A DNA stretch of 64,000 nucleotides, from NCBI RefSeq assembly GCF_000444995.1, contig NC_022044.1, positions 62,001 to 126,000 on the forward strand, in the 5' to 3' direction. A model generated the notes under the pieces. That model had not been told where the DNA came from. It made no database searches and saw nothing but the letters and a program-made list of their open reading frames with translations. This document shows, piece after piece, positions 1 through 64,000 of the stretch (the first letter of the stretch is position 1; the number at the start of each line of letters is the position of its first letter). Origin of the DNA: Paracoccus aminophilus JCM 7686. GTDB taxonomy: Bacteria; Pseudomonadota; Alphaproteobacteria; Rhodobacterales; Rhodobacteraceae. Made by a program: the position numbers and the translations under genes.

Positions 1-535
1 ATGAGCTGGCCCAGAGAGAGGGCAGCCTCCCCGTCGTCGGCAGAGGATTTTTCGGTTCCGGACGTTGTGAGAGAAGGCATATATCGTCGATGGTTAGAAA
101 AGGTTGCAGGGCAGGAAGCCTGTCGTTCAGTGTAGCAGAAGCGCGGGACGGGCGACAATGCAAAGCTCTGGCATTGGACCGCGCCGGGCCAGAACAACTA
201 AGCCGCTGGTTGTGTGGTGCGCTGGGTCCCGATGCGCGTGAAAACACCCCAAGATTGTTCCGCGCGCGCTGCGCGACAGGGCGGGTCCTGCAAAATCGCC
301 GGGGGTTTTGAGGATTCGGCGCCACCCGATCCCCGAGATCGCACCGCTCAGGCGGGTGGCTGGCCGGTGCGGCGGGTTTTCCAGAGCGGATCGGGGAAAG
401 CGCCTCCCGGCGTTTTTCCGCCGATCGGTCGAGGGAAGGTTAAGGGGCTGCTCGGGTAAAAGTCGCAACTTCCCTAGTCACCGTAAGGGGTTGCAAGCGG
501 TTTATAAGGAAACCCGATTCGCGTGAGCGCGCCGG
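1..535. other. Gene-free left end, no coding call
   Basis: I see no convincing gene here. The short open frames on both strands lack a ribosome binding site and do not resemble any protein I know. The one structured element is an imperfect inverted repeat near the right side, GCAACTTCCCTA at 465-476 against TAAGGGGTTGC at 484-494. It lies 42 bp beyond the hutC stop codon and could be a weak terminator or a recombination-type site; I cannot tell which. No tRNA cloverleaf was found by eye. Confidence 0.5.
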
Positions 536-1249
536 TCAGTGTTCGGCGATCATCACATAGCCGGGATGGAAGGCGAGCCGGACCGAGGTGATCGCGCCCA
601 GATCGTTCCAAGTGGTGCGCTGCATCACCAGCAAGGCCTGATCGCGCCGGGTCTCGAGCAGGCGGGCGTCGCGGGCATTGGCGTTTTCGGCGGTAATGTC
701 GAAATCGGCATGGATATAGGGCGCGGTGCGCACCAGCCATTCATTGGCGTTGATCTTGCGGAAATCGACGCCTTGGACCTCGGGCACGGCGACCGGATTG
801 ATCCAGCGGTCCTCGACCTGAAACGGCGCGTCATCGCTGTAATGGACGGCGCGCAGATGGATCAGCAGCGCGCCGACCGGCAGTTTCATCCGCGCGGCCA
901 CCGCTTCAGGCAGCGGGCTCAGGCGCTGCGCGACGATGCGGTGGGAATAGCTGCGCCCGCTTTCCTCGATCCGCTCGCGCCAGATCGGGATGGTCAGCGT
1001 GGCCTTGCGCGAGGGATTGACCGTGACATGGGTGCCCGCGCGGCGCTTGCGGTCAAGCAGCCCCTCTTCGGCGAGCAGTTGCAGCGCCTTGTTGACGGTG
1101 GCCCGGGCCGCGCCGAATTCGATGGCCAGCGCGGCCTCGTCGGGAATGCGGTCGCCTTGCCGCCATTCCCGCTCGACAATCCGGCGCCGCACCTCATTGA
1201 AGATGAGCTGGGCCTTGGAGAAAGCGGGAACGGCGGGTTTGGTGGTCAC
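536..1249 (-). CDS. hutC: Histidine utilization repressor HutC (GntR family)
   Basis: A 237-residue GntR/HutC-type repressor expected to sense urocanate and switch off the hut genes. The N-terminal winged helix-turn-helix spans about residues 12-75 (AATVNKALQLLAEEGLL-like recognition region), and a UTRA-type ligand domain occupies about 95-230. I chose the GTG start at 1247-1249 because it overlaps the hutF stop (ATGTGA) and an AGGA ribosome site lies 5-8 bases upstream. A longer frame reaching 1351 would overlap hutF by 35 codons and is not supported. It is the second gene of a hutF-hutC pair, divergent from hutIHG. The likely target is the 77-bp hutF/hutI intergenic region. The family call is secure and the effector is inferred. 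Confidence 0.9.
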   Translation of the reverse strand: MTTKPAVPAFSKAQLIFNEVRRRIVEREWRQGDRIPDEAALAIEFGAARATVNKALQLLAEEGLLDRKRRAGTHVTVNPSRKATLTIPIWRERIEESGRSYSHRIVAQRLSPLPEAVAARMKLPVGALLIHLRAVHYSDDAPFQVEDRWINPVAVPEVQGVDFRKINANEWLVRTAPYIHADFDITAENANARDARLLETRRDQALLVMQRTTWNDLGAITSVRLAFHPGYVMIAEH

Positions 1250-2619
1250 ATCTTGTCCTGAAGTCGGGCGATACAGCTCAGATAATCTGCAACAATTCGG
1301 TCGCGGTCGATATGTTTTCCGCCCGAGACAACGTGACGTCCAGCCGCCCAAACGTCGGTGACCAGTCCGTCATGTCCGGCGAAGACCAGAGAATCGAGCA
1401 TTTCATCGCCTTTGCGCCCGATCATCACTTCGTTTTTCAGCGAAACCGCGGCGAGGTCGGCGAAGAGGCCCGGCTTGATCGCGCCGGTCGCGCGGCCCGC
1501 GGCTGTGGCGCCACCGTCCAGACCAGCCTCATAAAGCACCCGGCCAGTGGTTTTCTCGCGCGTGGCCAGAATCGCGCGGCCAGTGTCGCGCAGGCGTTGG
1601 CTATATTCGAGCGTGCGCAGCTCTTCGACCAGCGAGATCCGGACGTTGCTGTCCGAGCCATAGCCCCAGCGCCCGCCAGCATTTTGCCAGACCGTGCCGT
1701 TGAAGATCCCGTCGCCAAGGCTCGATTCGGTGATCGGGCACAGGCCCGCGACCGCGCCGCTCTGGGCAAGGCGGATGGTTTCGTCATCGGTCATATGGGT
1801 CGCATGGATCAGCGTCCAGTTGCGGTCCACGCTCGCATGATCGAGCAGCCATTCAACCGGGCGCTGACCATAGCCTGCCGAGATTTCTTCGATCTCGGGT
1901 ATCTGCTCGGCAATGTGGAGATGCATCGGCCGACCGGGGCGCAGCTTTTCGACGAAAGCGAGCCCGTCCTTGCTGACCGCGCGCAGCGAATGCGGCGCAA
2001 TGCCGATCCCGGCATCTGGGCCGAGCTTGGCCAGAGCCGCCTCGGCGCCCTCGACCAGACGCGCGAATTCATCGGGGGTCGTGCCAAAGCGTTGCTGGCC
2101 CGGACCCAGCGCGCGGCCGTCGATGCCGCCGAACTGGTAATGCACCGGCAGAAGCGTCAGGCCGATGCCGGTGCGGCTGGCGGCGGCGGCGATGCGCTCT
2201 GACATCTCGGCGAGATTGGCATAATGCGCGCCGCCGGGCTGGTGATGGAGATAATGGAACTCGACATTGGTGGCATAGCCCGCCTCGAGCATCTCCATCT
2301 GAACCAGCGCCGCGATGGTTTCGACATCCTCGGGCGTCAGATGGTCGAGGAAGCGATACATGATCTTGCGCCAGGTCCAGAACGTGTCCTTGGGCTGGTC
2401 GCCCTTGGCTTCCGACAGGCCCGCCATGGCGCGCTGAAAGGCGTGGCTGTGCAGGTTGGCGATCGAGGGCAGCAACAGCTCGACCCGTTCGCTATCCGCT
2501 GCGGCATTGGCAGGGACATTGGCGGTGACATCGGCGATTCGCCCGTCCGCGCCGATCGTGACCGCGACATTTTCCGCCCAACCGTCAGGCAGCAAAGCCC
2601 GTTCTGCCCAGAGTTTCAC
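1246..2619 (-). CDS. hutF: Formimidoylglutamate deiminase
   Basis: A 457-residue amidohydrolase that converts N-formimino-L-glutamate to N-formyl-L-glutamate and ammonia, the fourth step of the five-step histidine pathway. The metal-binding signature [11 protein letters not shown] (His57 and His59) sits after the typical N-terminal beta domain, and a second His region (HLHIAEQ) follows near residue 245. The start is a GTG at 2617-2619, one of three consecutive GTG codons placed just after a strong AGGAGG; the neighbouring GTG at 2620-2622 is also possible. A longer frame to 2670 would run through the hutI promoter region. The presence of HutF together with HutG (not formiminoglutamase) fits the five-step route of Pseudomonas-like bacteria. 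Confidence 0.93.
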
Positions 2620-2649
2620 CACCACAACCTCCTTGCCGGATGCTTTCAA

Positions 2650-2663
2650 TATGTTTAGACATA
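2650..2663. promoter_or_regulatory. Inverted repeat in hutF/hutI divergent promoter, candidate HutC operator
   Basis: TATGT and ACATA form a perfect 5-bp inverted repeat around the spacer TTAG, placed centrally in the 77-bp region (2620-2696) that separates the divergent hutF and hutI start codons. GntR/HutC proteins bind short inverted repeats of this size, and HutC lies two genes away. The assignment is inference from position and symmetry. Confidence 0.45.
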
Positions 2664-2696
2664 GCATCAACCGCAGTTCATTCCAAGGCAGGATCG

Positions 2697-3899
2697 ATGC
2701 AAGTTTTCACCAATGCCGCCTTCGCAACGATGACAGCAGAATCAACTGGTTATGGCCTGATCGAGGATGGCTCGCTGGTTGTGGACGGGGATCGAATCAT
2801 CTGGATCGGGCAGGCCGCTGATTTGCCAGCCGATTATGTCGATGCCGATTTCACCGATCTCGGCGGGCGTCTGGTCACGCCGGGTCTGGTCGATTGCCAC
2901 ACCCATCTCGTCTATGGCGGCGACCGCGCCCGCGAGTTTGAGATGCGGCTGGAAGGCGCGGGTTATGAAGAGATCGCACGCGCTGGCGGTGGCATCGTCT
3001 CTTCGGTGAAAAACACCCGCGAGGCCTCCGAGGAAGAGCTTTTCGACAGCGCGATCCGTCGCGCCGATACGCTGCTGAATGAAGGCGTCACCACGCTCGA
3101 GATCAAATCAGGCTATGGGCTCGATATCGAGACCGAGCTGAAAATGCTGCGCGTCGCGCGCCGCATCGCCGAGGAGCGCCCGGTGACGGTGGTGACAAGC
3201 TGGCTCGCCGCCCATGCGCTGCCGCCCGAATACAAGGACAACCGCGCGGGCTATCTGCGCGAGGTCGTGCTCGAGGGCATGAGCCGCGCCCATGCCGAAG
3301 GGCTGATCGACGCGGTTGATGGCTTTTGCGAAGGCATCGCCTTTTCGGTCGAGGAAATGCGGCTGGTCTTTGATCACGCGAAAAGCCTTGGCCTGCCGGT
3401 GAAGCTTCATGCCGAGCAGCTTTCCGATCTGCATGGCGCGGTTTTGGCCGCCGAATATGACGCGCTCTCGGCCGACCATCTCGAATGGCTGGGGCAGGAC
3501 GGCGTGGATGCGATGGCGAAATCGGGGACCGTCGCGGTCTTGCTGCCGGGCGCGTTCTATACGTTGCGCGAAACCGTCTATCCGCCGGTGCAGGCCTTGC
3601 GCGACGCAGGCGTGGCGATTGCGCTTGCGACCGATGCCAATCCGGGCACCTCGCCGCTGACCTCGATCCTGCTCACGATGAACATGGGCGCGACGATTTT
3701 CCGCCTGACCCCGGTCGAATGCCTGACCGCCGTCACGCGCAACGCGGCCAAGGCGCTTGGCTTTGCCGATCGCGGCACTCTGGCCGTCGGCCAGCGCGCC
3801 GATCTGGCGATTTACGACATCCAACACCCCGCGGAGCTGACCTATCGCATCGGGTTCAATCCGCTTCACGCTCGCGTTCTGGGAGGCGAACTTGTCTGA
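2697..3899 (+). CDS. hutI: Imidazolonepropionase
   Basis: A 400-residue zinc amidohydrolase that opens imidazolone-5-propionate to N-formimino-L-glutamate, the third step of histidine breakdown. Visible signatures are [12 protein letters not shown] (His68 and His70 as metal ligands), KLHAEQ further on, and ATDANPGT near residue 320, all typical of HutI. The ATG at 2697 follows an AGGA at 2689-2693 and begins [12 protein letters not shown]; an upstream extension to 2640 would read through the promoter and is unlikely. It is the first gene of the rightward hut operon, and its stop overlaps the start of hutH. Confidence 0.95.
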
Positions 3900-5433
3900 A
3901 CTTATCCTTACCCCCGGCGAAGCCACCCTTGCCGAACTCGAGCGCGTCTGGCGCGAGGGCCTGTCGGTCCGTCTGGCCGACAGCGCATGGCCGGGGATCG
4001 AGGCCGCTGCCGCCCGCATCGCCGCCGCCGCGAATGGCTCGGTCCCGGTTTACGGGGTGAACACCGGCTTTGGCAAACTCGCCTCGATCAAGATCAAGCC
4101 GGAAGACACCTCGACGCTGCAACGCAACCTGATCCTGTCGCATTGCTGCGGCGTGGGCGAGCCGGTCGAGGAAGAAACCGTCCGCCTGATCATGGTGCTG
4201 AAGCTATTGTCGCTGGGTCGCGGCGCCTCGGGCGTGCGTCCCGAGGTCGTGCATCTGATCGAGAACATGCTCGCCAAAGGCGTCCTGCCGGTGATCCCGT
4301 CGCAGGGTTCGGTCGGCGCTTCGGGCGATCTCGCGCCCTTGGCCCATATGGCCGCCGTCATGCTGGGCGAGGCGCGCGCGACCTATCAGGGCCGCGAATA
4401 TTCCGGCGCCGAGGCTTTGGCTGCGGCTGGCCTGAAGCCGATCGTTCTCGCCGCCAAAGAGGGCCTTGCGCTCATCAATGGCACGCAGGTCTCGACCGCC
4501 TTCGCGCTGGCTGGCCTGTTTACGGCCTTCCGTCTGGCGCGCAATGCGCTGGTCTCCTCCTCGCTCTCGACCGATGCGATCATGGGCTCGACCGCGCCCT
4601 TCTTTGAGGAGATCCACCAGCTGCGCGGCCATCGCGGCCAGATCCTTGCCGCCCGCGTCATCCGCGATCTGATGGGTGGTTCGGAAATCCGCGAAAGCCA
4701 CCGCGAGGGCGATACCCGCGTCCAAGACCCCTATTGCATCCGCTGCCAGCCGCAGGTGACGGGCGCGGCGATCGACATTCTGACCCAAGCCGCGCGCACG
4801 CTGGAAATCGAGGCCAATGCCGCGACCGACAACCCGCTGGTGCTGACCGAGGCCGATCAGATCGTTTCGGGCGGGAACTTCCACGCCGAGCCGGTCGCCT
4901 TCGCCGCCGATATGATCGCGCTGGCGATTGCGGAGATTGGCGCGATCTCGCAGCGCCGCATCGCGCTGATGGTTGACCCGGCGCTCTCGCATGATCTGCC
5001 GCCCTTCCTGACGCCCGATCCGGGCCTGAACTCGGGGCTGATGATCGCCGAAGTGACCTCGGCCGCGCTGATGAGCGAGAACAAGCACCTCGCGAACCCC
5101 TGCTCGACCGACTCGACCCCGACCTCGGCGAACCAGGAGGATCACGTGTCGATGGCCGCCCATGGCGCGCGCCGTCTGAAGCGGATGAACACGAACCTCG
5201 CCCATATCGTCGGGATTGAGGTGATGTGCGCGGCGGCGGGCGTCGAATTCCGCGCGCCCTTGAAAACCTCCCAGCCGCTTCAGCATGTCATCGCGCGTCT
5301 GCGCAAGGACATCCCGGCGCTGGAGCAGGACCGCTACCTCGCCCCCGATCTGAGCAAAGTGGCCGAGCTGGTCGCGTCGGGCGCGCTGATCGAGGTCGTG
5401 CCGGAGGCCCATATCGAAGAGGTGCGCCCGTGA
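3892..5433 (+). CDS. hutH: Histidine ammonia-lyase
   Basis: A 513-residue lyase that removes ammonia from L-histidine to give urocanate. The Ala143-Ser144-Gly145 triplet inside [14 protein letters not shown] is the one that cyclises to the MIO cofactor in this family. Other family blocks are [12 protein letters not shown] near residue 54 and [12 protein letters not shown] in the middle. The start is a TTG at 3892-3894 placed after GGGAGG, overlapping the hutI stop by 8 bases, so translation is probably coupled. Length equals the usual 500-515 residues. Confidence 0.97.
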
Positions 5434-6239
5434 GCGCGCTCGCGAACCCGGTCGAGGTCGTTCAGGGCGACAGCCCGATCATCCTCGGTCTGCCTCATAC
5501 GGGGACGTTCGTCCCCGATGAGATCCGCGCGAAACTGAACCCGCGCGGGCTCGAGCTTGCCGATACCGACTGGCATATCGAGCGGCTTTATGACGGGCTC
5601 TTGCCCGGCGCGACCACGGTCCGCGCGCTTTTCCACCGCTATGTCATCGACGCGAACCGCGGCCCGGATGATGCGAGCCTCTATCCGGGGCAGAACACCA
5701 CCGGCCTCGTGCCGACGACCGATTTCGACGGCGCCCCGATCTGGATCGACGCCCCGACCGAGGCAGAAATCGCCGATCGGAAGGCGCGTTTTCACGCCCC
5801 CTATCACGCCACTTTGGCGGCAGAGATCGCGCGGGTGAAGGCGAAACATGGCGTTGCGATCCTTTATGATTGCCATTCGATCCGCAGCCATATCCCCTTC
5901 CTCTTTGAAGGGACCTTGCCAGATTTCAACATCGGCACGAACCTTGGCGCGACCTGCGATGCGGCGATTGAAAAGGCAGTTTTCGACATTTCTGCCGCGA
6001 CGGGGCGGACCCATGTGCTGAATGGCCGCTTCAAGGGCGGCTGGACGACGCGCCATTATGGCCAGCCGCAGGACGGGATCCATGCGATCCAGATGGAGCT
6101 CGCGCAATCCTCGCATCTGACCACCGAAGCCGCGCCTTTCGCCTATGACGAGGCCAAGGCCGAGGCTTTGCGCAAACCGTTGCGCGCGATCATCGAGGCG
6201 CTCGAGACCGTCGCCGCGACACTCGCGAGGCCGGCATGA
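5430..6239 (+). CDS. hutG: N-formylglutamate deformylase
   Basis: A 269-residue N-formylglutamate amidohydrolase that yields glutamate and formate, the last step of the pathway. [12 protein letters not shown] near the N-terminus and YDCHSIRS in the middle are the metal-binding blocks of this family. The GTG start at 5430 overlaps the hutH stop (GTGA), with AGAGG seven bases upstream; a start further left would lie wholly inside hutH. The formate released can feed the one-carbon pool that the folD and purU genes of this region also handle. Confidence 0.93.
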
Positions 6240-7387
6240 GCGGGCCGCTGACAGGGATCAAGGTGCTGGACCTGTCGCGTGTGCTCGCCGGTCCCTATTG
6301 CACCGCGCTGCTCGCCGATCTTGGCGCCGAGGTCATCAAGCTGGAGCCGCCGCAGGGCGATGATTACCGCCATATCGGCCCGTTCAAACAGGGCGAAAGC
6401 GCGCTCTTCACGCTGAACAATCGCGGCAAGAAAAGCGTGGTTCTCGATCTCAAGAACCCCGAGCATCTGAAGCTTGCGCAAGAGATTTCGGATCACGTCG
6501 ATGTCGTGGTCGAAAACTTCCGCCCCGGCGTCGCCGATCGGCTGGGGCTTGGTGCCGAGGCTCTGCGCGCGCGCAATCCGCGCCTGATCTATTGCTCGAT
6601 TTCGGGCTTTGGTCAGCAGGGGCCGTTCAAGGATCTGCCCGCCTATGATCTGGTGGTCCAAGCCATGTCCGGCCTGATGGCGGGCACCGGCGAAGAGGGC
6701 GGCGCGCCGCTGAAAACCGGCGAGAGCATGGCCGATCTGGTCGCGGGCCTTTTCGCGAGCTGGTCGATCATGGCGGCGCTGGTTCAGCGCAATGCGACCG
6801 GGCAGGGGGCAACCCTTGATGTCGCGATGTATGACGCGCTCTTTTCCATGCTGACGACCAGCCATGCGCTGCATCTTTACGCGGGGGTCTTGCCCAAGCG
6901 CGTCGGCAACCGTCATCCGCTCTCGACCCCCTTTGGCTGCTATGCGACCAAGGATGGACAGGTGGCGATTTGCGTCTTGAATCCCAAGCAGTTCAAGGCC
7001 TTGGCCGATCTGATCGGCGCGCCCGAAGCGGTGGATGATCCGCGTTTCGCGACCGATGAAAGCCGGACCGAACACGAGCCCGCCGTCAAGGCGCTGATCG
7101 AGGCCTGGTCGCAGGGGCTTTCGACCGATGAGGCCGTCCGCGCTTTGTCCGGGGTCGGTCTGCCGACCGCGCCGATCTGGGACATCGCGCAGGCTGCGGC
7201 AAACGAGCACGCGAGCGCGCGCGGACTGGTGACCGAGCTGCCGCATCCCGTTTTGGGCACGGCGCCGGTGATCGGTCAGCCGGTGCGCTTTGATGGCGAA
7301 AAGCCGGTCGCCGCGCAATCGGCGCCGCGCCTTGGGGGGGATCTCGACGAGGTCTTACGCGAGTTGGGATTGGAGGGTCGCGCATGA
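6236..7387 (+). CDS. Family III CoA-transferase (CaiB/BaiF type) in hut operon
   Basis: A 383-residue CoA-transferase of the CaiB/BaiF (family III) group. The opening (GIKVLDLSRVLAGPYCTALLADLGA) and Asp167 in GESMADLVAG match the catalytic Asp of CaiB and FRC. These enzymes swap CoA between two carboxylic acids through an enzyme-bound aspartyl anhydride. The start overlaps the hutG stop by ATGA and its own stop overlaps the next gene the same way, so it belongs to the hut operon. The substrate is unknown. Because family III enzymes act on aryl-acrylyl and aryl-propionyl CoA esters elsewhere, urocanyl-CoA and imidazole-propionate are plausible partners (inference). It is not needed for any known step of histidine breakdown. 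Confidence 0.85.
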   Translation: MSGPLTGIKVLDLSRVLAGPYCTALLADLGAEVIKLEPPQGDDYRHIGPFKQGESALFTLNNRGKKSVVLDLKNPEHLKLAQEISDHVDVVVENFRPGVADRLGLGAEALRARNPRLIYCSISGFGQQGPFKDLPAYDLVVQAMSGLMAGTGEEGGAPLKTGESMADLVAGLFASWSIMAALVQRNATGQGATLDVAMYDALFSMLTTSHALHLYAGVLPKRVGNRHPLSTPFGCYATKDGQVAICVLNPKQFKALADLIGAPEAVDDPRFATDESRTEHEPAVKALIEAWSQGLSTDEAVRALSGVGLPTAPIWDIAQAAANEHASARGLVTELPHPVLGTAPVIGQPVRFDGEKPVAAQSAPRLGGDLDEVLRELGLEGRA

Positions 7388-8547
7388 ATCCGCAAGACGA
7401 ATGGCATATGCTGCAAGACGAAGAGCGGCTGTTCTGCGACGTTCTTGAACGCATCTGCGCCGAGAAAATCGCGCCGCTGGCCCATGACACCGACGAGAAT
7501 TCGACCTTCGTTCACGCCCAGCTGCGCACACTTGGCGAGGTGGGCATGATGGGCGCGAACCTGCCCGAGGAATTCGACGGCTCGGCGATTTCGGCCCCGG
7601 CGCTTCTGCGCGCGGTGGCTCTGGTCGCGGGGGCCTGCGGCTCGACCGCCTCGGCGCTGACCGCGCATTATCTGGCGACCGACTCGATCCTGATCGGCGG
7701 CACGCAGGCGCAAAAAGAGCTCTGGCTGCCGAAAGCGGCGACGGGCGTGGCGCTTGGCGCTTTTGCCCTGACCGAGCCGACCGCCGGTTCCGACCCCGCC
7801 GATATGAAGACCCGCGCCCGCCGCGTTGACGGCGGCTGGCACATCAAGGGCACGAAATGCTTCATCTCGAATGGCGGTGTGGCTGATTTCATCGTGCTTT
7901 ACGCGGTGACCGACCCGGAGAAAGCCCATCGCGGCATTTCCGCCTTTATCGTGCCGAAGGGCACACCGGGGCTTGAGGCCGGGCCTGCGGAAAAGACCAT
8001 GGGGCTGAAAGGCGGCCATGTCTTCACACTGAATATCGACATCACTTTGCCCGAGGATGCGCTCTTGGGCGAAGAGGGCAAGGGCTTCCGCACCGCGATG
8101 CAGGTTCTCGACAATGGCCGGATCGAGGTTGCCGCGCAATGTCTGGGTCTGGCGGAAACCGCGATGAAAGCGGCGCTCGCCTATGCCAAGGACCGCGTCA
8201 TCGGCGGCGAGGCTTTGAGCGACCGCCAAGGCATCCGCTGGATGATCGCCGATATGGGCGTGGCTTACCGCTCGGCGCTGCTGCTGAGCCAAGACGCCGC
8301 GCGCCAGCGCGATGCGGCCCATCACGGTAGCGGCGGGCGCTTTTCGCTGGCGGCCTCGATGGCGAAGCTTGCCGCGTCAGAGGCGGCGGGCAAGATCGCC
8401 GATAGCGCGCTGCAGCTGCATGGCGGCTATGGCTATACCCGAGATTTCCCCATCGAACGCATCAACCGCGACCTTCGGATCATGCGGATCTACGAAGGTT
8501 CCTCGGAAATTCAACGCATTATCATTTCCGGCAATATGCTGGCCTGA
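7384..8547 (+). CDS. Acyl-CoA dehydrogenase in hut operon
   Basis: A 387-residue FAD acyl-CoA dehydrogenase of the short/branched-chain type. ALTEPTAGSD (around 118-127) and KCFISNGGVADF are the flavin-binding blocks, and Glu371 in IYEGSSEIQR matches the catalytic base position of SCAD/MCAD. It desaturates acyl-CoA at the alpha-beta bond. It overlaps the CoA-transferase gene by ATGA and lies 12 bp before hutU, so the two form a cassette embedded between hutG and hutU. The substrate is not shown by sequence. From context, imidazolepropionyl-CoA to urocanyl-CoA is the most economical guess; a branched-chain acyl-CoA is the alternative. Confidence 0.87.
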   Translation: MNPQDEWHMLQDEERLFCDVLERICAEKIAPLAHDTDENSTFVHAQLRTLGEVGMMGANLPEEFDGSAISAPALLRAVALVAGACGSTASALTAHYLATDSILIGGTQAQKELWLPKAATGVALGAFALTEPTAGSDPADMKTRARRVDGGWHIKGTKCFISNGGVADFIVLYAVTDPEKAHRGISAFIVPKGTPGLEAGPAEKTMGLKGGHVFTLNIDITLPEDALLGEEGKGFRTAMQVLDNGRIEVAAQCLGLAETAMKAALAYAKDRVIGGEALSDRQGIRWMIADMGVAYRSALLLSQDAARQRDAAHHGSGGRFSLAASMAKLAASEAAGKIADSALQLHGGYGYTRDFPIERINRDLRIMRIYEGSSEIQRIIISGNMLA

Positions 8548-8559
8548 TCGGAGACGAAC

Positions 8560-10236
8560 ATGGACAATCCCACCAACAACCCCCGTCACAACACCCGCGA
8601 CGTCTATCCCGCGACCGGGACCGAGATCACTGCGAAAAGCTGGCTGACCGAAGCGCCGATGCGGATGCTGATGAACAACCTCCATCCCGATGTGGCCGAG
8701 AACCCGCATGAGCTGGTGGTTTACGGCGGCATCGGTCGCGCCGCGCGCACCTGGAAAGACTTTGACCTGATCGTCGAGAGCCTGAAGAACCTCGAAGCCG
8801 ACGAGACCCTGATGGTCCAGTCGGGCAAGCCGGTTGGCGTCTTCAAGACCCATAAAGATGCGCCGCGCGTTCTGATCGCGAACTCGAACCTCGTGCCGCA
8901 TTGGGCCAATTGGGACCATTTCAACGAGCTCGATAAGAAGGGTCTGGCGATGTATGGCCAGATGACCGCGGGTTCGTGGATCTATATCGGCACGCAGGGC
9001 ATCGTTCAGGGCACCTATGAAACCTTCGTCGAGGCTGGTCGTCAGCATTACGGCGGCAGCCTCAAGGGCAAATGGGTGCTGACCGGCGGTCTCGGCGGCA
9101 TGGGCGGCGCGCAGCCTCTGGCGGCTGTGATGGCGGGCGCTTGCTGCTTGGCCGTCGAATGCGACGAAACCCGCGCCGATTTCCGTCTGCGCACCCGCTA
9201 CGTCGATGAAAAGACCCATTCGCTCGACGAAGCCCTGGCGATGATCGACCGCTGGACCAAAGCCGGTGAGGCGAAATCCGTGGCGCTGATCGGCAACGCG
9301 GCCGAGATCTTCCCGGAGCTCGTCAAGCGCGGCGTGCGTCCCGATATCGTCACCGACCAGACCTCGGCGCACGATCCGGTTCATGGCTATCTGCCGATTG
9401 GCTGGACCGTCGCTGAATGGCGCGCCCGTCAAGAGACCGATCCGAAAGGCGTCGCGAAAGCCGCGCGTGCGTCGATGCGCAAGCAGGTCGAGGCGATGGT
9501 CGCCTTCCATGACGCGGGCATCCCGACCGTCGATTATGGCAACAACATCCGCCAGATGGCGCTGGAAGAGGGTTTCGAGCGCGCCTTTGCCTTCCCGGGC
9601 TTCGTGCCGGCCTATATCCGCCCGCTCTTCTGCCGCGGCATCGGTCCCTTCCGTTGGGCCGCGCTCTCGGGTGATCCGGAAGATATCTACAAGACCGACC
9701 AGAAGGTGAAAGAGCTCGTCAATGACGCGCATCTGCACAATTGGCTCGACATGGCCCGTGACCGTATCAGCTTCCAGGGCCTGCCCGCGCGGATCTGCTG
9801 GGTCGGTCTCGGCATCCGCCACAAGCTCGGCCTCGCCTTCAACGAGATGGTGCGCAATGGCGAGCTGAAAGCCCCGATCGTCATCGGCCGCGACCACCTC
9901 GACTCGGGCTCGGTCGCCTCGCCGAACCGCGAGACGGAATCGATGCGCGATGGTTCGGACGCCGTGTCCGACTGGCCGCTTCTGAACGCGCTGCTCAACA
10001 CCGCCTCGGGCGCGACCTGGGTCAGCCTGCATCACGGCGGCGGCGTCGGCATGGGTTTCTCGCAGCATTCGGGCATGGTCATCTGCTGCGATGGCAGCGC
10101 GGATGCCGATGCGCGTCTGGCGCGTGTGCTGTGGAACGACCCGGCAACCGGCGTCATGCGCCATGCTGACGCGGGTTACGAGATCGCGCTGGACTGTGCG
10201 CGCGAACACGGGTTGAATTTGCCTGGGATTCTCTGA
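8560..10236 (+). CDS. hutU: Urocanate hydratase
   Basis: A 558-residue NAD-dependent urocanase that hydrates urocanate to imidazolone-propionate, the second step of the pathway. [11 protein letters not shown] (near residue 172) is the NAD-binding loop, and the long conserved run [28 protein letters not shown] block near residue 350 is diagnostic. Length matches the family (about 555). The ATG at 8560 has GGAG 7 bases upstream. It is the last enzyme gene of the operon and is followed by a perfect stem-loop before the transporter genes. Confidence 0.97.
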
Positions 10237-10245
10237 TCGGAGCAT

Positions 10246-10267
10246 GCGCCGCCCAACGAGGCGGCGC
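10246..10267 (+). other. Intercistronic stem-loop after hutU
   Basis: GCGCCGCC and GGCGGCGC form a perfect 8-bp stem with a CAACGA loop, 9 bases after the hutU stop. No run of T follows, so it is more likely an mRNA-stabilising or partial attenuation element ahead of the binding-protein gene than a full terminator. Confidence 0.7.
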
Positions 10268-10302
10268 AGCCAGAGATCGCCTGTCCAACAACGGAGATCG
10301 CT

Positions 10303-11127
10303 ATGAGCTATCAGACCACCTTCAAAGCTGCCCTGTTTGGCCTTGCTGCGCTTGGCTTTTCCGGGGTCGCCGCTTCGGCGGACCAGCTTGCGGATATCAA
10401 GGCCGCGGGCAAGATCGTCACGGCCACCGATATGCATTACGCCCCGTTCGACATGCTGAAAAACGGCACCTATGAGGGGATGACGAAGGATCTCTTCGAC
10501 GGCGTCGCCAAGGAGCTCGGGGTCGAGCCGGTTTATCAAGACATCCCCTGGACGGCCGAGCTTCCCGGTCTGGAGGTCAAGAAATTCGACATCGTCATCG
10601 CGCCGGTCACGATCACGCCCGAGCGGCTTGATCGCTATACCTTCACCCTGCCGATCGCCGATGCGACCGTCTCGCTGGTGAAGGCGGCGGGCAACAAGGA
10701 CATCGGCAAGCCTGAAGACATCAAGGGCAAGACCGTGGGCGTCCAGCAGGGCACCGCGCAGTTCAAGCAGTTGCAGGCTTACGGCGACAAGCTGGGCGGG
10801 GTGACGGTCAAGGAATACGGCACCACCGACGAGGCCTATGCCGATCTCGCGGCGGGTCGTCTGGATGCCGTGGCGGGCTCGCTGCCGAACCTGACCTATC
10901 TGGTCAAAGAGCGCGGCGAGACCTTCGCTCTGCTCGAACCCGCTTCCTTCGGCGAGCCGACCTATTTCGCTTGGGTTCTGCGCAAGGGCGACGAATCCGC
11001 CAGCTTTGCCAAAGCGATCGACGATGCGCTGCTGAAAATGACCGATGACGGTCAGATCAAAGCCATCCAGGAAAAATGGCTTGGCACCTATACCGAACTG
11101 CCGCGCGAAGTGCCCGGCCAGAAGTAA
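10303..11127 (+). CDS. Amino-acid ABC transporter, substrate-binding protein (family 3)
   Basis: A 274-residue periplasmic binding protein of the polar amino-acid family. A Sec signal peptide is visible (KAALFGLAALGFSGVAASA, probable cut before DQL). The mature part starts LADIKAAGKIVTATDMHYAPF and contains GKTVGVQQGTAQ, typical family 3 blocks. The ATG follows CGGAG by 6 bases. It lies after hutU and before two permeases and an ATPase, so histidine or a related imidazole acid such as urocanate or imidazole propionate is the likely ligand. Both sides of this gene carry GC-rich stem-loops, which would allow the binding protein to be made in excess of the membrane subunits. Confidence 0.88.
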   Translation: MSYQTTFKAALFGLAALGFSGVAASADQLADIKAAGKIVTATDMHYAPFDMLKNGTYEGMTKDLFDGVAKELGVEPVYQDIPWTAELPGLEVKKFDIVIAPVTITPERLDRYTFTLPIADATVSLVKAAGNKDIGKPEDIKGKTVGVQQGTAQFKQLQAYGDKLGGVTVKEYGTTDEAYADLAAGRLDAVAGSLPNLTYLVKERGETFALLEPASFGEPTYFAWVLRKGDESASFAKAIDDALLKMTDDGQIKAIQEKWLGTYTELPREVPGQK

Positions 11128-11137
11128 GAGCCTCCTG

Positions 11138-11159
11138 CGGGCGGGGGAGATCCCGCCCG
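11138..11159 (+). other. Intercistronic stem-loop after binding-protein gene
   Basis: CGGGCGGG and CCCGCCCG form a perfect 8-bp stem around a six-base loop, 10 bases after the stop codon of the binding protein. There is no T-tract. Such elements commonly protect binding-protein mRNA and lower downstream permease expression. Confidence 0.7.
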
Positions 11160-11181
11160 TAAACTTCTGATCGGAGAGTCG

Positions 11182-11829
11182 ATGTTCTCGATATCTACCT
11201 TCACGGACGGTTTTGGCCCGCTGCTTTGGGCCGCGCGCTATACGCTGCTTGTCTCGGGCCTTGGCATTGCGCTTGGGCTAGTGCTGGGCGCCGTCATCTG
11301 CATCATGGGCATGTCGAAATCGCGCCCTGCGCGGGTCTTCGCCGCCCTTTGGGTCAGCTATCTGCGCGGTGTGCCGATGCTGGTCCAGCTGCTGGTGGTC
11401 TTCTTCCTGCTGCCGGTGATCGGCATCGACGTGCCCGCGATTGTCGCGGCGGTCGGGACGACGGCGGTCGTGGCCAGCGCCTATATTTCCGAGATCTGGC
11501 GCGGCGCGATCAATGCTTTGCCCAAAGGTCAGGCCGAGGCCGCCGTGGCGATTGGCATGGCGCCGGGCGATGTCTGGCGGCGCGTGATCCTGCCGCAAGC
11601 GGTTGCTTTGTCGCTGCCCGCGCTCATCAATGAGCTGATCTTGCTGGTCAAAGCCTCGTCGCTGGTCTCGGTCGTCGGCATTATGGAAATCACCCGCGCC
11701 AGTCAGGCTCAGGCCGGAACCACCTTCCGCCCGCTTGAGGCTTATCTCGCGGCGGCCTGTATCTATCTGGCGATCAACCTCTGTCTGGCGGCCATCGGGC
11801 GCTATCTCGAACACAGGATGGCGATCTGA
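11182..11829 (+). CDS. Polar amino-acid ABC transporter permease (first)
   Basis: A 215-residue inner-membrane permease with about five hydrophobic segments. The coupling loop EAAVAIGMAPGDVWRRVILP is the EAA motif that docks on the ATPase, and RGVPMLVQLLVVFF is the typical upstream block of the HisMQ family. The start has GGAGAG 4 bases upstream. Its stop overlaps the ATG of the second permease. Together with its neighbours it forms a histidine-type importer driven by the hut operon. Confidence 0.9.
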   Translation: MFSISTFTDGFGPLLWAARYTLLVSGLGIALGLVLGAVICIMGMSKSRPARVFAALWVSYLRGVPMLVQLLVVFFLLPVIGIDVPAIVAAVGTTAVVASAYISEIWRGAINALPKGQAEAAVAIGMAPGDVWRRVILPQAVALSLPALINELILLVKASSLVSVVGIMEITRASQAQAGTTFRPLEAYLAAACIYLAINLCLAAIGRYLEHRMAI

Positions 11830-12491
11830 TGGACCTGTCGATCTTCGTCACCTATTGGCCGATCCTCGTGCGTGGCTTCGGCATGACGGTCTTTTGCTGG
11901 ATCCTCGGCACCGCCTTCGGCATGGCGCTGGGTCTGGCGATTGCGCTCTGTCAGCGTTATGCGCCCGCGCCGTTTCGCTGGCTCTTGCAGATCTATATCG
12001 AGATCATTCGCGGCACGCCCTTCCTCGTCCAGCTGTTCGTGCTCTATTACGGCGGCCCGCTGATCGGCTTGCGGCTGGATGCGCTGCCCGCCGGGCTTTT
12101 GGGGCTGACGATCTATGGCAGCCCTTATTTCGCCGAGATCTTCCGCTCGGCTTTCCGCGCCGTGCCCAATGGTCAGATCGAGGCCGCCCGCGCTATCGGC
12201 ATGGCCGAACCGACGATCATCCGCCGCATCCTTCTGCCGGTCGGGCTGGTCTCGGCTTTGCCTGCGCTGGTCAATTTCTCGATCATTCTGACGAAAGAGA
12301 CGGTGATCCTCTCGATCATCACCGTGCCCGAGCTGATGTATCAGACCCAGCGCATGTCGACCGAAACCTTCCGCTATCTCGAAGCGAACCTCGTTCTGGC
12401 GCTGTTCTTCTGGTTCTTCGTCGAGGTCATTTCGCGCATCGGTCGCCGGTTCGAGCGCCGCATCACCCATTATCTGATCGAAAGGCCGTAA
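11829..12491 (+). CDS. Polar amino-acid ABC transporter permease (second)
   Basis: A 220-residue membrane subunit related to the preceding one, with the blocks RGTPFLVQLFVLYYGGP and EAARAIGMAEPTIIRRILLP (EAA loop). The ATG overlaps the TGA of the first permease (GATCTGATGG), indicating coupled translation. It pairs with the first permease to form the transmembrane channel of the hut-linked importer. Confidence 0.9.
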   Translation: MDLSIFVTYWPILVRGFGMTVFCWILGTAFGMALGLAIALCQRYAPAPFRWLLQIYIEIIRGTPFLVQLFVLYYGGPLIGLRLDALPAGLLGLTIYGSPYFAEIFRSAFRAVPNGQIEAARAIGMAEPTIIRRILLPVGLVSALPALVNFSIILTKETVILSIITVPELMYQTQRMSTETFRYLEANLVLALFFWFFVEVISRIGRRFERRITHYLIERP

Positions 12492-12492
12492 G

Positions 12493-13302
<810 letters not shown>

Positions 13303-13323
13303 GGTCATGGCTCTTGCGGCGCG

Positions 13324-13347
13324 CGCCCGGTCACTGGCCGGGCGTTT
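13324..13347 (+). terminator. Stem-loop terminator candidate after hut transport genes
   Basis: CGCCCGG and CCGGGCG form a 7-bp GC stem with a seven-base loop, followed by TTT. It lies 21 bases beyond the ATPase stop codon. Confidence 0.5.
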
Positions 13348-13385
13348 GCCATTGGCGGCCCCGAGAAAACGGTTGCAATTCAAGG

Positions 13386-13405
13386 GCTCTGCGATCAGAG
13401 CTTTT
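13386..13405 (+). terminator. Intrinsic terminator before the phospholipid cluster
   Basis: GCTCTG and CAGAGC form a 6-bp stem with the loop CGAT, followed directly by TTTT. It is the second hairpin in the gap between the hut operon and the acyltransferase gene and probably separates the two transcription units. Confidence 0.6.
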
Positions 13406-13431
13406 GTGACGACATTCTAACAGACAAAATC

Positions 13432-14130
13432 GTGACGCATTCTCAGACCCCAGCCGACGACCCGCCGCGCCGCAGCTGGCGCGATCTTCCCAGACGGTGG
13501 GCTGCCTTCGTGGCCAGCGGCGCGATCCGCATCTTTGCCCGGCTGATCACGGCGGTTCAGCCTGAGTGGCGCGGCGTCGATCCTCTGGGGCCGCAGCGGA
13601 TCTATTTCGCCAATCACAACAGCCACGGCGATTTCATTCTGATCTGGTCGGTTCTACCCCATCAGATGCGCAACCGCACCCGGCCGGTTGCGGGCGTCGA
13701 TTATTGGGGCGGTCGGGGCCTGCGCGCCTTCATCGGGCGCGATGTCATCAATGCCGTGCTGATCGAGCGCGAGCGTGAAGGCCGCCAAGGCGATCCGGTC
13801 GAGACGATGGCCGGGGCGCTGGACGATGGGGCCTCGCTGATCCTCTTTCCCGAAGGCACGCGCAACCTTACCGATGAGGTGCTCTTGCCCTTCAAGAGCG
13901 GGCTTTTCCATCTTGCCAGCGCGCGCCCGAATATTGATCTGGTCCCGGTCTGGATCGAGAACCTGAACCGGGTCATGCCCAAGGGCGAATTCATCCCGGT
14001 GCCGCTGATGTGCAAGACCGTCTTCGGCGCGCCTTTGCGGCTTCAGCCGGGCGAGAGCAAGACCGATTTCCTGACCCGCACGCGCGAGGCTTTGCTTGCG
14101 CTGCGGCCCAAACCCGCAGAGGCCAGCTGA
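13432..14130 (+). CDS. Lysophospholipid acyltransferase family protein (PlsC-like)
   Basis: A 232-residue acyltransferase. The HX4D catalytic motif is His62 to Asp67 (NHNSHGDF), and FPEGTRN near residue 142 is the glycerol-phosphate-binding block of PlsC-like enzymes. It should transfer an acyl chain to a lysolipid or similar acceptor at the inner membrane. The start is a GTG at 13432 with no strong ribosome site. It is the first gene of a tight four-gene set with a CdsA-like enzyme, a small membrane protein and a CDP-alcohol phosphatidyltransferase, so the set looks like a dedicated lipid headgroup pathway in addition to housekeeping enzymes. Confidence 0.82.
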   Translation: MTHSQTPADDPPRRSWRDLPRRWAAFVASGAIRIFARLITAVQPEWRGVDPLGPQRIYFANHNSHGDFILIWSVLPHQMRNRTRPVAGVDYWGGRGLRAFIGRDVINAVLIEREREGRQGDPVETMAGALDDGASLILFPEGTRNLTDEVLLPFKSGLFHLASARPNIDLVPVWIENLNRVMPKGEFIPVPLMCKTVFGAPLRLQPGESKTDFLTRTREALLALRPKPAEAS

Positions 14131-15077
14131 TGTCGCCCGCTGACAGCGATCTCGTGACACTTATCCTTGGCGCGGGCGGAATCCTTGTGCTCGCTTCGGT
14201 CATTGGCGGCGTGCTGGGTTGGCTTTATTCGCCGGACGGACGCAATGTCACGATCGAGAACCTGAACGACCGCATCCGCTCGTGGTGGGTCATGGTGCTG
14301 TTTCTCTCGATCGCGCTTCTGGGCGGGCGGATCGGGGTGACGCTGCTTTTCGCGCTCTGCTCCTTTGCGGCTTTGCGTGAATTCCTGACCCTGACCAATG
14401 CCGGACGCGCCGATCATTGGTCGCTGGTCTGCGCCTTTTTCGTGGTCCTGCCGCTTCAGTATTATTTCATCTGGATCGGCTGGTATGACATGTTCGCGGT
14501 CTTCATCCCGGTCTATGTCTTCCTGCTGTTGCCCATCGTCTCGGCCTTTCGCGGAGACACGCGCAACTATCTGATCCGCGTCGCAGAGGTCCAATGGGCG
14601 CTGATGATCTGCGTCTTCTGCGCCTCGCATGTGCCCGCGTTGCTGACGCTGAAGCTGCAGAATTTCGACGGCCGGAACGTGCTTTTGATCGCCTTCCTCG
14701 TCGTCGTGGTCCAGCTTTCGGACGTGCTGCAATATGTCTGGGGCAAGCTTCTGGGCAAGCACAAGATCGCGCCGAAGCTCTCGCCCTCGAAGACGGTCGA
14801 GGGCTTTCTCGGCGGCAGTCTCAGCGCCACGGCGATTGGCGCGCTCTTGTGGTGGATGACGCCGTTCAACCCGTGGCAGGCCGCGCTCATGGCCTTCATC
14901 ATCACGCTTCTGGGCTTTTGCGGCGGGCTGGTCATGTCGGCGATCAAGCGCGATCGCGGCGTCAAGGATTGGGGCCATGCGATCGCGGGGCATGGCGGCT
15001 TCATCGACCGGCTGGATTCGGTGGTCTTCTCCGCGCCGATCTTTTTCCATCTGACGCGCTATTTCTGGTCGGTCTGA
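14130..15077 (+). CDS. CdsA-like phosphatidate cytidylyltransferase
   Basis: A 315-residue multi-spanning membrane enzyme expected to make CDP-diacylglycerol from phosphatidate and CTP. The C-terminal signature is clear: SAIKRDRGVKDWGHAIAGHG, continued by GFIDRLDS. About eight hydrophobic segments precede it. The ATG at 14130 overlaps the acyltransferase stop by one base (TGATG); a longer frame would sit inside that gene. Its place in a PlsC-CdsA-CDP-alcohol transferase set resembles the E. coli ynbA/ynbB arrangement rather than the housekeeping cdsA neighbourhood, so I leave the symbol blank. Confidence 0.85.
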   Translation: MSPADSDLVTLILGAGGILVLASVIGGVLGWLYSPDGRNVTIENLNDRIRSWWVMVLFLSIALLGGRIGVTLLFALCSFAALREFLTLTNAGRADHWSLVCAFFVVLPLQYYFIWIGWYDMFAVFIPVYVFLLLPIVSAFRGDTRNYLIRVAEVQWALMICVFCASHVPALLTLKLQNFDGRNVLLIAFLVVVVQLSDVLQYVWGKLLGKHKIAPKLSPSKTVEGFLGGSLSATAIGALLWWMTPFNPWQAALMAFIITLLGFCGGLVMSAIKRDRGVKDWGHAIAGHGGFIDRLDSVVFSAPIFFHLTRYFWSV

Positions 15078-15078
15078 G

Positions 15079-15456
15079 ATGGGCCAAAGCCTCGCGCGCC
15101 GCAGCTTCAGCCATGTCGCGGTGGCCTTTCTCGCGATGGGAAGCTGGGCCGCTTTCGCCAATCGCGCCCATCCGATGCCCGAGCCCGTGCTGGCCGGGCT
15201 GGTGCAGGGCGCGCTCTCGGGCACGATCACTCTGGGGCTGAAACGGATGATCGAGGCGGTCTCGGCGCGGATCTTGGGCGTGGGCGCGCTGATCTGGCCG
15301 CCGGTGATTGCGCTGAGCGCCTCGGCGCTCATCCTGACCAGCCTGCACCGGCTGGCGGGCACGCCCGAGATCGCCGCGACGATTGCGCTGCCCCTGAGCG
15401 TCACGACGCTCTATTCGACGATTTACAGCTACGCCTTGTGGAGATCACGGCCATGA
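15079..15456 (+). CDS. Small membrane protein of unknown function
   Basis: A 125-residue protein I do not recognise by name. It has hydrophobic stretches at about residues 12-27, 38-50, 68-86 and 100-116, so three or four membrane segments. It starts one base after the CdsA-like stop and its end overlaps the next start by ATGA, which places it firmly inside the lipid cluster. A helper or flippase-like role for the lipid made here is only a guess. Confidence 0.7.
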   Translation: MGQSLARRSFSHVAVAFLAMGSWAAFANRAHPMPEPVLAGLVQGALSGTITLGLKRMIEAVSARILGVGALIWPPVIALSASALILTSLHRLAGTPEIAATIALPLSVTTLYSTIYSYALWRSRP

Positions 15457-16097
15457 CCGACGTTCCGAACCGCCGCCCGCTGGCCAGCCGCCAAAGCCGA
15501 TGGGCGGGCGAGGCGACGCGGCGGCTGGTCAAAACCGGGATCACGCCCAACCAGATCTCGATGCTCGGCATGGTCGCGGCGCTGGTCGCGGGCCTGTCCT
15601 TCTGGGGCGCGGGGGGCGTCTCGGGCGCGGCGCGTGTCCTGCTGCTGCTGCTCGGCGCGGTCTTCGTTCAGGCGCGGCTGATCTGCAATCTGCTTGACGG
15701 AATGGTCGCGGTCGAGGGGGGCAAGCGCGCGCTTGATGGCGGGTTCTGGAACGAATTTCCCGACCGCGTCTCGGATCTCTTGATCCTGCTGGGGATCGGG
15801 CTTGGCCTTGGCCATCCGGCGCTTGGCTGGGCGGCGGTCTCTTTCGCTTTCCTGACGGCCTATGTCCGCGAGCTTGGCGTGAGCTGCGGCCGGCCTGCGG
15901 ATTTCGCCGGGCCGATGGCGAAACAGCATCGCATGGCGCTGGTGACCGGGGCGGCGGTGCTGTCGGCGTTCGCACCGCTTTGGAGCGGACGCGACGAGCT
16001 GCTTCTCGCGGCGCTGTGGCTGGTGGCGGTCGGCGCGGCCCTGACGGCCTTGCGCCGCAGCGCGAGGCTGGTGATCGCGCTGCGTCGGGGCCGCTAA
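15453..16097 (+). CDS. CDP-alcohol phosphatidyltransferase family protein
   Basis: A 214-residue membrane enzyme of the CDP-alcohol phosphatidyltransferase family. The catalytic block lies near residues 81-107 and reads DGMVAVEGG...LDGGFWNEFPDRVSD. Compared with the canonical pattern D-G-x2-A-R-x8-G-x3-D-x3-D, the Arg is Val and the third Asp is Asn; the other Asp residues are kept. This variant suggests a subfamily with a different acceptor alcohol. The ATG overlaps the preceding stop; a start 15 bases upstream is possible. Its stop overlaps the convergent LacI-type gene by three bases. The lipid product cannot be read from sequence. Confidence 0.8.
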   Translation: MTDVPNRRPLASRQSRWAGEATRRLVKTGITPNQISMLGMVAALVAGLSFWGAGGVSGAARVLLLLLGAVFVQARLICNLLDGMVAVEGGKRALDGGFWNEFPDRVSDLLILLGIGLGLGHPALGWAAVSFAFLTAYVRELGVSCGRPADFAGPMAKQHRMALVTGAAVLSAFAPLWSGRDELLLAALWLVAVGAALTALRRSARLVIALRRGR

Positions 16098-17116
16098 GGA
16101 CGCAGGCTGCCGCGCCAGACGATTTCGACCGGCAGGGCTGTGACCCGCGTGGCCTCGCCTCCCTCGAGATCGCCCTCGATACTGGCCGCGATCCGATCGG
16201 CGAGCGCGGGCAGGGGCTGGCGGAAGGTGGTCAGATCATAGCCACGCCAGCCCGCTTGCGGGATATCGTCAAAGCCGATCAGGCAAAGATCCTCGGGGAT
16301 CTTGCGGCGGAAATCGAGCCGCGCGACATCCATGAAGCCAAGCGCCAAAAGATCGGTCGTGCAAAAGACGCCCTCGGGCCGGTCGGTGGCGCCGAGCAGG
16401 CGCCGCGCGGCTTCGGCGCCGGTCGCATAGCCCGTCGGTCCAGCCCGGCTGATCCGCACGCTGAGCCCATGCTCGGCGGCGGTGTCGAGAAAGCTGCGCT
16501 CGCGCGAGACAAGGCTGGGCGTGCCCGCATTCGAGCTGACCAGCGCGAGCTGCCGACATCCCGCGCGGCGCAGCATCAGACAGGCCTCGCGCGCGGCGGC
16601 CTCGTTTTGCACCAGCACGACCTCGGCCTCGGAAATCGGCTCGTCGCGGTTGACCAGAATGACGCGCTGGCCGTTTTCGATACAGGTCGCGATCAGCGAA
16701 GCGGGCGGCCCGCCCGACAGGATCACCGTCGCTTCGGCGCGGTAGTTCAGCGCCTGACGCAAAGCGGCGGCGGCGTTCTCGGGCTGGCCCGCCGTGCTCA
16801 GCAGCATCACCACCTTGCCCAAAGCCTGAAGCCGCGCGGTCACCGCCTCGATCAGCGCCGCCTGAAAGGGCGCGCCGATCTCCGAGACGATCAGGCAGAC
16901 GATGCCCGAGCGGTGCTGGATCAGCCCGCGCGCCAGATGGTTGACGTGATAGCCAAGCTCTTCGGCGGCGGCGAGCACCTTGGCGCGGGTCTTGGCCGAG
17001 ACGCTCGCGCCCGGGGTGAAGGTGCGCGAGACCGCCGAGCGCGAGACGCCCGCAAGCGCCGCCACACGATTTGCACTGACCGAGGATTTTGCCGCTTTGG
17101 ACTTGGCTTTGGACAC
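16094..17116 (-). CDS. LacI-family transcriptional regulator
   Basis: A 340-residue regulator with an N-terminal LacI helix-turn-helix (ANRVAALAGVSRSAVSRTF, residues 15-33) and hinge helix (KTRAKVLAAAEELGYHVNH), followed by a periplasmic-binding-protein-like effector domain to the C-terminus. I chose the GTG at 17114-17116 because GGAAGG lies 6-8 bases upstream; an in-frame ATG at 17146 gives ten extra residues. No sugar transporter or enzyme cluster is adjacent, so its target is unknown. The nearest partners are the lipid cluster (convergent) and amt (divergent). Confidence 0.85.
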   Translation of the reverse strand: MSKAKSKAAKSSVSANRVAALAGVSRSAVSRTFTPGASVSAKTRAKVLAAAEELGYHVNHLARGLIQHRSGIVCLIVSEIGAPFQAALIEAVTARLQALGKVVMLLSTAGQPENAAAALRQALNYRAEATVILSGGPPASLIATCIENGQRVILVNRDEPISEAEVVLVQNEAAAREACLMLRRAGCRQLALVSSNAGTPSLVSRERSFLDTAAEHGLSVRISRAGPTGYATGAEAARRLLGATDRPEGVFCTTDLLALGFMDVARLDFRRKIPEDLCLIGFDDIPQAGWRGYDLTTFRQPLPALADRIAASIEGDLEGGEATRVTALPVEIVWRGSLRP

Positions 17117-17487
17117 GCGCCCACCTTCCCGAAGATCGCCCCGCACGCGCTGCCGCAGCTGAAAAGCCGGGCGGTGAGGCGAGACCTGCCTGATTTCGGT
17201 TCATTTCAGACTGTTGTGGCAGCGCCGTGACAGAAACAGCGTCCAGCTTGGCGAGGCTTGGGCGTTACGGTTGTGCCGGGCGATTCATCCGCGCGTTGCC
17301 TTGAAGAGCGGCAGATCCCGGAATTTTTGCCTCATCCCTAATCGGCGGATGCCGCGAGCTGCGCGCGGACCGGGCTTTTCTTGCCGCCCGCCTTCGCAGC
17401 CGGTTTCCCTGAATGCCAGAGGTCGGGCCCGCGCCATGACCGCCCCCGCAGCGCCAGTTTGGGAGCGCCAGTTTGAAGGACATCGCG
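17117..17487. other. Divergent LacI-amt intergenic region
   Basis: No gene is supported in these 371 bases. They should carry the promoters of the LacI-type regulator and of amt. A tandem direct repeat (GCGCCAGTTTGGGA at 17451-17464, then GCGCCAGTTTGAAG at 17465-17478) ends in the amt ribosome binding site (AAGGA). I looked for a sigma-54 type element (TGGCAC-N5-TTGCA) and did not find a convincing one. Confidence 0.5.
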
Positions 17488-18843
17488 ATGCAGAAACTCT
17501 GGACCCCATTGTTGACAGCCGGCTTGGCGGCAGGCCTCGGTTGGCCCGCGCTCGCACAAGAGGCAGCCCCCGCAGCCGCTCCCATCGTCGCCGCCGAGGC
17601 TGCGAAAGCGGTCATGGACAAGGGCGATACCGCCTGGATGATGGTCTCGGCGGTGCTGGTCATGGCGATGATCCTGCCCGGTGTGGCGCTGTTCTATGGC
17701 GGGCTGGTGCGGGCCAAGAACACGCTGTCGGTGCTGATGCAGACCACCGCGATTGCCGCCGTGCTGATGGTGCTCTGGCTGGTCGTCGGCTATTCGATCG
17801 CCTTTGGCGGCGGGCAAAGCCCGTTCTGGGGCGGGCTCGGTAAGGCTTTCCTGCAAGGCGTCAGCATCCACTCGACCGCCGCGACCTTCACCGAGGGCGT
17901 GGTCATCCCGGAGTATGTCTTCATCTCGTTCCAGATGACCTTTGCCGCGATCACCGCGACGCTGATCATCGGCGGTCTGGTCGAGCGGGTCAAATTCGGC
18001 GCTTTGCTGGTCTTTTGCATCTTCTGGGCGCTGCTCGTTTATTTCCCGGTCGCGCATATGGTCTGGGACAGCGCCGGGCTGATCTTTGGCTGGGGCGCGC
18101 TCGATTTCGCGGGCGGCACGGTTGTGCACATCAACGCCGCCGTGGCCGCACTGGTCGGTGCGCTGATCATCGGCCCGCGCATCGGCTATATGAAAGAGAT
18201 GATGGCGCCCCATTCGCTGCCGCTCGCGCTGACCGGCGCGGCGGTGCTGTGGTTCGGCTGGTTCGGCTTCAACGCGGGCTCGGCGCTAGAGGCGGGTCCG
18301 GATGCGGCGTTGGCCATGGTCAACACCTTCGCGGCCCCGGCGGCGGCGATCCTGACCTGGGCCGGGCTGGAATGGGCGCTGCGCGGCAAGGCCTCGCTGC
18401 TGGGCGGCATCTCGGGGATGATCTCGGGGCTGGTCGCGATCACGCCCGCAGCGGGCACGGTCGGGCCGATGGGCGCGCTGGCGCTTGGCGTGATCGGCGC
18501 GGCGGGCGCTTATTATTTCGTCACCGTGGTGAAGATCAAACTGGGCTATGACGACAGCCTCGACGTTTTCGGCATCCATGGCGTCGCGGGCATTCTGGGC
18601 GCGCTTGGCACCGGGATCTTCACCGCGCCGTCGCTTGGCGGCACGGGCGGGGCGGATTACGCGATCCTCGGCCAGACGCTCATTCAGGCGAAGGCCGTGC
18701 TGCTGACCGTGGTTTGGTGCGGGGTCGTGTCCTTCGTGCTCTTCAAGCTGATCGACGCGACCATCGGCCTGCGCGTGTCGCGCGACGACGAGCGTCAGGG
18801 CCTCGACATCACCACCCATGGCGAGCAGGCCTACCACCTCTGA
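17488..18843 (+). CDS. amt: Ammonium transporter
   Basis: A 451-residue Amt/Mep/Rh-family channel. A cleavable signal-like N-terminus (WTPLLTAGLAAGLGWPALAQ) is followed by eleven hydrophobic segments. The two pore histidines are visible in FAGGTVVHINAAV and in FGIHGVAGILG. The ATG at 17488 is preceded by AAGGA; an in-frame TTG at 17473 is less likely. No glnK/glnB gene accompanies it, which is unusual but not rare for extra Amt copies. It would recapture ammonium released by the amine and histidine pathways of this region. A hairpin terminator follows. Confidence 0.93.
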   Translation: MQKLWTPLLTAGLAAGLGWPALAQEAAPAAAPIVAAEAAKAVMDKGDTAWMMVSAVLVMAMILPGVALFYGGLVRAKNTLSVLMQTTAIAAVLMVLWLVVGYSIAFGGGQSPFWGGLGKAFLQGVSIHSTAATFTEGVVIPEYVFISFQMTFAAITATLIIGGLVERVKFGALLVFCIFWALLVYFPVAHMVWDSAGLIFGWGALDFAGGTVVHINAAVAALVGALIIGPRIGYMKEMMAPHSLPLALTGAAVLWFGWFGFNAGSALEAGPDAALAMVNTFAAPAAAILTWAGLEWALRGKASLLGGISGMISGLVAITPAAGTVGPMGALALGVIGAAGAYYFVTVVKIKLGYDDSLDVFGIHGVAGILGALGTGIFTAPSLGGTGGADYAILGQTLIQAKAVLLTVVWCGVVSFVLFKLIDATIGLRVSRDDERQGLDITTHGEQAYHL

Positions 18844-18863
18844 GGCGGGCAAGATGAGGCAGG

Positions 18864-18887
18864 GCCGGTCCGAAAGGGCCGGCTTTC
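18864..18887 (+). terminator. Terminator between amt and the convergent globin gene
   Basis: GCCGGTCC and GGGCCGGC pair over 8 bp (one G-T wobble) around a GAAA loop, followed by TTTC. It begins 20 bases after the amt stop codon. Confidence 0.6.
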
Positions 18888-18888
18888 G

Positions 18889-19290
18889 CTATTCCGCGAC
18901 GGCCCCGGCATCTCGGTTGACCAGAACCAGCGCGGCGCGGCGGAAGGCGGTCATCAGGCGCTGATGCAGGGCGGGGGCGATCTGGCAATCGCTCATCGCC
19001 AGATCCATGCAGAAGAGCCAATCCTCGGCATCTTCGGGGCGGATCGGAATATGGTCGTGGATCTCGCGCAGGTTCATATGGCCGTGCTTGTCCGCGTAAT
19101 AGCGGCGCCCGCCAAAGAAGCCCGAGAGGAAATCGAACTGCTCGCCGCGGACATGGGACATGCCATGGCCGCGGAAATGCAGATGCAGGATCTGGCGCCC
19201 TTCCGGGCGCGTCTCGATCAGGTCGTAAAAGCGTTCGACCAACCGGCGGAGCACGTCTTCTCCGCCGAGCTGGTCGATGATGCTGCGCAT
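18889..19290 (-). CDS. Truncated haemoglobin, group II
   Basis: A 133-residue globin of the 2-on-2 type. FYDLIE near residue 21 holds the likely distal Tyr (B10). HGHMNLREIHDHIPI contains the probable proximal His, and EDWLFCMDLAM carries the Trp typical of group II (G8). Such proteins bind oxygen or NO or act as small peroxidases. A GGCGGAG ribosome site precedes the ATG. It starts 10 bases after the tdm stop on the same strand, so the two are very probably co-transcribed. This suggests a role in TMAO or methylamine metabolism, for example protection against formaldehyde or peroxide stress, but that is inference. Confidence 0.82.
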   Translation of the reverse strand: MRSIIDQLGGEDVLRRLVERFYDLIETRPEGRQILHLHFRGHGMSHVRGEQFDFLSGFFGGRRYYADKHGHMNLREIHDHIPIRPEDAEDWLFCMDLAMSDCQIAPALHQRLMTAFRRAALVLVNRDAGAVAE

Positions 19291-19300
19291 CTCCGCCCCC

Positions 19301-21679
19301 TTAGCTTTGGGGACGGGTCTTTTTCGGGTCGTAATGCGACAGGGTCACGACCGTGGCGGGCAGGCGCATCTGCTGGCCGTCGAGCTTGCCGACTTCGAGC
19401 GCGGTGCCGGGGGCGGCGACGGTCGGGTCGACACGGGCCAGCGCGATGTTCTTGTTCAGAAGCGGCGAGCGCACGGCCGAGGTAATTTCCCCAACCTGAG
19501 CCCGGCCCTGGAAGATGCCATCGCCATGGCCGATCATCGTATTCGCATCGACATCGAGGCCGACGAATTTGCGCGACGGCGTCTCTTTGCGGCGAATCAG
19601 CGCCTCGCGACCGATGAAATCGACCTCTTTCGATTTCAGGGGCACGGTGAAGCCGATGCCAGCCTCGAACGGGTCGGTCTGGTCGCAGAAATCATAGCCC
19701 GCGAAGATCAGACCGGCTTCGATCCGCAGCATGTCGAGCGCGTCAAAGCCCATCGCCTTCAGGCCAAGATCCTTACCGTTCTCCCAGACCGCATCCCAGA
19801 CTTCATTGGCGTCATTCGGGTGGCAGAAGATTTCATAGCCAAGCTCGCCGGTGTAGCCGGTGCGCGAGACGACGACAGGCGCGCCTTTCGAATGGCCGAT
19901 GCGGCCGACGGTGAAGCGGAACCAGCCGAGATCCTCGATCTTGGTCTGATGCTCGGCCGTCCAGATGAAACGCTTCATGATATCGCGCGAGTTCGGACCC
20001 TGGACCGCGAGGTTGTGCATCTCATTGGTGGACGAGCGGATCATCACCTGCAGCCCGGCCTTTTCGGCCTGCTCGCGCAGCCATTCCCCGCCGTAATCAT
20101 CGCCGCCGATCCAGCGGAAATTGTCGCGGCCAAGGCGGAAGATGGTGCCGTCGTCGATCATGCCGCCGGTCGGGTAGCACATCGCGGTATAGACGACCTG
20201 ACCCACGGCGAGCTTCGAGACATCGCGCGTCATCGTGTAGTTCAGCAGCGCCTCGGCATCGGGGCCGGTGATCTCGAATTTGCGCAAAGGCGAGAGGTCG
20301 AGCACGACGGCAGCCTTGCGGCAGGCCCAATATTCGTCAATCGCGCCGTTGTTGGCATAAACGGTCGGCACCCAGTAGCCGCGATATTCGACCACGTTCG
20401 ACGTCAACGCCGAAGTCCTTTCGTGGAAAGCGGTTTCCTTGGTCATACGCGGCTCCGAATTCGGGGTGGGGCGCCATGCACTGGCGCGCTGGAACTTCTC
20501 TGCGCCGGAATAGCTCCGGACGTGGATATCGCTCAGATACCAGCCGTTTGCGGGCGTCGTATCATCGGGGCAGGCCGAGCTGACGCAAACAATGTCGGTC
20601 AGCGCGCGGAAGAGGACATAATCGCCCGGACGCGACCACGGCTCGTCGGTGATGAGCACGCCATGGGCGTCGATCGCGGTGTTGAAGAAGAGGTTCACCG
20701 CCATCCAGCCCGGACGGTCGGCGACGCCATATTCATCAAGCGCGCGGTTGAAGTTGTCCGAGCAGTTGACATGGCCGGGATAGCCGATGTCGTCGTAATA
20801 TTTCGAGGCGCAGGCCATGGCGAAAGCGTCATGGCGGCCAACGGTGTCCTGCACCACCTCGATCAGAGCGGTCATGTCCTGATCGTAATATTTGTTGTGC
20901 AGACCCGGCACGGAATAGGCATGGCCCATGATCGTGCGCGTGGTGGTCACGTCGATCGGACGCTCGATGCCTTTTTCCAACTTGCGCGCATCGAAGCACT
21001 GCAAGTCGGTGCACTGACGGCCATCGACGTCGTAAACCTGGAAGTAATCGCCCGCCTTGACGAAATAGGACCTCGCGGTCGCCGAGGACACGCGCAGATC
21101 GAGAATCGGGTCGGCCAGCGGATCGGGCAGGTCGAACTGCCCGACTTCACGCGGTTTCGCGCGTTGGATCGACAGGACGACCGGCGTCGCGGTTTCCTGA
21201 CCATGCGGGTCCATCGCTTCGGCCGGAGCCGAGATCAGCAGATGACCCGGACGGGTGACGGTGAAGCTTTCCGAGGTGCCCGCCTTGGTCTCGGGACCAA
21301 AGAGCGAGATCGCCGAGGCTTTCGACAGATCAATGTGGCGCCGCTTCAGGCCCGAGCGGATGCCCGACAGCCCTTCGCCCGCCTTGTCGCCGCGCGCAAG
21401 CAGCGCCCGCGTGCCTTCGGCGGTGGAATTCGACTTCGCGCCGAGAATCTCGGTGTCGATGTGACCGCTTTCATCGGCGGCAACAAGCTCGACCCTTTGG
21501 CCGCCCTCGTGGTTCACGATGCTCAGGCGATCGCCTTCACGAAGCGCGACCAGAAGCGCGCCGCCGCCGGCGACTTCATAGCGCTCTGGCGCATTGTGCT
21601 GTCGGATTCCATTCGGGCGGATCAGCCGCGTGGCCCGGGGTGGCCCGGGAAAGACAGTTGGGAAACGTTGATCCAACAT
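19301..21679 (-). CDS. tdm: Trimethylamine N-oxide demethylase
   Basis: A 792-residue two-domain protein. The N-terminal half (about 20-400) is a DUF1989-type metal domain with clustered cysteines (Cys223, Cys228, Cys290, Cys306, Cys365, Cys370) that could hold zinc. The C-terminal half (about 420-785) is a GcvT/aminomethyltransferase-like folate-binding domain (GYTGELGYEIF, MGFDALDMLRIEAGLIFAG). This architecture and length match the TMAO demethylase of Ruegeria and Methylocella, which turns TMAO into dimethylamine plus formaldehyde, the latter captured by tetrahydrofolate. The ATG has GAGG 5 bases upstream. It heads a tdm-globin pair, divergent from an XRE-cupin regulator. Dimethylglycine dehydrogenase-like proteins also have the GcvT part but not DUF1989. 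Confidence 0.9.
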   Translation of the reverse strand: MLDQRFPTVFPGPPRATRLIRPNGIRQHNAPERYEVAGGGALLVALREGDRLSIVNHEGGQRVELVAADESGHIDTEILGAKSNSTAEGTRALLARGDKAGEGLSGIRSGLKRRHIDLSKASAISLFGPETKAGTSESFTVTRPGHLLISAPAEAMDPHGQETATPVVLSIQRAKPREVGQFDLPDPLADPILDLRVSSATARSYFVKAGDYFQVYDVDGRQCTDLQCFDARKLEKGIERPIDVTTTRTIMGHAYSVPGLHNKYYDQDMTALIEVVQDTVGRHDAFAMACASKYYDDIGYPGHVNCSDNFNRALDEYGVADRPGWMAVNLFFNTAIDAHGVLITDEPWSRPGDYVLFRALTDIVCVSSACPDDTTPANGWYLSDIHVRSYSGAEKFQRASAWRPTPNSEPRMTKETAFHERTSALTSNVVEYRGYWVPTVYANNGAIDEYWACRKAAVVLDLSPLRKFEITGPDAEALLNYTMTRDVSKLAVGQVVYTAMCYPTGGMIDDGTIFRLGRDNFRWIGGDDYGGEWLREQAEKAGLQVMIRSSTNEMHNLAVQGPNSRDIMKRFIWTAEHQTKIEDLGWFRFTVGRIGHSKGAPVVVSRTGYTGELGYEIFCHPNDANEVWDAVWENGKDLGLKAMGFDALDMLRIEAGLIFAGYDFCDQTDPFEAGIGFTVPLKSKEVDFIGREALIRRKETPSRKFVGLDVDANTMIGHGDGIFQGRAQVGEITSAVRSPLLNKNIALARVDPTVAAPGTALEVGKLDGQQMRLPATVVTLSHYDPKKTRPQS

Positions 21680-22169
21680 TGCAGCCTCGCGCGTTTGGGG
21701 TTGCGTAAGCGGAAAATTTCTTTCATTCTACGAAAGAGATTAGCCGAGGCTCCAAGAGCAGGCAACCGGTTTGTCCTGCGGCTCATACTACAGCACGAGA
21801 TGCCCGTTGTATGGGGGAAAATTCCCAGCAATTGACGGGCCAAGAAACGCGCTGGGATCTGGCCCATCCGCGTAAAAAGACTGCCTGACCAATCTCTTCC
21901 CGACTTTCGACCGATCTAAATCCGTGTCCTGTGCCACAGTCTGACTGCGGGATGCGACGGGAGCGTTGACGTGACGCAAAGAGACCTATTTGCTGCATTT
22001 GATAGGTCGGGAGATCGAAGCCATGTCGTGCTTGCACGTCGCGATATCCAGGCGAGCTGCCCCTATCACCCCGCGCTGGCCTGTCCGGTGGCGGCGAGAC
22101 CTTTCTATGCTGAGGATTGACCACGAATGGGCCGCGTCCACACCGGCCATATACGAAGGAAAAAGCTGA
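21680..22169. other. Divergent tdm / XRE-regulator intergenic region
   Basis: No gene is supported in these 490 bases. A short open frame at 21788-21979 (minus) has no ribosome site. The region holds the symmetrical site at 21719-21737 close to tdm and the promoter of the XRE-cupin gene, whose ATG is preceded by AAGGA at 22156-22160. Confidence 0.5.
21719..21737. promoter_or_regulatory. Inverted repeat upstream of tdm, candidate regulator site
   Basis: TCTTTC (21719-21724) and GAAAGA (21732-21737) form a perfect 6-bp inverted repeat with a 7-base spacer, 40 bp upstream of the tdm ATG. Closely similar sites occur at 28799-28817 (APC permease) and 54792-54810 (soxB/AraC), so a shared regulator is likely. 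The divergent XRE-cupin protein is the first candidate. Confidence 0.5.
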
Positions 22170-22835
22170 ATGACGATAGAAGGGACGATGGCGGCCAGCC
22201 GCCGCGCGGCAGCCGGGGCGCTGAAGCAGAACCCGCATCAGCTTCGCGACAGTGGCGAGCGCAATCTCGAATCGGCCATCGGCCGCGCCTTGCGCGCGGT
22301 GCGCCAGCAGCAGGGCATGACCGTCGTCGAGCTTTCGGGCCGAACCGGCATCTCGATCGGGATGCTCTCGAAGATCGAGAACGGCATCACCTCTCCATCG
22401 CTGACCACGCTGCAAACCCTGAGCCATGCGCTTTCGGTGCCGATCACCACCTTCTTCAAAAGCTACGAAGAGCGGCGCGAGGTCCAGCATCTCAAGGCGG
22501 GCCAGCATGTCGAGGTCGAGCGGCGCGGCACCCGGGCGCATTATCAGTATCACCTGCTTGGCCATATCGGCGCGAACAATTCGGGCGTGGTGGTCGAGCC
22601 CTATCTGATCGTGCTGACGGGCGGCGATGACGATGTCTTCCCGACCTTCCAGCATGACGGGATCGAGCTGCTTTATATGCTCGAAGGCAAGGTCGAATAT
22701 CGGCATGGCGATCAGACCTTTCTGCTGGAACCTGGCGATTCGCTGATCTTTGACGCGGATGAGCGCCATGGTCCGGGCGAGCTGATCTCGCTGCCGGTCC
22801 GCTACCTGTCGATTATCTGCTACCCTCAGGCCTGA
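22170..22835 (+). CDS. XRE-family regulator with cupin domain (copy 1)
   Basis: A 221-residue regulator. The helix-turn-helix spans about residues 35-90 (GRALRAVRQQQGMTVVELSG, then SIGMLSKIENG), and a cupin sensor domain fills about 105-215 (PTFQHDGIELLYMLEGKVEY, DADERHGP). This layout is that of SutR/PuuR-like regulators that sense small amines or amino acids. It is divergent from tdm and convergent with dmmC. A paralogue with clearly the same sequence pattern lies at 47068-47712. It probably controls tdm and dmm genes (inference). ATG at 22170 chosen with AAGGA upstream; Met7 is an alternative. Confidence 0.88.
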   Translation: MTIEGTMAASRRAAAGALKQNPHQLRDSGERNLESAIGRALRAVRQQQGMTVVELSGRTGISIGMLSKIENGITSPSLTTLQTLSHALSVPITTFFKSYEERREVQHLKAGQHVEVERRGTRAHYQYHLLGHIGANNSGVVVEPYLIVLTGGDDDVFPTFQHDGIELLYMLEGKVEYRHGDQTFLLEPGDSLIFDADERHGPGELISLPVRYLSIICYPQA

Positions 22836-22873
22836 ACCAGACGCATCGCGGGGCATCGCAGAAGTCAGGGCAC

Positions 22874-22907
22874 AAAAAGATCGGCCGGGGAGATCCCCGG
22901 CCGATTT
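22874..22907. terminator. Bidirectional terminator between XRE copy 1 and dmmC
   Basis: ATCGGCCGGGG (22880-22890) and CCCCGGCCGAT (22895-22905) form a perfect 11-bp stem with the loop AGAT. AAAAAG precedes it and TTTC follows, so it can serve both converging genes. Confidence 0.85.
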
Positions 22908-22940
22908 CATTTGGCGTGACGGCGTCCGGCCGAGGTGGGC

Positions 22941-23984
22941 TCAGTCTTCGGCCCACCAGCCCGGCGAGGTCGGCGCGCCGTCGTCATATTGGGCAAGCCA
23001 ATTGGTCAGCAGTTCGCGGTTGCGCGCGAAGCCTTTGTATTCGGCCAGCTCTTGCGGAAGCCCTTGCAGCACGCGGTGCAGACGGCGGCCCCATTTCGGC
23101 ACGGTCACCAAATCCTGGAAGCTGATGAGGTAGCACCGGATCGGGAAGACGATCGCATTCGAGCGCGGCAGGCGGTAGAGCGTTTGCAGCTCGACCCGCA
23201 GATGCTGACGTGCGCCGACATTGTCCATGTTGAGCGTCGTCTTGCTCGGACCCCATTTCGGATAGGTCTCGGGCGCGGTGTCCAGACGCGGATCGACGGT
23301 CATCGTCCAGTTGAAGCGACGCACGGGCGCGCCATATTGCAGCTTCAGCAGGAATTTGAGCGCGCGGTCAAAGATCCCCATGCCGCCCGCCAGCGGCACC
23401 GGCGCGTGCCATTCGTGGAAGCTCATCCCGATGTCGAAATCGAGCGACCAGTCGGCTTGGCTCGTGACCATCCCGGCTTCGATCCACAGATTGTCCTCGC
23501 GCTGATCTTGCAGCGTGAAGTCGCCCTGTGCCTGACGGGTGATATATTCCATCGGCCCATAGGGCAGGGTGGATTCGTCAAGGAAGGTGAAGGTGTCGTC
23601 GATGCCGAGCGGCTTGTTGACCCAACGCCATTTGTTGCCGTTTTTGTGCAGCTCGAACATGTCGGGATAGTCGCGGGCCTTGGACTCCATGATGAGTTCC
23701 AAGAGGTCCCAACCGGCCAGCGTCATATGCGGCAGCGACTGGCAGCGCAGCGGATCTTCCGCCAGCACGCGGGCGCGATCCTTCATCTCCGAGACGTAAT
23801 GTTCGTCCACGTCAAAGGAGTGCTCGAAGACCGAACCTTTCCGGCCCGGCGTATGGGGCTCGATGTTCACCGAATACATATACTCGTCTTCGGGGAACGG
23901 GAAAGGAAAGCGGGCGAGGCCCGCCGGAGAGTTTCGGTAGGTGTAGTCGTTACGGAAAGTCTCGTCGTTGAACTGAATTCCCAT
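22941..23984 (-). CDS. dmmC: Dimethylamine monooxygenase subunit DmmC (DUF3445, haem-dependent oxidative N-demethylase)
   Basis: A 347-residue protein of the DUF3445 family, described as haem-dependent oxidative N-demethylases. It oxidises dimethylamine to methylamine and formaldehyde together with the reductase DmmB and the small protein DmmA. Recognisable stretches are FPFPEDEYMYSVNIEPHTPG near the start, ARVLAEDPLRCQSLPHMTLAG in the first third and QTLYRLPRSNAIVFPIRCYL near the end. The ATG at 23984 follows GAGGAGG closely. It starts 10 bases after the dmmB stop and is the last gene of dmmDABC; a bidirectional terminator follows. The subunit letter is assigned from the gene order D-A-B-C known in marine Rhodobacteraceae. 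Confidence 0.88.
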   Translation of the reverse strand: MGIQFNDETFRNDYTYRNSPAGLARFPFPFPEDEYMYSVNIEPHTPGRKGSVFEHSFDVDEHYVSEMKDRARVLAEDPLRCQSLPHMTLAGWDLLELIMESKARDYPDMFELHKNGNKWRWVNKPLGIDDTFTFLDESTLPYGPMEYITRQAQGDFTLQDQREDNLWIEAGMVTSQADWSLDFDIGMSFHEWHAPVPLAGGMGIFDRALKFLLKLQYGAPVRRFNWTMTVDPRLDTAPETYPKWGPSKTTLNMDNVGARQHLRVELQTLYRLPRSNAIVFPIRCYLISFQDLVTVPKWGRRLHRVLQGLPQELAEYKGFARNRELLTNWLAQYDDGAPTSPGWWAED

Positions 23985-23994
23985 CGGCTCCTCC

Positions 23995-24957
23995 TCACAG
24001 ATCCAGAACCAGCCGCTCACCAGAGAAGCGTGACACACAAGGCATGATTTTCTTGCCTGAGGCGCGCTGTTCCGGGGTCAGCCAGTGATCATTATGCTCT
24101 ATATCCCCCTCCAGGGCGAGAACATCGCATTCGCATTGCCCGCAGGCGCCGCCACGGCAAAGATAGGGCGCATCGACGCCATTGGCCTCCATCGCTTCCA
24201 GAAGCGATTGGACGGCGCCAACGGTGATCGTCTTGCCCGAACGCGCCAACTCGACCTCGAAGGGTTCGCCGACCGGAGGGGCGAGGAACTCTTCGGAATG
24301 GACGGCGCCCTTGGGCCAGCCCGCCTTTTCCGCCAGATCGTGCACGGCATTGATCATGCCCTTGGGACCACAGGTATAGACATGGGTGCCAAGCGGTTGA
24401 CCACGCAGCAATTTCGGAATGTCGATGAAGATGCCCTCATCGTCATAGTAAAGATGCACGCGGTTGTCGTAGCTGCGCTTGAGCTCATCGCCGAACTGGC
24501 CGAGCGAGCGGCTTTGCACGGCATAATGCAGCTCGAAATTCGCATTCTGCGCATCCATCTGGGCCATTTGCGCGATGAAGGGCGTGATGCCGATGCCGCC
24601 CGCGATCAGCAGGTGCTTCTTGGCGCGCGCATCCTCGGGGAAGAGATTGACCGGATAAGAAATGGTCATCTCCATGCCGGGCTCGACATGGTTGTGCATG
24701 AACAGCGAGCCGCCGCGCCCGAAATCGTCGCGCCGGACCGAGATCGAATAGCCCGAGGTATCCGACGGATCGCTCATCAGCGAATAGGGATTGAGGCGGC
24801 GGGTGCCGTTGTCATTCATCTCGACGACGATATGGCTGCCGCCCGAGAACGGCGGCACCGGACCGCCATCAAGCGGCACGAAGCGGAAGGTCTTGATCAG
24901 GGCGTTGACCGGAATGACCTCGGCGACGCGGGCGTGGATTCTGGGTGCTCCGCTCAT
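23995..24957 (-). CDS. dmmB: Dimethylamine monooxygenase reductase DmmB (PDR/VanB type)
   Basis: A 320-residue phthalate-dioxygenase-reductase type protein: flavin domain (about 1-110, with RRLNPYSLMSDPSD), NAD domain (about 110-220, LLIAGGIGITPFIAQM) and a C-terminal plant-type [2Fe-2S] domain with CRGGACGQCECDVL and a later Cys in MPCVSR. It passes electrons from NAD(P)H to the oxygenase subunit. The ATG at 24957 overlaps the dmmA stop (ATGA). Residues further upstream in the same frame belong to the dmmA region and are not part of the protein. Confidence 0.9.
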   Translation of the reverse strand: MSGAPRIHARVAEVIPVNALIKTFRFVPLDGGPVPPFSGGSHIVVEMNDNGTRRLNPYSLMSDPSDTSGYSISVRRDDFGRGGSLFMHNHVEPGMEMTISYPVNLFPEDARAKKHLLIAGGIGITPFIAQMAQMDAQNANFELHYAVQSRSLGQFGDELKRSYDNRVHLYYDDEGIFIDIPKLLRGQPLGTHVYTCGPKGMINAVHDLAEKAGWPKGAVHSEEFLAPPVGEPFEVELARSGKTITVGAVQSLLEAMEANGVDAPYLCRGGACGQCECDVLALEGDIEHNDHWLTPEQRASGKKIMPCVSRFSGERLVLDL

Positions 24958-25574
24958 GGGAATTTCTCCACCATTTCCGGGACTTGTCCGGGGTCTTCGG
25001 CGTCGATGTTGACGCCCTGAAATGCTGCCAGCCGGCGCGAGTAATGGTCGCGCACATAGAGGTTCAGGCCGCAATGGCTGCACACCATCGGATCGGTCGT
25101 GACGTTTTCGGTGATGCCTTTGCAATGGACGCATTGCACGCGACGGGCCAGCGAGCCGCGGTGTTCGCTGTGCATTCCGTCATAAGGATAGCCGACTTTC
25201 ATAGCTTCGCTTTGGACGACGCCGATCAGGGTCTCGGTTCCGGCAAGGTAGATCTGTAGACCCATATGTGCATCGACCAGCTCTTTGCGGATCCGCGACA
25301 TGGCGGCGGCAAGAGTGGGGCCGTGATAGAAACGCGCCGCGCCGATCTGGGCGAGGTCGTCGCCCATATCGGTGCCGTTCGCAGCTTTCACATAGATGAT
25401 ACATGCGCTCGAGCGCAGATCTGTGCCCGCTGCGTCCGCCTTGGCGAAGAGGTCGAGGATCGCGCCTCCCCCTTCGCCATCGGCGACCATCAGATGGGCA
25501 GTGCCTTGCTGGGGTTCGAGAACGCCATAGACGGGCCTTGTCGCGATCGAAGGCGCGAATTCGGAATTCATCAT
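24954..25574 (-). CDS. dmmA: Dimethylamine monooxygenase subunit DmmA (zinc-ribbon protein)
   Basis: A 206-residue protein. The first two thirds contain a domain I do not recognise outside this family. The C-terminal part has two CxxC pairs (CVHCKGI near residue 151 and CSHCGLNLYVRDHYSRRL near 167), a zinc-ribbon or rubredoxin-like site. It corresponds in size and place to the DmmA subunit of bacterial dimethylamine monooxygenase. Two adjacent ATG codons follow GGAGGAG; either may start it. The stop overlaps dmmB. Confidence 0.82.
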   Translation of the reverse strand: MMNSEFAPSIATRPVYGVLEPQQGTAHLMVADGEGGGAILDLFAKADAAGTDLRSSACIIYVKAANGTDMGDDLAQIGAARFYHGPTLAAAMSRIRKELVDAHMGLQIYLAGTETLIGVVQSEAMKVGYPYDGMHSEHRGSLARRVQCVHCKGITENVTTDPMVCSHCGLNLYVRDHYSRRLAAFQGVNIDAEDPGQVPEMVEKFP

Positions 25575-25599
25575 GGTTTTCTCCTCCCTCGCTTGTTGT

Positions 25600-26733
25600 T
25601 CAGCCCTTGGCGCTGCGGATTTTCTTGTCCACGTCGTAGAAGGGCATTTCGCTGGTGGTGGCCGAGACCTCTTTGCCGCCGGTTTTGACCGTCACTTTGG
25701 TGCCATTGTTGGCGAAGGCGACGGGCAGGCGGGCAATGGCGACGGTGTAATTGTTCACCGGCGAGGCCAGACCCTGGGTGACGACGCCGATTTCCTTGCC
25801 ATCGGCAAAGACGGGCGCGCCGTTTTCGGGCTGCTCTTTGCTGTCGAGCTTGAGGCCCCAGATCTTGAAGCGCTCTTTGCCCTTCAGGCGGGCATGTTCT
25901 TCCGCGCCATAGAAGCCGGTGTGGTTCGGCGAGACGGTGAAGTCGAGCCCAAGCTCCCACAGAGTGTCGCCTGCGGCCTCATCGGCGAAGGGGAAGGTTT
26001 CCGAGTTGTCGCCCGGATAGAAGAGCAGATAGCTTTCCGTGCGCAGCAGGTCGAGCGTGCCGAACTGAGCCGGAACGATGCCCATCTCTTTGCCTTCTTC
26101 GAGAATGCGGTCCCAGACAGCCGGGGCATCTTCGCCACGCACAAAGATCTCATAGCCGCGCTCGCCGGTATAGCCGGTGCGCGAGATCATCACGGGCTTG
26201 CCGAACAGCGAGGTCTGGATATGGCCGAAATAGGCGAGGTTGCGGATGCCCGGAACGTGTTTCTCCAGGAAATCGACCGCGACCGGACCTTGCAGCGACA
26301 GGTCGTGCAGGTTGTCGTCGAAGATGATCGAGACATCTTTGCCCGCGCCCGCCATCTGCAGGCGCTCCATGCCCGAGCCGGTGCCGTGAACGACCATGTA
26401 GTTGTTCGGGCCGAAGCGGTAGATGACGCAGTCATCCACGAATTTGCCGGCTTCGTTCATCATGCAGGCATAGACCGCGCGGCCGGGCATCAGCTTGGCC
26501 ATGTTGCGCGTGGTGGCGCGCTCGACCACCTGGGTCGCCGCCGGGCCGCTGACAAAGACCTTCTTGAGGCCCGAGACATCCATCAGCCCCGCTTTGGTGC
26601 GGATGGCCGTGTAGTCGTCGATCATCGGCTTATCGTAGGTCCAGGCGGTCGGCATCCCGTTCCAGTCCTCGAGCTTCGAGCCGAGCGCCAGGTGCCGGTC
26701 TGCCAATGTGGAAATGCGCCACGAATTCGCCAT
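25600..26733 (-). CDS. dmmD: DmmD, GcvT-like tetrahydrofolate-dependent aminomethyltransferase
   Basis: A 377-residue GcvT-family protein (RTGYTGERGYEIFV near residue 190, a C-terminal beta-barrel from about 285). In dmmDABC operons this gene precedes the monooxygenase and is thought to trap the C1 unit on tetrahydrofolate. The ATG follows GGGGG closely, and the next gene, dmmA, starts 25 bases downstream. Glycine-cleavage T protein and DMSP demethylase (DmdA) are relatives. The absence of gcvH/gcvP and the gene order favour DmmD. Confidence 0.87.
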   Translation of the reverse strand: MANSWRISTLADRHLALGSKLEDWNGMPTAWTYDKPMIDDYTAIRTKAGLMDVSGLKKVFVSGPAATQVVERATTRNMAKLMPGRAVYACMMNEAGKFVDDCVIYRFGPNNYMVVHGTGSGMERLQMAGAGKDVSIIFDDNLHDLSLQGPVAVDFLEKHVPGIRNLAYFGHIQTSLFGKPVMISRTGYTGERGYEIFVRGEDAPAVWDRILEEGKEMGIVPAQFGTLDLLRTESYLLFYPGDNSETFPFADEAAGDTLWELGLDFTVSPNHTGFYGAEEHARLKGKERFKIWGLKLDSKEQPENGAPVFADGKEIGVVTQGLASPVNNYTVAIARLPVAFANNGTKVTVKTGGKEVSATTSEMPFYDVDKKIRSAKG

Positions 26734-26807
26734 GAGTTCCCCCCGTCAATGAAAGCTTATCGTCTTGGTTCGATTCCAAGCCGACCACCGCGCGCCCCCA
26801 AAATCAA

Positions 26808-26824
26808 AGGAAAAGAATATTCCT
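26808..26824. promoter_or_regulatory. Inverted repeat upstream of dmmD
   Basis: AGGAA and TTCCT form a 5-bp inverted repeat with a 7-base spacer, 75 bp upstream of the dmmD ATG in an AT-rich stretch. A second short repeat, CTTGG with CCAAG and also a 7-base spacer, lies near 26764-26780. Both are candidates for operator half-sites; the evidence is symmetry only. Confidence 0.3.
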
Positions 26825-26933
26825 AATAGCAAAGTATCAACTTGCCGGGATTTTGAGCTGTCGGGGTCGTCTTGAAGGTAAGAATTCCGCCCCGCGCGAG
26901 GGCGGGGCGGCTGTAGTCGATCTTTGGCGGGCC

Positions 26934-28754
26934 TTAACCCGGCAGGACGAAAAACCAGTTGGCGAACAGTACCACGATCAAGCCAGCCAGCAAGGTCAGA
27001 TAAGGCAGCATCCCTGCGCGGCCCGGCTCGAGATCGCCGTCCGGATCAAGACCCAGATCCTCCATCGCTTCGCGCGGGAAGCGGCCCTTGTCGGTCACCC
27101 AATGGCGATAGGCAAAGATCGGGATCACCAGCGCGGCAAAGATCAGCCCCGCCCAGAGCGCCTGCGAATAGCCCCAGACCTTGGCCCCCGCACCGAGGAA
27201 CAGCGCATTGACGAAAGCCAGCAGCGTGTTCAGCGCCAAAAGCCAGGTCGGCGCCTTCCACGGGCGATCGAGATGGGGGCTGTCGATGCGGTGGATCCAG
27301 CCTGCGTTGAGGTTCAGGAAGTTGAACAGCAGATAGCCGACGTTGGCGATGGCCAGCACGAGATAATAGCCGCCCGCATCCGAGGCCAGCGCCAGCAGGA
27401 AGGTGTTGAACACCAGATCCTGACGCATGGCACCAACCGGCGCGCCGTTCTTGTTGACCTTGCCGAGGTATTTCGGCAGCCAGCCATCGCGCGAGCCCTG
27501 ATAGAGCGTCCGCGACGAGCCTGCTCCGGCGGTCATGATCGACATGGCCAGCGCAAGGATCATCAGCAGCACGAAGAGATGCACGACGACGCTGTTCGAC
27601 GAGATCATCCGACCCATCGCCTCACCGATGCCGCTGCCGTCGGCGATGCCGGGGGCGAGCAGGCCTTCATGGCCATAGACGCCTTGGAAGGCGAAGGGGA
27701 TCAGGATGAAGAACAGCATGCAGAGCAGGCCGGAATAGAAGATCCCCTTGAACGTGTCGGTCTTGGGGTTCTTCAGCTCGCGGGTATAGCAGACCGCGGT
27801 CTCGAAGCCATAGGTCGACCAGGCCGCGACATACATGCCGCCCAGAACCAGGGTCCAGCCGCCGACATTCCATGCACCGTCCAGCGCCGAGCCTGCTGCG
27901 GCGGGCGGAACGATATTGGTGACATAGCTCCAGTTGATCGAGCCGGTGATGATCGGCACGAGGCCAGCCAGCAGCAGCGGCACCAGAACGATGACCGCGA
28001 GCACTTTCTGAACGCCCGCAGCAGCGCCGATCCCGCGTTTCTGGATCGTGTACATCGTCAGCATGATGACGACGCCGACCACGAAGGTCGAGTTGAAGTA
28101 AAGCGTGCCGAGATAGGGAATCGGAATATGGAACGCTTCCCAGGTCCGGATTGCCGGGGTCAGCGCGGCCACGCCATCCGAGGCGAGCAGCGTCTGAATC
28201 GCATCGCTCGCGGCTTTGCCGGGATTGGCGGCCAGCCAGTCGGTGACGCGTGGATCGGTCGCGGCAATGGAATTCGCATGGTTCGCGATCCAGTCGAGCA
28301 CCAATGGGCTGGTCGCATCGGGAATCGGGAACAGCCCGTTCAGGATATAACCCGCCGCGATGGTGCAGCCCAAGGACAGAACCGGGCTCCAAGCGAACCA
28401 GTTGCACCAGACCGAGAGCGGCGCAATGATCTTGGAATAACGCATCCATGCGGTTGCGCCATAAACCGAGGTGCCCCCGGATTTATTGCCGAACATCCCC
28501 GCCATTTCGGCATAGGTAAAGCTCTGCAGGAAGCCCATGCAGATCGACACCGTCCAGACCAGAAAGGCGACTTTACCCGCCGTGCCAGCGATCCCCCCGA
28601 TCGAGAAGAGCACCAGCGGTGGCACCCCCGCCGCCACCCAAAAAGCGCCATGCCACGTCAGGGTGCGCTGCATTTCATTCAAGGAAGTCGTTCCTTCCGA
28701 CCGGTCGTATTGATTTGCCGGATTGCTACTGGAAGGTTGCGGGAAGTCCGTCAT
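26934..28754 (-). CDS. APC-superfamily permease (copy 1), candidate methylated-amine importer
   Basis: A 606-residue membrane protein with about twelve hydrophobic segments after a roughly 30-residue hydrophilic N-terminus. FWVAAGVPPLVLFSIGGIAG and SYGFETAVCYTRE-like blocks are typical of amino acid-polyamine-organocation permeases. It lies between tmm (with an intervening terminator) and dmmDABC. A paralogue of nearly equal length at 55944-57749 sits beside the second tmm. The repeated pairing suggests transport of trimethylamine, dimethylamine or a related cation; this is inference and no substrate residue can be read. The start at 28754 follows a GGTGACGGAG stretch. Confidence 0.85.
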   Translation of the reverse strand: MTDFPQPSSSNPANQYDRSEGTTSLNEMQRTLTWHGAFWVAAGVPPLVLFSIGGIAGTAGKVAFLVWTVSICMGFLQSFTYAEMAGMFGNKSGGTSVYGATAWMRYSKIIAPLSVWCNWFAWSPVLSLGCTIAAGYILNGLFPIPDATSPLVLDWIANHANSIAATDPRVTDWLAANPGKAASDAIQTLLASDGVAALTPAIRTWEAFHIPIPYLGTLYFNSTFVVGVVIMLTMYTIQKRGIGAAAGVQKVLAVIVLVPLLLAGLVPIITGSINWSYVTNIVPPAAAGSALDGAWNVGGWTLVLGGMYVAAWSTYGFETAVCYTRELKNPKTDTFKGIFYSGLLCMLFFILIPFAFQGVYGHEGLLAPGIADGSGIGEAMGRMISSNSVVVHLFVLLMILALAMSIMTAGAGSSRTLYQGSRDGWLPKYLGKVNKNGAPVGAMRQDLVFNTFLLALASDAGGYYLVLAIANVGYLLFNFLNLNAGWIHRIDSPHLDRPWKAPTWLLALNTLLAFVNALFLGAGAKVWGYSQALWAGLIFAALVIPIFAYRHWVTDKGRFPREAMEDLGLDPDGDLEPGRAGMLPYLTLLAGLIVVLFANWFFVLPG

Positions 28755-29106
28755 CGCGTCGCTCCGTCACCTGTTTGCTGGAGCGAGAGTGGCGCGAATC
28801 TTTCTTCCTACAAAGAAAAAAATTCCACCTAAGTTAAAAGTATGACAAGGGCGTCAATGCGGCAATTTGTCGTCAAAGAATAATTAAATTAAATCAGTCA
28901 TCTATTGGAAGGGATTGATTTCGTTATTTGCTTCCGCCTGACCCGGCCAATCTTGCGCGGGATTCCCGCAAGGGATGAACCCCTGCGAAAGTCGGAGGAC
29001 GGGCGGGCCAGAGGGGTCGGTCTGCCGGGCGAAGACCCGAATCCTCCCTCGATCAATCCTCCCCGACGAATCTGCCCAATCACCGGCGATGTCATGGCGC
29101 CAATGC
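28755..29106. other. AT-rich promoter region of APC permease copy 1
   Basis: No convincing gene is present. The part at 28800-28935 is clearly more AT-rich than the surroundings and contains the repeat at 28799-28817. Short minus-strand frames at 28898-29140 lack ribosome sites. A strong terminator for the upstream tmm operon closes the region on the right, so the permease and dmm genes probably start from a promoter here. Confidence 0.5.
28799..28817. promoter_or_regulatory. TCTTTC-N7-AAAGAA site upstream of APC permease copy 1
   Basis: TCTTTC, spacer TTCCTAC, then AAAGAA, 45 bp upstream of the permease ATG. It shares the left arm and the CTAC end of the spacer with the tdm site at 21719-21737, at almost the same distance from the start codon, but its right arm is shifted by one base. 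Confidence 0.4.
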
Positions 29107-29148
29107 AAAAAGAGGCGATAATCCGGCAGCTCCGGACCATCGCCTCTT
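29107..29148 (-). terminator. Rho-independent terminator of purU-folD-tmm
   Basis: Arms AAGAGGCGAT (29110-29119) and ATCGCCTCTT (29139-29148) enclose an inner TCCGG/CCGGA hairpin. Read on the minus strand the outer stem ends in TTTTT. It begins about 70 bases beyond the tmm stop and has all marks of an intrinsic terminator. Confidence 0.9.
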
Positions 29149-29216
29149 GGCCATCTGTTGCCGACCCGCGGGAGGGGCTCGCGGATCGGTCGCTTCGGCC
29201 AAAGTGCCGCTGCGGA

Positions 29217-30560
29217 TCAGTTGCGCAGGTAGCTTTCCATCGTGTCTTCCAGCGCTTCGTTCCACGGGGTGTGGTGGATCGGCGCCATCGTGCCGGTGAT
29301 GACCGAACGATAGGCTTTGTTGCGGAAGGTCATGATGTTGTCCTTCTTGTGCTCTTTCCACTCGAAGAAAGCGGCACAGGCACCATCGACGTCGAAGGAC
29401 GGATAATCGGTCTCGGCGATCAGCTCCTTGACGTAGTCGCCCTGATACTGGATCGCATCATGGGTATCGACACCGGCATCCTCACCAACTTCGCGGGCTT
29501 TGACATCGGCCAGAAGCGTCGCGGTTTCGCGCGGGATCGCGATCCGGCCCATGATCGCGTCACGGACCCACCAGGCCTGCGCGTCGAACATGTTGAAGGT
29601 GAACCACTGATCCTGCATCCCGAGATAGAACATCTTCGGGTTATAGGCATAGGACACGCCCTTGTAGAGATCGGCGGTCGCCAGACGGTTTTTCGTCTTC
29701 AGGCGCAGATCGTCGGGCAGGAAGGGGAAGTGGTGCTTATAGCCGGTGCACAGGATGATCGCGTCGATCTTCTTGCTGGTGCCGTCCTTGAAGTAAGCGG
29801 TGGTCTCGTCCATGCGCTCGAGGATCGGGACTTCCTGCCAGTTGTCCGGCCATTTGAAGCCCATGGGCGCGGTGCGATAGGCGACGGTGATCGATTTCGC
29901 GCCATATTTCCAGCACTGCGAGCCGATGTCTTCCGCCGAATAGGAGGTGCCGATCAGCAGCAGATCCTTGTCCTTGAACTCGACCGCATCGCGGAAGTCA
30001 TGGGCGTGAAGGATGCGGCCACCGAAGCGGTTGAAGCCCGGGAATTCCGGCGCATTCGGGGTCGAGAAGTGACCCGAGGCGACGATCACATTGTCGAACT
30101 CTTCCGAATACATGTGATCCTTGACCAGATCATGCGCGGTGACCGTGAATTTCTCGGTCTTGGCATCATAGGTCACCATGCGGATCGGGGTCGAGAAGCG
30201 GATCCATTTGCGGACGCCGGCCTTTTCGACACGACCTTGGATATAGTCGAACAGCACGGCGCGCGGCGGATAGGATGCGATCTGCTTGCCGAAATGCTCT
30301 TCGAAAGAATAGTCTGCGAATTCAAGACCTTCCTTCGGGCCGTTCGACCAGAGGTAGCGATACATCGAGCCATGGACCGGCTCGCCATTGCCATCAAGGC
30401 CGGTGCGCCAGGTGTAGTTCCAAAGGCCGCCCCAGTTGTCCTGCTTTTCGAAGCAGACGATTTCCGGGATCTCGGCGCCTTTGTTGGCTGCCGACTGGAA
30501 GGCGCGCAATTGGGCCAGGCCAGAGGGCCCCGCACCGATAATTGCCACTCGTTTGGTCAT
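29217..30560 (-). CDS. tmm: Trimethylamine monooxygenase (copy 1)
   Basis: A 447-residue flavin-containing monooxygenase that oxidises trimethylamine to TMAO with NADPH and oxygen. The FAD site is GAGPSG (9-14), the FMO identifying motif is [11 protein letters not shown] (179-189), and the NADPH site is GTSYSAE (204-210). Tyr207 corresponds to the Tyr reported as important in Roseovarius Tmm (from memory). Length and opening residues ([20 protein letters not shown]) match Rhodobacteraceae Tmm. The ATG at 30560 follows GGAGGA; a longer frame to 30698 reaches almost into folD. It is the third gene of purU-folD-tmm and ends in a strong terminator. Copy 2 is at 58379-59722. Confidence 0.95.
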
Positions 30561-30652
30561 GTGACCGTTCCTCCTACTATCTCTTTCGAGAATCTGGGTC
30601 AGTAATTCCGTTGAAATGCGGGGCCGAGCTCCTCCTTCCCGGCCCTGCTGGA

Positions 30653-31561
30653 TCAGATGGTCAGGCCCTCGGGCTCGGCCAGTCCGTTCGCCCGGCAACA
30701 GGCGGTCACGGTATTGGCGAGCAGGCAGGCAATCGTCATCGGCCCGACACCGCCGGGAACCGGGGTGATCGCTCCGGCTTGCGCCGCGGCGCCGTCGAAA
30801 TCGACATCGCCGACCAGAACCTGTTTGCCGTCACGCTCGATGCGGTTGATGCCGACATCGATCACGGTGGCGCCGGGCGCGATCCAGTCGCCCTTGACCA
30901 TTTCCGGGCGGCCGACGGCGGCGACGACGATCTCGGCGCGGCGCACGACCTCGGGCAGATCCTTGGTGCGCGAATGCGCAATCGTCACCGTGCAGCTGTC
31001 ACCCAGCAGAAGCTGGGCCATCGGCTTGCCGACGATATTGCTGCGGCCAATGACCACCGCATTCTTGCCCGAGAGCGAGCCATGCAGGTCGCGCAGCAGC
31101 AACAGGCAGCCAAGCGGGGTGCACGGCACCATCGCCTTTTGCCCGGTCGCGAGCAGCCCGACGTTCGAGATATGGAACCCGTCCACATCCTTGGCCGGGT
31201 CGATCGAATTGATCACCAGATCCGAGTTCAGGTGATCGGGCAGGGGCAGCTGAACCAGAATGCCGTGCACGGACGGATCCTTGTTCAGCTTGTCGACCAG
31301 CGCGAGCAGATCCTTTTCGGAGGTGTTCGCGTCGAGCTTGTGTTCGAACGAGGCCATGCCGACCTCGACCGTTTGTTTGCCTTTCGACCGGACATAGACC
31401 TGGCTGGCCGGATCCTCGCCGACAAGGACGACGGCGAGACCGGGGGTAATCCCGGACTCTGCCTTAATGCGGCTGACGTGTTCGGCGACCTTGCTGCGGA
31501 TCTTGGCCGCAAAGGCCTTGCCGTCGATGATCTGCGCGTTCGTGGCGATCTGAGTGTCCAT
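30653..31561 (-). CDS. folD: Bifunctional methylene-THF dehydrogenase / methenyl-THF cyclohydrolase (copy 1)
   Basis: A 302-residue FolD enzyme. The N-terminal part ([19 protein letters not shown]) and the C-terminal [15 protein letters not shown] are the standard signatures, and [18 protein letters not shown] is the dinucleotide-binding block. It oxidises 5,10-methylene-THF formed during demethylation to 10-formyl-THF. The ATG at 31561 (AGAGGGATC upstream) gives about ten residues more than the usual length; Met1 is followed by DTQIATNAQ before the conserved start. It sits between purU and tmm, and a paralogue is at 48870-49751. Confidence 0.95.
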
Positions 31562-31595
31562 GATCCCTCTCTCGATGACAGCGACGGGCCGTGGA

Positions 31596-32480
31596 TCAAC
31601 CCATCCGTTCGGAAGCGTATCCACCTGAACTCGACGGGAAGACAACTGTCTTGTTCCCATTCAGGAAAGCGCGGTGGTGGATATGCGCATGGATGGCCCG
31701 CGCCAGAACCTGGCTTTCCACGTCACGGCCAAGCGAGACGTAATCGTCAGCCGATTGGGCGTGGGTCACGCGGATCGTGTCCTGTTCGATGATCGGGCCC
31801 TCATCGAGGTCAGCCGTCACATAATGCGAGGTCGCGCCGATCAGCTTCACACCGCGCTCATAGGCCTGCTTGTAGGGGTTGGCGCCCTTGAAGCTCGGCA
31901 GGAACGAGTGGTGGATGTTGATGATGCGGCCCGACATCTTCTGGCAGAGCTGATCCGACAGGATCTGCATGTAGCGCGCCAGAACGACAAGCTCGGCACC
32001 GGTGCTTTCGACGATGCGCAGCATCTCGGCTTCGGCCTCGGGCTTGTTTTCCTTGGTCACCTTGATGTGGTGGAAGGGGATATCGGCGTTCACCACGACC
32101 TTCTGATAGGTCATGTGGTTCGAGATCACGCCGACGATGTCGATCGGCAGCGCGCCGATTTTCCAGCGATAGAGCAGGTCGTTCAGGCAATGCCCGAAGT
32201 TCGAGACCATCAGAAGCACTTTCGTCTTCTTGGTGGCATCGTGCAATTCCCAGTCCATCTGGAACTCGTCGCCGATCGGGGCAAAAGCCTCGCGCAGCTG
32301 CTCGGCGCTTTTGCCTTCTTCGGATTTGAAGCTGACACGCATGAAGAAGCGGTCGTTTTCCTGATCGTCGAACTGCGCGCTGTCGGTGATGTTGCACCCG
32401 TTTTCGGCGAGCATCCCCGAAATCGCGGCAACAATTCCCCGCCGGGCGGGGCAGGTAACGGTCAGAATTTGGTCGGCCAT
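31596..32480 (-). CDS. purU: Formyltetrahydrofolate deformylase (copy 1)
   Basis: A 294-residue PurU. An N-terminal ACT-like domain (about 1-85, [20 protein letters not shown]) precedes a formyltransferase-like hydrolase domain with [24 protein letters not shown] and [16 protein letters not shown]. It splits 10-formyl-THF into formate and THF, so free THF is recycled for further demethylation. The ATG follows AGGAGC. It is the first gene of the purU-folD-tmm operon. A very similar purU lies at 47823-48707. Confidence 0.95.
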
Positions 32481-32888
32481 CTGAGGCTCCTGAAAACGTC
32501 TGTGATCATGTCTCGGCTCAACTCGAGCTCGGATGCGCTAGGCAGGCCGGACGTGCTGATGAGCCAAATCTGCTTAGGGGGCAGTTCAACTGTCAAGAAA
32601 AAGATTTTCCTCTCATTCTTTGGTCTCTGGAACTGGTATCCCCTTGCATACAGCAAAAACGCAGTGCGAAAAAAACGCAAGCCAACAGAAGTATGAGACG
32701 CAGCGCTCTCTTGGCCTGAAGCTGGGGCGGCGAAAAAACCTCCGAAAACGACATATTTCCGTCGCATTCCAGGCTCGACAATCGCGCGTGGCGGGTGGCA
32801 GCATCGCCGCGCCCTCTCTGGGCAATCGACCGACATGCGCGCTGGTTGCGGCACAAGAGACGGCGCGACCCGTCAGACAGGAGAACAG
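32481..32888. other. Divergent purU / caiD intergenic region
   Basis: These 408 bases hold no supported gene. They should contain divergent promoters for the purU-folD-tmm operon and for caiD. The part 32590-32700 is AT-rich (including TTTTCCTCTCATTC), and AGGAG at 32878-32882 serves caiD. Small minus-strand frames ending near 32593-32613 overlap each other in three registers and look spurious. Confidence 0.5.
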
Positions 32889-33668
32889 ATGGACCCGATC
32901 CGCACCGACATTCGCGGCGCCGTGCTTGAGGTGACGCTCGACCGGCCCAAGGCCAATGCGATCGATCTTGCGACCAGCCAGCGCATGGGCGAGATCTTCA
33001 CCCGTTTCCGCGACGACCCCGCGCTGCGCGTGGCGATCCTGACCGGCGCGGGCGAGAAATTCTTCTGCCCGGGCTGGGACTTAAAGGCCGCAGCCGAGGG
33101 CGCTTCGGTCGAGGGCGATTACGGCGTCGGCGGCTTTGGCGGGCTGCAGGAGTTGCGCGGGTTGAACAAGCCGGTGATCATTGCGGTGAACGGGATTTGC
33201 TGCGGCGGCGGGCTTGAAGTTGCGCTCTCGGGCGATCTTATTCTGGCCGCCGATCACGCGACTTTCGCGTTGCCAGAGATCCGCTCGGGCACGGTCGCCG
33301 ATGCCGCCTCGATCAAACTGCCCAAGCGCATTCCCTATCACATCGCGATGGAAATGCTGCTGACCGGGCGCTGGATGGATGCCGCCGAGGCCGCGCGCTG
33401 GGGCATGATCAACCGCGTGGTTCCGGCTGATCAATTGATGATCGAGGCGCGCACATTGGCGGATGAGCTGGCCTCGGGCCCGCCTCTGGTCTTCGCCGCG
33501 ATCAAGGAGGTCGTGCGCGAGGCCGAGGATATGAAGTTCGTCGATGCCATGGCGCGAATCGCGCGCAACCAGTTCGAGACGGTCGAAAAGCTGCATCATT
33601 CGGAAGATCAGCTCGAGGGCGCGCGCGCCTTTGCCGAAAAGCGCGATCCGGTCTGGAAGGGCCGTTAG
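32889..33668 (+). CDS. caiD: Crotonobetainyl-CoA hydratase-like protein (CaiD)
   Basis: A 259-residue crotonase-fold enzyme that closely follows E. coli CaiD: TLDRPKANAID, GAGEKFFCPGWDLKAAAEG, the glycine-rich CCGGGLEVAL, and the C-terminus FAEKRDPVWKGR. Both acidic residues used by CaiD are kept (GGLEVAL and FALPEIR). CaiD hydrates crotonobetainyl-CoA to carnitinyl-CoA. I chose the ATG at 32889 with AGGAG upstream. No caiB, caiC or caiA partner is beside it; it stands alone facing the AraC-type regulator. It could link crotonobetaine or D-carnitine to the L-carnitine pathway genes nearby. Confidence 0.85.
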   Translation: MDPIRTDIRGAVLEVTLDRPKANAIDLATSQRMGEIFTRFRDDPALRVAILTGAGEKFFCPGWDLKAAAEGASVEGDYGVGGFGGLQELRGLNKPVIIAVNGICCGGGLEVALSGDLILAADHATFALPEIRSGTVADAASIKLPKRIPYHIAMEMLLTGRWMDAAEAARWGMINRVVPADQLMIEARTLADELASGPPLVFAAIKEVVREAEDMKFVDAMARIARNQFETVEKLHHSEDQLEGARAFAEKRDPVWKGR

Positions 33669-33686
33669 GCGCGCGGATTCGGGGTC

Positions 33687-34679
33687 TTAGGCGAAAGGAT
33701 GTGAGCGTTGGGGCTGGCGCGCGCGCGACGCGCCGACCGTCTCGCCATATTGGTTGCGATAGGCCCGCGCCAGCGTCGCGGCCGAGACAAAGCCGGTGCG
33801 CGCGGCGATTTCAGCCAGCGTCAGGCGGGTGTCCATCGCCAGCGCCCGCGCATGGGCAAGCCGAATCTGGCGGTAGTAACCGCCCGCCGGCACGCCGAGC
33901 GTCGCCATGAACATGCGGTCGAGCGTGCGCAAAGACACGGCGGCGATCTCGGCGATCTCGGGCAGCGACAGCGGCGCATCCGCAGTCTGGCGCATCGCGG
34001 TGATCGCGCGCTGCAAGGCGGGCGGCAGGCCGAGATCCATCATGCGCGGCACATCGGGCGGATAGGCGGCGGTGCCGTGGCTGCGATCCGAGGTCGCGGC
34101 GATTCGGCCAAACATATTCGCGACATCAAAGCTCAGGGCCTCGCCGCCATGGTCGCGAATCAGCGCGAGCGCCCAATCGAGCACCCCGCCCGCGCCGCCG
34201 CAGGTGACGAAATTGCCATCCTGTTCCCAGGGCGCGGTCCGGGTTTCGACATCGAGGAAGGTCTCGGCAAAGGCCTCGACCTCCATCCAATGGATCGTCG
34301 CGCGCCGCCCGGTCAAAAGCCCGGCCCCCGCGACCAGCCAGGCGCCGGTATCCAAGCCCACCGTCAAAGGCAGCCCGCGCGAGGTTTTGCGGATGAATTG
34401 CGTGACGCTGCGGCTCATGTGATCGCGCGCGCCATAGCCGGTCACCACGACCAGAGCATCGGTCGCGCCAATGCGGTCGGCGGGCAGATCGGCGCTGAGA
34501 GAGACCCGCGACGAACTGACCACCGGCAGCCCGTCCATGGTCGCGATCTGCCACGAGAACAGCCGTTTGCCCGACAGATCGCGGGCCGCGCGCAGCGGCT
34601 CCATCGCGCAGGCGAGGATCATGTTCGAGAAACCGTCGAACAAAAGAAAGCTCAAATGGAAGGGCGAATTTGGCGTCAT
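33687..34679 (-). CDS. GlxA/CdhR-type AraC-family regulator of carnitine genes
   Basis: A 330-residue regulator with an N-terminal DJ-1/PfpI-like (GATase1) domain (FHLSFLLFDGFSNMILACAMEPLRAARDL) and two C-terminal AraC helix-turn-helix motifs (about 235-320, DAPLSLPEIAEIAAVSLRTL and RLTLAEIAARTGFVSAATLAR). This layout is that of GbdR, SouR and CdhR, which sense betaine, sarcosine and carnitine derivatives. The ATG at 34679 is used; the open frame continues much further but that part is antisense to the next gene. It is divergent from the carnitine operon by 102 bp, so a CdhR role is likely. Confidence 0.85.
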   Translation of the reverse strand: MTPNSPFHLSFLLFDGFSNMILACAMEPLRAARDLSGKRLFSWQIATMDGLPVVSSSRVSLSADLPADRIGATDALVVVTGYGARDHMSRSVTQFIRKTSRGLPLTVGLDTGAWLVAGAGLLTGRRATIHWMEVEAFAETFLDVETRTAPWEQDGNFVTCGGAGGVLDWALALIRDHGGEALSFDVANMFGRIAATSDRSHGTAAYPPDVPRMMDLGLPPALQRAITAMRQTADAPLSLPEIAEIAAVSLRTLDRMFMATLGVPAGGYYRQIRLAHARALAMDTRLTLAEIAARTGFVSAATLARAYRNQYGETVGASRARQPQRSHPFA

Positions 34680-34781
34680 CTGCAAAAGATACGGCTGAAA
34701 ATGCAAATCACAAGCCAAGAAACGCCGTAGTCTGAGAGATAGAACTTCCCCTGACAGACGTTTCAACTCGCCGGAGCTCAC

Positions 34782-35669
34782 ATGAATCGCGACGTTTTCA
34801 TCACCTGTGCCGTAACTGGTTCGGGTCAGAGCCACCTTAAATCGGACAAGGTGCCGCGCTCGCCCAAACAGATCGCCGATGCCTGTATCGAAGCTGCGAA
34901 AGCGGGTGCGGCGATTGCCCATGTCCATGTCCGCGACCCCGAAACCGGCACGCCCTCGCGCGATCCGGCGCTTTACCGCGAAGTGGTCGAGCGGGTGCGC
35001 TCGTCTGATGTCGATGTCGTCTTGAACCTGACGGCGGGCATGGGTGGCGACATCATTCTGGGCGATGTCGAAAGCCCGCTGCCGCTTGGCCCCGGCACCG
35101 ATATGGTCGGCGCGACCGAGCGGCTGATCCATGTCGAAGAGCTGCTGCCTGAAATCTGCACGCTCGATTGCGGCACGATGAACTTCGCCGAGGCCGATTA
35201 TGTGATGACCAACACGCCCGGGATGCTGCGGGCGATGGCCAAGCGCATTCAGGCGGCTGGCGTGCGCCCCGAGATCGAGGTTTTCGACACCGGCCATCTT
35301 TGGCTCGCGAAGACGCTGGTCGAAGAGGGTCTGATCGACGATCCGGTGATGATCCAGCTGTGCATGGGCATTCCTTACGGCGCGCCCGCCGATCCGAACA
35401 GCCTGATGGCGATGATCAATAATATCCCGGCCAACTGGACCTATTCGATGTTCTCGATCGGGCGGATGCAGATGCCCTATGTCGCGCAGGCCGCGCTGGC
35501 GGGCGGCAATGTTCGCGTCGGTCTGGAAGACAATATCTGGCTCGATCGCGGCGTGCTGGCCTCGAATGGCGATCTCGTCGAGCGCGCCGGAACGATTCTC
35601 ACCAATATGGGATGCCGCATCGTCGGACCGGCTGAGGTTCGCGAAAAGCTGAAACTGACCCGCCGCTAA
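34782..35669 (+). CDS. BKACE-family 3-keto acid cleavage enzyme, probable 3-dehydrocarnitine cleavage
   Basis: A 295-residue DUF849/BKACE enzyme. The zinc site HVHVRDP (His47 and His49) and the end segment [11 protein letters not shown] are diagnostic. BKACE enzymes cleave a beta-keto acid with acetyl-CoA to give acetoacetate and a new CoA ester. Next to carnitine dehydrogenase the substrate should be 3-dehydrocarnitine, yielding betainyl-CoA and acetoacetate. GGAG lies 6 bases before the ATG. It is the first gene of the operon that runs to at least 42109 and is divergent from the CdhR-like regulator. Confidence 0.88.
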
Positions 35670-35698
35670 CAAGGACGGGCTGAACAGGGAGACGCAAG

Positions 35699-37249
35699 AT
35701 GACGGAATTGACCAGACGTTCACTTCTGGCCGGATCGGTGGCGATGACCGCCGCCGGTCTGCTGCTGCCGCGCGGAGGCTTCGCGCAGGACGCCCAGCCG
35801 AAAGCCGGTGGCAAGATGACCATCGGCATGTCGGGGGCGGCGACCTCGGACACGCTCGACCCCGCGCTTTATCTCGCCGGGCCGATCATCATCGCCATGC
35901 TGGGGGTCTGCAACACGCTGATGGAGATCGACCATACCGGCAAGGCTCAGCCCGAGCTCGCCGAAAGCGTCGAGCCCGATGCGACCGCGACCACCTGGAC
36001 CTTCAAGATCCGCTCGGATGCGAAATTCAGCGACGGTAAGGCGGTGACGGCGAAGGATGTCATCGCCTCGTTCAACCACCATCGCGGACCGGACAGCAAA
36101 TCCGGCGCAAAAGGTCCGCTTGAGCAGATCAAGGACATCCGCGCCGATGGCGATCATACGGTGGTCTTCGAGCTGACCTCGGGCAATGCCGATTTCCCGA
36201 CGCTGACGGCGGATTACCATTACATCATCATGCCTGCGAATGAGGACGGCACGCTCAACTGGCAATCGGGTCTGGGCACCGGTGGCTATACGCTGGTCAG
36301 CCACGAGCCGGGCGTGCGTATCGTGCTGAAACGGCGCGGCGATTACTTCAAGAAGGACCGCGCTTGGTTCGAGGATGTCGAGCTCCTTGCCATCGCCGAC
36401 ACCACCGCGCGCCAGAATGCGCTGATGACCGGGCAGGTCGATGTCATCAACGCGCCCGATCTCGCGACGGTCGATCTGCTGAAACGCCGTCCCGGCATTT
36501 CGCTGGTCGAGACCACCGGGACCGCGCATTACACCATGCCGATGCGCACCAATGTGAAGCCCTTTGACGACAACAATGTGCGTCTCGCGCTCAAATATGC
36601 GATCGACCGCGAGGAGTTCCTGCAAAAGATCCTGCGCGGCTACGGCAAGGTTGCCAATGACAGCCCGATCACGCCCGCGAACCGCTATTACGCCGCCGAT
36701 CTGCCGCAGCACAGCTATGACCCGGACAAGGCGAAATATTACCTCAAGCAATCGGGGCTGAGCTCGCTTGACGTGCAGCTTCACGTCTCGGATGCGGCCT
36801 TTACCGGCGCGGTCGATTCCGCGCAGCTCTTCCAGCAATCGGCCAAGGCCTGCGGCATCAATGTCGATGTCAAACGCGAGCCGGCGGACAATTACTGGAC
36901 GAATATCTGGCTCAAGCAGCCCTTCTGCATGGGCTATTGGAACGGCCGCCCGACCGAGGATGACATGTTCAGCCTCGTCTATGCCAAGGGCGCGGAATGG
37001 AATGAATCGGTCTGGGACAATGAGAAGTTCAACCAGCTTCTCCTGACCGCGCGGGCCGAACTCGATGATGCGAAACGCCGCGAGATGTATCATGAAATGC
37101 AGGCGCTCGTCTCGGAAGACGGCGGCACGATCATCCCGGTTTTCGTGAACTATGTCGATGCGCAGAACAACAAGGTCGCGCATGGGCCGGTGGCGGGCGA
37201 CCGCTTCTTTGACGGCTGGAAAATTGTGGAACGGTGGTGGGCAGCATGA
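35699..37249 (+). CDS. ABC transporter substrate-binding protein, family 5 (Tat signal)
   Basis: A 516-residue extracellular solute-binding protein of the peptide/nickel type. A twin-arginine signal is visible (LTRRSLLAGSVAMTAAGLLL), and the mature protein starts near KAGGKMTIGMSGAATSDTLDP. TATTWTFKIRSDAKFSDGKA is the family hallmark. It lies between the BKACE and dehydrogenase genes of the carnitine operon. Family 5 proteins usually bind peptides or bulkier solutes; carnitine or short acylcarnitines are possible ligands from context. Its stop overlaps the next start. Confidence 0.85.
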   Translation: MTELTRRSLLAGSVAMTAAGLLLPRGGFAQDAQPKAGGKMTIGMSGAATSDTLDPALYLAGPIIIAMLGVCNTLMEIDHTGKAQPELAESVEPDATATTWTFKIRSDAKFSDGKAVTAKDVIASFNHHRGPDSKSGAKGPLEQIKDIRADGDHTVVFELTSGNADFPTLTADYHYIIMPANEDGTLNWQSGLGTGGYTLVSHEPGVRIVLKRRGDYFKKDRAWFEDVELLAIADTTARQNALMTGQVDVINAPDLATVDLLKRRPGISLVETTGTAHYTMPMRTNVKPFDDNNVRLALKYAIDREEFLQKILRGYGKVANDSPITPANRYYAADLPQHSYDPDKAKYYLKQSGLSSLDVQLHVSDAAFTGAVDSAQLFQQSAKACGINVDVKREPADNYWTNIWLKQPFCMGYWNGRPTEDDMFSLVYAKGAEWNESVWDNEKFNQLLLTARAELDDAKRREMYHEMQALVSEDGGTIIPVFVNYVDAQNNKVAHGPVAGDRFFDGWKIVERWWAA

Positions 37250-38703
37250 AGATTGCAGCAATCGGTGGTGGCGTCATCGGTGGGGGATGGATCGCAAGAT
37301 TCATCCTCGCCGGACACGATGTCCGGGTCTTTGATCCCCATCCCGAGGCCCAACGCATCGTCGGCGAGGTCATGGCCAATGCCAGCCGCGCCTGGGCCAA
37401 GATGTTTCTCGCGCCCCTGCCCGAGCCGGGGCAGATCATCTGGACCAAAAGCATCGCCGAGGCGGTCGAAGGCGCGGATTACATTCAAGAAAGCGTGCCC
37501 GAGCGGCTGGATTTGAAGCATAAGATTCTGGCCGAGATCGAGGCGGCGGCGCCTGCCACGGCGATCATCGGCTCCTCGACCTCGGGCTTCAAACCCTCCG
37601 AGCTGCGTGAGGGCGCCAAGCATCCCGCGCGCATTCTTGTCGCCCATCCCTTCAACCCGGTCTATCTGCTGCCGGTGGTCGAGATCGTCGGCGGCGGTGA
37701 GGCGGCGGCACGCGCCACCGCGCTTCTGACCGAGGTTGGGATGAAACCCGTCTCGATCGCGCAGGAAATCGACGCCCATATCGGCGACCGCCTGCTCGAA
37801 GCGGTCTGGCGCGAGGCGCTGTGGCTCGTCAATGACGGCATCGCCACGACCGAGGAAATCGACGACATCATCCGCTACGGCTTCGGCCTGCGTTGGGCGC
37901 AGATGGGCCTGTTCGAGACCTATCGCATCGCCGGCGGCGAGGCGGGCATGAAGCATTTCCTTGCCCAGTTCGGCCCGGCGCTGAAATGGCCGTGGACGAA
38001 GCTGATGGATGTGCCCGATCTCGATGATCGGCTGGTCGGCATGATCGCGGATCAATCGGATGCGCAATCGGGCAAACATTCGATCCGCGAGCTTGAACGC
38101 ATCCGCGACGACAATCTCGTGGGCATTTTCCAGGCGCTCAAAGCCAATGACTGGGGCGCGGGGCAATCCCTGCGCGAGATGGAAAACCGCTTCTATGCCC
38201 GCAAGGTCGAAGCACCCTCGGGCTATCCGTTGCGGCTGCATACGGCGCGGGTGAGCGGCGACTGGCTCGACTACAACGGCCATATGACCGAGTTCCGCTA
38301 TCTGCAGGTGCTGGGCGACGCGACCGATGCCTTTATGATCCATGTCGGTCTGGACGAGGCTTATCGCGCCGGTGGTTTCTCGGCCTATACGGTCGAAACC
38401 CACATCCGGCATCTGGCGGAAAGCTCGGGCGGTGAAAAACTGACTGTCGAAACCAGACTTATCGGGCATGATGCGAAGAAGTTCCGTCTCTTCCACCGGA
38501 TACTCAAGGAAGACGGCACCGAAGCAGCTACGGGGGAGCACATGCTGTTGCACGTCGATACCAAAGCCGGTCGCACCGTTCCGATGAATGATGCCCTGAA
38601 GGCCCGGCTGGACCAAATCGCCACCGAGGACGCGGCTCTGCCCGCACCCGAGGCAGCCGGTGCGGCGATCCGCGCCATCGGCCAGCGCGAGGCGGTCGCA
38701 TGA
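37246..38703 (+). CDS. L-carnitine dehydrogenase fused to betainyl-CoA thioesterase
   Basis: A 485-residue fusion. Residues 1-320 are a 3-hydroxyacyl-CoA dehydrogenase-type domain with the NAD loop GGGVIGGGW at 7-15 and AHPFNP at 133-138. Residues about 328-485 are a hot-dog thioesterase (SGDWLDYNGHMTEFRYL). This is the known arrangement of carnitine 3-dehydrogenase with a C-terminal thioesterase in alphaproteobacteria: the first part oxidises L-carnitine to 3-dehydrocarnitine, the second releases glycine betaine from betainyl-CoA made by the BKACE enzyme. The ATG at 37246 overlaps the preceding stop; a GTG at 37234 is an alternative. Its stop overlaps the permease start. Confidence 0.92.
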   Translation: MKIAAIGGGVIGGGWIARFILAGHDVRVFDPHPEAQRIVGEVMANASRAWAKMFLAPLPEPGQIIWTKSIAEAVEGADYIQESVPERLDLKHKILAEIEAAAPATAIIGSSTSGFKPSELREGAKHPARILVAHPFNPVYLLPVVEIVGGGEAAARATALLTEVGMKPVSIAQEIDAHIGDRLLEAVWREALWLVNDGIATTEEIDDIIRYGFGLRWAQMGLFETYRIAGGEAGMKHFLAQFGPALKWPWTKLMDVPDLDDRLVGMIADQSDAQSGKHSIRELERIRDDNLVGIFQALKANDWGAGQSLREMENRFYARKVEAPSGYPLRLHTARVSGDWLDYNGHMTEFRYLQVLGDATDAFMIHVGLDEAYRAGGFSAYTVETHIRHLAESSGGEKLTVETRLIGHDAKKFRLFHRILKEDGTEAATGEHMLLHVDTKAGRTVPMNDALKARLDQIATEDAALPAPEAAGAAIRAIGQREAVA

Positions 38704-39674
38704 GTGGAACCCGAACCGGCGGCGCTTTGCGACATATGATCCTGACGCGGCTTGGTATCGGTCTTTTCACGCTTTTCATCATCTCGATCCTTGTTTTCCT
38801 GGCAGTGTCCATGCTGCCGGGAGACATTGCCGAACAGGTGCTCGGGCGGAATGCCACGCCCGAGGCTGTTGAAGCCTTCCGCCGCCAGCTCGGGCTCGAT
38901 CAAGGGCTGGTGCCGCGCTATCTCAGCTGGATCGCGGGCGTGCTTCAGGGCGATTTCGGGCGCTCGCTCGCCAATGGTCGTCCGGTGTCAGAGCTGCTTG
39001 CGGGCCGCTTGGGCAATACGATGTTTCTGGCGCTTTACGCCGCTGTCATCGCCGTGCCTCTGGCGGTGACGCTTGGCCTTCTCGCCGCGCTGTGGCGCGG
39101 GAGCTGGTTCGACCGTCTCATCAACATCCTGAGTCTCAGCGCGATTTCCTTCCCGGAATTCTTTATCGCCTATCTGCTGATGTTCTGGCTGTCGGTGAAC
39201 TGGGGGCTCTTTCCCTCCATGGCCAGCGTCTCGCCCGACGCAAGCTTCGGCGAGATGCTGCGCGCAACCTTCCTGCCCGCGATCACGCTGGTTCTGGTCG
39301 TGACCGCCCATATGATGCGCATGACCCGCGCCGCGGTCGTCAACGTGCTGGGCGCGCCCTATGTCGCGATGTCGCGGCTCAAAGGCGCCAGCCGCTGGCG
39401 CATGATCGTCAAACACGCTTTGCCGAATGCGCTGGCGCCGATCATCAACGTCGTGGCACTGAACATCGCCTGGCTGATTACCGGCGTCGTCATTGTCGAG
39501 GTGGTTTTCGTCTATCCCGGCATGGGCCAGCTGATGGTCGACAGCGTGACCAACCGCGACATGCCGGTGGTGCAGGCCTGCGCGCTGATCTTTGCGGCGG
39601 TCTATATCCTTCTCAACCTCATCGCGGATGTTCTGGCCATCGCCACGAACCCCCGCCTCTTGCATCCGAGGTGA
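38700..39674 (+). CDS. Peptide/nickel-type ABC transporter permease (DppB-like)
   Basis: A 324-residue permease with six hydrophobic segments. The N-terminal ISILVFLAVSMLPGD and the coupling loop RLKGASRWRMIVKHALPNAL are characteristic of DppB. The ATG overlaps the dehydrogenase stop. With the following DppC-like permease, dual ATPase and family 5 binding protein it forms one importer inside the carnitine operon. Confidence 0.9.
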   Translation: MSGTRTGGALRHMILTRLGIGLFTLFIISILVFLAVSMLPGDIAEQVLGRNATPEAVEAFRRQLGLDQGLVPRYLSWIAGVLQGDFGRSLANGRPVSELLAGRLGNTMFLALYAAVIAVPLAVTLGLLAALWRGSWFDRLINILSLSAISFPEFFIAYLLMFWLSVNWGLFPSMASVSPDASFGEMLRATFLPAITLVLVVTAHMMRMTRAAVVNVLGAPYVAMSRLKGASRWRMIVKHALPNALAPIINVVALNIAWLITGVVIVEVVFVYPGMGQLMVDSVTNRDMPVVQACALIFAAVYILLNLIADVLAIATNPRLLHPR

Positions 39675-39678
39675 GCCG

Positions 39679-40503
39679 ATGGAACTGACCCGCACTTTCC
39701 GCACGATGCCGCTGACCGCGATGTTCGGCATTGCCGTCATTCTCTTCTATGCGGTTCTGGTGATCTTTGCGCCGCTGATCGCGCCCCATGGCCAAGCCGA
39801 GATCGTCGGTGCGCAATATGAGCCCTGGGGCGGAGCCTTCCCGCTCGGCACGGATTCGCTTGGCCGGGACATGCTGTCTCGGCTGATCTGGGGGGCGCGC
39901 AATACGGTCTCGATCGCTCTGGCCACCACCATTCTCGCTTTCACCATCGGCGCGGTCGCGGGGCTTCTGGCGGCGGCGCTTGGCGGCTGGGTCGATCTGC
40001 TGTTGTCGCGGATCGTCGATATCCTGATGGCCGTGCCCTCGCTGATCTTCACGCTTCTGGCGCTCTCCGCGCTGGGGCCGGGGATCATGAACCTGATCCT
40101 CGTGATCGCGGTTCTGGACTCCACCCGCGTCTTCCGGCTCGCCCGGGCCACGGCGATGAATGTCATGGTCATGGATTATGTCGAGGCCGCGAAACTGCGC
40201 GGCGAGGGGACCTGGTGGGTGATCCGCCGCGAGGTGCTGCCGAATATCGCAGCCCCCCTGATCGCGGAATTCGGCCTGCGCTTCTGCTTCGTCTTCCTGA
40301 CGATCTCGGCTCTGGCCTTCCTCGGGCTCGGCCTGCCGCCGCCGATGGCCGATTGGGGCTCGATGGTGCGCGACAATGCCTCGCTCATCACCTTCGGCGA
40401 TGTGACGCCGCTTCTGCCCGCAGGCGCAATCGCGCTGCTGACGGTCGCGGTCAACTTCGTGGTGGATTGGATGCTGCACCGCGCCTCGGGTCTGAAGGAT
40501 TGA
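39679..40503 (+). CDS. Peptide/nickel-type ABC transporter permease (DppC-like)
   Basis: A 274-residue permease. GTDSLGRDMLSRLIWGAR is the DppC signature and VEAAKLRGEGTWWVIRREVLPN the coupling loop. I chose the ATG at 39679, four bases after the previous stop; an upstream extension lies in the preceding gene. It ends four bases before the ATPase start. Confidence 0.9.
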   Translation: MELTRTFRTMPLTAMFGIAVILFYAVLVIFAPLIAPHGQAEIVGAQYEPWGGAFPLGTDSLGRDMLSRLIWGARNTVSIALATTILAFTIGAVAGLLAAALGGWVDLLLSRIVDILMAVPSLIFTLLALSALGPGIMNLILVIAVLDSTRVFRLARATAMNVMVMDYVEAAKLRGEGTWWVIRREVLPNIAAPLIAEFGLRFCFVFLTISALAFLGLGLPPPMADWGSMVRDNASLITFGDVTPLLPAGAIALLTVAVNFVVDWMLHRASGLKD

Positions 40504-40507
40504 TGCC

Positions 40508-42109
40508 ATGCTGATGAAAATCGAAAATCTGAAGATCGAGGCCAAAGGCGATGCCGGTTGGACGCCGATCCTGCATGGCGTCGATCTCGAGCTGGATCGC
40601 GGCGAAGTGCTGGGCCTGATCGGAGAATCCGGCGCGGGCAAATCGACCCTTGGCCTTGCCGCCATGGGTTACGCCGCGCCGGGGCTGCGCTTTGCCGGTG
40701 GCAAGGCCTTGCTCGACGGGGTCGATCTGCTGTCGCTCTCGGAAAGCAAGCGCAGCCAGATCCGCGGCAAGCGCGTCGCCTATGTCGCGCAATCGGCGGC
40801 GGCGAGCTTCAACCCGGCCTGGCGGCTTCTGACCCAGTTCTGCGAGGGGCCGCAGATCCACGGCACCGCCAGCCGCGCGGATTCCGAGGCCTTCGCGCGT
40901 GAGCTTTACGCCAAGATGCATCTGCCCGATCCCAATAATTTCGGCCTGCGCTTTCCGCATCAGGTCTCGGGCGGGCAATTGCAGCGCGCAATGGTCGCGA
41001 TGGCGATGGCCTGCCGCCCCGATCTCATCGTTTTCGATGAGCCGACGACGGCGCTTGATGTGACGACGCAGGTCGGCGTTCTCGCCTCTATCCGCGAGGC
41101 GGTGCGCGAATTCGGCACGGCGGCGATCTATATCACCCATGATCTCGCCGTGGTGGCCCAGATGGCCGACCGCATCAAAGTCATGCGCCACGGCCGCGAG
41201 GTTGAGGAGGCCACCACCCGCCAGATGATGGCGGCTCCGCGCGAGGATTATACCCGCTCGCTTTGGGCCGTGCGCGAGTTCCGCCGTCCCGAGCGTGCGC
41301 TTGACACGGGCCAGACCCCCGCGATCCGCATTGCTGGCGTCTCGGCGGCTTACGGTGCGATCAATGTGCTCGAAGATGTCAGCTTTGACATTCCGCGCGG
41401 TGCAACCGTGGCCGTGGTCGGCGAATCCGGTTCCGGCAAATCGACGACGGCGCGTGTGATCACCGGGCTCTTGCCGCCGAAAGCCGGGCTGATCGAGCTC
41501 GACGGCAAGCCGCTGCCGCCCGCGCTCAAGGATCGCAGCAAGGATCAGCTCAAGCGCATCCAGATGATCTATCAGATGGCCGATACCGCGCTCAATCCGC
41601 GCCAGACCATCCGCCAGATCCTGTCGCGGCCTTTGGCCTTTTATCAGGGCGTGCAGGGCCGCGCCCAGACCGAGCGCCTGCATGAGCTGATGGATCAGAT
41701 CGAGCTTGATCCGAAGAAGTTTCTCGACCGTTTGCCGGGCGAGCTGTCGGGCGGGCAAAAACAGCGCATCGGCATTGCCCGCGCCTTGGCGGCGGGGCCG
41801 GAATTCATCATCTGCGACGAGGTGACCAGCGCGCTCGACCAGCTTGTCGCCGAGGGGATCTTGCGCCTTCTCAGCCGTTTGCAGGACGAGACAGGCGTCT
41901 CTTACATGTTTATCACCCATGATATCGCAACCGTGCGCGCGATTGCCGATGAGGTCGTGGTGATGAAAGGCGGCCGGGTCATGGACAAGGGGCTCAAGGC
42001 AGAGGTGCTCGATCCGCCTCGCCATCCCTATACGGTCGAGCTTCTGTCCTCGGTGCCCGAACCCGACCCCGATTGGCTGACGCGGCGCATCGCGCAAGGC
42101 GCGCATTGA
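40508..42109 (+). CDS. Peptide/nickel-type ABC transporter, fused dual ATP-binding protein (DppDF-like)
   Basis: A 533-residue protein with two ABC ATPase domains in one chain. The first has GESGAGKST (about 40-48), SGGQLQRAM and LIVFDEPTTALD; the second has GESGSGKST (about 306-314), LSGGQKQRIGIARAL and FIICDEVTSALDQ. In the second Walker B and D-loop the usual DEPTSALD is DEVTSALD. Fusion of the two ATPases is common in this transporter class. Met1 and Met3 are both possible starts. Confidence 0.92.
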   Translation: MLMKIENLKIEAKGDAGWTPILHGVDLELDRGEVLGLIGESGAGKSTLGLAAMGYAAPGLRFAGGKALLDGVDLLSLSESKRSQIRGKRVAYVAQSAAASFNPAWRLLTQFCEGPQIHGTASRADSEAFARELYAKMHLPDPNNFGLRFPHQVSGGQLQRAMVAMAMACRPDLIVFDEPTTALDVTTQVGVLASIREAVREFGTAAIYITHDLAVVAQMADRIKVMRHGREVEEATTRQMMAAPREDYTRSLWAVREFRRPERALDTGQTPAIRIAGVSAAYGAINVLEDVSFDIPRGATVAVVGESGSGKSTTARVITGLLPPKAGLIELDGKPLPPALKDRSKDQLKRIQMIYQMADTALNPRQTIRQILSRPLAFYQGVQGRAQTERLHELMDQIELDPKKFLDRLPGELSGGQKQRIGIARALAAGPEFIICDEVTSALDQLVAEGILRLLSRLQDETGVSYMFITHDIATVRAIADEVVVMKGGRVMDKGLKAEVLDPPRHPYTVELLSSVPEPDPDWLTRRIAQGAH

Positions 42110-42145
42110 GGCGCGTATCGAGTTCATCGGAGCAGCTGGACCACC

Positions 42146-43084
42146 ATGACCACCAAAATCACCGACCCGCAGGTGCTGGAGTTCATCCGGCTGAGCGAAG
42201 AGGCCTATCCCGCCGAGGCCAATGAGGCGAGCGCCGCCGAAAATCGCCGCTTTTACAACGAGATGTGCGCCCGCTTTCATCGCGGTCGCCCCGAGGGGCT
42301 TCGCGTCAGCGATCGCCGCATCGCCGGTGTGCCCTGCCGGGTCTATGGGACCGAGACGCCGGTGGTCGTGCTTTACGCGCATGGCGGCGGCTATGTCGTC
42401 GGCGGGCTCGACAGCCATGACGACATTTGCGCCGAAATCGCCGATGCAACCGGGCTTCAGGTCGTCGCGGTCGATTACCGGCTCGCGCCCGAATACCGCT
42501 ATCCCTCGCAGATCGGCGATCTCGGCGCGGTTTGGGAGGCGCTTGACCGGCCCGGCGTTGTCGTGGGCGATTCCGCGGGCGGCAGCCTTGTCGCCGCGCT
42601 CTGCCTGTCACAGCGTGCGCGCGGGCGGATGCCTCTGGGGCAGGTGTTGATCTATCCCGGGCTTGGCGGCGATGGCACCGCACCCTCTTATCACGAGAAT
42701 GCCGAGGCGCCGATGCTGCGCACCTCCGATCTCGAGGTTTACCGCGATGCGCTGATGGGCGATCAGAAGGCGACCGAGCTTTCGGCGCCGCTGACCGCGA
42801 CCGAGCTTGCGGGCCTCGCCCCGGCCTTCATCGTCTCGGCCGATGTCGATCCCTTGCGCGATGATGCCCGCGACTATGCCGCGAAGCTGAAAGCGGCAGG
42901 CGTCGCGGCGATCTGGCGCAACGAGCTGCAGCTTCCCCACAGCTATCTGCGCGCGCGTGGGACCAGCGACCGAGCGCGGCGCAGCTTCTCGGCAATCCTG
43001 AGCGCGATCAGCCGTTTCGCGGCAAGTCACTCTGGCGCCGATCCGCAGACCATGCCAGAATTTGCGGATGAGCTTTCCGACTGA
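42146..43084 (+). CDS. Alpha/beta hydrolase of the HSL type, candidate carnitine-ester hydrolase
   Basis: A 312-residue esterase-like protein. The oxyanion motif HGGGYVVGG, the nucleophile elbow GDSAGGS, and HSYLRARG near the end (likely catalytic His) are all present. It follows the transporter ATPase by 36 bp on the same strand, so it probably belongs to the carnitine operon. A role in releasing carnitine from short acyl esters taken up by the importer would fit; such hydrolases are known in Pseudomonas. Other ester substrates cannot be excluded. Confidence 0.78.
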   Translation: MTTKITDPQVLEFIRLSEEAYPAEANEASAAENRRFYNEMCARFHRGRPEGLRVSDRRIAGVPCRVYGTETPVVVLYAHGGGYVVGGLDSHDDICAEIADATGLQVVAVDYRLAPEYRYPSQIGDLGAVWEALDRPGVVVGDSAGGSLVAALCLSQRARGRMPLGQVLIYPGLGGDGTAPSYHENAEAPMLRTSDLEVYRDALMGDQKATELSAPLTATELAGLAPAFIVSADVDPLRDDARDYAAKLKAAGVAAIWRNELQLPHSYLRARGTSDRARRSFSAILSAISRFAASHSGADPQTMPEFADELSD

Positions 43085-44066
43085 CGCCCCGCCGATCCCT
43101 GCGCCAAGCGACCGCCGCGCCTCTGATCTGACCGACCCCGAGGTCTGGCTGCGGGCCGAAGCACGGCTCGCCCAGCCTCTGGCCCGGGCGGCTTGCGCGC
43201 TGGGGGCGCTGGATGCGGCAATCGAAGAGGCGCCTTGGCTTGCACAAAGGCTGGCGCTGATTGAGGTCGAATCCATGCTGTGGGGGCAGGGGGTAATCCT
43301 GCGCCGCGAAGACATTGGCCGCGAGCTTTTGGCCGCGCGCAGCGGTGCCGATACCGAGGGGCTGACGCAAGCGCGATGGGCCTTGCGTCGGCTTTTGCCC
43401 GCGCATGGCAGCAATGATCCCGCGCGCCGGACCCGCGATCTGCGCAGCTTTCTCGGCCTCCACCGGGTCGAAATCGGTGGGTTGAGCGACGCGCTGACCC
43501 AGCGCCCCTGTGGCGCGGATTTCGACGAAAGCGCTCGGCTGTTCCAGCACGATCTGACCGGCTTTGCCAAATGCCATCCGCTGACCCGTGCGGCGGCGGC
43601 CTTGATGCTGTGGCGGCGTGCCGGACTTTCGCCGGTCGAGGATGTGATCGAAAGCGCGACCTTCACTGCGATTGTCATGGTCGAGGATCTTGCGTCGCTC
43701 GGCTTTGCCCCGCTTGGTGCGCATGGGCGGCAGGTCTGGCGCAGCTCAGCCGCGCCCGAAGCCCGACTTCAGCTTTGGCTCACGGCGGTTCTTGAGGGCG
43801 CAACCGATGCCCGCGCTGAATTGCGCCGCTTCCGCAACTGGCGTGCGGCGGCGTTGCGCAGCGTCGCCGCGATGAAGGGCGGCACCCCGGCGCGGCTGGT
43901 CGAATTCGCGCTGCAACGTCCGCTCATCAGCACCGAGGATGCCGAGCTTGCGCTTGGGATTTCCCGCGACAGCGCCGAGCGCGGCCTGACCCGATTGCAG
44001 GCCGCGGGCTTGCTGCGCGAAGTGACGGGGCGTGGCCGCTTCCGGTTGTGGACGACCGCCTGCTAA
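43068..44066 (+). CDS. DUF1612/helix-turn-helix protein (RHE_PE00001-like)
   Basis: A 332-residue protein of the DUF1612/HTH type, found mainly on rhizobial and Rhodobacteraceae replicons. The N-terminal half (about 20-150) is the conserved domain and the last 55 residues form a helix-turn-helix (ISTEDAELALGISRDSAERG, then LREVTGRGRFRLW). Its start overlaps the hydrolase end by 17 bases; TTG at 43062 is an alternative. The function is not known; a DNA-binding or toxin-related role has been suggested only by domain content. Its position within an amine-catabolism block is unusual. Confidence 0.65.
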   Translation: MSFPTDAPPIPAPSDRRASDLTDPEVWLRAEARLAQPLARAACALGALDAAIEEAPWLAQRLALIEVESMLWGQGVILRREDIGRELLAARSGADTEGLTQARWALRRLLPAHGSNDPARRTRDLRSFLGLHRVEIGGLSDALTQRPCGADFDESARLFQHDLTGFAKCHPLTRAAAALMLWRRAGLSPVEDVIESATFTAIVMVEDLASLGFAPLGAHGRQVWRSSAAPEARLQLWLTAVLEGATDARAELRRFRNWRAAALRSVAAMKGGTPARLVEFALQRPLISTEDAELALGISRDSAERGLTRLQAAGLLREVTGRGRFRLWTTAC

Positions 44067-44081
44067 GCCCGAAGGCCCGGC

Positions 44082-44696
44082 CTATGCGTCCGGCACCGAC
44101 TTTTCCCCACGCTCTGGCCGCAGCGCCCAAAGCGCGAAAAGCGGCGCATCGGGCTCGGCCCGCATGGCATGGACGGAATTCGGCGGCACGAAGAAACTGC
44201 CACCGACGCCCGGCCGGAACCAATCGCCGCCCTCTTTGCGAAACTCGCCCGGCGACAGCACGAGATAGGTCTCTTCGGGCAGATGCTGGTGATCGGGATA
44301 GCGCGTGCCGGGGGCGAGCAGGCTGACGCCGAGCCAAAGATCATGGCGATCCTCGATGCCGCCCGGGCCAAGCAGCATCGCATTGGCATGGCTCTCGGCA
44401 AAACCCTCGCTCGCGGTCGGTGCGCCGGATCGGGTGCGCCAGCGCAGATGGGGCGCGAGCTTGCGGAAAGCCGCGAAGACGGCGGCAATATCGGGGGTTT
44501 CGGGATCGGGGTCGAGCGCGGTCTTCAGCCAGTCGCAGACCGGCAGCTCGGCGGGGCTCGCGCCGCGCTCGGCCTCGACGGTCATGGCTTCGATGATGCG
44601 CTCCAGCGAGGCGGGTGAGCGGGGGTCGCTGGCGCGCGCTTGCATGACGGGCATGGCGGTGTCGAGAAAGGCCTGAAGTTCGGGAGGACGCGACAT
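44082..44696 (-). CDS. DMSP-lyase-like cupin (DddQ-like)
   Basis: A 204-residue cupin of the DMSP_lyase family. The block YPDHQHLPEETYLVL holds Tyr133, His136, His138, Glu142 and Tyr144, and His176 follows in PPNSVHAMRA. These six match, with one constant offset of 13, the residues Tyr120, His123, His125, Glu129, Tyr131 and His163 that I recall for Ruegeria DddQ, where they bind the metal and start beta-elimination. It could split DMSP to DMS and acrylate. No acrylate genes lie nearby, so it may be a DMSP-lyase-like relative acting on another onium compound. AAAGGAAA precedes the ATG. Confidence 0.75.
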   Translation of the reverse strand: MSRPPELQAFLDTAMPVMQARASDPRSPASLERIIEAMTVEAERGASPAELPVCDWLKTALDPDPETPDIAAVFAAFRKLAPHLRWRTRSGAPTASEGFAESHANAMLLGPGGIEDRHDLWLGVSLLAPGTRYPDHQHLPEETYLVLSPGEFRKEGGDWFRPGVGGSFFVPPNSVHAMRAEPDAPLFALWALRPERGEKSVPDA

Positions 44697-44796
44697 TTCG
44701 GTTTCCTTTCGTCTCGGGGAGGGACTTCTTCCAATGTGGCCCTTGATCGGGCCGACCGCTATGCGACAAGAGGTTGAGATCGCCCCCGCCCGGGCG

Positions 44797-45378
44797 CTAT
44801 TCCCCCTGCATATTCAACAGGGAACGTACCAACTCTGAGGCATTTCGTGCCCGCATCTTGCGCATCATATTGGCGCGATGCGCCTCGATCGTGCGCGGCG
44901 AGCGCGCCAGCGTCTGGGCGATCTCCTTGCTGGTGAAGCCGTTGACCAGATATTTCGCCACCATCTTTTCAGCGGCGGTCAGGGTCTCGGGCCCGTCGCT
45001 CTCGACCTCCTCGAGCGGGACATAGGTCCAGACCGCCAGCCGGAAGGGATCGCCGCGGTCGAGCGTGCGACCACGGCCCTCCATCCAGACGATCTGGCCA
45101 TTCTTGCGCCGCATCAGCCGCTCGTCGCGGCAAATGTCATCGCTGGCAAAGGCCCGCTGCGCGCGGGCGCCGATCTGTTCGAAATCGGTCTGACCGGGAT
45201 AGAGCAGGCGCATCGACTTGCCCTCGATCTCCTCGGGGCGCCAGCCGAAGACGCGCTCGACCATGGCATTGGCGCGCAGCACCATGCGCTCGGACAGAAC
45301 AAGCGTCGCGACAGGGGCGTGCAGAAAGCCGATGCTGTCTGGCGCCAAAAATTCGGCAGGCCGGGAATCGGGCGACAT
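44797..45378 (-). CDS. PAS-LuxR transcriptional regulator
   Basis: A 193-residue protein with a PAS sensor domain (about 18-125, ANAMVERVFGWRPEEIEGKS) and a C-terminal LuxR/FixJ helix-turn-helix (LTAAEKMVAKYLVNGFTSKE, then ARSPRTIEAHRANMMRKM). It lacks a receiver domain, so it is not a classical response regulator. It is divergent from the acetoacetate CoA-transferase genes, and a perfect palindrome lies between them just upstream of its start. It probably controls that operon and itself. Confidence 0.87.
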   Translation of the reverse strand: MSPDSRPAEFLAPDSIGFLHAPVATLVLSERMVLRANAMVERVFGWRPEEIEGKSMRLLYPGQTDFEQIGARAQRAFASDDICRDERLMRRKNGQIVWMEGRGRTLDRGDPFRLAVWTYVPLEEVESDGPETLTAAEKMVAKYLVNGFTSKEIAQTLARSPRTIEAHRANMMRKMRARNASELVRSLLNMQGE

Positions 45379-45391
45379 CTGAACCGCTCAT

Positions 45392-45409
45392 TACCTAGTG
45401 ATCTAGGTA
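45392..45409. promoter_or_regulatory. LuxR-type palindrome in front of CoA-transferase operon
   Basis: TACCTAG (45392-45398) and CTAGGTA (45403-45409) form a perfect 7-bp inverted repeat with the spacer TGAT. It lies 14 bases upstream of the PAS-LuxR start codon and about 96 bases upstream of the CoA-transferase start. Symmetry, length and place fit a LuxR-family binding site. Confidence 0.65.
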
Positions 45410-45504
45410 TTCCTACGGATGGCGCGCCGCCTTGCAACCCGACAGAGTCGGAATCGGGCGGATGGGGAGATCCGTCATAGCGATTCCAGAACAGAGTGGG
45501 GCCA

Positions 45505-46212
45505 ATGGGAAAGAAAGTCTACGGCAGCGCCGCAGAGGCGCTTGACGGGCTGTTGAAGGACGGCATGCTGATCGCGGCCGGAGGCTTCGGGCTTTCGGGG
45601 ATCCCCGAACTCCTGATCGCGGCGCTGCGCGAGTCCGGCGTGAAGGATCTGACGGTGGCATCGAACAATGCGGGCGTCGATGATTTCGGGCTGGGCCTGC
45701 TGCTGCAGACCCGCCAGATCAAGAAGATGATGTCATCCTATGTCGGCGAAAACGCTGAATTCATGCGCCAATATCTCTCGGGCGAGCTCGAGCTTGAATT
45801 CAACCCGCAAGGCACTCTGGCCGAGCGGATGCGGGCGGGCGGCGCGGGGATTCCCGGCTTTTACACCAAGACCGGCGTCGGCACCGTAATCGCCGAGGGC
45901 AAAGAGCATAAGGACTTCGACGGCGAGACCTATATTCTCGAACGCGGCATTGTCGCGGATCTCGCCATCGTCAAAGGCTGGAAGGCCGATGCCTCGGGCA
46001 ATGTCGTCTTCCGCAAAACCGCGCGCAACTTCAACGTCCCCGCCGCGAAATGCGGCCGCATCTGCGTCTGCGAGGTCGAGGAAATCGTCCCGACCGGCTC
46101 GCTCGACCCCGATGGCATCCATCTGCCCGGGATCTATGTCCACCGGCTGATCCAGGGGAAGCACGAGAAACGCATCGAACAGCGCACCACCCGCAAGAAG
46201 GAAACCGCGTAA
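45505..46212 (+). CDS. scoA: 3-oxoacid CoA-transferase subunit A
   Basis: A 235-residue alpha subunit of succinyl-CoA:3-oxoacid (acetoacetate) CoA-transferase. [13 protein letters not shown] near residue 26, [15 protein letters not shown] and [16 protein letters not shown] are the family blocks. It activates acetoacetate, which is released by the BKACE step of carnitine breakdown. I chose the ATG at 45505; a GTG nine bases upstream is possible, and the ribosome site is weak. Its stop overlaps the subunit B start by one base. Confidence 0.92.
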
Positions 46213-46862
46213 TGGCCAATGACGTGAAGGGCTGGGACCGCAACCAGATGGCGGCGCGGGCCGCGCAAGAACTGCAAGACGGCTGGTATGTGAACCTCGG
46301 GATCGGCATTCCGACGCTGGTCGCGAACTATATCCCCGAAGGCGTCGAGGTGACGCTGCAATCGGAAAACGGCATGCTCGGCATCGGTCCCTTCCCCTAT
46401 GAGGGCGAAGAGGATGCCGATCTGATCAATGCCGGCAAGCAAACCGTGACCGAGCTGCCGCAAACCGCCTATTTCGACAGCTCCGAGAGCTTTGCGATGA
46501 TCCGCGGCGGCAAAATCGCCATGGCCATCCTCGGTGCGATGGAGGTCGCGGAAAACGGCGATCTCGCGAACTGGATGATCCCCGGCAAGCTCGTCAAAGG
46601 TATGGGCGGCGCGATGGATCTGGTCGCGGGCGTCAAACGCGTCGTGGTGGTCATGGATCACACGAACAAGGCCGGTGAGTCAAAAGTCCTCAAAGCCTGC
46701 ACCTTGCCGCTCACCGGCAAGAGCGTCGTCAACCGCATCATCACCAATCTCGGGGTCTTGGATGTGGTCGAGGGCGGCCTGAAGATTGTCGAAACCGCAG
46801 CGGGCGTCAGTGAAGCCGAGCTGCGCGCCGCAACCGAAGCGGCCATCGTCGACGCTTCCTGA
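46212..46862 (+). CDS. scoB: 3-oxoacid CoA-transferase subunit B
   Basis: A 216-residue beta subunit. [16 protein letters not shown] and [10 protein letters not shown] (containing the catalytic Glu that forms the glutamyl-CoA ester) are clear. The start TAATG overlaps the subunit A stop. An upstream extension of the frame lies in subunit A. Two hairpins after the stop end the operon. Confidence 0.94.
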
Positions 46863-46868
46863 ACGAAG

Positions 46869-46907
46869 AGAGGGGGCCTTCCGCCCCCTCTTGCGGCTTC
46901 GCCGCAA
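46869..46907 (+). terminator. Double hairpin after scoAB
   Basis: First hairpin: AGAGGGGGC (46869-46877) with GCCCCCTCT (46883-46891). Second: TTGCGGC (46891-46897) with GCCGCAA (46901-46907) and a TTC loop, followed by TT. They start six bases after the scoB stop codon. Confidence 0.7.
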
Positions 46908-46911
46908 TTCA

Positions 46912-47015
46912 CCCCCGAGGATATTTGAACATGAAAGACAGGCTCAGCTAAGACTTCGCCATTTCCGCCTTGGCGCGGCCTCTTCCCCGTCTTTCATGTT
47001 CAAATATCCCGGGGG
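46912..47015. repeat. Long inverted repeat with 27-28 bp arms
   Basis: The left arm (46912-46939, beginning CCCCCGAGGATATTTG) and the right arm (46989-47015, ending AATATCCCGGGGG) are perfect complements apart from one extra base in the left arm. A 49-base spacer separates them. A further small hairpin (GTCGCC/GGCGAC, 47017-47033) follows. It lies between two converging genes and may be an interspersed repeat or a processing element. There is no transposase and no target-site duplication that I can see. Confidence 0.8.
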
Positions 47016-47067
47016 AGTCGCCGGGACGGCGACGGGGGTAGAACCCCCTTCGACCGCGATCCTCGGG

Positions 47068-47712
47068 CTATTTGCTTTGGGGATAGGTGATGACCGACAG
47101 GAACTTCGCCGGCAGTTCGACCAGCTCGACCGGGCCGTGCGGGGCGTCTGCGTCGAAGAGAAGCGTGTCACCGGGCTCGAGGCGATAGACCTGCTCGGCG
47201 TGGCGATAGCTGACGATGCCTTCGAGCATATAGAGAAGTTCGATCCCCTCGTGCTGGAAGGTTGGGAAGCGGTCGCTCTCGGTGGTCAGCACGATCATAT
47301 AGGGTTCGACCACGACGCCGGAATTGTTCGACCCGATATGGCCGAGCAAGTGATATTGATGCCCGGCGCGGGTACCGGCGCGTTCAATCTCGACGCCTTG
47401 ATCGGATTTCACATGCATGGCGCCGCGATGTTCCGCATAGCCAGAGAAGAGCTGGAGCAGCGGCACCCGCAAGGCATTTGCGAGCGCCTGCAAGGTCCCG
47501 AGAGACGACGAAATCACGCCGTTCTCGATCTTCGAGAGCATGCTGACCGACAGACCGGTCTGCGCGGCAAGATCAGCGCCGGTCATGCGCTGGCGTTTGC
47601 GCAATTCCCGCACAGAGCGGCCGATGGCAACCTCAAGGTTCTTTTCCGAGCTGTCGCGCAGCGCATGCGGGTTTTGCGACAGCTTCATCTGGCTGACCGA
47701 TTTTCTGGCCAT
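47068..47712 (-). CDS. XRE-family regulator with cupin domain (copy 2)
   Basis: A 214-residue paralogue of the regulator at 22170-22835. The helix-turn-helix (GRSVRELRKRQRMTGADLAA, then SVSMLSKIENG) and cupin domain (PTFQHEGIELLYMLEGIVSY, DADAPHGP) align along the whole length. It lies downstream of purU copy 2 on the same strand, with a 110-base gap that may hold its own promoter. It is likely to control the sarcosine/one-carbon operon. The start is uncertain: Met at 47712 chosen; an upstream ATG at 47769 and a later Met exist. Confidence 0.87.
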   Translation of the reverse strand: MARKSVSQMKLSQNPHALRDSSEKNLEVAIGRSVRELRKRQRMTGADLAAQTGLSVSMLSKIENGVISSSLGTLQALANALRVPLLQLFSGYAEHRGAMHVKSDQGVEIERAGTRAGHQYHLLGHIGSNNSGVVVEPYMIVLTTESDRFPTFQHEGIELLYMLEGIVSYRHAEQVYRLEPGDTLLFDADAPHGPVELVELPAKFLSVITYPQSK

Positions 47713-47822
47713 ATCGGAGAGAGATCCTTTCCTTAAGGGAGCGGAAGACTCTGCTGAAGATTGCGGCAAATTGCAATCCTCAGCACCAGAATGCCCGGGG
47801 GTTGTGCCCGAATTGTCGCGGC

Positions 47823-48707
47823 TTACCCCATGCGTTCGCTCGCAAAGCTGCCGGGCGAGGGCGGGAAGACCACGGTCTTGTTGCCGTTGAGGAAAACCCG
47901 GCGGTGGATATGGGCATGGATCGCGCGTGCCAGCACCTGGCTTTCGACATCACGGCCGAGCGAGACATAATCCTCGGGCGATTGCGCGTGGGTGACGCGG
48001 GTGGTTTCCTGCTCGATGATCGGGCCTTCATCGAGGTCGGCCGTCACATAATGCGAGGTCGCGCCGATCAGCTTCACGCCGCGCTCATAGGCTTGCTTAT
48101 AGGGGTTCGCGCCTTTGAAGCTCGGCAGGAAGGAGTGGTGGATGTTGATGATCCGGCCCGACATTTCCTTGCACATTTGATCCGAAAGCACCTGCATGTA
48201 GCGCGCCAGCACGATCAGCTCGGCACCGCTGTCGCGGACGATGCGCATTTGCTCGGCTTCGGCCTGAGGCTTGTTCTCTTTGGTGACCTTGATGCAGTGG
48301 AAGGGGATGTCGTTGTTCACGACGACCTTCTGATAATCCATATGGTTCGAGATCACCGCGACGATGTCGATCGGCAGCGCGCCGATGCGCCAACGATAGA
48401 GCAGGTCGTTCAGGCAATGGCCGAAGCGCGAGACCATGATGACGACTTTCATCTTCTCGTCTTCGCTGTGGAAGGCAGAGACCATGTCGAAATCCACCGC
48501 CGTTTCGGCAAAATCCCGGCGCAATTCATCAATACCGGCACCGTCTTCCGAGATGAAGCTGATGCGCATGAAGAATTTATCGTTCTCGGTATCGTCGAAT
48601 TGCGAGCTGTCGGTGATATTGCAGCCCTTTGCCGTGAGATAGCCCGAGATCGCGGCGACAATGCCGCGTTTGGCCGGGCAGGCAACGGTCAGGAAATAGC
48701 GGTTCAT
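47823..48707 (-). CDS. purU: Formyltetrahydrofolate deformylase (copy 2)
   Basis: A 294-residue PurU with an N-terminal ACT-like domain ([20 protein letters not shown]) and the catalytic part ([30 protein letters not shown]). It is the same length as copy 1 and long stretches are identical. It closes the soxBDAG-folD-purU series, releasing formate from the 10-formyl-THF that comes from sarcosine oxidation. It starts 162 bp after the folD stop, a wider gap than elsewhere in the operon, so an internal promoter is possible. Confidence 0.94.
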   Translation of the reverse strand: MNRYFLTVACPAKRGIVAAISGYLTAKGCNITDSSQFDDTENDKFFMRISFISEDGAGIDELRRDFAETAVDFDMVSAFHSEDEKMKVVIMVSRFGHCLNDLLYRWRIGALPIDIVAVISNHMDYQKVVVNNDIPFHCIKVTKENKPQAEAEQMRIVRDSGAELIVLARYMQVLSDQMCKEMSGRIINIHHSFLPSFKGANPYKQAYERGVKLIGATSHYVTADLDEGPIIEQETTRVTHAQSPEDYVSLGRDVESQVLARAIHAHIHRRVFLNGNKTVVFPPSPGSFASERMG

Positions 48708-48869
48708 TCAGGTCTCCCGTTCTGGACTTGGCGCTTTGGGCAGCGCTGGCATGTTTCTTGAAGGCGGGGAAGGGGCCAGCACGGCCCAGCTTCCGGTGTG
48801 ACGCGTTTGTGCTGCGGTTCGGTCTTGGCGCGACCAGAGCTCCTGCGCCCGGTCGCGGCCTTGCCGGTT

Positions 48870-49751
48870 TCAGGCGGTCAGGCCCTGCGGCTCGGGCAGG
48901 CCATTGGCACGGCAGCAAGCGGTCAGCGTATTCGCCAGAAGGCAAGCGATGGTCATCGGCCCGACGCCGCCCGGCACCGGGGTGATCGCACCGGCGACCG
49001 CCGCCGCGCTGTCGTAATCGACATCCCCGACCAGACGGGTGCGGCCGCCGTCCTCGATGCGGTTGATGCCGACATCAATCACGGTCGCGCCGGGCTTCAC
49101 CCAATCGCCGGGGATCATGCGCGGGCGGCCCACGGCGGCGACGAGGATATCGGCACCGCGGCAGACCTCGGCCAGATCCTTGGTGCGCGAATGGGCAATC
49201 GTCACCGTGCAGCTGTCGCCGAGCAAAAGCTGGGCCATCGGCTTGCCGACGATATTGCTGCGCCCGACCACCACCGCATTCAGCCCCGAGAGATTGCCGA
49301 GCTTGTCGCGCAACATCATCAGGCAGCCAAGCGGCGTGCAGGGCACCATGGACTTCTGCCCGGTCGCGAGCAGCCCGACATTCGAGATGTGGAAGCCGTC
49401 GACATCCTTGGCCGGGTTGATCGTATTGATGACCTTGTCGGCATCCATATGGCCGGGCAGCGGAAGCTGCACCAGAATGCCATGGACGGCGGGGTCATTG
49501 TTCAGCTTCTCGATCAGCGCCAGCAGGTCGGCCTCGGGGGTCGTGGCATCAAGCTTGTGCTCAAAGCTCGCCATGCCCGCTTCGCGCGTCTGGATGCCCT
49601 TGTTGCGGACATAGACCTCGGAGGCGGGGTCTTCGCCGACCAGAACCACCGCCAGCCCCGGGGTGATGCCCTTGGCTTTCACCGCAGCGACGCCCTCGGC
49701 CACGCGGGCACGGACATCCGCTGCAAAGGCCTTCCCATCAATCACGCTCAT
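48870..49751 (-). CDS. folD: Bifunctional methylene-THF dehydrogenase / methenyl-THF cyclohydrolase (copy 2)
   Basis: A 293-residue FolD ([56 protein letters not shown]). The ATG at 49751 overlaps the soxG stop (ATGA), so it is translated with the sarcosine oxidase operon. It oxidises the methylene-THF produced by SoxBDAG. It differs from copy 1 mainly at the N-terminus and in scattered positions. Confidence 0.95.
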
Positions 49752-50302
49752 GCCATTACCTCAAGAAGTTCGGCCGTCTCGACGAGGCCATGCCAGATGG
49801 TTCCCGCCGCCGAGCGCATCCCGATCAACGCCATGCGGTCAGGCGCGCGGCGGATGACGAAGACGCTCATGTGGTGGAAGCCGGTGCGGGTCGCCGAGCC
49901 GGGCGCAAAGCGGGCCGGATCGACATTGACGAGTTTCGAGACAAGCGCGAGCAATTGCGGCTCGGGGGCAGAGATCTCGAAGGCCACGAAACCGTCGGTC
50001 TGTTCGGTGACTGAGGTTCCCGGCGCAGCCGCAATCAGCTCGGCCGCGACGTTTTGGGTCGCACGGCCGGGATATTCGACCATCCATTGATCGGGGCCGG
50101 TCCAGAAGGCGGCGATGCCGCTGCCCTCCGCCCAGCCACCCGGGCCGGGCAGGGTCACCCCGATCTGGGGCGCGGCGCTGCCCCGGCGCAGGGCCAGAGA
50201 GGCAAGGCCCAGCTCGCTGTTTTCGGTCAAGGTCACCGCACCAATGCGGCGGCTTTGCGGCGTGGTCTGGCCAAGCGCGCAGATGGGCGAAAGATCAGTC
50301 AC
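49748..50302 (-). CDS. soxG: Sarcosine oxidase gamma subunit
   Basis: A 184-residue gamma subunit of heterotetrameric sarcosine oxidase. The pattern [20 protein letters not shown] at the start and [13 protein letters not shown] in the middle is typical. The GTG start at 50300-50302 follows GGAGG by 8 bases and overlaps the soxA stop by eight bases; a start at 50329 would lie further inside soxA. It overlaps folD at its end. Confidence 0.88.
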
Positions 50303-53222
50303 GGACGCGTCCTCCCTCAGGGTCGACAAAATGAGCAGAGACCACGCGCAGCCGCACGGACTGGCCCTGAAGCGGGTTGGCGGCGACGATCACTTCGCCC
50401 TTGCGATCCGCGCCATTGGCAAGATAGCCCAGCCCGATCGCGCTGCCGAGATGGGGCGAATAGCAGGCCGAGGTGATCCAGCCCTCATCGGTCCAGGTGT
50501 TCTGTTCCGCGCCCTCTTCAAAGAGATGCGAACCCGCCACCACCGGATCGCTCGCATCGACGGGCTGGAAGCCCACCAGCACGCGCGGATCGGCGACCAT
50601 GCCCTCGCGCCGCGACAGAACCGCGCCGATCGAGTCCTTCTTGGTGCTCACGAATTTGCCCATACCGAGCATCTGCGCCGTGGTCTGGCCGTTGAGCTCG
50701 TTGCCCGCAGCATGGCCCTTTTCGATCCGCAGGACGCCAAGCGCCTCGGTGCCGTAAGGGGTCGCGCCAAGGTCTTGGCCAAGCTCGATCATCCGCGCCA
50801 TCAGCGCATTGCCGTAACGCGCCGGAACCGCGATCTCATAGGCGAGCTCGCCCGAGAAGGAGATCCGGAAGAGCCGCGCCCGGAGCCCGCCGCAAACCGT
50901 CAGATCGCCGCAAGCCATATAGGGGAAGGCCTCGTTCGAGAGGTCGAACCCATCGACGACGCGCTCGAGCAGCTTGCGCGCATTCGGACCTGCGACCGAC
51001 ATCTGCGCCCAGGCATCCGTGGTCGAGATCAATTGCACATCAAGCTCGGGCCAGAGGCACTGGCGGCAGAACTCCATATGTTTGTAGATCGTCCCGGCAT
51101 TGGCGGTCGTGGTGGTCACGACATAATCGGTCTCGCTCAGCCGGGCGCAGGTGCCGTCATCCCAAGCAAACCCGTCCTCGCGCAGCATCAGGCCATAACG
51201 GACCATGCCGACCTTCAGCGACTTCATCGCATTGGCATAAACCCGGTCGAGGAACTCGCCCGCATCCGCGCCTTGGACGTCGATCTTGCCAAGCGTGGTC
51301 ACGTCGCAGATGCCGACGCCCTTGCGGGTGGCCAGAACCTCGCGGTCCACGGTCTCGCGCCAGGTCGTCTCACCGGGGCGCGGGAAATATTGCGCGCGCA
51401 TCCATTGGCCGACCTCGACGAAGACCGCGCCTTGCGCCGCAGCCCAAGGATGGGTCGGGGTCAGGCGGCGGGGCCGGAAATGGCTGCCGGTGTCGCCGCC
51501 ACCCAGAACCGACATCGAGACCGGCGTATAGGGCGGCCGGAAAATCGTCGTGCCGGTCTGGTTGATGCTTTGCCCGGTCAGCTCGGACATGACCGCAATC
51601 GCGGTGACATTCGAGGTCTTGCCCTGATCGGTCGCCATCCCCAAAGTCGTCCAGCGCTTGAGATGCTCGACCGGACGGAGGTTTTCCTGCCAAGCGAGCT
51701 TCACATCCTTGACGGTCACGTCATTCTGGAAATCGACCCAGGCGCGGCCCTTGCCCGGCACATGCCAGAGCGGTTGCAGGTTCAGCGCATGGTCCTCGCC
51801 CTTGGGCAGCTCGGGCAGATGCGCGGTGATGCCCAGATCGGCCAAAGCGGCTTGCGCGGCCTCTGCACCCGAGGCCAAAGCCTCAGCGGTCGAGCCCTTG
51901 CCCGCCGCCGCGCCGACGATGCGTAGACCGACCGGGCCTTCGACCGCAAGGAAGGTTTGCAGCGCATCATTCCAGACCGGACGCTCGCGGTGGTGCGACG
52001 CGATATGGAGGTTCGGGTTCCACCCGCCCGCCACACCCAGCGCGCCGCAGTCGACCCATTCGGTCTTGCCGTTCGCGGTGACTTCGACCTTGGTCAGACC
52101 AAGGCGGCCCTTGCTGTCGCTGACCTGACCGCCCGCAATCGTGCGGTAGCCGCCTTGCGATTTCGCGCCCGAGCGGCTGTCGATGACGGCGGTGATATCG
52201 ACGCCCTTGGCGGCAAGATCCAGCGCGGTGCGGTGGCCGTCGTCATTGTTGGTGAAGATCGCGACCTTCTGCGCCGGGCTGACCGCCCAACGGTTGGCAT
52301 AACTCCGCATCGCGCCCGCCAGCATCACGCCGGGACGGTCGTTGTTGGCGAAGGGAATATGCCGCTCGGTCGCGCCCGCCGCCAGAATCGCGCGTTTCGA
52401 GGTGATGCGCCACAGGGTCTGGCGCACGCGTTTGCCCGGCGTCACGAGATGGTCCGAAACCCGCTCGACCGCGCCATAGATGCCGTGATCGAAGGCGCCC
52501 CAAACCGTGGTGCGGCGCATGACGCGCAGATTGGGCAGGCTCGCGAATTCTTTCTCGAGCTCGGCGATCCATTCGCTTGCCGGACGATCCAGCGGCGCGC
52601 TTTCGGCCAGAAGGCGGCCCCCCAGACGGAAATCCTCATCCGCGAGAATGACGCTGGCGCCGGTGCGCGCAGCGGTCAAGGCCGCAGCAAGACCCGCCGC
52701 GCCGCCGCCGATCACCAGAAGATCGCAATGCAGGAAGCCTGAGTCATAGCTGTCGGGATCGGCCTGCATCGACAGGCTGCCCAGACCCGCCGCGCGGCGG
52801 ATCATCGGCTCGTAGATCTTTTCCCAGAAGGCGCGCGGCCACATGAAGGTCTTGTAGTAAAAGCCCGCCGCGAAGAAGGGCGACAGAAGGTCGTTCACCG
52901 CAAGAAGGTCAAAGCTCAGCGAGCCGACGCGGTTCTGGCTTTTGGCTTCCAGCCCGTCGAACAGCTCGGCCACCGTGGCGCGGGTGTTGGGCTCCTGCCA
53001 GGCACCGCCGCGCAGTTCGACCAGCGCGTTCGGCTCTTCCGAGCCCGCCGAAAACACGCCACGCGGGCGGTGATATTTGAAGCCGCGCCCCATCAGCCGC
53101 ACGTCATTGGCCAGAAGCGCCGAGGCGAGCGTGTCGCCGGCAAAGCCCGAATAACTCTTGCCGTCGAAGCTGAAGGTCAGACTGCGCGAGCGGTCGACCA
53201 GACCACCGGAAAGACGGGTCAT
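50295..53222 (-). CDS. soxA: Sarcosine oxidase alpha subunit
   Basis: A 975-residue alpha subunit, close to the family length. An N-terminal ferredoxin-like domain (about 15-95, ending in FDGLEAKSQNRVGSL), an NAD/FAD-binding module with VIGGGAAGLAAAL (170-182), a second dinucleotide region (KRAILAAGATERHIPFANND) and a C-terminal GcvT-like folate-binding half (about 600-970). The enzyme oxidises sarcosine to glycine and transfers the C1 unit to THF. The ATG overlaps the soxD stop. Confidence 0.95.
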   Translation of the reverse strand: MTRLSGGLVDRSRSLTFSFDGKSYSGFAGDTLASALLANDVRLMGRGFKYHRPRGVFSAGSEEPNALVELRGGAWQEPNTRATVAELFDGLEAKSQNRVGSLSFDLLAVNDLLSPFFAAGFYYKTFMWPRAFWEKIYEPMIRRAAGLGSLSMQADPDSYDSGFLHCDLLVIGGGAAGLAAALTAARTGASVILADEDFRLGGRLLAESAPLDRPASEWIAELEKEFASLPNLRVMRRTTVWGAFDHGIYGAVERVSDHLVTPGKRVRQTLWRITSKRAILAAGATERHIPFANNDRPGVMLAGAMRSYANRWAVSPAQKVAIFTNNDDGHRTALDLAAKGVDITAVIDSRSGAKSQGGYRTIAGGQVSDSKGRLGLTKVEVTANGKTEWVDCGALGVAGGWNPNLHIASHHRERPVWNDALQTFLAVEGPVGLRIVGAAAGKGSTAEALASGAEAAQAALADLGITAHLPELPKGEDHALNLQPLWHVPGKGRAWVDFQNDVTVKDVKLAWQENLRPVEHLKRWTTLGMATDQGKTSNVTAIAVMSELTGQSINQTGTTIFRPPYTPVSMSVLGGGDTGSHFRPRRLTPTHPWAAAQGAVFVEVGQWMRAQYFPRPGETTWRETVDREVLATRKGVGICDVTTLGKIDVQGADAGEFLDRVYANAMKSLKVGMVRYGLMLREDGFAWDDGTCARLSETDYVVTTTTANAGTIYKHMEFCRQCLWPELDVQLISTTDAWAQMSVAGPNARKLLERVVDGFDLSNEAFPYMACGDLTVCGGLRARLFRISFSGELAYEIAVPARYGNALMARMIELGQDLGATPYGTEALGVLRIEKGHAAGNELNGQTTAQMLGMGKFVSTKKDSIGAVLSRREGMVADPRVLVGFQPVDASDPVVAGSHLFEEGAEQNTWTDEGWITSACYSPHLGSAIGLGYLANGADRKGEVIVAANPLQGQSVRLRVVSAHFVDPEGGRVRD

Positions 53223-53512
53223 GCCGCACCTCCTGAGCTGCGCGCCAGTTTGATGTCGCGGGCAAGCTCTGCGCCAAGGATCTCATGTGTGATGGTGTTG
53301 CGGGTGACGATCAGCCAGCTGCGGTCACCTTGCTCGTGAAACCACAGCTCGCGGTGCACGCCCGCCGGGTTGTCGCGCAAATGCTGGTATTCGTAGAAGT
53401 TTTGCGCGGCATCGGGGGCCATGCCATCGGGGCGGTCCAGAAGCGAGGCGTCGCCCAGATAGGCAAACTCTTCCGAGTCGCGCAGGCCAAGAAGGGGATG
53501 GGGAATAAGCAT
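53219..53512 (-). CDS. soxD: Sarcosine oxidase delta subunit, variant lacking the zinc cysteines
   Basis: A 97-residue delta subunit placed as usual between soxB and soxA. SoxD normally begins with a CPxCG zinc motif. Here the same place reads IPHPLLGLRDSEEF, so the two cysteines are His5 and Leu8. The downstream part VHRELWFHEQGD keeps two histidines. Since the length, the neighbours and the rest of the sequence are normal, this looks like a real variant and not an error. It either binds metal in another way or needs none. Confidence 0.88.
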   Translation of the reverse strand: MLIPHPLLGLRDSEEFAYLGDASLLDRPDGMAPDAAQNFYEYQHLRDNPAGVHRELWFHEQGDRSWLIVTRNTITHEILGAELARDIKLARSSGGAA

Positions 53513-53520
53513 GTCTCGCC

Positions 53521-54771
53521 TCAGTGCAGATTGGGCGTCGCGCCCATGCCTTTTTCGTCGATGGGAAGGCCGCGCTCGAAGCGGTCGAGCCGATAGAAGC
53601 GCGCGGTTTCATGCGGGGTGTCGGTGGCCAGAAGATGGGCAAAGGCATAGCCGCTGGCGGGGGTCGCCTTGAAGCCGCCGTAGCACCAACCGGCATTGAG
53701 ATAGAGCCCCTCGATCGGGGTCTTGTCGATGATCGGAGAGCCGTCCATCGACATATCCATGATGCCGCCCCAGACCCGCAGCAGACGCGCGCGCCCGATC
53801 GCAGGCATCAAGGCCATGCCACCCTGCGCGACATCCTCGATCACCGCCATATTGCCGCGTTGGGCATAGGAGTTGTACCCGTCGATATCGCCGCCGAAGA
53901 CCAGACCGCCCTTGTCGGATTGGCTGACATAGAAATGGCCCGCGCCGAAGGTGATGACGCCGTCAATCGTCGGCTTCAGCCCTTCGGAAACAAAGGCTTG
54001 CAGCACATGGCTTTCGATCGGCAGGCGCATTCCGGCCTTGGCCATGACCCGCCCCGACGAGCCCGCGACCGCGACGCCGACCTTGCCCGCGCCGATATAG
54101 CCGCGCGAGGTCTCGACCCCTTTGAGCTTGCCGTTCTCGATGCGGAAGCCGGTGACTTCGCAATTCTGGATCAGATCGACGCCTTCAAGATCAGCGCCGC
54201 GCGCATAGCCCCAGGCGACGCCGTCATGGCGCGCCGTGCCGCCGCGACGGTGCAGAAGACCGCCCTTGATCGGGAAGCGCGCATTCTCGAAATTGAGCCA
54301 GGGATACATCTTGCGCACGCCGTCCTGATCGAGCAGCTCGGCATCCGCGCCCGCCAAGATCATCGCATTGCCGCGACGACGGTAGGCATCGCGCTGCGCA
54401 TCGGTATGGAGCAGGTTCAGAATGCCGCGCTGGCTGACCATGGCGTTGAAGTTGAATTCCTGCTCGAGGTTTTCCCAGAGCTTCATCGAGAATTCATAAA
54501 ACGGCTCATTGCCCGGAAGCATGTAGTTCGAGCGGATGATCGTGGTGTTCCGCCCGATATTGCCCGAGCCCAGCCAGCTTTTCTCCAAGACCGCGATCCG
54601 GGCTTTCTTGAAGGTCTTGGCCAGATAATACGCCGTGGCAAGTCCGTGCCCGCCACCGCCCACGATGATATAATCATAGGAGGATTGCGGCTCCGGATTG
54701 CGCCAGATCGGCTTCCAACCCTTGTGGCCCGTCAGAGCCTCTTTGATCACCTTCAGCCCCGAATATCGCAC
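53521..54771 (-). CDS. soxB: Sarcosine oxidase beta subunit
   Basis: A 416-residue FAD subunit. The dinucleotide loop IIVGGGGHGLATAYYLAK (35-52) and C-terminal blocks MDGSPIIDKTPIEGLYLNAG and GFKATPASGYAFAHLLA are characteristic. It catalyses the primary amine oxidation. It starts the soxB-D-A-G-folD-purU series on the minus strand and is divergent from a GlxA-type AraC regulator. Eight bases separate it from soxD. Confidence 0.95.
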   Translation of the reverse strand: MRYSGLKVIKEALTGHKGWKPIWRNPEPQSSYDYIIVGGGGHGLATAYYLAKTFKKARIAVLEKSWLGSGNIGRNTTIIRSNYMLPGNEPFYEFSMKLWENLEQEFNFNAMVSQRGILNLLHTDAQRDAYRRRGNAMILAGADAELLDQDGVRKMYPWLNFENARFPIKGGLLHRRGGTARHDGVAWGYARGADLEGVDLIQNCEVTGFRIENGKLKGVETSRGYIGAGKVGVAVAGSSGRVMAKAGMRLPIESHVLQAFVSEGLKPTIDGVITFGAGHFYVSQSDKGGLVFGGDIDGYNSYAQRGNMAVIEDVAQGGMALMPAIGRARLLRVWGGIMDMSMDGSPIIDKTPIEGLYLNAGWCYGGFKATPASGYAFAHLLATDTPHETARFYRLDRFERGLPIDEKGMGATPNLH

Positions 54772-54791
54772 GGTGCACCTACTCCGATTCG

Positions 54792-54851
54792 TCTTTCCTC
54801 AGAAGAAAGATACGCCGCATTTTGGCCTGCATTTGTCCTTCACGGACAAAT
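54792..54851. promoter_or_regulatory. Two inverted repeats in the soxB / AraC divergent region
   Basis: First site: TCTTTC (54792-54797) and GAAAGA (54805-54810) with a 7-base spacer, the same pattern as in front of tdm. Second site: ATTTGTCC (54831-54838) and GGACAAAT (54844-54851) with a 5-base spacer, perfect over 8 bp. The second is the better candidate for the adjacent AraC-type regulator. Both lie within the 137-bp gap. Confidence 0.55.
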
Positions 54852-54908
54852 TATTGCCTGTTCTGGACGGAGGTGATTATAATTCGTCATCTGACAGACA
54901 TATGGATC

Positions 54909-55883
54909 ATGGCCGACATCACCCCTCCGCTGCGCATCGGCTTCGTGCTGACCGCCGATTATTCGCTGATGTCGCTGACCTCGGCGGTGGAACCTCTGCG
55001 CGCGGCCAATCATCTGGCCGGGCGCGAGCTTTATCGGCCCTCTTATCACTCGGTTGCGGGCGGCTTTGCCGCCTCGACCTCGGGCGGGGGATTTCAGACC
55101 TCGAAGCTACCCGCGGCCAGCGATCTCGATCTGGCGCTGGTGGTCGCGGGCGGCAACCCGCTGCTTTACGAGGATACGGCGCTCGCGCGCGGGCTGCGTG
55201 CGCTTAAGGCGCGGAAGCTGCCTCTGGGCGGGATTTCTGGCGGCGCGGCGATCCTCGCGCGGCTTGGGCTGATGGAGGGGCGGCGCTTCACCATCCACTG
55301 GGCCCATATCGACGCTTTGGCCGAAGAGCACCCCGATCTGCTGATCGAGCGCGCGCTTTATGTCATCGACCGCGACCGTTACAGCTGCGCGGGCGGGGTT
55401 GCGGCGCTGGATATGATGTGCGCGCTGATTGCGCGTGATCACGGCGCGGCGTTTGCGCGGCAGGTCGCGGAATGGTTCATCCATTCGCGCGCGCGCGGTG
55501 CCGACGAGCCCCAGCAATCGCCCGCCGCCGAACGGTTCGAGCTGCGTCATCCGATGCTCGCCCAAGCCGTCGATCTGATGTTCGGCCATCTCGCCGACCC
55601 GCTCTCGCCCGACCAGATCGCGGCGCAGGTCGGTTGCAGCCCGCGCCAGCTCCAGCGGCTGTTCAACGACCAGCTCGGCGCCTCGATGATGGCCTTTTAC
55701 CGCGAGATGCGGCTGAAAAAGGCCGATGAGCTGGTGCAGCAAACGACGCTCTCGATGCTCGATGTCGCGCTGGTGACGGGCTTTACCAGCGCCGCGCATT
55801 TCTCGCGGCTCTATACCGAGCGGTTCGGGATGCCGCCCGCGCGGCGACGCCAAGCGATGCGCAAGGGAGCAGGGGCCAGATAG
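54909..55883 (+). CDS. GlxA-type AraC-family regulator (GbdR/SouR-like)
   Basis: A 324-residue regulator with an N-terminal GATase1-like domain (RIGFVLTADYSLMSLTSAVEPLRAANHL) and a C-terminal AraC DNA-binding domain (about 215-315, DPLSPDQIAAQVGCSPRQLQ and ALVTGFTSAAHFSRLYTERF). It resembles GbdR and SouR, activators of betaine and sarcosine catabolism, and is divergent from soxB. The ATG at 54909 is in the right place for the domain start; the frame extends upstream but through the promoter. It ends at a terminator shared with the convergent APC permease. Confidence 0.86.
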   Translation: MADITPPLRIGFVLTADYSLMSLTSAVEPLRAANHLAGRELYRPSYHSVAGGFAASTSGGGFQTSKLPAASDLDLALVVAGGNPLLYEDTALARGLRALKARKLPLGGISGGAAILARLGLMEGRRFTIHWAHIDALAEEHPDLLIERALYVIDRDRYSCAGGVAALDMMCALIARDHGAAFARQVAEWFIHSRARGADEPQQSPAAERFELRHPMLAQAVDLMFGHLADPLSPDQIAAQVGCSPRQLQRLFNDQLGASMMAFYREMRLKKADELVQQTTLSMLDVALVTGFTSAAHFSRLYTERFGMPPARRRQAMRKGAGAR

Positions 55884-55897
55884 CCGCCATAAACAAA

Positions 55898-55916
55898 CGG
55901 GGCCCGAGGGGCCCCG
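55898..55916. terminator. Bidirectional terminator between AraC gene and APC permease copy 2
   Basis: CGGGGCCC (55898-55905) and GGGCCCCG (55909-55916) form a perfect 8-bp stem with a GAG loop; AAACAAA precedes and CTTC follows. It lies between two converging genes. Confidence 0.7.
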
Positions 55917-55943
55917 CTTCCAGTCGGTTCCGGCAGGACAGGC

Positions 55944-57749
55944 TCAGGTCGGCAGCTGGAAGAACCAGTTGCTGACCAGCACGACCGTCGCCCCGGCAAT
56001 CAGCGCGACATAGGGCAAGATCCCCGCCCGACGCGGCCCGAGATCGCCGTCATCCTTGAGACCAAGATCCTCCATTGCCTCACGCGGGAAATGGCCCTTG
56101 TCCTGATAGAAATGGCGATACCAGAAGACCGGCAGAATGAAGCTCGCGAAGATCAGCCCCGACCACAAGGCGCCGGAATAGCCCCAAACCTTGGCGCCAG
56201 CGCCGAGGAACATCGCGTTGACGAAGGCCAGCAGCGTGTTGAAGCCGATGAGCAGCGTCGGCGCTTTCCACGGGCGCACCAGATGCGGGCTGTCGATGCG
56301 GTGGATCCAGCCGGCGTTCAGGTTGAAGAAGTTGAACATGATATAGCCGACGTTCGAAATCGCGAGCACGTAGAAATAGCCCGTCGCATCCGAGGCCAGC
56401 GCCAGCAGGAAGACGTTGAAGCCAAGGTCGGTCCACATTGCATTGGTCGGCGCGCCATGCTCGTTCACATGGCTGAGGTATTTCGGCAGCCAGCCATCGC
56501 GCGAGCCCTGATAAAGCGTGCGCGACGAGCCCGCCATCGCGGTCATGATCGCGAGGAAGAGCGCGAGGATCATCAGGATCACGAGGATCTGGGTGATCAC
56601 CGGACCGCCGTTGACAAGACCGGCCAGCGCGGCGCCGATGCCGGTGCCGTCCACGATCCCGGGGGCAAGCATGCCCTCATGGCCGAGAACGCCCTGGAAG
56701 GCGAAGGGAATCAGGAAGAAGAAGACCATGCAGAGCAGGCCCGAATAGAAGATCGCCTTGAACGTATCGGTGGCGGGGTTCTTGAATTCGGCGGTGTAGC
56801 ATACGGCGGTTTCAAAGCCATAGGTCGACCAGGCGGCAATATACATCGCGCCAAGGAACAGCGTCCAGCCGCCGATGTTCCAGGCCCCGTCGGTCGAGGC
56901 ATAAGCGGCGGTCGGCGGCACGATTCCGGTGACGTTCATCGAGTTGATCGAGCCGTTCAGGATCGGCACCAGACCGACCAGCAGAAGCGGGATCAGCACG
57001 ACCAGCGCCATCAGCTTTTGCGATTTCGCGGTCGAGGAAATCCCCCGGTGCTGAATCGCGAAGATGATCAGCATCAGCACGACGCCGATCAGGAAGGTCG
57101 CGTTGAAATGCAGCGTGCCAAGGCCCGGAATGGTGAAGGTCAGCGCCTCCCAGGTGCGGAAGGCCGGGGTCAGCGCGCTGACGCCATCAGCTTGGGCGAC
57201 GGCCTGAATCGCGGCCTCGGCCGAGAGGCCCGGATGGGCGGCCAGATAATCGACGACCGATTGGGTTTGTGCCGTGTAATCAGCAAGATGGGCCGTAACC
57301 CACGCCACGACCTGCTGGCTTTCCGCCAGCGGCACCGGAAAGAGCGCGTTCAGGATATAGCCCGCCGCAATCGCACAGCCGAGCGAGAGAACCGGGCTCC
57401 AGGCGAACCAGTTGCACCAGACAGAGAGCGGTGCGATCAGCTTGGAATAGCGCAGCCATGCGGTCGCGCCATAGACCGAGGTGCCGCCGGATTTATTGCC
57501 GAACATCCCGGCCATTTCGGCATAGGTGAAGCTTTGCAGAAAGCCCATGCACATCGAGAGCATCCAGACGACGAAAGCGGCCTTCCCGGCCACGCCCGCA
57601 ATCCCCCCGATCGAGAAGAGCACCAGAGGCGGCACGCCAGCCGCCACCCAGAAAGCCCCTCGCCAGGTGAGGGTACGATGCAACCGATGCGTCGTCCCCG
57701 CGCCCTCGCCTGTCCCGGCCAGCGGGCCGGATGTTGATTGATCAACCAT
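55944..57749 (-). CDS. APC-superfamily permease (copy 2), candidate methylated-amine importer
   Basis: A 601-residue permease that aligns along its whole length with the one at 26934-28754 (FWVAAGVPPLVLFSIGGIAG and YAEMAGMFGNKSGGTSVYGA are identical). About twelve membrane segments follow a 30-residue soluble N-terminus that differs between copies. I chose the ATG at 57749 (MVDQSTSG); Met at 57782 or 57836 would add residues. It is downstream of tmm copy 2, with small open frames in between. A role in uptake of trimethylamine or a similar compound is inferred from the repeated gene pairing. Confidence 0.84.
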   Translation of the reverse strand: MVDQSTSGPLAGTGEGAGTTHRLHRTLTWRGAFWVAAGVPPLVLFSIGGIAGVAGKAAFVVWMLSMCMGFLQSFTYAEMAGMFGNKSGGTSVYGATAWLRYSKLIAPLSVWCNWFAWSPVLSLGCAIAAGYILNALFPVPLAESQQVVAWVTAHLADYTAQTQSVVDYLAAHPGLSAEAAIQAVAQADGVSALTPAFRTWEALTFTIPGLGTLHFNATFLIGVVLMLIIFAIQHRGISSTAKSQKLMALVVLIPLLLVGLVPILNGSINSMNVTGIVPPTAAYASTDGAWNIGGWTLFLGAMYIAAWSTYGFETAVCYTAEFKNPATDTFKAIFYSGLLCMVFFFLIPFAFQGVLGHEGMLAPGIVDGTGIGAALAGLVNGGPVITQILVILMILALFLAIMTAMAGSSRTLYQGSRDGWLPKYLSHVNEHGAPTNAMWTDLGFNVFLLALASDATGYFYVLAISNVGYIMFNFFNLNAGWIHRIDSPHLVRPWKAPTLLIGFNTLLAFVNAMFLGAGAKVWGYSGALWSGLIFASFILPVFWYRHFYQDKGHFPREAMEDLGLKDDGDLGPRRAGILPYVALIAGATVVLVSNWFFQLPT

Positions 57750-58002
57750 ATTTGCGTTTCCCTGTTGGACAAGCCGCTTCATGACCTTGTCGCGGTCCTT
57801 GTAAGGCCGGCTTGGTATGTCGCTCACCCGGGGCATCCTCCATGTCCCGGCTGTCGTCGCTTGTGGTCCTTGTCAGAGCATCAGACGCCTTCGGCCCCGA
57901 CCGCAAAGCGGCGGGGCTGATGTGCTGATCCCCGAAACCCCACCTTGGACGGGCGGGGGGCTCGGAGCTGGCCAGCATCGGAACATACCGGGCTGCCATC
58001 AT
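57742..58002 (-). CDS. Small hypothetical frame overlapping the APC permease start
   Basis: An 86-residue open frame beginning MMAARYVPMLASSE. AGAGAGG lies five bases before the first ATG, and third codon positions are moderately GC-rich. It overlaps the start of the permease by eight bases. I recognise no domain, and there is no matching gene beside APC copy 1. It may be spurious. Confidence 0.3.
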   Translation of the reverse strand: MMAARYVPMLASSEPPARPRWGFGDQHISPAALRSGPKASDALTRTTSDDSRDMEDAPGERHTKPALQGPRQGHEAACPTGKRKYG

Positions 58003-58034
58003 ATCGAACCTCTCTGACAAAGCGCGCCGCGGTT

Positions 58035-58319
58035 TCAGGACCGCGATCGTTCTTTCTTGGGGTCGTCATGTGGGAAGGCCGAGACGCGTCGCAGCCGGTC
58101 GATCCCGGGCCCGTCGCATATCTCGGCTTCGATCTCTCCGGGGTTCGTCCCGGTCAGCACGGGCTGGTTTGTCCAGCGCGGCATAAGGCGGGCAGGGGCC
58201 CGGTCGGAAACAGAATGGCGCTGAGCGCCCGGCAGCGGCAGCACCCCGATTTGCGCAAAACTTCCGCCCGATCCGGGCGGGACTGCCCTGAGATGCTGCA
58301 GGCGGGAGATGGCGCTCAT
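58035..58319 (-). CDS. Small hypothetical protein between tmm and APC permease
   Basis: A 94-residue frame beginning MSAISRLQHLRAVPPG. It has a strong ribosome site (GGAGG five bases before the ATG) and GC-rich third positions like its neighbours. It is rich in Pro and Arg, without a signal peptide or membrane segment, and ends in KKERSRS. I do not recognise it. It follows tmm copy 2 by 59 bases and may be co-transcribed. The stop codon lies inside a hairpin (58028-58045, arms CGCGGT and ACCGCG). No counterpart is seen beside tmm copy 1. Confidence 0.5.
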   Translation of the reverse strand: MSAISRLQHLRAVPPGSGGSFAQIGVLPLPGAQRHSVSDRAPARLMPRWTNQPVLTGTNPGEIEAEICDGPGIDRLRRVSAFPHDDPKKERSRS

Positions 58320-58347
58320 CGGGGCCTCCGGTGCCGAAGGGATGCAA

Positions 58348-58365
58348 GCGGCGCCAAAACGCCGC
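58348..58365 (-). other. Hairpin after tmm copy 2
   Basis: GCGGCG (58348-58353) and CGCCGC (58360-58365) pair over 6 bp around CCAAAA, 14 bases after the tmm stop. There is no T-tract on the minus strand, so read-through to the downstream genes is expected. Confidence 0.5.
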
Positions 58366-58378
58366 CCGCAGAGTCACG

Positions 58379-59722
58379 TCAGTTCTTCAGATAGGCTTCC
58401 ATCGAATCGTCCAGCGCATCCTTCCACGGCGTATGGTGCACGGGCGCCATGGTGCCGGTGATGACCGAGCGATAGGGGTGATTGCGGAATGCCATAATGT
58501 CTTCGGCCTTGTGATGCTTCCATTCATAGAAGGCGTCACAGGCTCCGTCTACGTTGAAGCTTGGATAATCGGTCTCTGCAATCAATTCTTTGACGTAATC
58601 GCCCTGATATTTGATTGCATATTTAACATCCGGATCAGCTTCTTCGCGCGTTTCGCGCTCGGTCACATCATCAAGCAGCACTTGCTTGTCGGTCGGAACC
58701 TCGATCCGGCCCAGGATAATGTCGCGGACATACCAGGCCTGAGCGTCGAACATGTTGAAGGTGAACCACTGATCCTGCATGCCGACATAGAACATGCGCG
58801 GATTGTTGACGTAGACGACGCCCTTGTAGAGATCCGCCGCCGCCAGCCGGTTCGCGGTCTTGAGCCGCAGATCGTCGGGCAGGAAGGGGAAGTAGTGGCG
58901 GTAGCCCGTGCACAGGATGATCGAATCGATCTCTTTGCTCGAGCCGTCGCTGAAGAAGACCGTCTTGCCCTCGACACGCACCAGCGCGGGCTTTTCTTCC
59001 CAGTTGTCGGGCCATTTGAAGCCCATCGGCGACGAGCGATAGCACGAGGTCACCGATTTCGCGCCGTATTTCCAGACCTGCGAGCCGATATCTTCGGCCG
59101 AATAGCTGGAGCCGACGACAAGCACATCCTGACCCGAGAATTCGCGCGCATCGCGGAAATCATGGGCATGGGTGATGCGGCCATAGAATTGGTTGAACCC
59201 GGGATATTCCGGCACGTTCGGGCTGGAGAAGTGGCCCGAGGCGACGATCACATGATCGAAACGCTCTCTGTAGACATGGTCATTTTCCATGTCATGCACG
59301 GTCACGGTGAAATCATTGGCCTGCGGATCGAACTCGACCCAGCGGATGACCGAATTGAAGCGGATCCAGTCGCGAACGCCTGCTTTCAGCACACGGCCTT
59401 CGATATAGTCGAACATGACGGCGCGCGGCGGATAGGATGCGATCTGCTTGCCGAAATGCTCTTCGAAGGAATAGTCGGCGAATTCGAGCCCCTCTTTCGG
59501 GCCGTTGGTCCAGAGATAGCGATACATCGAGCCATGAACCGGCTCGCCATGTTCGTCCGTCCCGGTGCGCCAGGTGTAGTTCCACAGGCCACCCCAGTTC
59601 GACTGTTTCTCGAAACAGACAACCTCTGGGATCTCGGCGCCTTTGCGGGCGGCAGATTGAAAGGCACGCAATTGGGCAAGGCCAGAGGGGCCGGCGCCGA
59701 TAACGGCGACTCGCTTCGTCAT
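58379..59722 (-). CDS. tmm: Trimethylamine monooxygenase (copy 2)
   Basis: A 447-residue flavin monooxygenase of exactly the same length as copy 1. FAD site GAGPSG (9-14), FMO motif [11 protein letters not shown] (179-189), NADPH site GSSYSAE (204-210, with Tyr207). In the first 120 residues roughly nine in ten positions are the same as in copy 1; the middle and end differ more. GGAGTG precedes the ATG. Both copies keep all cofactor motifs, so both should be active; they may differ in substrate preference (trimethylamine, dimethyl sulfide) or in regulation. It is divergent from an orphan binding-protein-like gene. Confidence 0.95.
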
Positions 59723-59741
59723 ACTTCACTCCCGGTGGTTC

Positions 59742-59782
59742 GGACCAATTTACAGATCCGATGCGTTTGGCATGGACCAATT
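59742..59782. promoter_or_regulatory. Direct repeats GGACCAATT upstream of tmm copy 2
   Basis: GGACCAATT occurs at 59742-59750 and 59774-59782, 32 bp apart (about three helical turns), in the 165-bp divergent region between tmm copy 2 and the binding-protein-like gene. A related sequence lies at 61942-61963 next to the FadR-type gene, which makes that protein the candidate binder. Confidence 0.5.
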
Positions 59783-59887
59783 AGTAGCCCAGCTTCTCCA
59801 CGGGTCAAGAATATTTATTGCTGGGAAGATGCCCGCTTTGAAATTTGGCGAAACTCGGCATAAATTCAGGCAAATCAGGATGGGGCT

Positions 59888-61174
59888 ATGCAAATCTCTT
59901 TGGCACAACGGCTGGCGGTGGCCGGAACCCTGCCGCGAAATCTGCACCGCGCCACCGCTCCGGTCCGAATCGGCCTGATCGCGCCGCTCAGCGGGCGTTC
60001 TGCGCCTTGGGGCAAGCCGGGGCTGGAAGGCTGCCAGATCTGGGCGGATTGGGTGAATGAGCAGGGCGGGCTGATCGTCGGCCCGCGCCGCCAACGCGTC
60101 GAACTGCTGGCGCGCGATGCGGCGCTCGGCCCCGAGGAAACCCGGATGGCCGCGATCGAGCTGGTCGAGCGCTGCGGCGCGCGCATCCTGCTGACGCTTG
60201 GCGGCGATACGCTTTCGCTCGCGCTGCCCTGGCTGATGGCGCATCGCGTGTTGACGACCACGCTTCTGCCCTTCGATCTGTCGCCCGACACACCGACCCT
60301 GATCGCGCCGACCGAGATCCATCCGCTTCTGGTCGTCACCGGCGTCGAATGGCTGGCCGAGAACCGCCCCGATCTGCGCCGCGTCGCGCTGTGCTCGCAA
60401 GAGGATATGCTGGGCCTGCCCTCGCTCGCGACCTATCGCGCCGCCTTTGCTGCCGAGGGCATGAGCATCACCCGCGAGCTGCGCTATCCCGCCACCGGCG
60501 CCGATGCGACAGAAATGGTCGCGGCGATGCTGGCCGATGATCCGGATATTCTGTGCTGGTGCTCGTCGGAGCCCTATATGGTCCATGCCCTGACCGAAGC
60601 CGCCTTCGAGGCCGGTTTCCGCGGCCCGATCCTGTGCTGCACCGGCGATCAATATCAACGTATGGTCGCGCGCACCTCCGTTGATTTCATGGAGAATTTC
60701 ATCTTCCAATTCCCCGATTTCGACGATCCCGCCTTGGCAGGCCGCGCCTTTTACTTCTGTCAGCCCGCCGCCTTCCACGCCGCCTATCAGCAGCGCTTTC
60801 CCGGCCATTGGTCGGCGGTGAGTTGGGAATATGCCGGGGCTTTGGATCTGTGGCAGCAGGCGGTCGAGATCGCCGGGACCACCGACCCGCGCCGCGTGCT
60901 TGAGGCGATGAAACGGGGCGGGCAGATGATGCATGCCTTCGGCCCGGCGCGCTGGTCAGGCGAAACGCTGTTCGGGATCGACAATGCGCTGATTGGCAAT
61001 TGGCCGGTGGTGCGGGTAACCGGCGGCGTCGCGCGCATCGCGGGATTCCGCTCTATTCTCGATTGGCTTGGCCGTCACGAAGCCCGATTGAGCCGCGAAA
61101 TGGAGGCGCTTGGCCTGCTCTGGCCGCAACGCGCGGCGCGCATGGCGGGGGCGGCGATCAATCCTCTTGCATGA
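59888..61174 (+). CDS. Orphan branched-chain/amide-type ligand-binding protein without signal peptide
   Basis: A 428-residue type I periplasmic-binding-fold protein like urea/short-chain amide or branched-chain amino-acid receptors (RIGLIAPLSGRSAPWGKPGL near residue 27, GVEWLAENRPDLRRVALCSQ in the middle). The first 25 residues contain several Arg and no hydrophobic core, so no export signal is visible. No permease or ATPase is nearby. A cytoplasmic sensor role, as for AmiC in amidase regulation, is therefore possible. It is divergent from tmm copy 2 and its 3' end overlaps the convergent FadR-type gene by 17 bases. Annotation as a transporter part should be viewed with caution. Confidence 0.75.
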   Translation: MQISLAQRLAVAGTLPRNLHRATAPVRIGLIAPLSGRSAPWGKPGLEGCQIWADWVNEQGGLIVGPRRQRVELLARDAALGPEETRMAAIELVERCGARILLTLGGDTLSLALPWLMAHRVLTTTLLPFDLSPDTPTLIAPTEIHPLLVVTGVEWLAENRPDLRRVALCSQEDMLGLPSLATYRAAFAAEGMSITRELRYPATGADATEMVAAMLADDPDILCWCSSEPYMVHALTEAAFEAGFRGPILCCTGDQYQRMVARTSVDFMENFIFQFPDFDDPALAGRAFYFCQPAAFHAAYQQRFPGHWSAVSWEYAGALDLWQQAVEIAGTTDPRRVLEAMKRGGQMMHAFGPARWSGETLFGIDNALIGNWPVVRVTGGVARIAGFRSILDWLGRHEARLSREMEALGLLWPQRAARMAGAAINPLA

Positions 61175-61937
61175 GCAGGCGCTGCTCTTCGATCAGCATG
61201 TCCTGCACCAGCTCCGAAGCCTCGGCGACATCGCGTGAGACCAGCGCGCTCACCAGCGCGGCATGGGCTTGGCACAGATAATGGATGCGTTCGCTCGTCA
61301 TCTGGCGGCGCAGCATGGCGGCGCGATGTGGCTGGCGGCGCGTCTTGACGATGAGATGATAGCAGGCGAGCAGCAGCGGATTGCCCGTGCCTTCCGCGAG
61401 CTTGAGCTGGAATTCCTCTTCCAGACGGGCAAAACCGGTCGGGTCCGAGGTCGTGCGCATCGCATCGCTAAGCTGAACCAGCGCGTCGAGCGTCGCAGAC
61501 GGCATGTTCAGAATGGCCAGCCGGGCGATTTCGGGCTCAAGAATCCCGCGCATGACATGGAGATGCAGCGGCCCGGTGGTCACTGCAACCGAGGCGCTGC
61601 TTCCGGGAAGCTCGGGCTCTGACACGTAAGAGCCTGCCCCGGCGCGACGACGGATCAGGCCATTTTCTTCAAGAACATCAAGAGCTTCGCGCAAGGTATT
61701 GCGGGCGACTTGCAAGCTTGCGGCAAGCTGTCGTTCCGCCGGCAGTCGGCTGCCACGCGGGTAATCCCCCGCGGCAAGCCGGGCGCTCAGCTCTTCGACG
61801 ATCATCTGCACTGCCGATCCGGACGCGGTTCTATCGGGGACCGGAGATTGCGGCGACGGCAAGGAAGAAGACAAGGAACAAACCCCGAAACGGAATACAC
61901 CTTTTGTAGCGTCTCGTTCCGGAGCCTGCCAGTCCAA
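61158..61937 (-). CDS. FadR-type GntR-family regulator
   Basis: A regulator of up to 259 residues with an N-terminal winged helix (about 44-110, RLPAERQLAASLQVARNTLR) and a C-terminal FCD all-helical effector domain (GILEPEIARLAILNMPSATL onwards). The start is uncertain: the longest frame begins with TTG at 61937, directly beside repeated operator-like sequence, so a TTG at 61874 is also reasonable. It lies 55 bp behind gmaS on the same strand and converges with the orphan binding protein. It may govern tmm copy 2 and the gmaS/mgs genes. FCD proteins usually bind small organic acids. Confidence 0.82.
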   Translation of the reverse strand: MDWQAPERDATKGVFRFGVCSLSSSLPSPQSPVPDRTASGSAVQMIVEELSARLAAGDYPRGSRLPAERQLAASLQVARNTLREALDVLEENGLIRRRAGAGSYVSEPELPGSSASVAVTTGPLHLHVMRGILEPEIARLAILNMPSATLDALVQLSDAMRTTSDPTGFARLEEEFQLKLAEGTGNPLLLACYHLIVKTRRQPHRAAMLRRQMTSERIHYLCQAHAALVSALVSRDVAEASELVQDMLIEEQRLLMQED

Positions 61938-61941
61938 AAAG

Positions 61942-61963
61942 GAACCAATTGAGCCAATTTACA
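61942..61963. promoter_or_regulatory. Repeated CCAATT motif between gmaS and the FadR-type gene
   Basis: ACCAATT at 61944-61950 is followed by CCAATTTACA at 61954-61963. The ten bases CCAATTTACA recur exactly at 59745-59754 upstream of tmm copy 2. The place suggests autoregulation of the FadR-type gene; evidence is sequence repetition only. Confidence 0.45.
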
Positions 61964-61992
61964 TTTTGACGCAAGCCCCGTCAGCGCTCGGT

Positions 61993-63297
61993 TTAGATGT
62001 CGAGCGTGTTGTCCCGCTCCCATTGGGTCAGATGCGAGGAATAGGCATTCCATTCCTTGGTCTTCAGCTTGATGAACGCCTCAGAGAAGCTGTCGCCCAT
62101 CGCCGCTTTCAGATCTGTATCCGCATCAAAGGCGCGGATTGCGTCAAGCAGGTTCAGCGGCAGCTTCGGCGCATCGGTCACCAGATGGCCTTCGGCATAC
62201 ATGTCGATGTCCCAACGCTTGCCCGGATCAGCCTTGCTGCGCAGGCCCGACAGACCGGCGGCAATGATGACGGCTTGCAGGACGTAGGGGTTGACCGCGC
62301 CATCGGGCAGACGCAGCTCGAACCGGCCCGGACCCGGAACGCGGACCATATGGGTGCGGTTGTTGCCCGTCCAGGTGACCGAGTTCGGCGCCCAGGTCGC
62401 ACCCGACGAGGTGCGCGGTGCGTTGATGCGCTTGTAGCTGTTCACGGTCGGGCAGCAGGGCAGGGCCAAAGCCGAGGCGTGTTTCATAATCCCGCCAAGG
62501 AAGTGACGGCCCTGATCCGAGAGGCTCAGCTCTTTGCTGTCATCGGCAAAGGCGTTCTTGCCGTCTTTGGTCCAGACCGAGATATGCGCATGGCAGCCGT
62601 TGCCGGTCATGCCCATGAAGGGTTTGGGCATGAAGGTCGCGCGCAGCCCGTGTTTCTCGGCGACGGCGCGGGTCATGAATTTGAAGAAGGAATGCTTGTC
62701 GGCGGTCGCCAGAGCGTTGTCGTATTTCCAGTTCATCTCGAACTGGCCATTCGCGTCCTCATGGTCGTTTTGATAGGCGTCCCAGCCGAGTTCGAGCATG
62801 TAATCGCTGATTTCGGCGATCACATCGAAGCGGCGCAGGATGGCCTGCTGATCGTAGCAGGGCTTGGCGGCCGTATCGGCCGTGTCGTAGATCCTGTCGC
62901 CCTCGGGGGTGAGCAGGAAGAATTCGGGCTCGACACCGGTCTTCACCACAAGGCCCATCGCGGCGGCCTCTTCGGTCAGGCGGGTCAGCATGTTGCGCGG
63001 CGCCTGCTCCAGCGGGCCAGACCCCAGCATCACGCAGTTCGAGGCGACCCAAGCCACCTCTTTTTTCCACGGCAGCTGAATCGCTGTCGAAGCATCGGGC
63101 ATTCCCAGCATGTCCGGATGGGCCGGGGTCAGGTCAAGCCAGGTCGCGAAACCCGCAAAGCCCGCGCCATTTTCCTGCATATCGGCAATGGCTTGGGCGG
63201 GGACGACTTTGGCTCGCTGCGAACCGAACAAGTCGGTGTAGGAGATCATGAAATATTTTACGCCTTTTTCCCGGGCGAACTCGGCTAGATCAGTCAT
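61993..63297 (-). CDS. gmaS: Gamma-glutamylmethylamide synthetase
   Basis: A 434-residue glutamine-synthetase-like ligase that joins glutamate and methylamine with ATP. KYFMISYTDLFGSQRAK at the start, VEPEFFLLTPEG and GNGCHAHISVW are GS-type blocks, and the length is that of GmaS (about 435) and shorter than GlnA (about 470). GmaS rather than GlnT is supported by the mgs gene directly upstream and by the surrounding methylamine genes. I chose the ATG at 63297; the frame extends to 63378, but that part lies over the intercistronic stem-loop. Confidence 0.92.
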   Translation of the reverse strand: MTDLAEFAREKGVKYFMISYTDLFGSQRAKVVPAQAIADMQENGAGFAGFATWLDLTPAHPDMLGMPDASTAIQLPWKKEVAWVASNCVMLGSGPLEQAPRNMLTRLTEEAAAMGLVVKTGVEPEFFLLTPEGDRIYDTADTAAKPCYDQQAILRRFDVIAEISDYMLELGWDAYQNDHEDANGQFEMNWKYDNALATADKHSFFKFMTRAVAEKHGLRATFMPKPFMGMTGNGCHAHISVWTKDGKNAFADDSKELSLSDQGRHFLGGIMKHASALALPCCPTVNSYKRINAPRTSSGATWAPNSVTWTGNNRTHMVRVPGPGRFELRLPDGAVNPYVLQAVIIAAGLSGLRSKADPGKRWDIDMYAEGHLVTDAPKLPLNLLDAIRAFDADTDLKAAMGDSFSEAFIKLKTKEWNAYSSHLTQWERDNTLDI

Positions 63298-63331
63298 TTG
63301 GGTGGGTCCCTGTTGAATACGGATAGAGCCG

Positions 63332-63354
63332 GGGCGGGGTGCGATGCCCCGCCC
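63332..63354 (-). other. Intercistronic stem-loop between mgsC and gmaS
   Basis: GGGCGGGG (63332-63339) and CCCCGCCC (63347-63354) form a perfect 8-bp stem with a seven-base loop, 14 bases after the mgsC stop on the minus strand. No T-tract follows, so it is more likely an mRNA-stability element than a terminator. Confidence 0.65.
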
Positions 63355-63367
63355 TTCTATTTCTTGC

Positions 63368-64000
63368 TCAGAAGCCACCCTGACCAGGGATCCAGCTCGT
63401 TCCTGCCAGCGGGACGCCAGCCATGGCAGCCGCTTCGAGGGTCAGTGAGCACAGGTCTTCCGGCTCGAGGTTATGGACGTGGCTTTTGCCGCAGGCCCGA
63501 GCAATCGTCTGGCACTCGAGCGTCATCACCGCGAGGAAGTTGCGCAGTTTGCGCGCCGCTTCGACCGGATCAAGGCGCTTCATCAGCTCGGGGTTCTGCG
63601 TGGTGATGCCCGCAGGGTCCTTGCCTTCGTGCCAATCGTCATAGGAATCTGCGGTCACGCCGAGCGCGTCATATTCGGCGGCCCATTTCGGATCGTTTTC
63701 GCCCAGAGCGATCAGCGCGGCCGTGCCGATGGCAACAGCATCCGCACCCAGCGCGAGCGCTTTGGCGACATCGGCGCCCGAACGGATCCCGCCCGAGACG
63801 ACCAGCTGCACCTTGCGGTGCATGCCCAGATCCTGCAGCGCCTTCACGGCGGGGCGGATACAGGCCAGCGTCGGCTGACCGACGTTTTCGATGAAGACGT
63901 CCTGCGTTGCGGCGGTGCCGCCCTGCATCCCGTCAAGCACGACGACATCGGCCCCGGCCTTCACCGCAAGCGCGGTGTCGTAATAGGGACGTGCGCCGCC
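63368..64000 (-). CDS. mgsC: N-methylglutamate synthase, glutamate-synthase-like subunit (partial)
   Basis: The last 210 residues of an FMN/glutamate-synthase-type protein; the gene is cut by the right window edge. AGADVVVLDGMQGGTAATQD, VSGGIRSGADVAKALALGAD and CQTIARACGKSHVHNL are typical of the GltB-like C subunit of N-methylglutamate synthase, including the cysteine region near the end. It makes N-methylglutamate from glutamate and methylamine or gamma-glutamylmethylamide. It lies upstream of gmaS in the usual mgsABC-gmaS order. A ferredoxin-type GltB2 homologue from another pathway cannot be fully excluded. Confidence 0.85.
   Translation of the reverse strand, partial: GGARPYYDTALAVKAGADVVVLDGMQGGTAATQDVFIENVGQPTLACIRPAVKALQDLGMHRKVQLVVSGGIRSGADVAKALALGADAVAIGTAALIALGENDPKWAAEYDALGVTADSYDDWHEGKDPAGITTQNPELMKRLDPVEAARKLRNFLAVMTLECQTIARACGKSHVHNLEPEDLCSLTLEAAAMAGVPLAGTSWIPGQGGF

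Follow-up and report, generated by a model that had tools for sequence, protein, structure and literature searches.

A CoA-transferase and acyl-CoA dehydrogenase gene pair in the hut operon of Paracoccus aminophilus JCM 7686 and its probable role in feeding imidazole propionate into urocanate degradation

In the 64,000-nucleotide stretch of the Paracoccus aminophilus JCM 7686 genome that was analysed as a whole (the window), genes for a CoA-transferase and an acyl-CoA dehydrogenase lie within the operon for histidine degradation (hut), raising the question of which reaction such a pair might contribute to this pathway. A first-pass annotation had placed the two genes between hutG and hutU, with ATGA overlaps to hutG and to each other and with both catalytic residues in place, all of which was confirmed by the open reading frames, the Pfam domains, the cut-offs passed by the flanking genes, the overlap sequences and a residue check (Table 1). 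The transferase matched the CoA-transferase family III domain PF02515 at 427.5 bits (gathering score 23.3), the N-terminal, middle and C-terminal domains of the dehydrogenase (PF00441, PF02770, PF02771) all scored above their gathering scores, and hutU starts 12 bp 3' of the dehydrogenase stop. Residue 167 of the transferase, which we take to be the catalytic Asp of family III, is Asp here and in every one of 62 relatives; position 371 of the dehydrogenase, presumably that of the catalytic Glu at the SCAD position, is occupied by Glu here and in all 62 relatives with a residue at that position. Since the 4.87-Mb genome has 14 acyl-CoA dehydrogenase matches, of which only that of the pair lies inside the hut operon, and since the arrangement recurs across genera, the location is more than a matter of chance.

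Table 1. Features of the hut locus carrying the gene pair (window coordinates).
Feature	Position	Strand	Remarks
hutC-type GntR/UTRA repressor	536..1351	-	PF00392, PF07702; start codon uncertain
hutF, formimidoylglutamate deiminase	1246..2625	-	TIGR02022 above cut-off; start codon approximate
Operator-like site ATATGTTTAGACATA, pair-linked HutC type	2649..2663	+	one mismatch to ATAAGTNTAGACATA
hutI, imidazolonepropionase	2697..3899	+	TIGR01224 above cut-off
hutH, histidine ammonia-lyase	3892..5433	+	TIGR01225 above cut-off
hutG, N-formylglutamate deformylase	5442..6239	+	TIGR02017 above cut-off
ATGA overlap, hutG stop / transferase start	6236..6239	+	sequence
CoA-transferase family III gene	6236..7387	+	383 aa; PF02515; candidate imidazole propionate CoA-transferase
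ATGA overlap, transferase stop / dehydrogenase start	7384..7387	+	sequence
Acyl-CoA dehydrogenase gene	7384..8547	+	387 aa; short-chain-type fold; candidate imidazolepropionyl-CoA dehydrogenase
hutU, urocanate hydratase	8560..10236	+	TIGR01228, 947 bits (cut-off 375); would use up the proposed product
ABC importer substrate-binding protein	10303..11127	+	Ser193 replaces alpha-ammonium Asp; Arg108 kept
ABC importer permease 1	11182..11829	+	ORF; travels with pair
ABC importer permease 2	11829..12491	+	ORF; travels with pair
ABC importer ATPase	12493..13302	+	ORF; travels with pair

As in a canonical hut operon (hutC, F, I, H, G, U), all core genes are present and their products (HutF, HutI, HutH, HutG, HutU and HutC) passed the NCBI cut-offs, but the window operon differs in carrying the pair and an ABC importer, which is located downstream of hutU and belongs to the same unit. 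The hutI start was picked by comparing relatives, the longest ORF beginning at 2640; the start of the hutI query used in mapping was set 19 residues too far upstream, and some hutI matches therefore extend into the operator region.

The pair probably turns imidazole propionate into urocanate through a CoA-transferase/dehydrogenase cycle and would give the hut pathway a peripheral point of entry. According to this scheme, imidazole propionate (deamino-histidine, dihydrourocanate) would be taken up by the linked importer and activated by the transferase to imidazolepropionyl-CoA, with another acyl-CoA as the initial CoA donor and urocanyl-CoA as donor once the cycle is running. The alpha-beta bond of imidazolepropionyl-CoA would be oxidised by the dehydrogenase, using FAD and presumably an electron-transfer flavoprotein, giving urocanyl-CoA, and the urocanate released would follow the established pathway of hydration by HutU and degradation by HutI, HutF and HutG. 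The unit would be controlled by the HutC-type repressor at TTTAGACATA sites, the repressor and sites being recognised by sequence, the binding and ligand predicted.

Linkage of the pair to hut genes, whose absence from relatives had been named in the first-pass annotation as counterevidence, proved to be conserved in close relatives. In many of them the pair lies between hutG or hutH and hutU, and it was also found in several other hut arrangements, including that of Brevibacterium. Paracoccus denitrificans DSM 413 (L005) has the same operon as the window. All 19 genomes of one set contain hutU, and 17 of them carry the pair, given that loci L043 and L045 show no transferase. A stand-alone module consisting of a HutC repressor, its operator, the pair and the ABC importer was present in rhizobia and in one Paracoccus; repressor, pair and importer stand alone at eight Hyphomicrobiales loci, to which a hut-deleted locus (L009) is added, and all nine of these genomes keep hutU elsewhere. 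Shinella fusca DSM 21319 (L015) is one of the strains with a stand-alone module. Remnants of hut genes were found beside the pair in L009 and weaker ones in L008, L025 and L033. The pair and the importer are thus retained at loci where the hut genes next to them have been lost or disrupted. At least three context switches are forced by supported branches of the tree. Among the 129 genomes of the order with a hutU match, 117 lack the orthologue.

The regulatory evidence follows the same unit. The window repressor (positions 539-1270) scored 240.3 against the HutC model TIGR02018 (cut-off 220), which was also exceeded by both stand-alone repressors tested (242.5 in L012 and 244.7 in L008). The operator-like site upstream of hutI is part of the same unit as the pair; 0 sites with one mismatch were expected from 100 shuffles, its motif occurred in 23 of 125 loci, and this single motif is common to the hut-linked and the stand-alone contexts. 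The putative target of the repressor can be written as AAGTTTAGACATA. The window hut operon differs in its operator from the rhizobial hut operons, whose operator is TGTATATACA: this canonical HutC operator was absent from the hut promoter of the window, and the search for the actual site led to the distinct TTTAGACATA motif. Of the nine genomes whose module stands alone or has lost its hut genes, seven do carry the canonical operator in their resident hut operons.

The importer gives a hint at the ligand. Its binding protein matches the polar amino-acid binding domain PF00497, and in all 40 aligned rows (at least 40% identity, with the window protein, L120, included and L113 and L114, the same ORF, counted once) Ser occupies the alpha-ammonium Asp position, while the carboxylate Arg is kept. 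The missing Asp is presumably the residue by which PF00497 binders hold the alpha-ammonium group of the ligand, and its replacement by Ser with retention of the Arg would be expected if the ligand is deamino-histidine; the pattern would suit either urocanate or imidazole propionate. The association with the pair is not strict: the binding protein occurred without an orthologous pair in two genomes (G411 and G612, the latter with a dehydrogenase remnant), and in P. sulfuroxidans (G492) the importer lies about 190 kb away from the pair.

Salvage of imidazole propionate, proposed in the first-pass annotation, is the best-supported pathway reading because of the recurrent hut linkage in close relatives, the HutC-type repressors without hut genes, the pair and importer outlasting hut, the importer lacking the alpha-ammonium Asp, and the HisC-like genes that accompany the pair at some diverged loci. 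The proposal held less well for the diverged copies, which are often located away from hut: with dehydrogenases below 62.5% identity, no hut gene was present in 13 of 20 fetched loci, and one genome (G562) has a pair copy at 56% but no hutU match at 1e-190. The dehydrogenase sequence by itself contained nothing that fixes an imidazole ring. Its Asp100, in the stretch TAHYLATDS, is invariant across the clade (62 of 62 rows that have a residue at this position), and four outgroup rows (L002, L003, L045, L047) lack an Asp here. It was nevertheless set aside as proof of an imidazole pocket since it also occurs in diverged copies away from hut.

The genes adjoining the diverged pairs in L042, L133 and L135 encode a HisC-like aminotransferase and a GlcD-like oxidase, which suggests that some diverged copies serve imidazole lactate salvage as well. 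Gemmobacter fulvus (L135) is an example of a strain with this larger island. Extending this, we tentatively consider the pair, with somewhat more doubt than belief, as the core of an unrecognised salvage of imidazole side chains that would feed hut twice, once from imidazole propionate, which the CoA-transferase and dehydrogenase would convert to urocanate, and once, in diverged islands on plasmids and chromosomes, from imidazole lactate. The latter would be oxidised to imidazole pyruvate by the GlcD-like enzyme and then converted to histidine by the HisC-like aminotransferase, in some cases following N-demethylation by a Rieske oxygenase. Such a system would be spread by plasmids and shed its hut genes where the host already has them.

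Several diverged pairs have genes for VanA-type Rieske oxygenases in their vicinity (L038, L039, L079, L100, L133, L135). N-demethylases belong to this family, and its recurrence would also agree with the same chemistry acting mainly on a modified imidazole propionate, such as N-methyl- or 2-thio-imidazolepropionate derived from methylhistidine or ergothioneine. A thiourocanate hydratase in one stand-alone genome (G003) and a second HutU-like gene (45-50%) in four other genomes of the 19-genome set point in the same direction; that of L068 was classified, and no match was found for that of L069. Such a substrate is unlikely, because the window type of operon has no recognised Rieske or thiourocanate gene and the adjoining hutU scored 947 bits as urocanate hydratase but only 668 as thiourocanate hydratase, below the cut-off of 930.

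It is quite improbable that the pair resides in hut for regulatory convenience and has as its substrate an acid other than an imidazole compound, such as glutarate, gamma-butyrobetaine, 3-sulfinopropionate or a branched short-chain acid. Both families are large and promiscuous, some diverged copies off hut have transporters of other carboxylates close by (L080, L082, L131), and the automated names include 3-sulfinopropanoyl-CoA desulfinase, but hut linkage is recurrent, control is of the HutC type, HisC-like neighbours occur at three loci, and the glutarate, carnitine and sulfinopropanoyl enzyme scores are far under the NCBI cut-offs. Assignments to mesaconate, oxalate, acryloyl-CoA and cyclohexanecarbonyl-CoA were rejected likewise; the equivalog scores were 303 for glutarate CoA-transferase (cut-off 750), 209.2 for glutaryl-CoA dehydrogenase (470), 221.6 for 3-sulfinopropanoyl-CoA desulfinase (600), 129.3 for CaiB (413) and 168.5 for CaiA (540).

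The closest mechanistic analogues, CaiB/CaiA of E. coli (carnitine CoA-transferase and crotonobetainyl-CoA reductase) and FldA/AcdA of clostridia, work reductively. The former also combine a family III CoA-transferase with an acyl-CoA dehydrogenase-type flavoenzyme in a CoA-recycling pair, but share only 26% and 30% identity with the window proteins, which missed the cut-offs of both NCBI models, and run reductively on carnitine, whereas the window pair is predicted to be oxidative and directed into hut. The latter act on an aryl-acrylate/aryl-propionate couple, as proposed for the pair, in a reductive branch with a dehydratase, a likeness drawn from their description and not from sequence. 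Paracoccus can respire without oxygen, but a pair running backwards, in which urocanate would take up surplus electrons and yield imidazole propionate, is very unlikely given the importer that travels with it, the urocanate-consuming hutU right after it and the lack, by eye, of an electron-transfer flavoprotein gene among the ORFs of window positions 1-16000.

Salvage of imidazole propionate would place the pair beside urocanate reductase UrdA, which interconverts the same two compounds. UrdA, as described in an excerpt of PMC7921117, is a CoA-independent, unrelated flavoprotein working in the opposite direction.

Imidazole propionate is formed by bacteria from urocanate and is a metabolite of gut microbes linked to type 2 diabetes and cardiovascular disease. 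Pseudomonas testosteroni was reportedly grown by Coote and Hassall in 1973 on histidine, imidazolyl-lactate and imidazolylpropionate, a phenotype of the predicted kind, and we know of no genes behind the growth on imidazolylpropionate. A search of titles and beginnings of abstracts in the open-licence literature, a scope that leaves outside most subscription papers including the physiology of the 1960s-70s, gave no genes for imidazole propionate catabolism among the matches listed. The compound is called a non-metabolizable product in a passage of a 2025 review (PMC11872695) and, in the title of a 1965 paper, a nonmetabolizable inducer of histidine-degrading enzymes.

If the proposed function is true, the pair would give a gene-level lead to bacterial consumption of imidazole propionate and, together with the importer and the regulator, would close the cycle between histidine, urocanate and imidazole propionate. 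The pair could then serve as a marker of imidazole propionate consumers in metagenomes, and its enzymes could be used for assay or removal of this metabolite. The hut regulon would have acquired a peripheral module that persisted in some lineages after the adjoining hut genes were lost.

The first-pass annotation had placed a CoA-transferase and an acyl-CoA dehydrogenase inside the hut operon. Both genes proved real and intact in the ORF and sequence check, overlapping by ATGA, and their domains and catalytic residues were recovered as described; the transferase gene starts inside the end of hutG, the dehydrogenase gene inside the end of the transferase gene, and hutU follows. Judged by sequence, the pair belongs to two broad enzyme families and to no named substrate family among those tested. 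The proposed function, conversion of imidazole propionate to urocanate for HutU, stands as the best explanation and is probably correct, with a putative substrate and CoA cycle. The pair would work like the Cai- or Fld-type CoA-transferase/dehydrogenase cycle, but run oxidatively. The genome is Paracoccus-like, the dehydrogenase being 94% identical to its P. sulfuroxidans counterpart; it holds 14 dehydrogenase matches, just one of them in the hut operon and the next best 40% identical.

Features of the hut region in the window and of related loci
Feature	Position	Strand	Basis or remark
Family III CoA-transferase gene	6236-7387	+	ORF, domain search
Acyl-CoA dehydrogenase gene	7384-8547	+	ORF, domain search
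hutG	end at 6239	+	NCBI cut-off
hutU	start at 8560	+	NCBI cut-off
HutI, HutH (flanking genes)		+	NCBI cut-offs
HutC, HutF (flanking genes)		minus	NCBI cut-offs
Complete polar-type ABC importer	10303-13302	+	ORFs; after hutU
Larger island, L133	3532-16152		Rieske + reductase
Larger island, L135	1836-10137		Rieske + reductase
Larger island, L042	7024-12465		

The same gene pair recurs next to hut genes in many relatives and in several gene orders. One scan of genome contigs yielded 44 loci. It lies between hutG (or hutH) and hutU in Paracoccus, Mesorhizobium, Pseudaminobacter, Alsobacter, Pseudochelatococcus, Antarcticimicrobium and others, in the order hutU-pair-hutD in a Rhizobiales MAG (L042; hutD identified by eye), close to hutH in a Zavarzinia MAG (L039) and in genome G053 (L079), and, together with a TRAP binding protein, adjoining hutC and hutU in G412 and G508 (L099, L100). 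In two Brevibacterium, members of another phylum, hutU is within about 3 kb of the pair (L040, L044). In a Rhodospirillales MAG one contig end (L061) carries the C-terminal part of a dehydrogenase directly next to hutU and hutH; another contig of that genome (L046) ends inside a dehydrogenase, and the two were left unjoined. Mycoplana dimorpha (L018) carries a pair 81–85% identical between hutG and hutU, while its hutF, hutI and hutH reach only 50–68% identity and its hut promoter has the canonical TGTATATACA site, as if the pair had been placed into a different hut operon. The compiled set, gathered by several routes and not a random sample, comprised 63 fetched loci with a dehydrogenase of at least 50% identity, 11 duplicates having been removed. 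At 62.5% identity or above, 32 of 43 loci had hut genes, 10 were stand-alone (no hut genes alongside) or hut-deleted and one was a different island (L135); below this value hut genes were present within the locus in 7 of 20 and absent in 13. No hut genes were recognised at the diverged pairs L080, L081, L082 and L131; carboxylate transporters of other families (CitMHS, GltS-type, tripartite tricarboxylate) occur near those of L080, L082 and L131.

Among 244 sampled genomes of the order, the orthologue (E up to 1e-90) was found in 13, and hutU (E up to 1e-190) in 12 of these versus 117 of the 231 genomes without it; in the class sample (387 genomes) the proportions were 5/5 and 102/382. One-sided Fisher values, which ignore relatedness, were 0.0026 and 0.0015 for order and class (0.0045 and 0.0055 with the window's own genome left out), and physical linkage explains part of this association. 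The single order genome with an orthologue and no hutU match, G562 (L102), has a 56% copy. All eight order members with at least 66% identity have the gene beside hut; of the nine with at most 63%, this holds for G412, G508 and G053, and no hut genes were present beside the pair within the fetched stretches of G511, G562, G625, G239, G048 and G083. The orthologue is an accessory gene, since of the order's 129 genomes with hutU, 117 do not have it.

In amino-acid binding proteins such as HisJ and GlnH the ligand is bound through its alpha-ammonium group by an Asp and through its carboxylate by an Arg. By eye in printed alignments, a Ser of the importer's binding protein aligns with this Asp in ArtJ and AncCDT-1. 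All 40 rows with an identity of 40% or more, the window's own protein among them, have Ser and Arg, against Asp in 9 of the 13 other distinct family members of the genome. This pattern favours a carboxylate ligand that lacks an alpha-amino group, namely imidazole propionate or urocanate. In the order sample, six of eight genomes with the binding protein had the orthologous pair. A tight importer-pair tie is weakened by the lack of the orthologous pair in G411 and G612, the latter with a broken dehydrogenase end between hutG and hutU, and by P. sulfuroxidans (G492, L034), where the importer is about 190 kb from the pair. The piece remaining in G612 is the C-terminal end (L127:9917-10044), with the importer kept downstream.

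Larger islands surround some diverged pairs. After the pair, the L042 operon continues with hutD, a HisC-like aminotransferase and a GlcD-like oxidase, an ABC transporter lying on the opposite strand; a Mesorhizobium AR02 plasmid (L133) has HutC, ABC, pair, LysR, Rieske oxygenase, reductase, HisC-like and GlcD-like genes, and a Gemmobacter fulvus plasmid (L135) LysR, Rieske, reductase, HisC-like, GlcD-like and pair. The HisC-like proteins scored 283.4 (L135) and 271.7 (L133), just above and just under the hisC cut-off of 276.55; the GlcD-like proteins were far under the glcD cut-off, and G053 has weaker matches (42% and 32%) near its pair. Because HisC works on an imidazole substrate, these neighbours point to imidazole acids as probable substrates. 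Imidazole lactate to histidine would be the obvious route, and salvage of imidazole lactate and methylimidazole is possible in the larger islands. Pseudomonas testosteroni reportedly grows on histidine, imidazolyl-lactate and imidazolylpropionate, which accords with the imidazole-acid reading. Second HutU-like copies, 45–50% identical, are present in G003, G004, G005, G009 and G015; that of G003 (L068) passes the thiourocanate hydratase cut-off, pointing to probable ergothioneine breakdown there.

The repressors of the window and of two stand-alone loci tested passed the HutC cut-off. In a FastTree phylogeny (midpoint root, no support shown) window-type hut operons and stand-alone modules share one long-branched repressor clade, which also holds L091, a hut operon of P. 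alkanivorans that lacks the pair and has a module-type site; the more diverged pair loci L030, L036, L039, L079, L099, L100, L104, L105 and L107 and the resident hut operons of placeable rhizobia have other HutC types. The pattern AAGTNTAGACATA was exact in 23 of 125 loci (one a duplicate), by coordinates in the hutF-hutI gap, the repressor-transferase gap or, in L009, before a hutI remnant; the window has it with one mismatch at 2649-2663, where none was expected. Over nine whole genomes it was in total no more frequent than its reversed control (34 versus 44), so only its placing counts as evidence: the six exact sites, in five genomes, were all at the module, where the window's genome and a further three have sites with one mismatch. 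Among the nine genomes with stand-alone or hut-deleted modules, the resident hut operon carried TGTATATACA in seven and TGTCTATACA in one more (L089). A 1965 paper, by its title, presents imidazolepropionate as an inducer of hut enzymes that cannot be metabolised.

At eight Hyphomicrobiales loci (L008, L010, L012, L015, L021, L025, L033, L041) the pair is accompanied by a repressor and this same ABC importer, and no hut genes were recognised there; another stand-alone module is on a Sinorhizobium mexicanum plasmid (L138). In Paracoccus alkanivorans (L009) an intact pair and importer are surrounded by fragments of hut genes (the N-terminus of hutI, the C-terminus of hutG and the two ends of hutU), which suggests how a stand-alone module may arise. 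The two copies of the cluster in this species show complementary losses, L091 on another contig having kept hut without the pair. Weaker remnants, whose E-values were computed against a very small database, are short hutU-like pieces at L008 and L025 and a hutI-like start at L033. A maximum-likelihood tree (39 rows, 1724 columns) needs four context changes, three forced by well-supported branches; from the hut remnants and the nesting in the tree we infer that their direction was probably loss of hut genes. All nine genomes (the eight Hyphomicrobiales and P. alkanivorans) have hutU elsewhere, and persistence of the pair with its importer and repressor where adjacent hut genes are lost would be expected if the resident hut enzymes use the product of the pair.
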